Of a DNA stretch of 40,000 nucleotides, positions 1 through 40,000 are shown one piece after another. The DNA comes from Nitrospira sp. MA-1. GTDB taxonomy: Bacteria > Nitrospirota > Nitrospiria > Nitrospirales > UBA8639. The stretch spans positions 1 to 40,000 of the forward strand of contig JAQJDB010000005.1 in NCBI GenBank assembly GCA_032139905.1, written 5' to 3'. The notes under the pieces were generated by a model. The model had not been told where the DNA came from. It searched no databases and saw only the letters and a program-made list of their open reading frames with translations. The position numbers were made by a program, and so were the translations under genes. How positions within the stretch are numbered: the stretch's first letter is position 1; the number at the start of each line of letters is the position of its first letter.

Positions 1-540
1 TCCTTGCCTAGTATGAGGCTTTTTAGATGTGTCCGTAAATTCGGGGGAAGACCAGTTTGACGTATGGGTGTGGAGCACAGAAAGAGGCCGGTGTGACGCA
101 GGCTTGTCCGCCGTCGAACAGGTATGTGTATGAAGTCTGCAGCCTTGGTGATGCAATCGTCGATTAAGCCACCCCGCTCCAATCAACACAACTGCGCCGC
201 TGATCATGAACAGGGATTCGCCAGCCTGACCATCTTCCCACCCAACGCGACCATATATCATTAGGAGAAATCCTATTCCGGACAGGATGAGCGGGGCCGG
301 TTTTCGATGGAGAGGGATGGTGAGTATTTGGCTTCCCAGGGCCAGGCAACCCACGATTCCCATAAGAATCCAGTCGAATATATGCGAGGTCTCCGGAAGG
401 AAGCGGGATGAAATTTCAGGCTGTGATCCGACGACAAGAGGAAGAACTAAGACTGCGAAAGGCGTCAATGAGCATTCGATGGCACAAAGGAATGAGGCGG
501 TCATTCCCGCGCGCGCAAGTTTGTCTTCGAGTGTGTTCAT
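1..540 (-). CDS. MerC-domain inner-membrane protein (C-terminal end cut by window edge)
   Basis: Reading the minus strand from ATG at 538-540 gives 180 codons without a stop, so the gene runs off the left edge. AGGA lies about 8 bases before the ATG. The N-terminus carries the MerC-type cysteine pair, C19 and C23 (CAIEC), at the start of the first of about four hydrophobic helices. The MerC core ends near residue 135. It is followed by an unusual tail rich in His and Cys (HH, HTHTC, HTHT) that could bind metal. MerC proteins are inner-membrane metal (classically Hg2+) importers, but chromosomal MerC-domain proteins near Fur-family regulators may handle other metals. It is transcribed divergently from the Fur-family gene, and a second MerC-type gene with cysteines at the same positions lies just beyond that. 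Family assignment is good; the metal is not known. Confidence 0.75.
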   Translation of the reverse strand, partial: MNTLEDKLARAGMTASFLCAIECSLTPFAVLVLPLVVGSQPEISSRFLPETSHIFDWILMGIVGCLALGSQILTIPLHRKPAPLILSGIGFLLMIYGRVGWEDGQAGESLFMISGAVVLIGAGWLNRRLHHQGCRLHTHTCSTADKPASHRPLSVLHTHTSNWSSPEFTDTSKKPHTRQG

Positions 541-787
541 CAATTGTTCCTGTGTGAGAAACGCGTAAGGTTTACCTCATGATCACGGCAGGACGGGTTT
601 CACATTAGGGAATGGTTTGCCTGAGCACAGGATGAAAACATGATTTAGCGTGGCTCTCCCCATCTTTACATGATATCGGGTCCTCTGTGACGGACTTGAT
701 CCGGCTCTGGCATGTATCGCCGGTTCATGTCGTTGGAAAGTGAGGTGGATTGGCAGATGGTCGGCCGTAAATGACCATCCATTTTTA

Positions 788-815
788 TTTTCATGCAGAT
801 GAAAATTTTTTTCAT
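788..815. promoter_or_regulatory. Putative Fur-family operator: three alternating heptamer half-sites
   Basis: The sequence shows TTTTCAT (788-794), ATGAAAA (799-805) and TTTTCAT (809-815), that is, two perfect overlapping inverted repeats. Half-site centres are 10-11 bases apart, so all lie on one face of the helix. Alternating A/T-rich repeats of this kind are typical of Fur-family operators. The site lies in the divergent gap between the MerC-like gene and the Fur-family gene, close to the latter's start. Autoregulation is inferred. Confidence 0.5.
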
Positions 816-830
816 TAGGCTTCCGTTTTT

Positions 831-1301
831 ATGAATCGATGGGAGGAAAGCCGTCAATTGAGTGCGATGCAAGTGAGCCGGCTACCCAAAACGTATAAGG
901 AAGCCTTACGGACAGCGGGTTACCGGTTTACCCGCCCGAGGCAGGCGGTCCTGCAGGTGCTACAAAGAGCCGACCATCCTTTGAGTGCCTTGGAGGTGTT
1001 TAGGCGATTGCAGGGAGATGATGTATCTATCGATCGGGTCACGGTATACCGGATTTTAGCGGTCCTGTCCCGGTTGGGATTGGTGGCGCAATTGGCGTTT
1101 GCCCAGGAGGGGCAATTCCGCTACGAATGGCGGGATGGGCGTGCTCTCTCCTACCATGTGCGTTGTCAGGAATGCGGAAGAATTGAATCGCTTTGTCTTC
1201 CCTCGTTGAAACGACTCAAATCCCTTATTAAAAGTAAGACCAGTTTCCTGGTGAATGACCAGTCTTTAGAATTCAACGGCTTGTGCCCCGACTGTCAATG
1301 A
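831..1301 (+). CDS. Fur-family metal-responsive transcriptional regulator (Fur/Zur type)
   Basis: A protein of about 150 residues with the Fur layout. An N-terminal winged helix contains GYRFTRPRQAVLQVL and the recognition region DRVTVYRILAVLSRLGLV. A C-terminal dimerisation half has the structural zinc cysteines CQECG and terminal CPDC. Only one His remains where ferric Fur has a His-rich cluster before CxxCG, so the sensed metal cannot be called; Zur-like is a fair alternative given the MerC neighbours. The start is uncertain. ATG 831 has only a weak ribosome site, whereas GGGAGGAAAG (841-850) sits 7 bases before an in-frame TTG at 858, which would give a protein 9 residues shorter. The next MerC gene begins 4 bases after the stop, indicating co-transcription. 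A likely operator lies at 788-815. Confidence 0.85.
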   Translation: MNRWEESRQLSAMQVSRLPKTYKEALRTAGYRFTRPRQAVLQVLQRADHPLSALEVFRRLQGDDVSIDRVTVYRILAVLSRLGLVAQLAFAQEGQFRYEWRDGRALSYHVRCQECGRIESLCLPSLKRLKSLIKSKTSFLVNDQSLEFNGLCPDCQ

Positions 1302-1305
1302 AGCC

Positions 1306-1719
1306 ATGAAATCCCTTGGTCTTCATCTTTCAAAGATCGGGTCTTTGGCCTCTTTGGTTTGCGCCATCCATTGTGCCCTCACGCCGATAGTGCTGTTAAG
1401 TTTGCCCTTCATTCTTGCGCATTCGTCCGGGGAATGGAATGGGATTCTGGAAATGATGTTTGGTGAACGTACAGAATGGCTGTTCCTTGGAACGATCGGG
1501 CTTCTGGCAGGATTCGGATTGTTGACCACCTATTCCGTTCATCGTGACAAGCGGCCTGCTTGCGTATCCGGAATCGGTGTGGGGTTGTTGTTGATCTCGC
1601 GTGTGTGGATGGATCACCAAAGTCTCGGAGAGATCGCTTTGGATATTACGGGGGCAAGTGTTATCGCATGGGCTGGATTTTGGAACCGGCGGCTCTGCCG
1701 TTGCATAGGGTGCCCTTAA
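1306..1719 (+). CDS. MerC-domain inner-membrane protein
   Basis: 137 residues with four predicted hydrophobic helices. The MerC cysteine pair C19/C23 (CAIHC) lies in the first helix, and a C-terminal Cys cluster (LCRCIGC) follows the last. Length matches the family norm of about 130-145 residues. MerC proteins carry metal ions across the inner membrane through cysteine pairs. The gene starts 4 bases after the Fur-family stop with no strong ribosome site of its own, so it is probably translated by coupling and co-regulated. It is a paralogue of the divergent gene at 1-540 (cysteines at identical positions) but lacks that protein's long His-rich tail. Family is well supported; the substrate metal is unknown. 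Confidence 0.8.
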   Translation: MKSLGLHLSKIGSLASLVCAIHCALTPIVLLSLPFILAHSSGEWNGILEMMFGERTEWLFLGTIGLLAGFGLLTTYSVHRDKRPACVSGIGVGLLLISRVWMDHQSLGEIALDITGASVIAWAGFWNRRLCRCIGCP

Positions 1720-2082
1720 CAGGAGTATAAACACAGGGCACGGTTTCTATGCGGGAATTGTGTCCTTTTGGGTCAGGGTGCCGGCAACCAGAGAACGAGA
1801 GGATTAAGAACCATGCGGAGCATTATGGTAAATCCAGCGGGGAATAAGCCCTTCGCAAAGACCCTGCCACATACAGCTGGTTATACCATACGCTCGAAAA
1901 AGAACTGCGTCGGATTCCTTGAGCATATTCCCCAAAGCCGCGGCTGTTTTTACTATCTGCCAAGCAGTACCACGCATCAGGTGGAGAGGGTCGGATCCGC
2001 CTCTAGATACAGGCGCCGATGAATTGAAATACTCCATGTGCCTTGGTTAAAGTGCTTCTATTGTTCTATTATTGAATTTTGC
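1720..2082. other. Gap with no convincing gene
   Basis: Open frames exist on both strands (plus 1768-2022, minus 1804-2037) but they overlap antisense, show no recognisable motifs and lack clear ribosome sites. No terminator-like hairpin with a T-run and no riboswitch core was recognised. Confidence 0.4.
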
Positions 2083-2385
2083 ATGAAAACACAACACCAA
2101 ATTATTGGATTTCTTCTTGCCGTCATCCTGGTTATCCTGCCTCTTTCTTCTGCATTGGGCGTCCAGCATGTCCTGGCCGGGGCAGACCTCGGCGGCCATG
2201 CCCACTCGGATTTCGATCTCTGTGATTGGGTACATATTCAGACGACAGGTTCCCTGTCGTTCGATGTGAATTCTTCATGGCTTTGTTTGTCTCGATCCGG
2301 CGATGTAGTGGTCCAAGCACCCTCATGTTTCAATAACCAGCCGGTTATTTCCTCCTGTTCACCTCGAGCTCCTCCCCAATCGTAA
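2083..2385 (+). CDS. Small secreted His/Cys-containing protein (DUF2946-like layout)
   Basis: About 100 residues. An N-terminal signal peptide (short KT-containing head, then a hydrophobic stretch to about residue 26) is followed by a segment with spaced His, Asp and Cys (GGHAHSDFDLCDW). The protein ends in PRAPPQS. A signal peptide, a short His/Cys patch and a terminal R-[AG]-P-P motif is the layout of small DUF2946-type proteins found near copper, zinc and cobalt transport genes. The likeness is in layout only and weak by sequence. ATG 2083 is preferred over an in-frame GTG at 2038 because it puts the signal peptide at the N-terminus, although no good ribosome site is visible. It lies downstream of the Fur/MerC genes, so a periplasmic metal-related role is plausible but inferred. 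Confidence 0.5.
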   Translation: MKTQHQIIGFLLAVILVILPLSSALGVQHVLAGADLGGHAHSDFDLCDWVHIQTTGSLSFDVNSSWLCLSRSGDVVVQAPSCFNNQPVISSCSPRAPPQS

Positions 2386-2941
2386 TTTCCAGAATTTCTC
2401 AACCCGTATTTCGAAAAGCTGAAACTACCCCTGAGTTCCTTCAGGAATCTTGGACAGACGCGGATCTTCGTTCTGTCGATATCGGGATCTCGGGCGTCTC
2501 TGCTCTAGCTTGCGTCTTCATCCCGCCTCGCGAGATTTAGGCTATTAGGCAGATAGTTGACGATCCAGATAAGAGGATGACAGGTGCCGGAGCCGGCGTA
2601 AGTGGAGGCTGGTGTGAATAAAGATGATGCCGACCATTCCACAGGCAAGGGCCGGCTTCACGATAGAAAAGATGAGCAGCAATGCCAGAAAGACAGTCAT
2701 TGTCGTGTGTGTCCTTAGGGTTGATCTGTAGAGTTGAGGGCTGAGGCTATATGGATATGTTCGGCCAAATGGGAGCTTAGCTTGAGAGGGGACACAGAGG
2801 ATGATCCGGAAACCCTGACCATCAATCCTGGTATTAAATGACCGCTGATTGATTAAAACCGACCACTCGTCAGGTTAGCTTCGTGGAAATAATCTATCGG
2901 CTCTATGATGAGGCACCAATTTTGGGAAGGAAAGGAAATGG
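2386..2941. other. Gap of about 550 bases; only a possible small minus-strand gene
   Basis: Apart from the 51-codon frame at 2545-2700 described separately, no gene, terminator or repeat was recognised. The last 110 bases presumably hold the promoter of the histidine kinase gene, but no confident -35/-10 pair could be picked. Confidence 0.4.
2545..2700 (-). CDS. Possible 51-residue membrane or secreted peptide
   Basis: Minus-strand frame from ATG (2698-2700) to TAA (2545-2547). Residues 1-20 are strongly hydrophobic and end in ALAC, resembling a signal peptide or lipobox-less anchor. A second hydrophobic stretch (GMVGIIFIHT) leads into an Arg-rich segment (LRRLRHL). AAGGA sits about 11 bases before the start, slightly far for a ribosome site. 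No family was recognised. It could be a genuine small membrane protein or a chance frame; there is no comparative support within the window. Confidence 0.35.
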   Translation of the reverse strand: MTVFLALLLIFSIVKPALACGMVGIIFIHTSLHLRRLRHLSSSYLDRQLSA

Positions 2942-5080
2942 TTGTCATGGAACGATGCCATGTTGACTGAAGTGTCCGATTTCTCTGTCTCGTTTATCGC
3001 GCATGTCAGCGGGTACGCCATCGGCATGATTTTGTATGCCATGTTGTTGTGGCTGGTTTTCCAAGCCTTGCAGGAATCGACCCAAAAGGGTCAGAGCGAA
3101 CCCTCTGCCCAATCACCCAGATGGCTTGCATGTTGGACGGCAATTTTAGGCTTGCTGTGGAATGTTGGAGCCCTGCTGGCCTTTCTGCTTCCGAATCTAC
3201 ACCTGACCGCACCGCTTCCGGTGTTATATGCGTTGGCGGTCTCCGCATTGGGGTTTCTTCCCGCTGTCGTTGTTCTGGCTATGGTTGATTCGCAGCCCAT
3301 GGGTCTGTCTGCCTGGGTTCGTCGAGTAATTTCTGCATCCGGTTTTGTGTTAAGCGGGTGGGCATCTCTGATGCACCTCCATGCTGCTCTGATCGGGGAG
3401 GCGGGGAGCATGTCCGGAACAGCGCTCCAGGTCATGGTCTGGGGCTATCTCGTGTTTCTGATCTGGCTCCTGGCTGTCAGGGTCCGGACGGAGGGATGGG
3501 ATTATATGGGAGGAATCGTCGTTCTTTCCGGATTGGCCATTGCTGTTCTTCCCTTTAGTCAGCATGAGACCGGGGAATATTCCTGGGGCATGGAGGTTGT
3601 CGGTCATCACGCCAACCTCCTGTTGGCCCTGGCCATTCTCTATCAGGACTACCGCTTTGCTCTGGGAGACCTTTTCTTGAAGCGGGCGTTATCGTTTTTG
3701 GTGTTGGCCCTGGTGACGCTTGGTGCGTTGATCACCGTTGGGATTCCGGTGTTACGGCTCGACCCGGACAATGAAATGGCCAACCTATCCCGGCTTGGTG
3801 TTTTTTTGGCACTTTGGATCATCACTGCGTTGGCCTATCCCCATTTGCGAAAAGCGGTGATCTGGCTGGTGGATGTCGTGGTGTTGCGGCGTCCGGACTA
3901 CGATCAGCTCAGGCAGGAGGTGGCGATCGAGGTTAATCAGGAGGAAGAGCCCGAACGGATTTTGTCCCATGTCGGCGCGTTACTCCAGCCAGCTCTGTTG
4001 GCCAGACAGATTACCTGGAGGCCTTGGAGACTGGACGGCGAGGCCGGGTCTGAATGGCCGGGCCAGGTCGGCTCCTTTGACGGGGATCGGGAGGAAGAAT
4101 CTCTGGCCAGTGGAGCGGTCTCCGTTGGAAGCCTGGTCAGAAAAGGGAGCAGAGGGTCTTCTTTGGCCACGCCTTGCGGAGAAGAGTTCCTCGTGGTTAT
4201 TCCAACGATGGAATTGCCTCAATACGTTCTGGTGATCCAGGGGTTTTTCCATCGAAGGCGATTGCTTTCGGACGATCTGGTCCTGTTGGAAGCCGTGGCC
4301 CATATCATTGCCAGAAGGATCGATGCGGTGCGTTCGGCCCACGAGCGCTGTGCCGTCGCCATTCGAGAGCAGGAAATGAGAAAACTGACCATTGAGGCGG
4401 AACTCCGGGCTCTGCGCACCCAATTGAATCCTCACTTTTTATTTAATGCCTTAACCACCATTGGCTATCTTATTCAAACGGCACCGGCGCGGGCGCTGGA
4501 CACGCTCATGCGGCTGACGGAGTTGCTGAGAGGCGTGTTGAAGCATCTTGAGGGGGATTTTTCCACCTTGGGCCAGGAAGTGGATTTGGTCCAGGCTTAT
4601 CTCATGATTGAACAGGCACGTTTCGAACGGCGGTTGGCCTATCAAGTCAATGTGCCGTCAAATTTACGGGATCTACGGGTGCCGGCTCTGGTGTTGCAAC
4701 CACTGGTGGAAAATGCGGTGAAACACGGTATTCAAAAGTGTGCCAAGGGAGGGGTCATTAAAATCGAGGCCGAAGTGGAACAGCGGAAAAACGAACATGA
4801 TCACGGAGCATGGATAACTCCTGAGCTCGTAATTACGGTGCAGGATACGGGACATGGTCTGTCAGGGAAGGGGCAGGAGGCTGCCTGGGGAGCTGGGATC
4901 GGGTTGGCCAATATCAGGAAACGTTTGCAATTACATTATGGCGATCATGCCACGCTATCCATGCATCGAAACCCGAAGCTTGGCACGATTGTCCACATCC
5001 GTATTCCTCTTGTTCGTTCGAGCGATCTCCTGGCAGAAGAATCCGAATGTCTTCATTCCGTCCAGGGAGCGAAAGAATGA
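2942..5080 (+). CDS. LytS/AlgZ-type membrane sensor histidine kinase
   Basis: 712 residues. The N-terminal 300 or so hold about seven to nine hydrophobic segments, a membrane sensor region. A GAF-like linker (about 330-460) and a coiled stretch follow, then the His_kinase (PF06580) box LNPHFLFNAL with phospho-acceptor H498. An HATPase domain has the N-box LVENAVKHGI and glycine boxes DTGHGLSG and GAGIGLANI. Kinases of this type signal to LytTR regulators, and the gene overlaps one by ATGA. Start: TTG 2942 has an AGG six bases upstream; ATG 2960 is the alternative. A 10-codon frame opens at ATG 2938 and overlaps the start out of frame. Lying just upstream of the Tad pilus genes, it probably controls them. 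The ligand is unknown. Confidence 0.88.
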   Translation: MSWNDAMLTEVSDFSVSFIAHVSGYAIGMILYAMLLWLVFQALQESTQKGQSEPSAQSPRWLACWTAILGLLWNVGALLAFLLPNLHLTAPLPVLYALAVSALGFLPAVVVLAMVDSQPMGLSAWVRRVISASGFVLSGWASLMHLHAALIGEAGSMSGTALQVMVWGYLVFLIWLLAVRVRTEGWDYMGGIVVLSGLAIAVLPFSQHETGEYSWGMEVVGHHANLLLALAILYQDYRFALGDLFLKRALSFLVLALVTLGALITVGIPVLRLDPDNEMANLSRLGVFLALWIITALAYPHLRKAVIWLVDVVVLRRPDYDQLRQEVAIEVNQEEEPERILSHVGALLQPALLARQITWRPWRLDGEAGSEWPGQVGSFDGDREEESLASGAVSVGSLVRKGSRGSSLATPCGEEFLVVIPTMELPQYVLVIQGFFHRRRLLSDDLVLLEAVAHIIARRIDAVRSAHERCAVAIREQEMRKLTIEAELRALRTQLNPHFLFNALTTIGYLIQTAPARALDTLMRLTELLRGVLKHLEGDFSTLGQEVDLVQAYLMIEQARFERRLAYQVNVPSNLRDLRVPALVLQPLVENAVKHGIQKCAKGGVIKIEAEVEQRKNEHDHGAWITPELVITVQDTGHGLSGKGQEAAWGAGIGLANIRKRLQLHYGDHATLSMHRNPKLGTIVHIRIPLVRSSDLLAEESECLHSVQGAKE

Positions 5081-5856
5081 GCGGAAAAATCCGGGTCATT
5101 GTTGTTGATGATGAGCGGCCGGCACGGTCATTTCTGGCGACAACCCTGAAGACCCTGGATGATGTCGACATTGTGGGTGAAGCGGAGAACGGTGAGGACG
5201 CGATCAGCCTGATTCAACGGGAACAACCCGATCTGGCATTGCTGGATCTTCAAATGCCTGGATTGGATGGCCTCTCCTTGGTCAAGGCCATCAAAAAAGG
5301 GCATATTCCGTTGATTGCGTTTGTCACGGCCCACAATGAATATGCCATCGAGGCGTTCGATATCGAGGCCATCGACTACTTGTTGAAACCGGTCGATCGC
5401 TTGCGACTGCGAAAAACCATCAAACGGGCAAAGGAGCGTTTGGAACGGGAAGATGTCATGGCGAATGAATTGGAAGCTCGACCGCGCGGCCAGGAGGGGA
5501 GCCCTCCGGAGGATTCGGATTACATGGACCGTCTCCCGATCAAAAAGAAGGAAGAGATCATTTTCCTGCCGGTCAATCAGATCGCCTCTATCGTCTCGGA
5601 TGGAGAGTTGATGCATATCACCACGCTTCGAAAGGAACGTCATACTATCAGCCACCGGCTCAAGGCGCTTGAGGCCAGACTGGATCCCAGGCGATTCGTG
5701 CGTTTGGGTCGCGGGACTTTGGTCAATGTGGAGTCGATATGCCGGGTGGCTACTATGCCGGGTGGGTCGTATGTCGTCACCTTGACCAATACCCAACAAC
5801 TCAGAGTCAGCCGCAGTCAGTCACGATTTTTACGGCACCAAATCTTGAGGTTGTAA
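5077..5856 (+). CDS. LytTR-family response regulator, probable regulator of the Tad locus
   Basis: 259 residues. The receiver domain (1-120) has the acidic pair DD at 11-12, phospho-acceptor D57 in LLDLQMPG and the conserved K of LLKPVD. A charged linker (about 125-155) is followed by a LytTR DNA-binding domain (about 158-259) with FLPVNQIASI and a terminal SRSQSRFLRHQ segment. ATG 5077 is chosen over an in-frame upstream ATG at 5047 because it overlaps the kinase stop (ATGA) and follows GGGAGCGAAAG. Translational coupling with the kinase is likely. LytTR proteins bind paired direct repeats about 20-22 bases apart; such pairs lie before flp (5934-5962) and before cpaC (6598-6631), so this protein is the obvious candidate activator of pilus synthesis. 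The family is certain; the target is inferred. Confidence 0.92.
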   Translation: MSGKIRVIVVDDERPARSFLATTLKTLDDVDIVGEAENGEDAISLIQREQPDLALLDLQMPGLDGLSLVKAIKKGHIPLIAFVTAHNEYAIEAFDIEAIDYLLKPVDRLRLRKTIKRAKERLEREDVMANELEARPRGQEGSPPEDSDYMDRLPIKKKEEIIFLPVNQIASIVSDGELMHITTLRKERHTISHRLKALEARLDPRRFVRLGRGTLVNVESICRVATMPGGSYVVTLTNTQQLRVSRSQSRFLRHQILRL

Positions 5857-5933
5857 GATACCTGTCTTGCGGATCAATCCCTTGCCGGTTTTCCCCTTCC
5901 CCTCTGCCGTAATCCAGTCATTCAGGCCAATCA

Positions 5934-6002
5934 ACCGCTCATGAAATTATATGACCGTTCATAAAAAAAGACTGTGGATTACGCGCATCCCGCCTTTATA
6001 AA
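5934..6002 (+). promoter_or_regulatory. Candidate LytTR operator and promoter of flp
   Basis: ACCGCTCAT (5934-5942) and ACCGTTCAT (5954-5962) form a direct repeat with a 20-base period. The second copy fits the published LytTR consensus [TA][AC][CA]GTTN[AG][TG] fully, the first with one change. A TATAAA-type -10 lies at 5997-6002 with no good -35, as expected for an activator-dependent promoter. The flp ATG is about 170 bases further on. A weaker pair may exist at 6022 (AAAGTTTAT) and 6045 (TCCGTTCAG). Function is inferred. Confidence 0.5.
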
Positions 6003-6174
6003 TTGACTGGTATTCGAAATGAAAGTTTATGGAAAGCCGTGTAGTCCGTTCAGTGACAGGTTTCCGGAAATCGTAAGTCTCAGGCGAGTGCCCGGACGCT
6101 TGAAGGAGGATTTGTCTTCTTTGACCCTCCAGGGTCCTTAAGGCGTCAATATCAATTAAAAGGAGGGTTTTCGT

Positions 6175-6522
6175 ATGTTTAAAAAGTTACGTAGTCAAGC
6201 GGGCGCGGCGTTGGTGGAATATAGCCTTCTCGTCGCGGGAATTGCCTTAATCGGAGCGGCCGCCGTGGCGGTATTCGGCCACAAAACCTCGGATATGATG
6301 GCCGCGGTCGCTGCGGTGTTGCCCGGGGCACATGCTGACGATAATGCCCCGATTGTCGCAGGAAAAATCATTGAAACCAGTGTAGATGGTGGACCCGGTG
6401 GCGATGCCATTGCCTTGGATATTGGCGGCATTGTTGCCAACGCCGGCACCGAACGGCTAGGAAATAGCTTTGGGACCACTACGAGTATTTCGACATTGGT
6501 TGTCGAAGCTCAATCCGAGTAA
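6175..6522 (+). CDS. flp: Flp/Fap-family type IVb major pilin
   Basis: 115 residues. A short basic leader (MFKKLRSQAG) is followed by the prepilin peptidase site, with cleavage expected after G10 and the conserved glutamate and tyrosine at +5/+6 of the mature protein (AALVEY). A single hydrophobic helix runs to about residue 35. This is the building block of the Tad pilus, processed in the inner membrane by TadV/CpaA. Typical Flp pilins have 50-80 residues; here a further 70-odd residues rich in Gly, Ala, Asp and Thr extend the C-terminus. AGGAGG at about 6161-6166 gives a very strong ribosome site, fitting high expression. The gene is insulated by its own terminator (6553-6592) and preceded by a LytTR-type operator. 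Confidence 0.9.
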   Translation: MFKKLRSQAGAALVEYSLLVAGIALIGAAAVAVFGHKTSDMMAAVAAVLPGAHADDNAPIVAGKIIETSVDGGPGGDAIALDIGGIVANAGTERLGNSFGTTTSISTLVVEAQSE

Positions 6523-6552
6523 GCTCCCTAGGGTTTGTACATGCATGCGAGT

Positions 6553-6592
6553 AAAAAGCCTTCCCAGTCGAGTCAGGCCGGGAAGGCTTTTT
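6553..6592 (+). terminator. Rho-independent terminator after flp
   Basis: A perfect 13-base inverted repeat, AAAAAGCCTTCCC (6553-6565) and GGGAAGGCTTTTT (6580-6592), closes a 14-base loop and ends in a T-run. It separates flp from the cpaC operon, allowing pilin to be made in excess of the machine. Confidence 0.9.
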
Positions 6593-6597
6593 GTTTG

Positions 6598-6689
6598 AGC
6601 CGTCCATTGGTAAAAAATAGCCGTTCATTGGATGACTCTGACAGTCCAGAAGAATCACCTCGTGGGCGAGCGAAGCAATCTCCTATAAG
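6598..6689 (+). promoter_or_regulatory. Second candidate LytTR operator, upstream of the cpaC operon
   Basis: AGCCGTCCATTGG (6598-6610) and AGCCGTTCATTGG (6619-6631) are 13-base direct repeats differing at one position, with a 21-base period. The core CCGTTCAT is identical to the flp operator's second copy. A possible -10, TATAAG, lies at 6684-6689. The distance from the second repeat to this -10 exceeds the flp case by about 21 bases, two helical turns. The repeat is seen directly; binding by the LytTR regulator is inferred. Confidence 0.5.
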
Positions 6690-6776
6690 ACCTTTACAGT
6701 CGGACCATACAAGCCCTTGCAGGACATGTGGGGGAAGAGCGGATTGGGCCTGGAGCAAGATAGAACCGGTGTGTAG

Positions 6777-8879
6777 ATGAACGAGGGTATAACGAATAAA
6801 ATGAAAGATAATCCAGCTAGATTGCCAAAGCCTGTCACTCTGGGCTATCAGAATATCCGGCGCATGAGCCTCCTGGTGAGCGTGATTTTTCTGCTTCTTC
6901 TTCCCACCGCAATAGCCCAAACGCCCTCTTCGAAGCTATCCCCAAGGACAATAGTTCTTAAAAAATCCCCGGAGTCTCCTACCCCTTTGCCCGTGATTGT
7001 GGCCCAACACCGACGTGTGTTGATTGATGATCCGGTGCAGCGGGTTGCGGTGGGCGATACGTCCATCGTTTCGGCTCAGTTGATTAACAATAAGGAAATC
7101 TTGTTTCTTGGTCAGCGGCCCGGACGCACCTCGGTCATTGTCTGGCTTCAGTCAGGAGCGATTCGTCATTATCAATGCAATGTGCAGTTGGATCTTTCCG
7201 TTCTGCATGCGGCTTTGCATAACGTTCATCCCAGCATCGGTGTGACCAGCGCTCCGGACCGTGACGCCTTGATCCTGACCGGAAAGGTTCCTGATGTGAC
7301 CTATTCTCAGGCGGCGGAGGGAATCGCGCAGAAATATGTGAATGCCAGAACGGGAGAAAGAAAGGCAGGTCAAGGGCCCTTTGTGAAAAGTTCCGACGGG
7401 CAGCGGGCAAATCAATCTCAGCCCGGAAGGTCGAGTCAATCCTCGGGATCATCCAGCTCTTCTTCCGATGATGAGGCTGATGGAGAATCCCCATCAAGCG
7501 ATTCCTCCGCCCACATTGAAGTCGCGGAGGCCATCCCGGTCGGCGGCACCATTATCAATCTGATTCAATTGGATACGTTGCCGGCTACTCCCGAGGAGCG
7601 CATGCAAGAGGCAATTCGGAATCTTGGGGGTGAGCAGGTGACGGTGCGGCGAGTCAAACGAGGTATTGTGCGTGATGATGAGCAGGATGTCTTTGTCCTG
7701 GAGGGGTCGGTGAAAAATCAAGTGGCCCTCTTGCGTGTGCTGGAGGTGGGTTCCCGAATGCTGACCGGCCACGGCGCCACGCGACATAGTATTCGCGTGG
7801 TGGGTGATGAAGCGGGGGCGTTGGCCGGTCGATTGGGACAACAGCAAGGGGGGCAGCAAGGGCAGCAAGGGCGAATGATGATTGGTGGGGGCGGCGGTGG
7901 AATTGGCCAGCTGTTTGGAGGGGCAGGTAGGTCGGGGCGCGTCAGTAACCTGGTGCAATCGAATCTGGGCCGGGCCAAAGTGATCGAAGCGGCCAATGGG
8001 CGCATTATTTCTTTTCTTCATGTGAGGGATCTTCCGCAAATTCGGGTCAACATCAAACTCTATGAAGTCAATCGGACAAAACTGCGATCCTATGGCTCGG
8101 ATTTTGTCGGGACCTTTGACAATTTCGGGTCAGCCCCCGAGTCCGGGGCCCGAAACATTTTGGGCTTTCTGACCGGTACGCTTGTAGCCGACACGTTTAT
8201 TCGAAGCGGCGAGTTTGCCATTCGATCAGTCTTCACCTATTTGGAGAGTCTGGATTTGGCGCGAAGCCTGGCTTCTCCTTCGCTCACCGTGCTGTCTGGA
8301 GAAATTGCCGCCTTTCTGGTTGGAGGAGAAGTCCCGATCGAGCAGGCATTTTCCCCGTTTTTCGGCGGTGGAGATATCACTGGTGCGGCAGGGGTTTTTC
8401 AGTTTGTCACGTTTCGTGAATTCGGGATCTCCCTCCGTGTTCGCGCGCTGGTGGGGGAAGACGGGGATCTCACGATCGATGCGGTTCCGCAAGTGGTGAC
8501 ACCTGATTTGACCTTGACGGCGGGCATTGAAGAGGCCACGGGAACCAATCAACCCACGACAGCATTCAAAAACCGGTCCATGCAGACGAGTGCACGCATG
8601 CAGGATGGCCAGGCCATCCTGATTGGAGGCCTCCTCTCGCGTGACAAATCAGATCAGCAGGACTTTATTCCTGGAGTTCGTGACATCCCGGGGTTGGGTT
8701 GGTTGTTTCGACGGTTTACGCAAAACGACGAAGAGGTTGAACTGGTTATTGTCATTCATCCTGTCATTATGAGGGAGCCGATTCCCGAGGTGGGCCTCTG
8801 GGCTTTTCCCACTCTCACCGACTATCGACCGGCTTGGGAATTCAAGTCATGGCCGGCACCTGAGGAGAAAGGCTTGTGA
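6777..8879 (+). CDS. cpaC: Tad pilus outer-membrane secretin (CpaC/RcpA)
   Basis: 700 residues. A long basic head with RR is followed by a hydrophobic signal segment to about residue 48 (AIA then Q). A pilus N-terminal domain (about 55-135; RRVLIDDPVQRVAVGD) and a BON-like region follow. A Ser-rich linker (about 205-245) and a Gln/Gly-rich linker (about 352-385) come before the C-terminal secretin domain with VGGEVPIEQ and the closing LVIVIHPVIM motif. Secretins form the ring through which the pilus crosses the outer membrane. Starts at 6777, 6801 and 6864 are possible; the first two keep the RR of the signal peptide, and none has a strong ribosome site. The stop overlaps the next start (GTGA). 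It is the first gene of the machine operon, after the second LytTR-like operator. Confidence 0.9.
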   Translation: MNEGITNKMKDNPARLPKPVTLGYQNIRRMSLLVSVIFLLLLPTAIAQTPSSKLSPRTIVLKKSPESPTPLPVIVAQHRRVLIDDPVQRVAVGDTSIVSAQLINNKEILFLGQRPGRTSVIVWLQSGAIRHYQCNVQLDLSVLHAALHNVHPSIGVTSAPDRDALILTGKVPDVTYSQAAEGIAQKYVNARTGERKAGQGPFVKSSDGQRANQSQPGRSSQSSGSSSSSSDDEADGESPSSDSSAHIEVAEAIPVGGTIINLIQLDTLPATPEERMQEAIRNLGGEQVTVRRVKRGIVRDDEQDVFVLEGSVKNQVALLRVLEVGSRMLTGHGATRHSIRVVGDEAGALAGRLGQQQGGQQGQQGRMMIGGGGGGIGQLFGGAGRSGRVSNLVQSNLGRAKVIEAANGRIISFLHVRDLPQIRVNIKLYEVNRTKLRSYGSDFVGTFDNFGSAPESGARNILGFLTGTLVADTFIRSGEFAIRSVFTYLESLDLARSLASPSLTVLSGEIAAFLVGGEVPIEQAFSPFFGGGDITGAAGVFQFVTFREFGISLRVRALVGEDGDLTIDAVPQVVTPDLTLTAGIEEATGTNQPTTAFKNRSMQTSARMQDGQAILIGGLLSRDKSDQQDFIPGVRDIPGLGWLFRRFTQNDEEVELVIVIHPVIMREPIPEVGLWAFPTLTDYRPAWEFKSWPAPEEKGL

Positions 8880-9805
8880 AGTGGAGTGTAAAAGCCTTGA
8901 TGACAAAGGCTCATCCATCCTTCGGTCCGGTGGCATCACAACGTGGCGGGGTACTCATTGAATTTGCCTTTCTGTCGTTGGTGTTCTATGTGCTGGTTGC
9001 GTTGGTTGTGGACATCGGAAGAATGGTATTTGCCGCTCAAGTGCTCCAGGATGCTGCCCGTGTGGCCGCCCGCGAATTGGCATTGGTCCCCCTTCCCGCC
9101 GCCATGACCTTTGAGCAAGCGTTGGAGGATCCAACGGTCCTGGCTCAGGTATTCGATCCGGCCTTGCTGGTCATCGATCTCGACACGTTTGGCGATGACG
9201 ATGTGGCGTTTCAAGCGTTTCTGGATCAGTTGCCCATGGTCAATAAAATGTTGAGACCGCTCATGATTTTCGAACAGGCTGACATTCAAGGTTCCGGCCG
9301 ACGATTGCTGAGGTTTCCCGGTGCGCTTTTGAATGATCCTTCGGCCCCGAGTGGTCTGGGAGTGGGAATTCCACGGGTGGAATCCCGCGGGGCGAATGGC
9401 GTGGAAGCCATTCGATGGGTTCCGGTTCTTGAAGAAATCACGAACGGCTCTTTCAGTCTGGTGCCACTTGACCCCGAGAATCCGCCTCCTCAACGGGGTC
9501 TGGTGGCGGTTCGCATCAATTATCCGTTTCAAGCGGCGATGTTGAGCGGTTTTCAGCAAGGTCCGGGAGGCCCGTTTGAACCGAACCTGGACAATCGCAT
9601 TCAAGCGGACGATGAAAGCGTAGACGATTCCATAAATGCTCCGCCACGGGGGACGCCATTTGGGATTGGTGACTTGCCTGAAGTAGGCGTGTACGGCGGA
9701 CGTTTTGGCCTTGGAGGACAATTGGCTTTTGGCGGTGAAACGCTCAGGCCCTACAGGAAGCTTCTTTCCGCTCAAGCCATTTCCAGGCGGGAGGTGTTCT
9801 TATGA
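8876..9805 (+). CDS. TadE-like pilus assembly pseudopilin
   Basis: 309 residues. The N-terminus carries the TadE signature, QRGGVLIEFAFLSLVFYVLV, with a Gly-x-x-x-x-Glu element that could be cut by the prepilin peptidase, then one membrane helix and DIGRMVFAAQVLQDAARVAAR. The remaining 240 residues are predicted extracytoplasmic. It is about twice as long as ordinary TadE, so it could also be called a TadE/TadG hybrid. TadE-type minor pilins are needed for pilus initiation or stability. GTG 8876 overlaps the secretin stop and follows GAGGAGAAAGG. The 3' end overlaps CpaB by ATGA. Confidence 0.82.
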   Translation: MKWSVKALMTKAHPSFGPVASQRGGVLIEFAFLSLVFYVLVALVVDIGRMVFAAQVLQDAARVAARELALVPLPAAMTFEQALEDPTVLAQVFDPALLVIDLDTFGDDDVAFQAFLDQLPMVNKMLRPLMIFEQADIQGSGRRLLRFPGALLNDPSAPSGLGVGIPRVESRGANGVEAIRWVPVLEEITNGSFSLVPLDPENPPPQRGLVAVRINYPFQAAMLSGFQQGPGGPFEPNLDNRIQADDESVDDSINAPPRGTPFGIGDLPEVGVYGGRFGLGGQLAFGGETLRPYRKLLSAQAISRREVFL

Positions 9806-10827
9806 AAACTGCCGGGTTTCATCCTCGATCGTCGTGGGTCAGATTCGTGTCGTCCCCGTTTTTTTTGGCGGGCATGCTTGTCGTGATTCTAGGGGGATTG
9901 TGGGTGTCCGGCCTGGTGAACCCTTGCTGGTTCGGAGTGAATTGCGGGCCTTCCACGGAGGGGCTGGTTGCCGTTCCGGTCAGCGCGCAAACGATTCCGG
10001 CGTTCACCCAATTGAGCCGTCAACATGTGTGGAATGCCGGAAAAGGGCAGCCGGCTGTCGTGCTGCTTCCCCCGGAACAGGTGACCGAGGCAATGAAAAC
10101 CAATTTAACGGACATTCTCGGTCGTGTCCTTGGGCGAGAGAAGCCTGCCGGATATGTTTTCACGGAAGTCGATTTTCTGCCGCGTGGTTCCCGTCCTGGG
10201 TTAGTCGGGGGGATTCCCCCAGGGAAGCGGGCGGTCCGGGTCGAAGCCGGTCAGGTCAGCGGGTTATATGGCCTGAATCCCGGAGATCGCTTCGACCTGA
10301 TCGCGACTTTGCCGATCGACGCGGAGGGGAAGGAAAACTCATTGACCATGGGAGGAGTCTATGGTCAACAATTAGCGCTCCAGGCGAATTTACATAATTG
10401 GGCCAAACAAGCCACCGTGCGGGTGCTGGTGCAAAACGGTGTGCTGGTTCAACCGTTGACGACCCGGGAAATTCCTCTCTCGATGAATACGCTGACCCAG
10501 GGTCTTGTGGTCAAAAAGAAGCCTGTTCAAGAAATCGTCATCGCGGTGGACCCGGAAGAAGTGGCTTCATTGACCGAAGCCGTAGCCGTGAAGGCCGAGA
10601 TTACGACCATTCCTCGTTCAGGACATCCGGACGATCCCGGGGACAGCGAGACACCGGAATCCCAACCCTGGAGCCCCTTTTGGAATACGTTGGCTTTAGG
10701 GAAGTCTTCTGGCGGGATTTCAAAAAATGGAAATACGGAATCTTCGCTCACGTTTGTGGAAACCTTGAACGGATCGGGAGAACGGGAGTTAATTACCGTG
10801 CCTGTTGCGTCGGATCGGGAGAAATAG
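9802..10827 (+). CDS. cpaB: Tad pilus assembly protein CpaB/RcpC (SAF domain)
   Basis: 341 residues with an N-terminal membrane anchor (about 19-40). A SAF-type region (about 55-125; LVAVPVSAQTIPAFTQL) and an RcpC domain (about 135-265) follow, the latter with GKRAVRVEAGQVSGLYGLNPGDRFDLIAT and VRVLVQNG. A disordered C-terminal tail is rich in Pro, Ser and Gly. CpaB/RcpC is a periplasmic partner of the secretin. Overlap with TadE is ATGA. The stop TAG at 10825-10827 shares its G with a GTG that could have been the original start of the next gene. Gene order secretin, TadE, CpaB differs from the common CpaB-before-CpaC order. Confidence 0.87.
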   Translation: MKTAGFHPRSSWVRFVSSPFFLAGMLVVILGGLWVSGLVNPCWFGVNCGPSTEGLVAVPVSAQTIPAFTQLSRQHVWNAGKGQPAVVLLPPEQVTEAMKTNLTDILGRVLGREKPAGYVFTEVDFLPRGSRPGLVGGIPPGKRAVRVEAGQVSGLYGLNPGDRFDLIATLPIDAEGKENSLTMGGVYGQQLALQANLHNWAKQATVRVLVQNGVLVQPLTTREIPLSMNTLTQGLVVKKKPVQEIVIAVDPEEVASLTEAVAVKAEITTIPRSGHPDDPGDSETPESQPWSPFWNTLALGKSSGGISKNGNTESSLTFVETLNGSGERELITVPVASDREK

Positions 10828-10894
10828 TGCGATGTTATACACGATGTACGTTCATGCTTGAACGCGACACGGTACACTTTGGGAATGTCAGGCT

Positions 10895-12124
10895 ATGTTG
10901 GTGCTGTTCGTCTTGCTGGTTTGGGGAATGCTGGGTATTGGCTCCTTAGTGATCGATTGGGGGTATGTCAATCTCACCAGAGTGCAAATGCAAAATGTTG
11001 CAGATGCTGCGGCGGGGGAAGGCTTGCGTCTGCGTGATGTGGCCCCAGAGGATCCGGTTGCCAGTGATCTCAACCGCCGGGTGGCGGTGAGCCAGCTGGC
11101 CGCATGGACGTATGATGATGACTTTGATCTGACCGACGATCTCCTGCAGTTTGGTGCGGGGCCTGATATGTTCCTGACTGGAGGACAAACCGACCTCAAT
11201 GCGATGCAGAAATTAGACGTCCCGCCGGCCCCCGTCTACAAACCGGTGTTGCAATGGAATGATGAAGCCAATGCCCGACATGGCGATATGGTCAGCGGGA
11301 CGTTTGGGATTCCCGATCCCGGTTGTTCGGTGGAAGCCCCGCGCCGGGAATGTGCAAATTATACCCGGATCGATTTCGTCCCGGCTGAAGTGAACGCCAG
11401 TCCGACGGCCGATGCCTTTCTCGTGCGATTGCGGCGCTCCATAAAACCGGAACCCTTTCAAGGTCAGGCCAGCGTCGATAATGTGCCGGGAGTGAGTTCG
11501 GCCGGCCCGACCCTGCCGCTGGTGTTAGGACTTGGCTCGCCTCTCCAGGCCCAAATCGATTCGCCTGGAATTCGTTTTACGGGCATAACCGTGCGGGCGA
11601 CAGCCATTGCCGATGCCCGCCCTGTTCGAGGAGTGGGTCTGCCGGATATCTTGTCCGAGCCTCCCCGTCTGGGTGTTGCCCCGTTTGCGCTTGCCCGTGC
11701 AGGCTGGCGGGATTCTCTGGTGATGGATGTTCCCAGTTCGGGCACCGTGGATTCTTCAGGGGTCGTGGCGGTCGGGTCCACGGCAATAGGCCGGTTTCTC
11801 CTTCCGGTTACGAGCATTGGCGAACCTGTTCTTGCTCGATTTCCTGAAGGGGGACAGGTGACGATCGACGGATATGCACCTCTCTACGAAGATTTTTTGG
11901 GGACGGAACGGGTGGTGGGATTTGCACGGGTTGAAATGACCGGCACCTCGCCCGGTTCGGTACAGATTATCAGGCGACCGGGTCAAGTGGCTGTAGAAAA
12001 TGCCACCGTCTCTCTCCTGCCTGCGTTTCCCCTTCTGCCGGAACCCGAATTGGCATTGTTGCTTCATGTTAATCGTGACATTCAGAAAGAGGGAGCCCTG
12101 CTGGCTCCGGCGCTGGTTCGTTAA
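10895..12124 (+). CDS. TadG-like pilus protein, possibly with a disrupted N-terminus
   Basis: 409 residues. The N-terminal helix MLVLFVLLVWGMLGIGSLVIDWG is followed by VQMQNVADAAAGEGLR, the typical TadG/Tad N-terminal pattern that anchors the protein in the inner membrane. The rest is periplasmic. Family members normally begin with a short basic head containing R-G-x-V before this helix. Here the ATG lies directly on the helix with only GGGA ten bases upstream, while a different frame from GTG 10827 (spaced 5 bases after GGGAG and overlapping the CpaB stop) encodes a head ending FMLERDTVHFGNVR and would join the helix after a single-base shift between 10862 and 10946. Either the gene is frameshifted, the sequence has an indel, or the short start is real. 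Confidence 0.72.
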   Translation: MLVLFVLLVWGMLGIGSLVIDWGYVNLTRVQMQNVADAAAGEGLRLRDVAPEDPVASDLNRRVAVSQLAAWTYDDDFDLTDDLLQFGAGPDMFLTGGQTDLNAMQKLDVPPAPVYKPVLQWNDEANARHGDMVSGTFGIPDPGCSVEAPRRECANYTRIDFVPAEVNASPTADAFLVRLRRSIKPEPFQGQASVDNVPGVSSAGPTLPLVLGLGSPLQAQIDSPGIRFTGITVRATAIADARPVRGVGLPDILSEPPRLGVAPFALARAGWRDSLVMDVPSSGTVDSSGVVAVGSTAIGRFLLPVTSIGEPVLARFPEGGQVTIDGYAPLYEDFLGTERVVGFARVEMTGTSPGSVQIIRRPGQVAVENATVSLLPAFPLLPEPELALLLHVNRDIQKEGALLAPALVR

Positions 12125-12138
12125 GGAGTAAACGTGCA

Positions 12139-13359
12139 ATGGAAACGAATCTCCATATCCTCGTGGTAGGGAAATCCCCTGGACTCCGCGCGGAATTTGA
12201 TTCCGCGCTTCAGGGTGTGGGCAGTTACCGATGCGTCACGGTCTATGCCGAGTCATTCCGTCATGCGGAAGAGCTGGCCAGGAACCGCCGGCCTCAATTG
12301 ATTTGTGTCGAGATGAATGGAAATCTTCGCGGCTTGAAGGAGTTTACGATTGATGTGTCTCAGATGTTGCCGGGAACCGCTATCGCCGGCTTGTACAAGC
12401 CCGATCTTTTTGAATCTGATCAATCGGAAAGCGCATTTATTCTTGAAGGCGTCCGGGCGCGTATTCAGGATTTCCTCCGGCACCCGCTCTCCAGCACCGA
12501 AATTCGACAGGTCTTCGACCGGGTTTTTGTGCAGGGAAAGACCAAATCCAGCCTGTCCCCGCTCGGCCATATCGTCTCGTTTGTCAGCAACAAAGGCGGA
12601 GTGGGGAAATCGACGATTTCAGTCAATATGGCGTGTTTGCTGGCCAGTCGCCATCCCGGCCAGGTGTTGCTGGTGGATGCGTCTTTGCAGTTGGGCGTTG
12701 CCGCAGTGATGCTTGATCTGAATCCCCGAACGACCATTGTGGACGCCGTTCGTGAAAAAGGACGTCTTGATGAGACGTTGCTTCGCGAATTGACCGTGTC
12801 TCATCCGTGCGGGTTGTCGCTTCTGGCCGCGCCGGGGAATGCGGCCGAAGCGTCTGAGGTGGATGAGGAATCCATGTATCGTATTTTGAACTTAGCGCGG
12901 CGAACGTTCACGTACGTGGTGGTTGATACGTTTCCCATGTTGGATAGTGTCGTGATGACGGTGTTGGATCTGTCCACCTTTACCTATGTCGTGATGCAGG
13001 GAACGGCGCCCAATGTCATTGGCACGGCCAAACTGCTTCCAATTTTGGAGGGGCTTGGATGTCCGGTCGAGCGTCAGCGTTTGGTCCTGAATCAGAACTA
13101 CCGGAATTTTGCCGGAAATTTGACGCAAACGGAGATTGAGGAGCGGTTGATGAGAGAATTTCATTATGTCTTTCCCTATCAAAAGAAACTGTTAACCTGC
13201 GCCAATCTCGGGGAACCGTATATTCTCCAAACTACCCGATACTTCGGGTTCGGACGTAGCGCTCATCTGTTGGTTGGGGAAATCGAGCAGTTAGCGGACC
13301 GGGCGGTTGCCGCGGAAATTGATCACTTGGCGAAACTGATGAACGAGGAGCCGGCCTGA
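12139..13359 (+). CDS. cpaE: Tad pilus localisation ATPase TadZ/CpaE
   Basis: 406 residues. Residues 1-130 form a receiver-like domain without an obvious phosphorylation site (atypical receiver, as in the family). From about 145 comes a ParA/MinD-type ATPase with deviant Walker A NKGGVGKST (about 150-158), LLVDASLQLG as the switch region and VVVDTFP as Walker B. TadZ/CpaE positions the pilus machine, usually at a cell pole. It sits 14 bases after the TadG-like gene and 13 bases before the ATPase gene, and is part of the same operon. Confidence 0.88.
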   Translation: METNLHILVVGKSPGLRAEFDSALQGVGSYRCVTVYAESFRHAEELARNRRPQLICVEMNGNLRGLKEFTIDVSQMLPGTAIAGLYKPDLFESDQSESAFILEGVRARIQDFLRHPLSSTEIRQVFDRVFVQGKTKSSLSPLGHIVSFVSNKGGVGKSTISVNMACLLASRHPGQVLLVDASLQLGVAAVMLDLNPRTTIVDAVREKGRLDETLLRELTVSHPCGLSLLAAPGNAAEASEVDEESMYRILNLARRTFTYVVVDTFPMLDSVVMTVLDLSTFTYVVMQGTAPNVIGTAKLLPILEGLGCPVERQRLVLNQNYRNFAGNLTQTEIEERLMREFHYVFPYQKKLLTCANLGEPYILQTTRYFGFGRSAHLLVGEIEQLADRAVAAEIDHLAKLMNEEPA

Positions 13360-13372
13360 CCGTTCCCTTACC

Positions 13373-14827
13373 ATGAGCGAACAGGATTTTCCATTACCTT
13401 CGTCATCAGAGAGCCGGCCGCCCGTTCCGTTTGGAAAATCATTAAGTGCGGATACGGCCTCGAGGCTCAAGGCTGCGCTGAAACGTCCGGCGATGAACGT
13501 GGTCAAAGACGAAGCATTGCTGGATGATCCATTGGCGCGAGTCAAGCATGCCGATTATCTGTCGATTAAAAGCGCCCTTCAGGAGCGACTCCTGAATGAA
13601 ATCGGAGAACATTTGGCCGCTGGACTCAATCATGAGGATGTATCGGCCGTAGTGAAGGAGTTTACCGCGCGGATTTTAGAATCGGAGCACATTCCCTTGA
13701 ATCAGGCGGAGCAGGGACGGCTGGCCGAAGAATTGACCGAGGAAGCCATTGGTTTGGGGCCCTTGACTCCGCTGTTGGCCGATCCGGCTGTGACGGATAT
13801 TCTTGTCAACGGCCACCAGTCAGTCTATGTGGAGCGGTATGGCCGGTTGGAAAAAACTGACGTTCAGTTTCTGGACGACGATCATGTGATTCGGGTGATC
13901 GAGCGGATTGCGGCGCAAATGGGCCGGAGGGTGGATACGGCCTCTCCAATGGTGGATCTACGCCTGGCGGATGGCACGCGGGTTAATGCCACCCTGCCTC
14001 CGGCGACGATCGACGGGCCGACCCTCTCCATTCGGCGGTTTGGCGTCCGTCGGCTACGGCGGAATGATCTCCTGGGACTGGGAACGCTGTCGCCGGATAT
14101 GGCGACGTTTCTGGAGCTGGTGGTTCGCGGCAAGAAAAATCTTCTGATTTCAGGTGGAACGGGGGCCGGGAAATCCACCCTGTTGGGGGCGTTGTCGGAG
14201 GCTATTCCCTTTCACGAGCGCATCATTACGATTGAAGATACCGCGGAATTACACCTGGATCAGGAACATGTGGTCCGGATGGAAACCCGGCAGCCGAATA
14301 TCGAGGGCAAAGGGCGGATTTTGGCTAGGGATCTGGTGGTGAATGCCTTACGGATGCGGCCGGACCGGATCATCGTCGGGGAAGTTCGTGGGCCGGAATC
14401 CCTGGATATGTTGCAAGCTATGAATACCGGTCATGAAGGCAGCATGAGCACGGTTCACGCCAATTCCCCCCGTGATGCGTTGTCGCGGTTGGAAACCATG
14501 GTGCTTTTTGCGGGCACGGAATTGCCTTCCCGCGCCATTCGAGAGCAAATGGTTTCTGCCCTTCATCTTATTATTCAGGTCCGGCGGTATGAAGACGGCG
14601 TGCGCCGGATCGAAACGATTGCGGAAATGACCGGCATGGAGGGCCTGACCCCTCTCATGCAGGACATCTTTCAGTTCCGGCGGCGCGGGTTTCGGGGAAA
14701 GCGTGTGGCCGGAGAATTTGTGCCGACCGGTATCGTTCCAAGAGTGGTTGAAGAATTGCGTGAACAGCATATCGACATTCCCCTGTCCCTGTTTACCGGA
14801 GGAAGAGATCTCCATGGGTTTTCGTGA
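13373..14827 (+). CDS. cpaF: Tad pilus secretion ATPase TadA/CpaF
   Basis: 484 residues. An N-terminal all-alpha and PAS-like region ([19 protein letters not shown], about 140-160) is followed by the VirB11/CpaF ATPase core with Walker [11 protein letters not shown] (about 260-269), Asp box [11 protein letters not shown], Walker [12 protein letters not shown] and the His box STVHANS. This hexameric cytoplasmic ATPase drives assembly of Flp pilin. Length is normal and all catalytic motifs are intact. No strong ribosome site is visible before ATG 13373, 13 bases after TadZ, so coupling is likely. The last 14 bases overlap TadB. Confidence 0.93.
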
Positions 14828-15677
14828 ATTTGCGGGGTTGATGGCGATTGGTCTGATTGTCGGGCTGTGCGTTTGGTGGTGGAGAAACTTCTCTTTTCGG
14901 GTGGCCACTCAGGCCAGGCTTGCGCAGGATGGGGCAGGGCGGGAATCCCATCAGACCGGTCGGTCGGTCCGGCGCGTATTCCCTCCCCGTTATCGTATCA
15001 TTCCCGCGTGTCTAGGAGTGGGAGCGAGTGTTGGTTTATTTTATTTCGTGGAGTTCTCTCCCCCGTTTGCCGGAGCCGCAGGGCTGATGCTTGGAGTGTT
15101 AGGATTTTTACTGGAGTCTATTATTGCCGGCAAGCGCTTGAGCCGCATTGAAACCCAATTGGCCGATTCGATCGATCTAATGGTGGGAGCCTTACAGGCG
15201 GGGTTATCACTCCCCAAGGCGCTGGATACTGCTCGACAGGAGTCTGTCGCGCCTCTACGGCCGTATTTGGATAACCTTGTGCGAAAAATCCGTCTGGGAG
15301 AAAACCCCGCAACTGCAGTTCGAGAATTGGGAGAGCGGGTTCCGTTGGAAACCTTTCAACTGTTTTCGCTGACGCTTTCGGCCCAGTGGTGGACAGGAGG
15401 GAGTTTGGCCCCCACCTTGTCCGTTGTGGGAAGAACGATTCGGGACCGGATTGAACTCTCCCGGCGTATTCGGACCCAAGCCGTAGAGGCTAAAGCCTCG
15501 GTGATCGGGGTGTTGGCCATATCCTATGTGTTGACGTTCATCATGTGGAGGGCGAATCCCCGCCCGTTAGAGAATTTTTTCAATAGTGACATCGGATCCT
15601 TGCTGGCGGGAGCGGCTATCGGATTGCAAGCGTTGGGCATCGTGTGGATTAACCGGATCAGTCAGGTCAAATTTTAG
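14814..15677 (+). CDS. tadB: Tad pilus inner-membrane platform protein TadB
   Basis: 287 residues from ATG 14814, preceded by GGAGGAAGAG; an in-frame ATG at 14703 would only add residues that overlap CpaF. N-terminal hydrophobic helices are followed by a T2SSF domain (about 120-245; IETQLADSIDLMVGALQAGLSLPKALD) and two C-terminal helices. TadB pairs with TadC as the inner-membrane platform that couples the ATPase to pilin. It overlaps the upstream gene by 14 bases, and the downstream gene starts 11 bases after its stop. Confidence 0.9.
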   Translation: MGFREFAGLMAIGLIVGLCVWWWRNFSFRVATQARLAQDGAGRESHQTGRSVRRVFPPRYRIIPACLGVGASVGLFYFVEFSPPFAGAAGLMLGVLGFLLESIIAGKRLSRIETQLADSIDLMVGALQAGLSLPKALDTARQESVAPLRPYLDNLVRKIRLGENPATAVRELGERVPLETFQLFSLTLSAQWWTGGSLAPTLSVVGRTIRDRIELSRRIRTQAVEAKASVIGVLAISYVLTFIMWRANPRPLENFFNSDIGSLLAGAAIGLQALGIVWINRISQVKF

Positions 15678-15688
15678 GTGAGGTCGTC

Positions 15689-16651
15689 ATGGATCGAATG
15701 TGGTATTTCGGCCTGATTATTGTCGCGATTGTGGCATCAGTCATGTTGACGCCCTGGGCGGGTATGTTTGTCGCGCTTCTTCTGCTGTTGTTCGGAATGG
15801 TTTCTTGGGCAAGTCGTCACCGGAGTGTTGAGCGGGTTCGCGACACTCTGGAGTCGGAACGTTCTGTTCTGGAACTTGGACGGGCACGCTCCGAGTGGTG
15901 GCTGCGCCGGTGGTTGTTTTTGTCGGGGTTTCGAGGGCGATTGGCGCCCGTGGTCTTTATGGGACTTACCGGAGGAGCGCTAGCTCTGGGAATCGCGAGT
16001 GCATATATCATGAACCGGTCTGGAGTGGTTGATGTGATGGTGGTGCCACTGCAGGGTATTCCGGGAGGAATCGGGGAGGCTTTTATTTCCGTGGCCTATG
16101 CGGGCCCCTGGATCGTGCTTTCCCTGTTAGCCAGCATTCCATTGCTGGTGGTTCGTGCGTCCCGTCGCCAACGGGTCACGGATGTCGACCATGACCTTCC
16201 TTTGATGCTGGAATTGCTGGCCACGCTGACAGAAGGGGGACTGAGTTTTGATGCGGCCCTGGATAAAATACTCGGGGCCCAGTTTCGCACCAGGCCTTTG
16301 TCGCAGGAGTTTCGTACCTACCATCGAGAACTGCAGCTGGGTGTGTCCAGATTGCAGGGTCTTCGACGGCTGGCCTACCGTTTGGAAGTGACTTCCGTCT
16401 CGTTCCTGATTTCCGCATTGATTCAAAGCGAACAAGTAGGGGCAAGTATTGCCACGATGCTTCGCCGTCAGGCCGACGATCTCCGGAACCGTCGCCGAGA
16501 GCAGGCTTTGATGCTTGCTCAAGCCCTTCCCGTCAAATTGGTGGTTCCGCTCATTCTTTGCTTTCTCCCGGGAATATTCGTGTCCACGCTCGGTCCCTCG
16601 TTACATCAACTGGTGAACCTTGTGAGCGGGATGACGGGAGGGATTCGGTAA
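15689..16651 (+). CDS. tadC: Tad pilus inner-membrane platform protein TadC
   Basis: 320 residues. About four membrane helices flank a T2SSF domain (about 165-290) with VDHDLPLMLELLATLTEGGL and QALPVKLVVPLILCFLPGIF, the usual TadC C-terminal pattern. GTGAGG lies about 6 bases before ATG 15689. It forms the platform with TadB. The length is normal. It is the ninth pilus gene of the run, counting from flp. Confidence 0.9.
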   Translation: MDRMWYFGLIIVAIVASVMLTPWAGMFVALLLLLFGMVSWASRHRSVERVRDTLESERSVLELGRARSEWWLRRWLFLSGFRGRLAPVVFMGLTGGALALGIASAYIMNRSGVVDVMVVPLQGIPGGIGEAFISVAYAGPWIVLSLLASIPLLVVRASRRQRVTDVDHDLPLMLELLATLTEGGLSFDAALDKILGAQFRTRPLSQEFRTYHRELQLGVSRLQGLRRLAYRLEVTSVSFLISALIQSEQVGASIATMLRRQADDLRNRRREQALMLAQALPVKLVVPLILCFLPGIFVSTLGPSLHQLVNLVSGMTGGIR

Positions 16652-16691
16652 TGGTCTGGCCTGTGAGTCCCTACACAGCAGAGGAGTCGAC

Positions 16692-17459
16692 GTGAAGTTG
16701 TGGGCTGCCTCTGGGTTGATAGTTGGTCTGCTTGTCTGTTCGGCGTGCGCCGATGCCCCTTATCTTCGAAATCAATACGAAACGGCCTGCACGTTACCCG
16801 ATCTTCAACTGGCCGAAGCGTGGGACTTGCTGGAGGAAGCCCGATCGACCTCTGGCGGATGCGACCGCGATGCTCGCGGAATGGATCGTTGCCGTGCGCT
16901 GCGCGGTGAAATTGAAAGAATTGCGTTTGTTTGTCCAAACCACATTCCTTCTTTGATGACGACGGCTGTTCTGGCCTATGAGGACAGGGACTTGGGGAAA
17001 GCCGGGGAACGGCTCACATCCATTTTGGATATGGTCAAAGTGCATCCGGACGCCGCGGTGTTACGGGCACGGATTGCTCTGGAAGAAGGGAATCTTCCGT
17101 TCGCCCTTACCTTCCTGAAACAGCGCATGGAGCTGTCTCCTGACCATGCTCAGCTCCGGGAGGTGTATGCGGCCACCCTGTTTCTTTCCGGGCGACTTGA
17201 AGAAGCCAGGACTCAATTGGCGGTGGCCGAACAACTCGGGGCCCCTCGATGGCGGGTTGCATATCATCTCGGGCTGTTTGAAGAACGGAAGGGAGAGCTA
17301 CAGAAAGCGCGCCTCCTGTACCAGGAATCTGCGGATTTAAAGGCTGATTGGACTCTTCCCATTTCCCGGTTGCACGGGCTATTGGCCAAGCCTCTTTCAG
17401 ATAAAAAGCCGTCTGCTCTGGATGGAGGTTATTTCGAGCTTCCTTCGCTTCTCAAGTAG
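16692..17459 (+). CDS. TadD-like TPR lipoprotein or secreted protein
   Basis: 255 residues starting at GTG 16692, five bases after GAGGAG. The N-terminus (LIVGLLVCSACADAP) is a signal peptide with cysteines placed like a lipobox, but the -3 residue is unusual, so lipidation is likely rather than certain. The body is made of helical TPR-like units: VLAYEDRDLGKAGERL, VLRARIALEEGNLPFALTFL, VYAATLFLSGRLEEARTQL, and YHLGLFEERKGELQKARLLY. TPR lipoproteins (TadD) assist secretin assembly in Tad systems, and this gene closes the operon. Divergence from known TadD is high, so assignment rests on TPRs plus context. Confidence 0.75.
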   Translation: MKLWAASGLIVGLLVCSACADAPYLRNQYETACTLPDLQLAEAWDLLEEARSTSGGCDRDARGMDRCRALRGEIERIAFVCPNHIPSLMTTAVLAYEDRDLGKAGERLTSILDMVKVHPDAAVLRARIALEEGNLPFALTFLKQRMELSPDHAQLREVYAATLFLSGRLEEARTQLAVAEQLGAPRWRVAYHLGLFEERKGELQKARLLYQESADLKADWTLPISRLHGLLAKPLSDKKPSALDGGYFELPSLLK

Positions 17460-17683
17460 AAGCATGTTGTTTCGGCTACGAAACCCGCGCTCTCCCTGGC
17501 CGGTCGCACATCAAAGTTGAGGAGGAAAAATCTCAAGTGTCTCTCTTTACTTGAGTGATTAAGGACAGGTGCTGCCCTTTTACTCTGGCTCATGTGTTGC
17601 GTGGTTGTCTCTTTCTGTTGCCTGATGTTTGGAGGCAGAAGTCATGTTCGGGCAAGACCAGGTTGAATGATTCCCCTCTATTG

Positions 17684-20389
17684 TTAAAGAGATGCCACGG
17701 CATCCCGGATTTGTGTTGTTGCGCGAAGGTGAGGGTCTTCCCCTCTGGTTGTCCATGTTTCAACCATGGATGGTGTAATGCATAGGCTTTGCCCAAAGGT
17801 GAGAGTGATGGGATGACGCTTAGGGGTCTTAGCATCTGGGGGCCAGACCTCAAAACTTCCATCAATTTTGACCGGGATAATGGGGATGTGTAATTCACAG
17901 GCAAGAACCCCGAGACCTTTTTTAAAGGGTAGGAGTCGTCCATCAAGGCTTCGCTCTCCTTCCGGAAAAATAAGGAGACTTTTTCCCTTCCGAAGAAGAG
18001 TGACTGAGGCCTTGAGAACTGTCACCATGGGCGTCTCCGGCCCCACGGGAATCACATGACCCACGCGTGCGACCCATCGACGAAACGGTGATCGAAAAAA
18101 GGGTTCCCAGCCAAGAGTGTAAAGTTGTGAAAAGGTGGATGGTGGCACAGTCCCCAAAATAATAAAGGGATCAATAAAACTCAGATGGTTGGCCGCCAGG
18201 ATAAAAGGTCCCTCTTTGGGTAGATGTGTGAGGCCTTTGACAGTCAATGGAAAGACTATGCGGGAGAAGCTCCCTACGATAGCCATTCCTATTTGTCCGA
18301 TGATTTTATTCCCTCTGGAAAGCGGAGCGAGGACTGTGTTTGTCAGGGCTGGAGGGAGTGGGGTTTCGAAGATCTGATGCCAGGAGGAGGTGGTTTCTGT
18401 CGGTGCGGCGGGAATTTGCTGGAGAACCATGAGCTTGGTAATCACATCACGCACCGTAACAACTTCTCCCATGAACGTTTCCGGGACCGGTCCCAACCGG
18501 CTTTCGAGGGCGGCTTGAAATTCGACGCGTTTCAACGAGTCGAATCCCAAGTCCAGATCCAGGTGATCGTCCAATCGTAGGACGCGGTCTGCCAAAATCA
18601 GCCTGTTAAGCGTTTGAATAACCGCTTGGCCTATGGTTGTTTCGCGAATCTCCTGGTCCGTCTCAGGTTCCTGCTCCGGTGCGTGTTCAACGGCAGTTTG
18701 TTTTGTTTGAGTCATGGCAAGAACAAGATGCCGTTGGATTTTCCCTAAACGTGTACGGGGGAGGGGATCTTTGATGAAGGTCACACCACTAATCCGTTTG
18801 TATGGGGGAAGGGTTGCGGCGACACTATTGAGTGCATCTTTGATGTAGGTGGCGGAGTCATGGATTTTGTGTTCTCGTAAATAATCAAAATTTGGTACGA
18901 CCACGGCATGAAGATGTTCGCCTTCCCCACCAGCACGGGGGAGTCCAAGGATGCAGAGTTCGGTGATTGCAGGATTCTGTTTGTAGGTTTCTTCCAATTC
19001 TTCGGGAAGAATGTTTTTCCCTCCAGGTGTGACGATCAATTCCTTGATTCGTCCGGTGAGAAACAGGTATCCGTCTGAGTCCAGATAGCCTAGATCTCCG
19101 GTATGAAACCAGCCATCACGGATAGCCTCGGCCGTTTCAGCCGGCGCTTGGTCATAGCCCTTCATCACATTGGGTCCTCGTACCACCACTTCGCCAATTC
19201 CGGATTCGTTCGGCTGATCGATTCGCACCTCGACGCTGGCGAGTGGTGGGCCGACGGAGCCCGGTTTCAGGCGAGACAAGGAACTAAAGGCAACCACGGG
19301 CGCTGTTTCCGTGAGCCCGTACCCTTCACGAACCGTAAATCCCAGACTGCCTAAATCCTTTGAGATTTGTGGGTCGAGTTTGGCTCCGCCGCTGCATAAA
19401 AGGTGAAGCGAGGGCCCAAACCGCCGGTGAACAGGAGCAAAAAACCGTCGTCCGGGATTCCATCTGGTATGGGTTCTCACAAAATCCGACAGGCTGAGTA
19501 AAAGCCTGATGATCCAACGGACCAATCCCGGACGTCGGTCGAGTTCTTCAAAAATCGATCGACGAATCATGGTAAAAATTTGTGGGACCCCTACGGCGAT
19601 CGTGATCCCGGTCTCATGAATACATTGCACCAGATCCGGCCCCTTGAGTGATGATAGGAAGGTCATTCTTGCACCCAGTAATATGGGAACGAGGCAGGCG
19701 ATCATGAAGGGATAGGCATGGTGCAGCGGGAGCATCACTAGGAAGTTATCTTCCGGCCCCGCTAAATCTTTTCCAATAATGTCTTTGGCATTGGCCATGA
19801 AATTCCGGTGAGTGAGTAACACGCCTTTAGGTTTTTTGGTTGTGCCAGAGGTATAAAGTAACGAAGCCACGTCGTCCGGATTCACCCGCAGGTCAACGGA
19901 GGGTTTTTCCTGTCCTTGGTCCATGAGGTCCTTCATGGACAGGTGGTGAGATTCTGTAAGGGAATCCATGTTCACGACGGTGATCGTGGCTGGAAGTTCT
20001 CGGATCAGGTCTACAGTTTTTGAGCTCATGAAGACAAACCGACTGTTGGACGTGGTGAGGAAGGACAGAAGTTGCTCCTGTGGCATCTGAATATCCAGGG
20101 GAACGGCTGTGGCACCGACGGTGAGAATGCTGAGGTGAGCGATCACCCATTCCGGACAATTTTCAGCCACAATGGCGACGCGATGCCCCGGACGAAGTCC
20201 ATGCTCATGAAGACCGCTCGCCAGTCCCCGAACAAGCTTCGACACTTCCCCGTAGGTTTGTTGTCGATAGTCTTCTCCTTCTTTTATTTGCAGGACGACA
20301 TGATCGGCGGCGATTGCCGAGAGTGCGAAAAACGCCTCAGGAATCGTATCTGGAAGGTGAGTGGGATCGATGAGAGGAGCCTGCATCAT
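17684..20389 (-). CDS. Three-domain fusion: acyl-AMP ligase, acyl carrier protein, PlsC acyltransferase
   Basis: 901 residues. Residues 1-560 are an AMP-forming acyl ligase with the P-loop YTSGTTKKPKG (179-189), GYGLTET (357-362), HTGDLG and the catalytic lysine K550 in PRTRLGKIQR. Residues 585-655 are an acyl carrier domain with the phosphopantetheine serine S618 in GFDSL. Residues 690-900 are a PlsC-type acyltransferase with NHLSFID (H735 and D740 of HX4D) and FPEGERS (808-814). All three sets of catalytic residues are intact. The natural reading is activation of a fatty acid, loading on the built-in carrier and transfer to a lysophospholipid or glycerol phosphate. E. coli Aas has acyltransferase first and ligase last, with no carrier; here the order is reversed. 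AGGAG precedes the start; the gene points toward the Tad operon (convergent). Confidence 0.9.
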   Translation of the reverse strand: MMQAPLIDPTHLPDTIPEAFFALSAIAADHVVLQIKEGEDYRQQTYGEVSKLVRGLASGLHEHGLRPGHRVAIVAENCPEWVIAHLSILTVGATAVPLDIQMPQEQLLSFLTTSNSRFVFMSSKTVDLIRELPATITVVNMDSLTESHHLSMKDLMDQGQEKPSVDLRVNPDDVASLLYTSGTTKKPKGVLLTHRNFMANAKDIIGKDLAGPEDNFLVMLPLHHAYPFMIACLVPILLGARMTFLSSLKGPDLVQCIHETGITIAVGVPQIFTMIRRSIFEELDRRPGLVRWIIRLLLSLSDFVRTHTRWNPGRRFFAPVHRRFGPSLHLLCSGGAKLDPQISKDLGSLGFTVREGYGLTETAPVVAFSSLSRLKPGSVGPPLASVEVRIDQPNESGIGEVVVRGPNVMKGYDQAPAETAEAIRDGWFHTGDLGYLDSDGYLFLTGRIKELIVTPGGKNILPEELEETYKQNPAITELCILGLPRAGGEGEHLHAVVVPNFDYLREHKIHDSATYIKDALNSVAATLPPYKRISGVTFIKDPLPRTRLGKIQRHLVLAMTQTKQTAVEHAPEQEPETDQEIRETTIGQAVIQTLNRLILADRVLRLDDHLDLDLGFDSLKRVEFQAALESRLGPVPETFMGEVVTVRDVITKLMVLQQIPAAPTETTSSWHQIFETPLPPALTNTVLAPLSRGNKIIGQIGMAIVGSFSRIVFPLTVKGLTHLPKEGPFILAANHLSFIDPFIILGTVPPSTFSQLYTLGWEPFFRSPFRRWVARVGHVIPVGPETPMVTVLKASVTLLRKGKSLLIFPEGERSLDGRLLPFKKGLGVLACELHIPIIPVKIDGSFEVWPPDAKTPKRHPITLTFGQSLCITPSMVETWTTRGEDPHLRATTQIRDAVASL

Positions 20390-20688
20390 TTGAGTCTCCT
20401 AAAAGGGATGCCAAGAAAAGATGCAAAAGCAAGTCTACCCGAAAGGGGGCATGGTTCCAAGACAAGACTTGGGTAGCGGAAACCGACTCTAAAAAAGCGG
20501 CAGGTTGGTGTGATGAAGATTACTCAGCAGGAAGAGCGAAGATTTAATACCCAGGAGGCAAGTACAAAAGCTTAACAAAAAAGCAAAAAAATCCGAAAAA
20601 GTCAGGAGATTTCTATTTAGACGCCTGGTGTTTTGCGGCCACTCCCTAACAGGTTATTTTGATTTATTGTTGAAAAAGGGATTGTTCT

Positions 20689-22071
20689 ATGCCGTTCTTT
20701 AAAGTTGAAGATACCCGGGATCTTTGCGTCGGGACGTTTGTCAAACTGGAAGGGTCCTGGTTCAGCCATCCTTTTCCCACGAACACCTTTCAAATCAAAT
20801 CCTTTGATGATCTGGCCACCATTCAAGCCCTCAAAAATGTCGTCATTCTCCAGGATCCCGACCGGTCCGCCTTGTTAGAGGCTGAGGAGGAATCAGATCA
20901 AAACCGGCGGCCCTTGAATTTCGAGGAGAGTGCAAGCAGGGAGGAAGATACGGCGGCCATTTTTGAATCAGAATTGGATCCTCCTGCAGACAGCGGACCA
21001 CTTATTAAAGAATCTTCTTTATCGACAATCCTGGATCGGCGAGAGGATTACTATGAATTTCAGGATCATTTGCGCAAGGTCGAAGGGGCGTATCAAAAAA
21101 CCCTCGGGCAAGGCAACGAATTGTTTCGGCAACTGAGTGATCGCCGACCGTCTGGACGTAAAACCGCGGATGCGATGATCACCAGTATTGTCACCGCCAT
21201 ACAACATCCCCACACGGCCATGTCTTTAATTGATGTTGTCGGTAGTAACGGTGCCACGTGGGGCCTGTCCGAACATGCCCTTAACGTGTGCACCTTGTCC
21301 CTCCTCATTGGCCGTCAATTGGGTTTGGAAGCCGAAGGATTGCTTGATCTCGGGCGTGGAGCCCTCTTCCACGATGTGGGTTATCGCGCGTTACCTATGA
21401 ACGTACGATTTAGTGCGGGGGGCATGAAAATCGAATCGGATCCGGAGTTGGGGAAACGTCATACGGAGGTAGGGCGACAGCTCATGGCGGCCTTCCCGGA
21501 TACCAGTCCGGCAGTATTGGAAATGATTGGTCACCATCATGAACGACTGGATGGTTCGGGGTTTCCCAAAGGCATGAGGGCAAGTGGCCTCTCGTTGCCG
21601 ACCAAAATTGTCATGGTGGCAGATCATTATGATGAACTCTGCAATGCCCCTGATCTGCAAACGAGTCTCACTCCCCATGCGGCCCTGTCCCGTCTCTTTC
21701 GCCACGTCGTCATGAAGGAAGAATTGTCCAGATTCTGTCCGGAGGTGGTGCAAGCCCTGGTGCAGGCCATTGGGGTCTATCCGCCAGGGAGCCTGGTAGA
21801 ATTAACGGACGGATTTCTCGGGGTCGTGGCTCGGATCAATATTCATCACCCCACAAGACCGACAGTGTTGTTGTATGCGCCTTGGATTTGCCGAAGTGAT
21901 GGAATGTTGGTCAATTTGGCGCAAGAGCCTGAGTTGGAAATCAAGCAAGCTCTCCATGTCAAGGATGTACCCTTGAATGCCCTAGTGTATTTGAGTCCCC
22001 GTCGAATGGCCATGTTTGTGCATGCGACCGAACCCACAACCATGGCGTTCAACAGCAGACGGCGGCGGTAA
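20689..22071 (+). CDS. HD-GYP c-di-GMP phosphodiesterase with DUF3391 N-terminus
   Basis: 460 residues. Residues 1-135 resemble DUF3391, found N-terminal to HD-GYP domains, here with an acidic insertion (about 62-105). Residues 160-365 are HD-GYP, with SEHALNV (H196), the HD pair in LFHDVG (H228, D229), the HHHERLDGSGFP motif (282-293) and ADHYDEL. The metal ligands look intact, so activity is likely. The third GYP residue is F-P rather than Y-P, a common variant. A C-terminal extra domain (about 375-460) is typical of the family. It hydrolyses cyclic di-GMP and could influence surface behaviour, including pili from the neighbouring Tad locus, though no direct link is visible. It is divergent from the lipid-fusion gene across a 299-base gap. 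Confidence 0.9.
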   Translation: MPFFKVEDTRDLCVGTFVKLEGSWFSHPFPTNTFQIKSFDDLATIQALKNVVILQDPDRSALLEAEEESDQNRRPLNFEESASREEDTAAIFESELDPPADSGPLIKESSLSTILDRREDYYEFQDHLRKVEGAYQKTLGQGNELFRQLSDRRPSGRKTADAMITSIVTAIQHPHTAMSLIDVVGSNGATWGLSEHALNVCTLSLLIGRQLGLEAEGLLDLGRGALFHDVGYRALPMNVRFSAGGMKIESDPELGKRHTEVGRQLMAAFPDTSPAVLEMIGHHHERLDGSGFPKGMRASGLSLPTKIVMVADHYDELCNAPDLQTSLTPHAALSRLFRHVVMKEELSRFCPEVVQALVQAIGVYPPGSLVELTDGFLGVVARINIHHPTRPTVLLYAPWICRSDGMLVNLAQEPELEIKQALHVKDVPLNALVYLSPRRMAMFVHATEPTTMAFNSRRRR

Positions 22072-22284
22072 TCTCCCAAACCCACCCTGAAGTGTGAACC
22101 GGAGTTGATGTGGAGCCGGATACATTTTCTTCAGAAATGAAGTCTGTCTCTAACCACTGTCTAGTATCGGGATGGCCTTGGGTTATGCTTCGAAATGTCG
22201 ATGGATAAAAAGAAATTCTTCATACAAAATTCTGACGCCAACGCCGACCATATTTTGGCTCCGAATAAAGCTAACCGGAATTTC

Positions 22285-23110
22285 ATCCTGCGGTTCTCAC
22301 CGGAAGGATTTTTCCCCTGAAAGGCGCCTTTTCCATTTCCTTGGAGAAACAATAATCCGAGGCGATGAAATCCGGACCAATCAACAAACAGACCAGATCG
22401 GCCTGTTCTAATTGTTGGAGGATTTTCGCCTCCCAAGGCTCGCCGGGATACAATTGCCGGTCGTGCCCGAACTCGAGGGGAAAAACTTCGTTTTAAAATT
22501 TTCAAACACACTTTCATCCGTTCCAAATAGGGATCTTGATTCTTGTGGGGATAGGAAATGAAGACCCGCACGCGCCGAGTCGGGCGGGACGGGTCGGGAA
22601 AGACTTTCTGATCCATATCAAGCTCCGGTAACTGGAGAAACCCATGATAGGGTTGCCCCTCCACAATGTCTTGTGCACGGGAAATCACCTGCGGCTTTCC
22701 CGTTTTGCCGGGCTTGCTCTAACACCGCAAGCGCCACAAAATCCTTTCCGTCCAGACTCAGTGGTGCAAGCAGTGCGAGGTCGGTGAGCCGATTGTTGCT
22801 GCAGTGGAGGGTAGTCAACTGTTCCATGGCGGTCAGGGGTGCCAGGTTTTGAACGCCTACCTTACTAATATTCCGTGGCGCAACCCTGGAAGCTGGGCAA
22901 ATTCCTGCGGAAGAAGAGGAATGGTTCCCTTTGGACCCTTCCAAGATTCGACACTCTGTTGCAGGGCTAGCTCTTCCAGCCAGGTCAGCTCGAAGAGCTC
23001 CGGCGGGAGTCGATCCCAGATGAGGCAGGACAGGTCCAGCGACGCGGCCTGGGTGTCTTTGGCCTCTCGTATGCGCCGAAGACCTTTTTGATAGTCTCGC
23101 TCGATTTAAT
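22285..23110 (-). pseudogene. Decayed leucine-rich-repeat/TIR-domain gene
   Basis: Three minus-strand frames join end to end to give one LRR-TIR protein. About 23106 to 22860 reads DYQKGLRRIREAKDTQAASL and then LPPELFELTWLEEL, an N-terminal leucine-rich region that ends at a stop. The next frame reads QLTTLHCSNNRLTDLALLAPL. About 22690 to 22495 reads RVFISYPHKNQDPYLERMKV, the TIR start. A further shift gives DRQLYPGEPWEAKILQQLEQ, then GPDFIASDYCFSKEMEK. It stops about 60 residues early at ILPVRTAG followed by TGA. At least three frameshifts and a C-terminal truncation are therefore present. Intact relatives are LRR proteins with TIR domains, some of which act in NAD-depleting defence. No intact start was found. 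Confidence 0.82.
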
Positions 23111-23222
23111 CTGGATTCACGGGAGTCCACTCTACCAAGGTGATTTTAAGTTTGGAACTGGAAACTCCCCCATTTGAGATTGGGCTTAGGTTTTCCCAAC
23201 TCGATCGTGGAATGAGTGCAGA

Positions 23223-24665
23223 TTAGCGAGCTTGTTGTTTTAACCAGCCTTTGGCTTCCGGGTAAAAATGGCCTAGAATTTCTTGGCTCATCCCTGAGAG
23301 TAGAGGAGCGAGGTTAGTCTGGATGCGATCGGTAATTCCGGTTAAGGGTTGTGGAGATTGGGTCAGTTTCCAGAGTTCGTGAAGATCGTCCTTTCGTTGT
23401 TCAAGAGCTTTTTCCGTGGCGCGTTGCCAAAAGAGGGGAAACTCTCTTGGGTCAGTGTAGTCACCCCTTCCCCTCCCGCAATGGGTCACCGCTAAATAGC
23501 GTAGCAACGCATCGCGTGTTTGCCGGTCGAGAAAGGCAGGAACCCAGGATATTCGATTGGAATCTTCTGTTTCCTGACTTTTGGCATAGGTCCGTTCGGC
23601 TAATGCTCCAAGGATGGCTCCACCAATGGTAAAGGCGCCATGAGAGAGTCCTCCGGTGGCTAAGTCTGAGGCCAATCCGGCGGCGGCTCCGCTGGCTAGT
23701 GCTCCCCAGAACGTTTCTTCTTCCCATGGTTTTCTTTCACCCGGCACGGTCACATCTTCAATCCTGGACTTGAGTGTGTGTGGGACATTGCCGGTTAACC
23801 CATGTAACTCGATCAGGTCTGCCGTGACGGCTGAGATACGTTGGGCTAATCGTTGGTCCAGGGCGTGAATGGCATTTTTGATTTGCGGCTTTTTTGTGAG
23901 CCCCGTCGGCTCTTGGGAAAGGCGTTCTCCATCCAAGGCGGTCTCGATCAAGAGTTGAGCGAGACGGGTCATAGATGCATCAAAGATCTGCCGGTGGGTG
24001 GCATACCAGGCCTTTTCTAATTTTTTCATCGTGTGATGTTTTTCCGAGGGCAAGGCCTGAGTGACGTGATCCCATAAAACACCTTCTTGAACCCAGCAAC
24101 GCGTAAAGGCGTCCAAGCTCATCACGTCTTTAATGACGCGATGATTGACCCAATGTTGCCTCCAAAGGGATTCCAATTGTCGCTGTTCTTGTGGATCGAT
24201 CAGGCCGGTTTGATTCACTAACACAATGACGGGCTTATCGAGCCACGTGAGAAGATCCAGTTCAGGCTGAAGATAGCCCGCCATGGACGGGTCCTCTGCA
24301 GCATTGACGAGGTATAACACGACGTCAGCTTCATCCCTGACGTTTCGGATCGCTTGCTGACTGCACCAAAACGGTTTGTCTGCTATACGGTCCCAGACGT
24401 GAGACACCATCCACCCAATCGGGTTGGTGAGTCCTTGAAGTCGGCCCAAGAGCTTGTGGCTATTTCCAAAACCTGGGGTATCCCACAGGTTGAGCCGTGA
24501 GCCATCAGAAGTCTCCAGCAACACAAAGTGTTCATTTTGAAGTGTGACATGGGCCTGATCGAGCACCTGTCCGATGTCGCGACGCAACAGAGTGCGTGCC
24601 AAGGTGGTCTTCCCGATATTCGTGTGGGAAATGAGTGAAAGAGTGATGGAGGAAGGCGCCGTCAT
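23223..24665 (-). CDS. DUF3482-family GTPase-like protein
   Basis: 480 residues. The N-terminal 200 form a TRAFAC-like GTPase domain. G1 is degenerate (SHTNIGKTT, 13-21, lacking the first Gly), G3 is clear (DTPGFG, 62-67), and the G4 position reads NQTG (151-154) instead of NKxD, so guanine specificity is doubtful. A Gly/Ala-rich hydrophobic stretch (about 325-370; ALASGAAAGLASDLATGG) may dip into or bind membrane. DUF3482 proteins are typically encoded next to a DUF2868 membrane protein; the partner lies directly upstream with an ATGA overlap (24662-24665). The function of the pair is not established, and a membrane-linked GTPase role is inference. The decayed LRR-TIR gene lies directly downstream. 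Confidence 0.78.
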   Translation of the reverse strand: MTAPSSITLSLISHTNIGKTTLARTLLRRDIGQVLDQAHVTLQNEHFVLLETSDGSRLNLWDTPGFGNSHKLLGRLQGLTNPIGWMVSHVWDRIADKPFWCSQQAIRNVRDEADVVLYLVNAAEDPSMAGYLQPELDLLTWLDKPVIVLVNQTGLIDPQEQRQLESLWRQHWVNHRVIKDVMSLDAFTRCWVQEGVLWDHVTQALPSEKHHTMKKLEKAWYATHRQIFDASMTRLAQLLIETALDGERLSQEPTGLTKKPQIKNAIHALDQRLAQRISAVTADLIELHGLTGNVPHTLKSRIEDVTVPGERKPWEEETFWGALASGAAAGLASDLATGGLSHGAFTIGGAILGALAERTYAKSQETEDSNRISWVPAFLDRQTRDALLRYLAVTHCGRGRGDYTDPREFPLFWQRATEKALEQRKDDLHELWKLTQSPQPLTGITDRIQTNLAPLLSGMSQEILGHFYPEAKGWLKQQAR

Positions 24666-26152
24666 GTCATCTCACCTTTTGGGGGCCAAAGAGCAGCTTG
24701 TGCTTTCTCAAGAAGCTGGTCGCGGAGGGTGTTCTTTGCATCGAACATCACGATTTGCAGGTGGTGGTCGTTGGCGAGTCGTTGCCAGGTTTGTTGCCGT
24801 CCTGTCATTTGTGCCTGATCAGCCAAGTGGCGATAGGGTTCCTGGTCCAGAGCAAGGAGTAAGTGATGTTGTCCGTTACAGGGTTCGATTGAGGTTTGAA
24901 GCATATGGAATAGTTCACCGTGCACCTCCGCTTCCGGGGTTTGCGCCAGATTACAAACGAGAACCATCGTTTGGGGTGAGGAGTTTGTCTGCAACCAGGG
25001 AACACTTGTCTGTCCATAAGGAAGCGGGTCTCTCCAATGCAAAGTCGCCTGATTGCCAAGGAGGTCCAGGAGGCATTGTCCCAAGAAATCCAAAGTGGCC
25101 GGGGTGGGTTGATAACTATACGGCAGAATATCAATTTGGATGCCTTGTCCGCGTTCAGTACTCAGCAATTGCAAATAGTATGGATCATTGAGATTGAGCG
25201 TGATGGATTCGGCGGCTTTATGTGCAAAACGTGCGGATAGCCAGGCCAGCATTACCCGGGGTATGACGATTCCCACAAAGGCCGTCAGTGCCCACATATG
25301 CATCCACGGAGCAGCAGAGCCATGGCTGGGAGCTTGAAGATCCGCAAGGTCTATAGTTGATGGAAAGGGAAAACCCAGAAGCCAGGCTGCAGGCCCCAAG
25401 AGTAGGTGTAAGACCGTATGCACCTGTGTCGCTGATAAGAAGGTGCTTTCCCAGGTGGCTTGATAATCTAGAACTAGTCCACGAACGTACATGCTGAGGA
25501 TAATGCCTAGCGCCAGACACGCTGATCCAATATGCAGCAGATAACGAACGCGACTAATAATAATGGGATGACAGTATTTCCACCATAGGTTCATAAACCG
25601 TTCAGTAGACTGAAGGATCCACTCTCTGCCGGCACCTTCAGGTAAAGCAATCTTTGGCCATGGTCCTTTCCCCAACCATTTGTTTGTGGTGGCCAATCCT
25701 TTGGACAGGTGCCGGAGAAGTGGCCCGGTTAGGTCTCTTCCCAGAAGCGGCGACAGAATGGTACCCGCATAGGTACTAATGTTCCACAAGAGTAGAAACA
25801 AGAGTGGAAAATTTAGGAGATTGACTTGTTGAGATGTTCCGAGTCCATTGATGAGAAGGCCTGCAGCTAAGGCCGGTATCGCCACGAAAATGAATGGAAT
25901 CGTGACCTGAACACCTCGAAATGACTCCGTGATGATGGGGTAAGAAGTGGAGAGAAAATTCCAGAGGGATTCAGCCCGATTTATGAGAAATTGTATTGAG
26001 CTTTCAGTAGATGGGTTTGGCTGGTGAGACGAGCGTGCTTTTGCTTGTTGGGTGGCCCGTTGTCTGGTGGAATGTGAGATGTAACGTGCCTGCGGGTCTG
26101 ATTGTTCCAGCGCCTGGATTAATAAAATCTTTGATGCGGCTCTCGAATTCAT
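24662..26152 (-). CDS. DUF2868-family multi-pass membrane protein, partner of the DUF3482 protein
   Basis: 496 residues. A soluble N-terminal part begins with the family-like KILLIQALEQSDPQARYIS. Five hydrophobic segments follow: IPFIFVAIPALAAGLLI, FPLLFLLLWNISTYAG, GSACLALGIILSMYVRG, VLHLLLGPAAWLLGFPF, and MHMWALTAFVGIVIPRVMLA. A C-terminal cytoplasmic domain of about 180 residues contains ETQ-type loops and FDAKNTLRDQL. The pattern ALGIILSMYVRGLVLDYQATWESTFL is typical of DUF2868. The gene overlaps the DUF3482 gene by four bases, so the two are surely co-translated. No ribosome site is evident before ATG 26152. No biochemical role is known; the C-terminal domain may contact the GTPase. Confidence 0.75.
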   Translation of the reverse strand: MNSRAASKILLIQALEQSDPQARYISHSTRQRATQQAKARSSHQPNPSTESSIQFLINRAESLWNFLSTSYPIITESFRGVQVTIPFIFVAIPALAAGLLINGLGTSQQVNLLNFPLLFLLLWNISTYAGTILSPLLGRDLTGPLLRHLSKGLATTNKWLGKGPWPKIALPEGAGREWILQSTERFMNLWWKYCHPIIISRVRYLLHIGSACLALGIILSMYVRGLVLDYQATWESTFLSATQVHTVLHLLLGPAAWLLGFPFPSTIDLADLQAPSHGSAAPWMHMWALTAFVGIVIPRVMLAWLSARFAHKAAESITLNLNDPYYLQLLSTERGQGIQIDILPYSYQPTPATLDFLGQCLLDLLGNQATLHWRDPLPYGQTSVPWLQTNSSPQTMVLVCNLAQTPEAEVHGELFHMLQTSIEPCNGQHHLLLALDQEPYRHLADQAQMTGRQQTWQRLANDHHLQIVMFDAKNTLRDQLLEKAQAALWPPKGEMT

Positions 26153-26926
26153 GACTGGAGCTATTTTGGAATCTGAATCGGTGACATTCTTAGGATGTGG
26201 TAACTATGCAAGGACGGAGTTGACCTACGATCATGACTGATTTGACTGTTGTGTGGGTGTAGGAAGTGATGTTTTCTATTGAGTGAAAAATCGCTAATTG
26301 CATGGTGTTTGGTCGAGCCAAGGAAAATAGGAAACACCGGGCATGCTCGCCATATTTGAGTTAGGAATGGAGTGAAACCGCACCTACCTGGTGTGACTCA
26401 GAAGGAGAAGCATGCAGTTGAGTCTCATGAGATTGGCAATTTTCACCACCATGGTCTTGGGAAAGGAAAGAAACATTCCAACCGGTCCTCACACCTACCT
26501 CCAAAACACTAAAGACAGAAACACAACCCCGAGCCCAAAAACTCTCAGGACGACACCAAACATCGCCAGTGGTGATGCCATAATAATGGCAAGAAAAATC
26601 GATACAATAAGGGGGACGAGGATGGGCTCTGCCGTCCGTATCCCATCCACAACAATGACAAATATTGGGGGAGTTAGCAAGAATGGCCCAATTGGGAGAT
26701 GGGTGGAAGTCAGTGGTTGAGTTTTCTGCTGGTTTGGGCATAATTGAAAATTGAATCCTGAAAAACCCTTCCATTTTTCAGGTATGATACCCGTTTCTTT
26801 CCTTTCCTGTCTTCGAGAACAGTTGTTGGTGCTATGAAAAGGAGGCAGCGGGAAAATGAAATTTCAAGAGGCTCTATACTCTTAGAGTTGTGGTTGGGGC
26901 GGAGTCCAGGATGAGGGGCTTTAGGG
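26153..26926. other. 774-base stretch without an intact gene
   Basis: Apart from the transporter remnant at 26495-26680, overlapping frames on both strands have no recognised motifs. No repeat, terminator or insertion sequence end was recognised. It probably represents decayed sequence between the DUF2868 gene and mlaA. Confidence 0.5.
26495..26680 (-). pseudogene. Possible N-terminal remnant of an AI-2E-family transporter
   Basis: A minus-strand frame from a TTG at 26680 to a TAG at 26495-26497 encodes two hydrophobic segments. Its first half, GIRTAEPILVPLIVSIFLA followed by IIMASPL, matches the expected N-terminal pattern of AI-2E-type permeases (G-x-R-x-A-x-x-I-L-V-P-x-x-x-S-x-F-x-A). Such permeases have about 350 residues; here the frame stops at 61 and nothing similar follows. 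It has no ribosome site. It could instead be a chance hydrophobic frame; likeness was judged by eye only. Confidence 0.4.
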
Positions 26927-27790
26927 CTATTCCTGAATGGCCTTCCTTCGTTGCTGGAGATATGCATTCCGGACGGCTCCATATAAATCGAGCGTGCCTT
27001 CCTCAACGCCTTGAAATTTTTCAAGTGTGAGTGCCCGGAGATTCACGGTTTCGCCAGCAACCATTCCAAGCCGTGAAAATGTGACGGTCGGATCGTGTTG
27101 GACCAACCTTGGGGCATCAGCGATTTCAATAAAGGGAAGGACCAGCCAATTAAAAGGGTCAAGGAAGGAGTCGCCGATAAAACCAATCCCATCCCGTAAT
27201 GTGAAGGGTCCCAGAAATGGAATCATGAGGAAGGGTCCCGGCCCCACTCCATAGGATCCTAAGGTTTGCCCCATGTCCTCTTGGGGGGTATCCAAATCAA
27301 ACATGATTTTCGCCGGATCAAACAACCCTCCCACCCCAAGGGTGGAATTGATGAGGAACCGGCTCAGCTCAATGCCGGCTCCCTGAAACTTTGCCTGGAA
27401 AAGGTTGTTGAAAAGTCTCGGCACAAATCGAATATTTTGAAACACGTTAGAGAAGCTTTGCTGAACGTCGGGAGGGATAAAGAAATTATAAACTTTGGCA
27501 GCCGGCTTCACCACATATTTGTCCAGTCGGTAATTAAATTCAAAGACGGCGGAATTAACAGGTTCTAGAGGGTCATAGTCCTTGCCCTGGGCTTGATCGG
27601 ATTCATCAAAGGGATCAAAAAATTCAGTTTCTTTCTCCTCCCCCTCCGAGTCGAGTCCGTCCTCAAATTCAACCATTTGAATAGTCGGCTCTGATTCCAT
27701 GCCACCCTGGGTCTTGGTGGATTTGGCATTTCCTGCACATCCACTAAGTCCTACGGTAAGGCATAGTATCACCCAGATGGACAATCGCAT
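26927..27790 (-). CDS. mlaA: MlaA (VacJ) outer-membrane lipoprotein
   Basis: 287 residues from ATG 27790, chosen because AGAGGAG lies about six bases upstream; in-frame ATGs at 27805 and 27847 would put extra residues before the signal peptide. The signal peptide ends in the lipobox LSGC with C18 as the lipidated residue. An acidic linker (about 25-65) precedes the MlaA domain: DPLEPVNSAVFEFNYRLDKY, FSNVFQNIRFVPRLFNNLFQ, LGSYGVGPGPFLMIPFLGP and DPFNWLV. MlaA removes mislocalised phospholipid from the outer leaflet of the outer membrane and hands it to MlaC. No mlaBCDEF genes are in the window, so the rest of the pathway must lie elsewhere. The linker after the lipidated Cys is unusually rich in Glu and Asp. 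Confidence 0.93.
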   Translation of the reverse strand: MRLSIWVILCLTVGLSGCAGNAKSTKTQGGMESEPTIQMVEFEDGLDSEGEEKETEFFDPFDESDQAQGKDYDPLEPVNSAVFEFNYRLDKYVVKPAAKVYNFFIPPDVQQSFSNVFQNIRFVPRLFNNLFQAKFQGAGIELSRFLINSTLGVGGLFDPAKIMFDLDTPQEDMGQTLGSYGVGPGPFLMIPFLGPFTLRDGIGFIGDSFLDPFNWLVLPFIEIADAPRLVQHDPTVTFSRLGMVAGETVNLRALTLEKFQGVEEGTLDLYGAVRNAYLQQRRKAIQE

Positions 27791-28380
27791 CGTTTCTCCT
27801 CTCATGCCAAAAGCTTCTTTTTGAAGATGTAGGTGGAACCAGTCCACTTCATCCAGTGATTAGAACTTTAAAATAAAACAGTAATACAGAATAACTTCAA
27901 TTATTTCAGGGATAAACCGAGCGGACTGTAACAAAATCCCTTACCCAAGCCAACAATCTCTCTCCTCGTCCCCACTTCTCGAAAGACCTGTGACTAGTGA
28001 TAGGATTCAGCCCTTTCTCGTCTGTTTTGGTAAAGGCATGAAAAAGACTGCTGAAAGTTTTGTCAGATTCCTTAACAAAACATTACAGAGAAAACCTTGG
28101 AAAACTTAGATTCTGCCATTCTTTTTCATGATGTTCCTCAGAGGTCGTAAAGTGCATCGACGTTTTCAATGAGGCTTTTCTCTTTAGAGGGAAGATCGTC
28201 CTCAGTATTGGAGAGGAGGCAGTATTAACGAATATCAAAGTGCTGCATGTGAAAAAGCTTTTTTAGTGGCACTCCCTTTGCTGGTTTGTCGTAAGTGACC
28301 CATGCGGTTCACGGGGCATCAATGCCTCTTAACCAGAAGGTCAGATGACCTGAGAACGTTCAATAGAAGGGAGATGAGCT
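27791..28380. other. 590-base gap between divergent mlaA and the sigma-factor gene
   Basis: No gene of more than about 25 codons, terminator or repeat was recognised. It should contain promoters for both flanking genes. A short perfect dyad GGTCAGATGACC lies about 45 bases before the sigma-factor start and could be a regulator site, but it is short enough to be chance. Confidence 0.4.
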
Positions 28381-30003
28381 ATGAGCCCATCGGTGTCGGA
28401 ACAGAAGGCTTCCTGGAATGGTTCCATTAAACGGGGGAAAAAACAGGACCGTCACCCTGTCTTGTCCGGCGGTGGCTCCCCTGATGTGGATAGGTCGTCA
28501 GGAATAAGTGACAAGCAACTTCCCCTATACCTAAAGGAAATTGGGCAAGTGTCATTACTAGACCGTGCTGGTGAAGTTCGTCTGTGTAAGAAAATTGAGG
28601 AAGCCCGGCGAAGCATGCTGGATATTCTTTACTCCCTTCCTATGACGTTGAGCTATCTTCAAGAGCAGCGTATGCGGTTGATGAATGGCGAAATCGTGGC
28701 TAAACACATTGTTCAAAAGGAGAAAGAGGAGTATGTAGAGGCCGAGTCGGAGGAAGAATGTGACATTCCAGACATCCAAGCCGAGCAGCTAGAAGATGAA
28801 GAATTTCGTCAACGGGTCATTCAGCAACTGAGTCATCTTTGTCACTGCGTTGAATTCATGATGACGAAGGACAATGACTCCACAGCTATGCCTGGCGCTT
28901 CGACCTCTGTGCAAGCAAGAAAAAAATTATGGCAAAGTCTTGAAGGAGTGAATTGGCATCCTGCGTTCACGAAACAGGTGGAATGCCGCATACGCGCAAT
29001 CGAACGTCAACTTGCAGAGTTGTTGAAACGGTTAGGAATATCCTCCCGAGAGATTAATAATAGTGCCGAGGCAACAAAAGGGATGAGCCGGGAATCTTTC
29101 TCTGTCAGGAACACGGTTATTGAGGCCACCTCAAGTTCCCATCGCTTGGCCCGGGAAGCAGGGGAACACCTCGTATATTTGGAGCAAGAAGTTTTGCGCA
29201 TGGGCTTTTCCGAATTTCTCGCACGGGTTGGGCAATTAGACCAAGCCAAGATCCGTCTGCATTTCGCCAAGGAGGCGATGTTGGAGGCAAACTTACGTCT
29301 GGTTGTTAGTGTGGCAAAACGATATGTGAATAGAGGTCTCGATTTGCTGGACCTCATACAGGAAGGCAATATTGGCCTGATGCGTGCGGTAGATCGTTTT
29401 GAGTATCAGCGAGGCTATAAGTTCAGCACCTATGCGACGTGGTGGATTCGACAGGCGGTAACCCGGGCATTAGCCGATCAATCAAGGACAGTGCGGATTC
29501 CGGTACACGTGTGTGATGTGCTTACTCGAGTGCGACGAACGTTGGAACGTTTAGCGGTACAATTGGGGCGTGAACCGAAATTAGAGGAGCTCAGCGGCGC
29601 TGTGGATATTCCTCTGGATAAACTGTCCACCATGTTGGAAGCGACAAAAGGGACTCTGTCGCTGGAGACTCCTATGGGCGATGAAGACGGGTCGCCTCTT
29701 TCTGATCTCTTGCAGGACCATGCCGCAGTTTCTCCATGTTATTCTGCGGAACGGATGGATCTACAGGAAAAAGTGACTACCTTATTAGGGACATTAACCC
29801 CTCGGGAGGCACATATTATTCGGCGACGCTTCGGAATTGGAGAGCTTGAGGATGCCACTCTTGAAGAGATCGGCATTGAATTTTCTGTGACCCGAGAGCG
29901 GATTCGACAAATTGAGGAACGGGCGTTAGCTAAATTGCGTGAACCCCAACGAAATGTGGTCTTGCGTAATTTTTTTCAACCATCCGGTCCAGCCCTAGAA
30001 TAG
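28381..30003 (+). CDS. RpoD-family (sigma-70) RNA polymerase sigma factor
   Basis: 540 residues. Region 1.2 (about 42-76; [19 protein letters not shown]) is followed by a non-conserved acidic region (about 80-290). Region 2 comes next (about 298-380): [56 protein letters not shown]. Region 3 and region 4 (about 475-530) end in [20 protein letters not shown]. The -10 and -35 recognition helices match primary sigma factors. Region 1.1 is absent, and dnaG, the common rpoD neighbour, is not adjacent, so this may be an additional group 1/2 sigma rather than the main one. GGGAG precedes ATG 28381. Target genes cannot be deduced from the window. Confidence 0.9.
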
Positions 30004-30081
30004 CCAGATCCTTTTGGTGAACGTGCTATGTTGAACCAGAATGGTGGTTGAATTCAGATTGGGACAATCTAGGAAAGGCCA

Positions 30082-30756
30082 TTAAGGAAAAAGCGAATCA
30101 CCGGAAGGTGGGGAAGAGTCAGTCGTTAAAGATTCGTAATGACCCAGACTACTTTTGAAATTGACTCCCGCTGTCTGGGCATTGAGGAAGGTCGTTCCAT
30201 TAAGATTGGCCTGCTGGAAATCGCTCCCATACAGGTCAGTGTCCTGAAAATCTGCCCAAGCACAGTCCGAGCAAAAAAAGTTTCCATCCCGAATTTGAGC
30301 ACGGACGAATGTGGCGCCGCGAAGTGTCGCATGCTGGAACTCGGTTCCTTGAAGGTTCGCATGCTGGAAATCCGCCCATATAAGATCGGCTTGTGAAAAA
30401 TTCGCCCAGGCTAATTGGGCACCTCTGAAACGGACACTTCGCAGATTCGCGCCTTGAAAATTTGCGCCACGCAGGTTCGCCCCCTCAAAATTTGCCCCAG
30501 GGAGGTAGGCTTCTTGAAAATTGGCATTCCGAAGATCCTGGTGGCGGAAGTCGGCCTCGCGAAGGTCAATCTGAAAAAAATCCAGGGAACTTGGCGGAGC
30601 TGTGCGGGCAGACTGTTCGTGTTCAGATCGTTTGTCTTTTTTGATTCCAGCCTGCTGGGAGCGTCTCCAATTCTGATGGGTGTGGAGAAGAAGGGCTCGG
30701 TCATTTTCAACTTCGTTGGGAGGAGGCTGCAAGGGACGGTCTTCAATTGATGCCAT
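30082..30756 (-). CDS. Pentapeptide-repeat protein
   Basis: 224 residues. A polar N-terminal 60 residues is followed by about 25 consecutive A(D/N)LXX/A(D/N)FXX units, for example ANFEGANLRGANFQGANLRS and ADLIWADFQHANLQG, forming a right-handed quadrilateral helix. There is no signal peptide or membrane segment, so it is cytoplasmic. Some pentapeptide proteins mimic DNA and protect gyrase; most have no known role, and none can be assigned here. AAGG lies about ten bases before the start. It is convergent with the sigma-factor gene. Confidence 0.88.
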   Translation of the reverse strand: MASIEDRPLQPPPNEVENDRALLLHTHQNWRRSQQAGIKKDKRSEHEQSARTAPPSSLDFFQIDLREADFRHQDLRNANFQEAYLPGANFEGANLRGANFQGANLRSVRFRGAQLAWANFSQADLIWADFQHANLQGTEFQHATLRGATFVRAQIRDGNFFCSDCAWADFQDTDLYGSDFQQANLNGTTFLNAQTAGVNFKSSLGHYESLTTDSSPPSGDSLFP

Positions 30757-31006
30757 AAAGAGATGCCTTGAAAAGACAACAGAAAATGAAAAATGAATTG
30801 ACAGGGATCAATGGGATGTAGATCACAATGAAACCTTAGCGAAATTGATAACAAGGGTCTAGTCCAAAAAGCGGGTCTGGAGGGACCATGGAAGCATCAA
30901 TATGGTATACAAATACTCCTGGCTTTGGACATGAAAAATGATCGAAGGATGTTCCAAAAAATTTTATTGGCGGATATCACAAAAATTAGACATGTGGTGA
31001 TGTGAG

Positions 31007-31711
31007 ATGGAATTGACCATTTTTGTTTTATGGACGGTGGTGGCGCTATTGGGCTATCAACTGTGGGTGTTGTGGAAAGCGCATGGGTCATTTCTGCAGA
31101 TTCTGAAGGAACTTCCTGATCGTATTCGATCTGGCTTAGGGGTGGTAGGCGTTAGAGAGCTGAAGGACATTCAAGAAAGATTTTATCGTCTTGAGCAACG
31201 GGACCATAATAGGAAGATTCCAGAGACAACGGGCGAAAAAATCGACCAGCATTTTCAAGAATGTTTTCAAAAAGTGGACCCCCCTATTGATTGCCTCGAG
31301 CCCATTGATGCCTCACTCTTTGCCATGGACGGACCTGTCCCCCGTTCCAGGTCGATCATGTGGAAAGGCCTTCGCTTTACCCTCAGCGATTCGATTTGGT
31401 TCCATGCAGGAGTGGTGTCGAACGAAGGTGTAGAAGATGACCAAGTCCAAGCCATGGTGCATGGACCATTTTGTCGGAGGTGTTTGAAGCGATTGGTGGG
31501 GAGGGTTCGTGGTCAGGATTCAGGTGTTCCACCGCAATGCCACAACTGTGGCCTATCCTGGAGCATACATGAGCCCGACTATACAGAAATGCCCCTTGGT
31601 GATCTCAAGCGCATGGTGTATGGCATGCTTGATCGAAAAGTAAGAATGAGTCGAAACGTTCAATGCGAAGTCTCCATTGTGGGGGAGCAGGATTCAGGTG
31701 CTATCCAGTGA
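31007..31711 (+). CDS. Membrane-anchored zinc-ribbon protein of unknown function
   Basis: 234 residues. One N-terminal membrane helix (about 3-25) is followed by a polar, partly coiled linker, then a C-terminal domain containing a four-cysteine zinc ribbon (FCRRC and, about 20 residues on, QCHNCG; roughly residues 150-185). The segment MVHGPFCRRC resembles the start of small zinc-finger domains that read G-P-x-C-x-x-C. No family is recognised. Another zinc-ribbon membrane protein follows 58 bases downstream on the same strand, so the two may be linked. The ribosome site is weak. Confidence 0.7.
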   Translation: MELTIFVLWTVVALLGYQLWVLWKAHGSFLQILKELPDRIRSGLGVVGVRELKDIQERFYRLEQRDHNRKIPETTGEKIDQHFQECFQKVDPPIDCLEPIDASLFAMDGPVPRSRSIMWKGLRFTLSDSIWFHAGVVSNEGVEDDQVQAMVHGPFCRRCLKRLVGRVRGQDSGVPPQCHNCGLSWSIHEPDYTEMPLGDLKRMVYGMLDRKVRMSRNVQCEVSIVGEQDSGAIQ

Positions 31712-31769
31712 TCTTTTGCCGACAGACAGAACTTGTGTGGGTGTAGTTGGGATGCTATAACCGACCACT

Positions 31770-32471
31770 ATGCTCCTCTGCCCTTCCTGTTCACAGGAGA
31801 ATCCAGATACCGCGAACTTTTGTTTGCAGTGCGGAAAAGCGCTTGGTTCCCCACCTTCAGAGACTGTCCCAGAGGTCAATTCTGAAGAACCCGGGGCCAG
31901 GACACCTCCAACTCAATCCCAATTGTGGGAAACGTTCATCGGTCCAAGTAAATCCATTCAATTTTCCGTCAAGACCGGGTGGGTGTGGCGGTCGGCTTTT
32001 TTGTACTACAAAGAAAAATTTGAAAATATTGAAACCCCTCAAGGTCCACGATTTGCGTTAAGTTGGAACTGGCCCGCCGCCCTGTTTGATTCGTTTCTTT
32101 GGTTTTTATATCGAAAGATGTACCTGTTTGCGTTGTTATACGCTATAGCCCCGGCTCTGGCCATTTTTATGACTGGGGATGTGATGGTGGGAATTGTGTC
32201 AAGAATATTGGCAGGAGCCAGCGCGAATTACTTGTACTATTGGCATGTGAAAGACAAGGTACAGAGAATTATGGCGATGCCCGGTCGTGATGATACTGGT
32301 CGTGCTCACCTGATTCAGGAGGAGGGTGGAGTACAACCTTATGTCCTCTGGTTGGGGGTGGTGCTGCATATGCTCATGTTTGGTTTACTGGCGGCGACCC
32401 TTGTTCAAGGGCCTCCGGTTGAGGATCCTCTTGGTGGAACGGAAGGACGTCCTGTTCAAAAATTCTTTTAA
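31770..32471 (+). CDS. Zinc-ribbon DUF2628 membrane protein
   Basis: 233 residues. The N-terminus is a small zinc ribbon (CPSCSQENPDTANFCLQCG, residues 4-22). A Pro-rich spacer precedes YYKEKFENIE and SWNWPAALFDSFLWFLYRKM, the DUF2628 signature, with three to four hydrophobic segments (LFALLYAIAPALAIFM and LWLGVVLHMLMFGLLAATL). DUF2628 proteins are small inner-membrane proteins of unknown function. No ribosome site is visible before ATG 31770. The stop overlaps that of the convergent gene by three bases. Confidence 0.75.
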   Translation: MLLCPSCSQENPDTANFCLQCGKALGSPPSETVPEVNSEEPGARTPPTQSQLWETFIGPSKSIQFSVKTGWVWRSAFLYYKEKFENIETPQGPRFALSWNWPAALFDSFLWFLYRKMYLFALLYAIAPALAIFMTGDVMVGIVSRILAGASANYLYYWHVKDKVQRIMAMPGRDDTGRAHLIQEEGGVQPYVLWLGVVLHMLMFGLLAATLVQGPPVEDPLGGTEGRPVQKFF

Positions 32472-33358
32472 GAGGGAGAATCGGGATTCTTGATGGCTGG
32501 ATGGCCCTGGGATTGATTTGAGGCGGTCTGCCAATTGAACCAGGCTCGAAACCAATCATAATCAGATTGGTAGGCGGTAGATTTGGCGTCCCCCTGTTTG
32601 CCTTTTTCAGTCAAGAGGGTGTAGGTTCTGGGCCAATTTTTTGTCCACCAGGATTTGAGGGCTTCGGGTGAGGAGGGCTGATCGTCTGACTGAAAAATAT
32701 CTCCGGCATCAACAATCTGGGCGATGAGCTTCCACGCTCGATCTTTTCCCAAACCTAAATTTCGAAAATGTTCCCGTAATAAAAAGACTACCCATAATTC
32801 TGCACTGTGTTTCTTGTTGTGTTTAAATGGTTGTGTTTGACGAAGGGGAATCGGGTCAAAATTTTTGATGATTGAGGTATAATCGGGGCCTCCGTACTCT
32901 CCCACCAATTCGGCAATACCCTCTAACATGTTGGCCAATTCGACCTCAACTTCCGATCGAGGGGAGTCCGCAGGCATGGCCAACGGACTCGGTGTTGTGA
33001 GCATATCAATGACGGGCTTGAGTTCTCTGAGGCGACCGACTGCAGCCTTGAGGATACGTTCTGACTCCAACCAATAGTCAGAATCATTTTTGGCCGTTCG
33101 TTCTTGTCCTGCCGGGGGAAGGACTGCGGGAATCCAATGCCGGATGAGTGTAAATAGTATGTAGTCCAGATCACCGCCTTCCTGAGCCGCTCGATCCAAG
33201 GCGTTTTGCGGCCCAAGGCCTTGTCGGAAAAACTGTTCTGTTCGATCTGCGACGCCATGTCGGCCAGCCAATGCAGTCCACCAGCGTGCGAATTGTTCCA
33301 ATTTATGTTCGTCAGAGACCATATGGTATCGAAAGCAGGGAAAAAATTTTCTGGTCAT
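32468..33358 (-). CDS. Uncharacterised cytoplasmic protein
   Basis: About 296 residues from ATG 33358; ATG 33322 (MVSDEHKLEQFARWW) and a TTG at 33421 are alternatives, none with a clear ribosome site. It is rich in Trp and charged residues, with no signal peptide or membrane segment, and looks mostly helical. Recognisable stretches include ARWWTALAGRHGVADRTEQF and KHSAELWVVFLLREHFRNLG. No family was recognised. The codon pattern and length support a real gene. It is convergent with the DUF2628 gene and divergent from phosphoglycerate mutase. Confidence 0.7.
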   Translation of the reverse strand: MTRKFFPCFRYHMVSDEHKLEQFARWWTALAGRHGVADRTEQFFRQGLGPQNALDRAAQEGGDLDYILFTLIRHWIPAVLPPAGQERTAKNDSDYWLESERILKAAVGRLRELKPVIDMLTTPSPLAMPADSPRSEVEVELANMLEGIAELVGEYGGPDYTSIIKNFDPIPLRQTQPFKHNKKHSAELWVVFLLREHFRNLGLGKDRAWKLIAQIVDAGDIFQSDDQPSSPEALKSWWTKNWPRTYTLLTEKGKQGDAKSTAYQSDYDWFRAWFNWQTASNQSQGHPAIKNPDSPS

Positions 33359-33451
33359 GGTACGATTCGGTGCCAAGCAATGCAAGCAAGAATAGGTCAC
33401 TGAACAATGTTGAAGAGGCAACCACGAAAGGGAGCGAGGGAGGAAAACTAG

Positions 33452-34057
33452 ATGGCTCAGTTGGTGTTAATTCGTCATGGCGAATCTCAGTGGAATTTGG
33501 AAAACCGTTTTACGGGCTGGGTCGATGTCCCATTAACTCCTAAAGGAGAACAGGAAGCCCGCGATGCTGGTAAGAAACTTAAGTCCTTTCAGTTTGATTG
33601 TGCATTTACCTCGGTGTTGATGCGCGCCAAGGAAACCCTCCGATTGGTTCTGGAAGAAATTGGACAGACGACGATTCCCATTGAGGAAAACAAGGCGCTG
33701 AATGAGCGGATGTATGGAGAGCTGCAGGGGCTCAACAAAACAGAAACGGCACAAAAATATGGCGACCAACAGGTGAAAATTTGGCGGCGAAGCTTTGATG
33801 TGCCTCCCCCTGGTGGTGAAAGTCTGAAGGATACCGCTGAACGAGTCCTTCCCTATTATGAAAATCGAATCCGGCCGGCTCTATTGGCAGATAAAACGGT
33901 CTTAATCGTGGCCCATGGCAATAGTTTGCGGTCATTAGTTATGCAATTGGAGCAATTATCAAAAGAAGCTGTGCTTGAATTGAATATTCCGACGGGTGCA
34001 CCATTATGGTATGAATTGGCCACATCTGGGGAGGTAACCGACCATCGATATTTGTAA
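33452..34057 (+). CDS. gpmA: 2,3-bisphosphoglycerate-dependent phosphoglycerate mutase
   Basis: 201 residues. The RHG motif with catalytic H9 (LVLIRHGESQWN), FTGWVDVPLT, ERMYGELQGLNK and the second catalytic region VAHGNSLRSLVMQLE are all present. It is somewhat shorter than the roughly 230-250 residues of many GpmA proteins because the middle loop is short, as in other compact members. It interconverts 3- and 2-phosphoglycerate in glycolysis and gluconeogenesis in the cytoplasm. GGGAGG about nine bases before ATG gives a strong ribosome site. No glycolytic neighbours are present. Confidence 0.95.
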   Translation: MAQLVLIRHGESQWNLENRFTGWVDVPLTPKGEQEARDAGKKLKSFQFDCAFTSVLMRAKETLRLVLEEIGQTTIPIEENKALNERMYGELQGLNKTETAQKYGDQQVKIWRRSFDVPPPGGESLKDTAERVLPYYENRIRPALLADKTVLIVAHGNSLRSLVMQLEQLSKEAVLELNIPTGAPLWYELATSGEVTDHRYL

Positions 34058-34148
34058 TTGAGCTAGAGCGCCTTGTTGAAATCTCTAAAGCGCAATTTCA
34101 AGTCATCATTTGCCGGAGAAGATTGCTTTATATCTGTTTGGTTGAATC

Positions 34149-34538
34149 ATGGTCGTCATTTTCCTTTTCTTTATTGCAGGGTTGTGGATGGCCGATGGTA
34201 TGGCCTTGTTGATTGCCCCGGAACGCATGATTGCCACCTTGCGACAGTCGCTGGTTGTGGCACCAGGGTTTATAAAATGGGGCGGCGTTGCAGCCCTATT
34301 GGGAATCCTTCTGTTATTCGGAACCAGAGGCATCCCCTACCAACTTCTTTGGATCGTCGTGGGTTTGAGTATGGTTGCGAAGGGCATTTTCCTGTATGCC
34401 GGATCGGATCGTTGGCGATTACGGATCGTCAAATGGTGCTTAGAGCGGGAGCTGATCGATTATCGCATCTGGGGCCTGGCGTTATGTACCCTTTCTGTCT
34501 TGCTCTTAGATGCGTTGGGCTGGGGCAAAGGACCCTAG
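34149..34538 (+). CDS. Small multi-pass membrane protein of unknown function
   Basis: 129 residues with about four hydrophobic segments: VIFLFFIAGLWMADGMALLI, WGGVAALLGILLLFG, LLWIVVGLSMVAKGIFLYA, and IWGLALCTLSVLLLDALGW. The pattern of an N-terminal helix followed by PERMIATLRQSL recalls small DUF2065-like membrane proteins, but the match is not firm. It follows gpmA by about 90 bases on the same strand and may share its transcript. Confidence 0.65.
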   Translation: MVVIFLFFIAGLWMADGMALLIAPERMIATLRQSLVVAPGFIKWGGVAALLGILLLFGTRGIPYQLLWIVVGLSMVAKGIFLYAGSDRWRLRIVKWCLERELIDYRIWGLALCTLSVLLLDALGWGKGP

Positions 34539-34602
34539 GTTGTTGAAATGATAAGAGCAATCTGATGCGGCTATGCCAAAAGCATCATGATATTGAGGGC
34601 AT

Positions 34603-34896
34603 ATGAAAGATATTGATCGAGAAAAGCTTTACGATACCTGGCAGGTTCATCAATCTATGGATTGGCCGGACGGGTTAGGGGGTGATGAAGGGCAACTCAT
34701 GACGTTGGATACAGTCATTGGAGGATGTTTGACCTATTACCTTGATGAGCATCATCTTGATGAAGCACGGATTGAAATCTTACGTGATTGTCTTACTGAG
34801 CTGGAATCTCTCGTCCCTGACCTAAATGAAGCCACGAGTGAATATTTCAGACGTTTGCAATTTCTTGGCGTGACCCTTCTACAAGATTTTTCTTAA
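34603..34896 (+). CDS. Small acidic protein of unknown function
   Basis: 97 residues, very acidic and predicted helical (DEARIEILRDCLTELESLVP), with no signal peptide or membrane segment. GAGGG lies about 5 bases before ATG 34603. No family is recognised. It stands between the small membrane protein and the Mrp-like ATPase on the same strand. Confidence 0.65.
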   Translation: MKDIDREKLYDTWQVHQSMDWPDGLGGDEGQLMTLDTVIGGCLTYYLDEHHLDEARIEILRDCLTELESLVPDLNEATSEYFRRLQFLGVTLLQDFS

Positions 34897-35085
34897 ATCT
34901 AATTTTGCTTTTTTTCGCTCTTCCTGCCCCTTTTCCCGTTGCAACCTAAATGAGCTCCCTTTCTGGACAATTTAGGACTTCTGACTTTCATGGAAATGGT
35001 TTTGGCTGGTTTGACGCTGGAAAAAATGCTGTGGTACCGTGGTTGCTGGTTTCTACCTATTGCCTGTCACAGTAAGGTACCGACA

Positions 35086-36006
35086 ATGAGTCAACAAAAT
35101 GACCTAAAAACGATTTTGAATAAACTTCATTATTCCGACGATGCCAAGGTGGTGGCGCAGATTTCGGCCCAGACCAAACTGGTCATGGCACGAATGAAGG
35201 GGATTCGCCGCAAGGTGGTGGTGATGAGCGGCAAAGGCGGGGTAGGGAAAAGTATGACCACCGTGAATCTGGCGTTGGCCTTCGCGCGAATGGGGCAACG
35301 GGTGGGATTACTGGATGTGGATATTAATGGGCCTTGTGTGCCGCAAATGTTGGGCATGCGCGGGAAGGGCTTATTGGATACCCCGGAAGGGGCGGTGCCG
35401 CCGACCGGTCCGTTAAATATTAAAGTGGCGTCGATGGATTTTCTCCTACAAGAAAACGCTCCGGTGCGGTGGAAAGGTCCCATGGACCTCAGCCCGGTTT
35501 GGTTGGGCATGACCGAAATGAATGTGATTCGGGAATTTCTCTCCGACATGGTCTGGGGAGAATTGGACTATTTGTTGGCCGACCTGCCCCCAGGGGCGGC
35601 AGCCGATAAGCCACCCCTCCTGGCCGGACTCATTCCTGATTTAGCGGGGGCGGTGGTGGTGACGACGCCTTCCGAGGTGGCTTCGAATGTCGTCCAAAAA
35701 TCCATTGCCTATGCCCAGGAGCTGGGTATTGAGATTTTGGGGGTGGTCGAGAATATGAGCCAGTACCGCTGTCCCTCCTGCGGGGAAGAAAGTCCCTTGT
35801 TTGAGGGGGATACCGATTCCATGTGTGAGGCCTTGGGTTTGCCTCTCTTAGGACGCATTCCCTTTGATCGGAATTTTGCCCGCACCTTTGATAAGGGGGA
35901 ACCGATTCTGGATGGAGGCAATCCCACTGCGGCGAAATATCAGGACATTGCCAAAAAGGTTCATACATTGTTGGATTATCAACATGTTTTAGACGGGAAA
36001 GTGTAA
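35086..36006 (+). CDS. Mrp/NBP35-type P-loop ATPase, iron-sulfur carrier family
   Basis: 306 residues from ATG 35086, which has AAGG eight bases upstream; an in-frame ATG at 34990 would add a 32-residue segment unlike the family. Deviant Walker A is GKGGVGKS (49-56), switch I is GLLDVDINGPCVPQMLG, and a CPSC pair lies near residue 230 (YRCPSCGEES), the cysteines that bind a bridging iron-sulfur cluster. Where typical Mrp proteins read DLPPGTGD, this one reads DLPPGAAADKPPLL, an altered nucleotide-proximal loop. A MIP18-like N-terminal domain is missing. Mrp/ApbC proteins carry Fe-S clusters to apoproteins. The following gene, 49 bases on, encodes a Cys-rich partner with PCP_red domains, suggesting a shared task. 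Confidence 0.88.
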   Translation: MSQQNDLKTILNKLHYSDDAKVVAQISAQTKLVMARMKGIRRKVVVMSGKGGVGKSMTTVNLALAFARMGQRVGLLDVDINGPCVPQMLGMRGKGLLDTPEGAVPPTGPLNIKVASMDFLLQENAPVRWKGPMDLSPVWLGMTEMNVIREFLSDMVWGELDYLLADLPPGAAADKPPLLAGLIPDLAGAVVVTTPSEVASNVVQKSIAYAQELGIEILGVVENMSQYRCPSCGEESPLFEGDTDSMCEALGLPLLGRIPFDRNFARTFDKGEPILDGGNPTAAKYQDIAKKVHTLLDYQHVLDGKV

Positions 36007-36055
36007 CGTCTCGAAGCGATCGTTGGCCTTCGCCGACGTTCAGAAGGGAAACGAT

Positions 36056-36838
36056 ATGAAGTTTGTTTGTCTCAAATGCGAAACCTATATGACTTTTGAA
36101 AAAGTCGAAAAACCTGCTGAAGGCTCATTGGGGGTGTTTTTTGAATGCCCTTCCTGCCAATCGCGGTTTTCGATGGTGACCAATCCCGGCGAGACCCAGA
36201 TGGTCTCCTCTTTAGGTGTTCAGTTGGGCGGGAGAACCGAAGCGCCCAAACCGTTAGAAATGACTCGGGGCGGGTTAGAGGACAATGTTTCGGCTGGCAT
36301 GGGACAGATGGCCGCCTATTTGAACGAAAAAATTCAAGGTGGCCAACCGGCCGCGGCTCCCTCGACCCCAGCCGCTTCTGCCGCCCCGGCTAGTGCCGGA
36401 GCACCAGGTACTACTTCGGAAGGCGGTGGATGTCCCTTTTCGGCAATGGTCGCCCAAATGGGTCTGGGCTCAACGGGCGCCACAGGCACCCCAGCCCCTC
36501 CGGCTGGAGTGCAATTGATCTGGTCGCCGGATGCCCAAGAGAAGCTGGCCAAACTGCCATCGTTTGTGCAGCCGATGGTCAAAAGCAGCGTAGAGACCTA
36601 TGCCCGGAAGAGCGGTTTTACCACCGTGACTCTTCAGGTGATGGACGATTCCAAGAATGCCTCTACGGAGGGGATAAAGTGGACGCCGGAGGCGCAACAG
36701 CGGTTGGATAATATTCCCGACTTTATTCGCCCCATGGCGCGGCGGGAAATCGAACGTCTGGTCAAGGAGCGGGGACAGTCGGAAATTACAGCAGAGATCA
36801 TGGAAGAGGCCAAAGAAAAGTTTATGAAATTTATGTAA
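36056..36838 (+). CDS. Zinc-ribbon protein with two PCP_red-like domains
   Basis: 260 residues from ATG 36056 (AGAAGGGAAACG upstream). An N-terminal CLKC...CPSC ribbon (about residues 5-38) is followed by a low-complexity Ala/Pro/Gly linker containing one GGGCPFS motif. Two similar domains come next: about 165-210 (SPDAQEKLAKLPSFVQPMVK) and about 215-258 (TPEAQQRLDNIPDFIRPMAR). Both have the PCP_red pattern of the C-terminal tail of ChlB/BchB (W-x-x-x-A-x-x-x-L-x-x-I-P-x-F-x-R-x-x-x-x). Outside phototrophs, PCP_red domains occur in small proteins tied to Fe-S handling; duplication within one chain is unusual. It is likely in one operon with the Mrp-like ATPase, and the pair ends at a strong terminator. 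Confidence 0.82.
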   Translation: MKFVCLKCETYMTFEKVEKPAEGSLGVFFECPSCQSRFSMVTNPGETQMVSSLGVQLGGRTEAPKPLEMTRGGLEDNVSAGMGQMAAYLNEKIQGGQPAAAPSTPAASAAPASAGAPGTTSEGGGCPFSAMVAQMGLGSTGATGTPAPPAGVQLIWSPDAQEKLAKLPSFVQPMVKSSVETYARKSGFTTVTLQVMDDSKNASTEGIKWTPEAQQRLDNIPDFIRPMARREIERLVKERGQSEITAEIMEEAKEKFMKFM

Positions 36839-36864
36839 ATCTCGATTGATATTTGTGTTTTCAC

Positions 36865-36897
36865 AAAGGCGGCTCCTGAAAAGGAGTCGCCTTTTTT
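36865..36897 (+). terminator. Rho-independent terminator after the Mrp/PCP_red genes
   Basis: AAAGGCGGCTCC (36865-36876) and GGAGTCGCCTTT (36883-36894) pair with a single G-T wobble around a six-base loop, followed by more T. It lies 26 bases after the upstream stop. Confidence 0.88.
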
Positions 36898-36900
36898 GTT

Positions 36901-37020
36901 ATTCCCACGAAAGTGGAAATCCAGTCTTGTCTTACATTTCAAAAATGTGCGGGGTTTCGCTCCTGCCGACGAGGTCCTTTTGTTTCGGCAAAAGGACACC
37001 CTTGCTCGGGGACGAAACCC
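36901..37020. repeat. Composite palindromic intergenic element
   Basis: Three hairpins are nested in 120 bases: TTCCCAC/GTGGAAA (about 36902-36919), an outer pair GGGTTTCG (36952-36959) and CGAAACCC (37013-37020), and inside it a perfect GTCCTTTTG (36974-36982) and CAAAAGGAC (36989-36997). No reading frame is convincing. Its form is that of dispersed REP-like elements, but no second copy occurs in the window. Confidence 0.5.
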
Positions 37021-37030
37021 AGCATAAAGA

Positions 37031-37669
37031 TTAAGCAAAATCCTTCCAATTCGCGTATGGCTTTGTTCGGTAAATGGCTTCTGCCTTCACGGGAAGTTCA
37101 ACTCCAGCATGCTCTAGAAGTTGAGCTAGCTTCCCAAGTGGTAATCCCACGACCGTGGGATAATCTCCGTCAATTTTTTCGATAAGATGTGCTCCTTTTC
37201 CTTGAATGGAATAGGCACCGGCTTTCCCCAGGCTATCTTGTGTCGCCAGGTATGCCTGCAAGTCGGTATCTGAAAAGTCCTTGACCCAGACTTTGACGGT
37301 TTCTACCCATGTTTCCTCTATCTGTTTAGCCTTGCCTACCAAAACCAAACCGGTATGGACGAGATGGCATCGGCCGCGCAAGCGAGTCAGCATATGGTGG
37401 GCATCTTCGAGGTCTGCCGGTTTGCCAAGGATCTGGCCATCCAATTCAATGACGGTGTCACTGCCGATGGCAAGGCTGTCCGGATAGTGACTCGCCACGG
37501 ATTGGGCTTTTTCAAAGGACAGGCGTCGGACATGATTGGCGGGTGTTTCTTGGCCGAAGACTTCTTCATTGATTTCGGGCGGAATGATTTCAAAGGGAAT
37601 TCCCAAGAGGGTCAGCAATTCTTTTCGACGAGGCGACGAGGAGGCCAGGATGAGGTGAGGATCTGGCAT
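37031..37669 (-). CDS. maf: Maf-family nucleoside triphosphate pyrophosphatase
   Basis: 212 residues. The N-terminal loop LASSSPRRKELL, the GSDTVIELDGQILGKP motif, and GAYSIQGKGAHLIEKIDGDY with the GLPL segment are all conserved. Maf proteins hydrolyse non-canonical or modified nucleoside triphosphates to the monophosphate in the cytoplasm; the substrate subtype is not decided here. Its ATG directly abuts the dus stop (TAAATG) with no ribosome site on its strand, so translation is probably coupled to dus. Confidence 0.92.
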   Translation of the reverse strand: MPDPHLILASSSPRRKELLTLLGIPFEIIPPEINEEVFGQETPANHVRRLSFEKAQSVASHYPDSLAIGSDTVIELDGQILGKPADLEDAHHMLTRLRGRCHLVHTGLVLVGKAKQIEETWVETVKVWVKDFSDTDLQAYLATQDSLGKAGAYSIQGKGAHLIEKIDGDYPTVVGLPLGKLAQLLEHAGVELPVKAEAIYRTKPYANWKDFA

Positions 37670-38833
37670 TTAGGAGGTGGTGATGGTGGCCGGTATGTCC
37701 ATGTTCTGGTTGTCTATGGCACGGGCTTGATACTGGTTGACCAAATTGATCACATCTGTTGTGGAATGGGTACGAACGAGTTGTGCGCGCATTGCCGCAG
37801 CATAGGGAAATCCGGAGCAATACCAGCCTAAGTGTTTGCGCATGCGTACGAAACGCTCTGGCCCATGGACCCGTTCAAACAGGGAGGCATGTTGGATCAT
37901 GATCCTGAATTTTTCTTCCAGGGTTGGAGTATGCTGTGGTGGAATGCAAGCTTGTCCGATCCGCAACATCTCTCGTATCTGTGGAATCCCCTGAAAAACC
38001 CATGGGTTGCCGAGTGAGCCACGGCCAATCAACACGCCGTTAACGCGGGATTCCCGAATGCGGGCAGCAGATTCTCCCAGACTCTGAATATCGCCATTAC
38101 CCATGACAAGAATGCCGTGCGGCTGGATTCGGCTTGCGGCGAGGGCGATCGCCTCCCAATCGGATTGCCCCCGGTACATTTGTGATAGCGTACGGCCGTG
38201 AATGGAGATGACCTCCGGGCGTCCCTGGATAAGACAGGAGCTCCATTCTTCGATCATATTCCGGTCGAAGCCAATGCGGGTTTTGACGGATAACGGAATG
38301 GTTTTGCGAATTGAGGAGTGGTGTAGCTCGCTCTGAAGCTGGCCGATGGCTTCCAAGGCTTTGGCCTTCAGCCCGATTTGAGTCAGGGTCTGGCCTTCAG
38401 CCCAATCCTGGACGCCTTTTCTGGCCATCTCTATCAGTTCCAGTGCCAGATTTGGCGTGCGGATCAATCCGGCGCCACTTCCCGAGGAAGCGACATTTTT
38501 CGAAGGGCAGCCCATGTTGATATCCAACCCATCAAACCCCAATTCACAGACCACATGGGCCGCTTGGTAAAATAAGGCAGGTTCCTTCCCATAAATTTGG
38601 GCAATGACGGGACGTTCCGCTTCCGAGTATCGCAGGCTGTCGAGGGCCTTAAGTTTCCCGGAACAGATGTCATGGACATTGGTAAATTCCGTAAAGACCA
38701 CATCAGGTTTCCCGTGTATTGCCACGATATGGCGGAAGGCCGAATCAGTGACGCCATCCATGGGGGCCAATCCAATAATTGGTTGAGGGAGGGACCGCCA
38801 TAGTGTGGAAACGGTTTGCGGGGAGTGAGTCAT
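37670..38833 (-). CDS. tRNA-dihydrouridine synthase (Dus family)
   Basis: 387 residues. An FMN-binding TIM barrel with PIIGLAPMDGVTDSAFR, INMGCPSKNV including catalytic C109, SVKTRIGF, ISIHGRTLSQMYRGQSDW and VMGNGDI, followed by IGRGSLGNPW and a C-terminal helical domain. The length is slightly above the usual 320-350, owing to an insertion between about 130 and 180. It reduces uridine to dihydrouridine in tRNA. Closest to the DusB-type subfamily by overall pattern, but subtype is not certain. It leads the dus-maf pair on the minus strand. Confidence 0.92.
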   Translation of the reverse strand: MTHSPQTVSTLWRSLPQPIIGLAPMDGVTDSAFRHIVAIHGKPDVVFTEFTNVHDICSGKLKALDSLRYSEAERPVIAQIYGKEPALFYQAAHVVCELGFDGLDINMGCPSKNVASSGSGAGLIRTPNLALELIEMARKGVQDWAEGQTLTQIGLKAKALEAIGQLQSELHHSSIRKTIPLSVKTRIGFDRNMIEEWSSCLIQGRPEVISIHGRTLSQMYRGQSDWEAIALAASRIQPHGILVMGNGDIQSLGESAARIRESRVNGVLIGRGSLGNPWVFQGIPQIREMLRIGQACIPPQHTPTLEEKFRIMIQHASLFERVHGPERFVRMRKHLGWYCSGFPYAAAMRAQLVRTHSTTDVINLVNQYQARAIDNQNMDIPATITTS

Positions 38834-39016
38834 GAGCTGTGCGAATGAAATCGGATGCTTGAGTTCTGAGGTTATTTTACCGAAAACGTCTAGGTGTTCC
38901 TTTAAATCTTACACCTTTACTTCTTATACAGCCGACCGACCATTGACGGGAAGCGTCTGGAAAAGCCCAGTTGGTACATACTTGTTTTTGTCGTTGATGA
39001 ATTTGGAGGGTAGTGG

Positions 39017-40000
39017 ATGTCATTACGTAAAAATACATTTTTGGAAATGCCATCTGATGTGAACCATTGCGCAAAAATAAATGTGTTGGAAGAGGAGATT
39101 GTACGCGAAATCAAATCTCTTTGGACAGGACCTGACAATGATGTGCGGACGGCCTTATTAAAAGAAATGCTCGGAAGTGTGGTTAGGCTACGTGATTTAG
39201 ATACGGATGTCATAGATGTCAAGATTCTTCATCGAGCTTTAAAAGAGCTCCGCTACGCCTTCCGGGTATTTCGGCAATATCGCGAGGTGAAAAAAGTCAG
39301 TATTTTTGGTTCAGCCAGGACCCCAGTGGATGATCCCAACTATAAGCTGGCATCCCGATTTGGGAAACTCCTCAGTCAACGTGGCTTTATGGTGATCACT
39401 GGTGGCGGGCCAGGGATTATGCTAGCCGGGAATGAGGGGGCTGGTCGGGAGAATAGTTTTGGGGTGAATATAATGCTGCCTTTTGAGCAAGCCCCGAATG
39501 CGATGATTGCGGATGATAAAAAGCTTGTGCATCTCAAGTATTTTTTTACGCGAAAATTGTTGCTGGTGAAGGAAAGCCATGCCGTCGCCCTTTTCCCTGG
39601 AGGATTTGGGACGTTAGATGAGGCGTTTGAAGTTTTAACGCTGATTCAAACGGGGAAAACCCACCCGATTCCCGTCGTGTGTATCGAATCCCCTGGTGGT
39701 AATTACTGGAAACGAATGATGGAGTTTTTGGAGCAACAACTCTTGTCTCGTGGGTTTATTCATCGATCCGATTTAGCGCTCTTCAAAGTCGTGTATTCGG
39801 CAGAGGAAGCGGTTGAGGAAATTCAGCAATTTTTCCGGGTGTATCATTCTTTGCGGATGGTGAGAGATATGATGGTTATCCGAATTCATCAACAGCTCAC
39901 GCAGGCGGAGATGATTCAGTTAAACCAGGAATTTTCGGACCTCTTGACCGATGGAGAGTTTCGGCAAGTTGCGGCGTTGCCCGAGGAAAAGGATGAACCC
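39017..40000 (+). CDS. LOG-family (TIGR00730-type) protein, cut by window edge
   Basis: 328 codons are open from ATG 39017 to the window end. GGAGGG lies six bases before the start. An N-terminal extension of about 90 residues, mostly helical, precedes a Rossmann fold with VSIFGSARTP, VITGGGPGIM and the LOG motif PGGFGTLDE. A C-terminal segment continues past residue 290. LOG proteins are nucleotide-binding enzymes, some of which release cytokinin-like bases by phosphoribohydrolase action; in bacteria they probably act on AMP or other nucleotides. The motif residues are intact. Both the extra N-terminal region and the C-terminal continuation make this longer than a standard 190-residue LOG protein. 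Confidence 0.85.
   Translation, partial: MSLRKNTFLEMPSDVNHCAKINVLEEEIVREIKSLWTGPDNDVRTALLKEMLGSVVRLRDLDTDVIDVKILHRALKELRYAFRVFRQYREVKKVSIFGSARTPVDDPNYKLASRFGKLLSQRGFMVITGGGPGIMLAGNEGAGRENSFGVNIMLPFEQAPNAMIADDKKLVHLKYFFTRKLLLVKESHAVALFPGGFGTLDEAFEVLTLIQTGKTHPIPVVCIESPGGNYWKRMMEFLEQQLLSRGFIHRSDLALFKVVYSAEEAVEEIQQFFRVYHSLRMVRDMMVIRIHQQLTQAEMIQLNQEFSDLLTDGEFRQVAALPEEKDEP

Follow-up and report, generated by a model that had tools for sequence, protein, structure and literature searches.

Predicted LytTR operators before both transcripts of a Tad pilus locus in the Nitrospirales

Tad pili drive surface attachment, and the locus described here, in which a LytS/LytTR kinase-regulator pair is followed by flp and a cpaC operon, raises the question whether the pair controls the pilus. 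The original prediction was that it does so through paired direct repeats lying in the gaps before flp and cpaC. The window (the whole stretch of DNA analysed, 40,000 nucleotides) is the start of contig C5 in a genome of 4.76 Mb that is 99.98% complete; by regulator, the nearest named relatives are the Nitrospirales MAGs UBA8639, NPIRA06 and OFTM334. The features of the locus are collected in Table 1.

Table 1. Features of the kinase-regulator and Tad pilus region, in window coordinates
Feature	Position	Strand	Remarks
Predicted kinase-operon operator, ACCGCTGAT / ACCACTCGT	2841..2870	+	half-sites 2841-2849 and 2862-2870, period 21; weak here, strong in relatives
Candidate -10 box, kinase	2904-2909	+	TATGAT; +42 from second half-site
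LytS/AlgZ-type histidine kinase	2942..5080	+	His_kinase PF06580 and HATPase_c; start codon uncertain
Response regulator, receiver and LytTR DNA-binding domains	5077..5856	+	Pfam domains; sole LytTR protein of the genome
Possible third, distal flp half-site, TCCAGTCAT	5913..5921	+	>4 bits at expected spacing; tentative
Predicted flp operator, direct repeat ACCGCTCAT / ACCGTTCAT	5934..5962	+	period 20; matrix rank 1 in window; shuffles
Candidate -10 box, flp	5997..6002	+	TATAAA; +43 from second half-site; same in NPIRA06 flp1 and OFTM51 flp1
flp, 115-aa pilin-like protein	6175..6522	+	Flp_Fap E 0.0034, 17.6 bits, under family cut-off 32.2
Intrinsic terminator between flp and cpaC	6548..6597	+	hairpin -28.9 kcal/mol, z -6.3, with T run
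Predicted cpaC operator, direct repeat GCCGTCCAT / GCCGTTCAT	6599..6628	+	period 21; matrix rank 2; shuffles; counterparts in NPIRA06 and OFTM51
Candidate -10 box, cpaC operon	6684..6689	+	TATAAG; +64 from second half-site; same box and distance in NPIRA06 and OFTM51
Tad operon, cpaC to TPR protein	6777..17459	+	domain matches
cpaC secretin	6777-8879	+	
TadE	8876-9805	+	
CpaB-like	9802-10827	+	
TadG-like	10895-12124	+	
CpaE-like	12139-13359	+	
CpaF	13373-14827	+	
TadB/TadC-like	14811-16651	+	
TPR protein (TadD-like)	16692-17459	+	

The kinase (PF06580, 1.3e-21; PF02518, 2.2e-08) adjoins a regulator with receiver and LytTR domains (PF00072, 2.9e-25; PF04397, 4.5e-16), which is the arrangement of a LytS/LytTR two-component system. 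The regulator falls below the equivalog cut-offs for BtsR (166 bits vs 246) and LytR (141 bits vs 375), and the AlgR model is absent among the 25 models listed for it. Assignment to the LytTR regulatory systems (LRS) was considered and rejected, as these have a membrane inhibitor and no receiver domain, whereas a kinase and a receiver domain are present here. A search of 97 genomes found homologues of the regulator in 17, this one included, which belong to three genera of a single family. It is the only LytTR protein encoded in the 4.76 Mb genome, and all eight regulator-positive relatives tested likewise encode a single one; an independent definition of the binding site of this sole LytTR protein was therefore sought. 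In OFTM334 (L022 3890-6777) the kinase is 58% and the regulator 90% identical to those of the window, a gap which suggests that the kinase of that genome may have been recombined or replaced.

Downstream of the pair, matches to CpaC, CpaB/RcpC, CpaE, CpaF, TadB and TadC, TadE/G and Flp mark a Tad (Flp) pilus locus, those to RcpC and Flp_Fap lying under the Pfam cut-offs; a prepilin peptidase was not identified adjoining the Tad operon. The terminator that had been proposed between flp and cpaC was recovered as a strong hairpin. The flp 5' leader of about 170 nt (window 6069-6177; leaders in L021, which is NPIRA06, and L023, which is OFTM51) is conserved between flp paralogues and across two genera and is possibly a structured leader. 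Rfam gave no match above threshold in the two window gaps or in the loci of two relatives.

The paired repeats are present in both gaps with the sequences and coordinates originally given, except that the earlier 13-mers at cpaC start one base earlier (6598/6619). Each consists of 9-bp half-sites in direct orientation, at 5934-5942 and 5954-5962 with 11 bp between them before flp, and at 6599-6607 and 6620-6628 with 12 bp between them before cpaC. Direct repeats of about 9 bp that resemble the consensus and are spaced within 10-13 bp are what characterizes a LytTR operator. The claimed fit to the LytTR consensus held in part: the textbook form [TA][AC][CA]GTTN[AG][TG] is matched exactly by one of the four half-sites (5954) and occurs alone 33 times in the window vs 29.8 expected, so that the consensus fit carries little weight and was not used as evidence; the pairing and the spacing are far beyond chance. 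The genome-wide scan that had been recommended for the paired pattern was run as CCGYYCAT-N11-14-CCGYYCAT and gave two matches in 4.76 Mb, exactly the flp and cpaC sites, with none genome-wide for the reversed control. In scans allowing up to two mismatches at period 20 or 21, each of the two sites was the best of its own spacing class; a near-perfect period-21 site at C5:534735, tied with the cpaC operator, lies in a probable coding region and was set aside. A looser pattern, CCRYYCAT, was uninformative in 97 relatives, with one or two matches per genome, many of them probably coding; the count alone is therefore not decisive, and position and an out-of-sample matrix have to decide. Pattern scans covered the whole 4.76 Mb, matrix scans the window and the loci of relatives.

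A direct repeat of the same kind, absent from the original prediction, precedes the kinase gene in the regulator-carrying genomes and adds a third predicted operator. It is weak in the genus of the window (9.6 bits in the window, a score reached by 37 of 4000 shuffles) and strong in the other two genera; the kinase operators of OFTM51, OFTM334 and NPIRA02 have scores reached by one or two shuffles in 4000. (Note that in this comparison genomes G017 and G003 are represented by the public records L020 and L021.) Since the motif stands upstream of the kinase in relatives, the likely site of the regulator could be defined independently of pilus genes. This was done in genus g4 (11 genomes), where a cpaC homologue was not detected and flp is not near the regulator. 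All 11 kinase promoters have a period of 21, a TTGCCG-like hexamer at +19 (the -35-like hexamer thus begins 19 bases past the start of the second half-site, or 10 bp past its end) and TATACT at +42; conservation is 0.91 in half-site 2, 0.95 in the -35 and 1.0 in the -10 hexamer, vs 0.72-0.85 elsewhere.

A matrix trained solely on the 22 half-sites of these 11 promoters, with the consensus ACCGTTCAT, was then applied to both strands of the window. The highest score was obtained by the flp operator (23.9 bits) and the second highest by the cpaC operator (20.2 bits), whereas the third match (14.6 bits) overlapped the flp operator. The three best matches in NPIRA06 were the operators of flp1, a second copy of flp, and cpaC. 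In OFTM51, which belongs to a different genus and has a regulator 76% identical to that of the window, the top five matches in 16 kb were the repeats before the kinase, the two flp copies and cpaC and the one after flp1. LytTR control of the Tad locus, as originally proposed, is thus well supported by comparison, short of proof: a sole LytTR protein, a motif upstream of the kinase that recovers both pilus sites, and conservation. In genus g4 a repeat-like match, CCCGTTCATTTGGGGATCGAACGTCCATTGT, follows the regulator but was discarded, being on the opposite strand and inside a conserved, probably coding stretch.

Conservation in relatives that keep the regulator had been named as the test that could overturn the prediction, and the repeats are kept both within the genus and in OFTM51. 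Of the relatives in the genus, NPIRA06 keeps both the flp and the cpaC repeat, and UBA8639, whose contig stops short of flp, keeps the flp repeat; OFTM51 has both, at unchanged -10 distances for flp1 and cpaC. Conservation within the genus partly reflects shared ancestry, and complete Tad loci are few. Of 48 family genomes searched, four have a cpaC homologue, which in two cases is a fragment lying at a contig end. The kinase-regulator pair stands upstream of flp and cpaC in all three with a readable upstream region (own genome, NPIRA06 and OFTM51); in the fourth, the contig starts within cpaC.

Other relatives carry the regulator with no flp beside it. The pair is present in OFTM334 (88% complete) and in NPIRA02 with no adjoining flp and no cpaC detected, and the regulator is present on a short contig, L025, with no adjoining flp. 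NPIRA02 and L025 hold a flp-leader-like remnant, so the leader seems to persist where flp is gone, which is consistent with pilus loss. On the simplest reading, the Tad locus would be under a self-regulating LytTR switch that is itself more widely distributed.

The -10 candidates lie 43 (flp) and 64 (cpaC) bases from the second repeats, as had been stated, when measured from the start of the second half-site. The difference of two helical turns, with the cpaC operator further out, is kept between genera (window and OFTM51); distances in OFTM51 are +42 for the kinase, +43 for flp1 and +64 for cpaC. In NPIRA06 flp2 the -10 candidate is at +49, not +43, and no clear promoter was seen at the OFTM51 repeat after flp1. 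The predicted operators end upstream of the -35 region, 10 bp before a -35-like hexamer in the kinase promoters and likewise at flp, and 21 bp further out at cpaC. A distal half-site at the expected spacing occurs in most flp promoters of the two genera, with a chance of about 1.6% each or less, and the OFTM51 flp1 counterpart of TCCAGTCAT is GCGGTTTAT; the flp operator may tentatively be credited with a third half-site. A third, proximal half-site was considered at cpaC (ACAGTCCAG, 6641), where it would bring the -10 distance back to +43, but with 1.4 bits here and a negative score in OFTM51 it is not claimed. An unpaired, perfect LytTR-consensus half-site, TCCGTTCAG, lies in the flp leader at 6045-6053, downstream of the -10 box, and is altered in NPIRA06.

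That the repeats fell into the two gaps by chance is barely conceivable. Such a reading could appeal to the chance-level frequency of single consensus matches in the window and to the one or two loose pairs per genome elsewhere, but in 4000 shuffles of each of the two gaps none reached the observed score with a matrix trained on other genomes, the two sites are the two best matches in the window, and a second genus, which retains the repeats and their -10 distance, already contradicts it. It is very improbable, if a little less so, that some other DNA-binding protein prefers ACCGTTCAT and that the kinase-regulator pair is a bystander. Adjacency of pair and repeats is by itself no proof of a link; however, motif and half-site spacing match those of LytTR operators, there is no second LytTR protein in the genome to account for them, and the motif precedes the kinase in regulator-carrying genomes, 11 of which have no detected cpaC or flp nearby.

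That the operators belong to the regulator but serve to repress the pilus genes, or to activate one promoter while repressing the other, is unlikely, though less remote than the two preceding. LytTR repressors are known, CoxC binding three direct repeats that overlap a -35 box (PMC11347149), and at cpaC the operator stands two turns further out than at flp. Against this, the kinase and flp repeats end upstream of the -35 and leave the promoter elements free, and a simple sigma-70 scan gave no promoter match, the -35 boxes being poor, as would suit activator-dependent promoters. Gram-positive bacteria use AgrA to control quorum-sensing genes. AgrA sites centre near -60 (PMC4227749), and here the kinase and flp operators likewise have their centres some 60 bp upstream of the inferred start. 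In the LytTR regulatory systems HdrRM and BrsRM, 9-bp direct repeats are paired across spacers of 11-12 bp, mostly 12, and operators about 10 bp upstream of the -35 accompany positive autoregulation (PMC6193735). The present operators share that repeat length, those spacers and, at the kinase and flp promoters, the gap of about 10 bp, which is the published activator pattern; a centre near -60 together with this gap therefore favours activation.

We thus consider it very probable, on comparative sequence evidence, that the LytS/LytTR system regulates its own operon and activates two separate transcripts, flp and the cpaC-tadD operon. The membrane-bound LytS/AlgZ-type kinase would phosphorylate the regulator, and the phosphorylated regulator would bind in tandem to half-sites resembling ACCGTTCAT, with a period of 20-21 bp and on the same face of the helix, upstream of three promoters: those of the kinase-regulator operon (2841), of flp (5934) and of the machinery operon from cpaC to tadD (6599). 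From these positions it may activate by contacting RNA polymerase from upstream, and its action on the kinase-regulator operon would form a positive feedback switch; because the window kinase operator is weak, autoregulation here rests mainly on the relatives. The terminator after flp would split pilin from machinery transcripts, which is why flp and cpaC would each need an operator of their own. Predicted sites before both pilus transcripts, and more weakly before the pair's own operon, point to a small dedicated pilus switch.

Neither PprB nor CtrA is a LytTR protein. As proposed here, a response regulator is reported to control a Flp/Tad locus in the case of PprA/PprB on flp-tad-rcp of Pseudomonas aeruginosa and of CtrA on Caulobacter pilA (PMC3510237, PMC6821963, PMC11264516). 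AlgZ(FimS)/AlgR of P. aeruginosa also combines a LytS-type kinase with a LytTR response regulator, and AlgR has the core site CCGTTCGTC, closely similar to CCGTTCAT. AlgR activates the pilus-related operon fimU-pilE (PMC4064291). Its targets include type IVa minor pilins and other genes, whereas those here seem confined to the Tad and kinase operons, and some of its sites are remote from the start or oppositely oriented, whereas the paired sites here are tandem and close to the promoters. Literature searches, in which subscription papers mostly fell outside coverage, found no example of LytTR with Tad pili or tight adherence, and only two papers, apparently incidental, that pair LytTR with Flp pili. 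The regulator is of a known kind, with a target for which no precedent was found in the literature searched; if the circuit is real, it adds a LytTR branch to Tad pilus regulation. Nitrospirales of this type are represented chiefly by MAGs and enrichments, which makes genetics hard. A regulator with an apparently single target set, a defined operator and promoters of conserved geometry is open to tests in vitro or in a surrogate host, without cultivation, and the two to three half-sites and two promoter distances make a compact natural series for studying LytTR activation.

As to origin, we offer tentatively, at somewhat less than even odds, that an older self-activating LytS/LytTR switch took over the Tad locus directly downstream; operator, promoter, flp, terminator and next operator would then have been kept as a unit, flp duplications would have carried their own operators, and the two exact turns and the possible third half-site would set the ratio of pilin to machinery. 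flp is duplicated in OFTM51 (L023 7400-8420) and NPIRA06 (L021 7440-9110), where each copy has an operator of its own before it and, in OFTM51, a terminator and then a repeat behind it, so that the flp cassette seems to duplicate as a unit. Where flp would be in genus g4 (L105-L115), a conserved gene for a small, probably exported and possibly TonB-like protein follows the regulator. In two relatives in which cpaC was not detected (L022 ~7000-7180, L024 ~7640-7800), a conserved, apparently non-coding stretch, GTCCGGGTAAG...CCCATGGGAGT...GGGTGAAGG, follows the regulator; it gave no Rfam match at the gathering threshold, and a CCATTCAT half-site precedes it.
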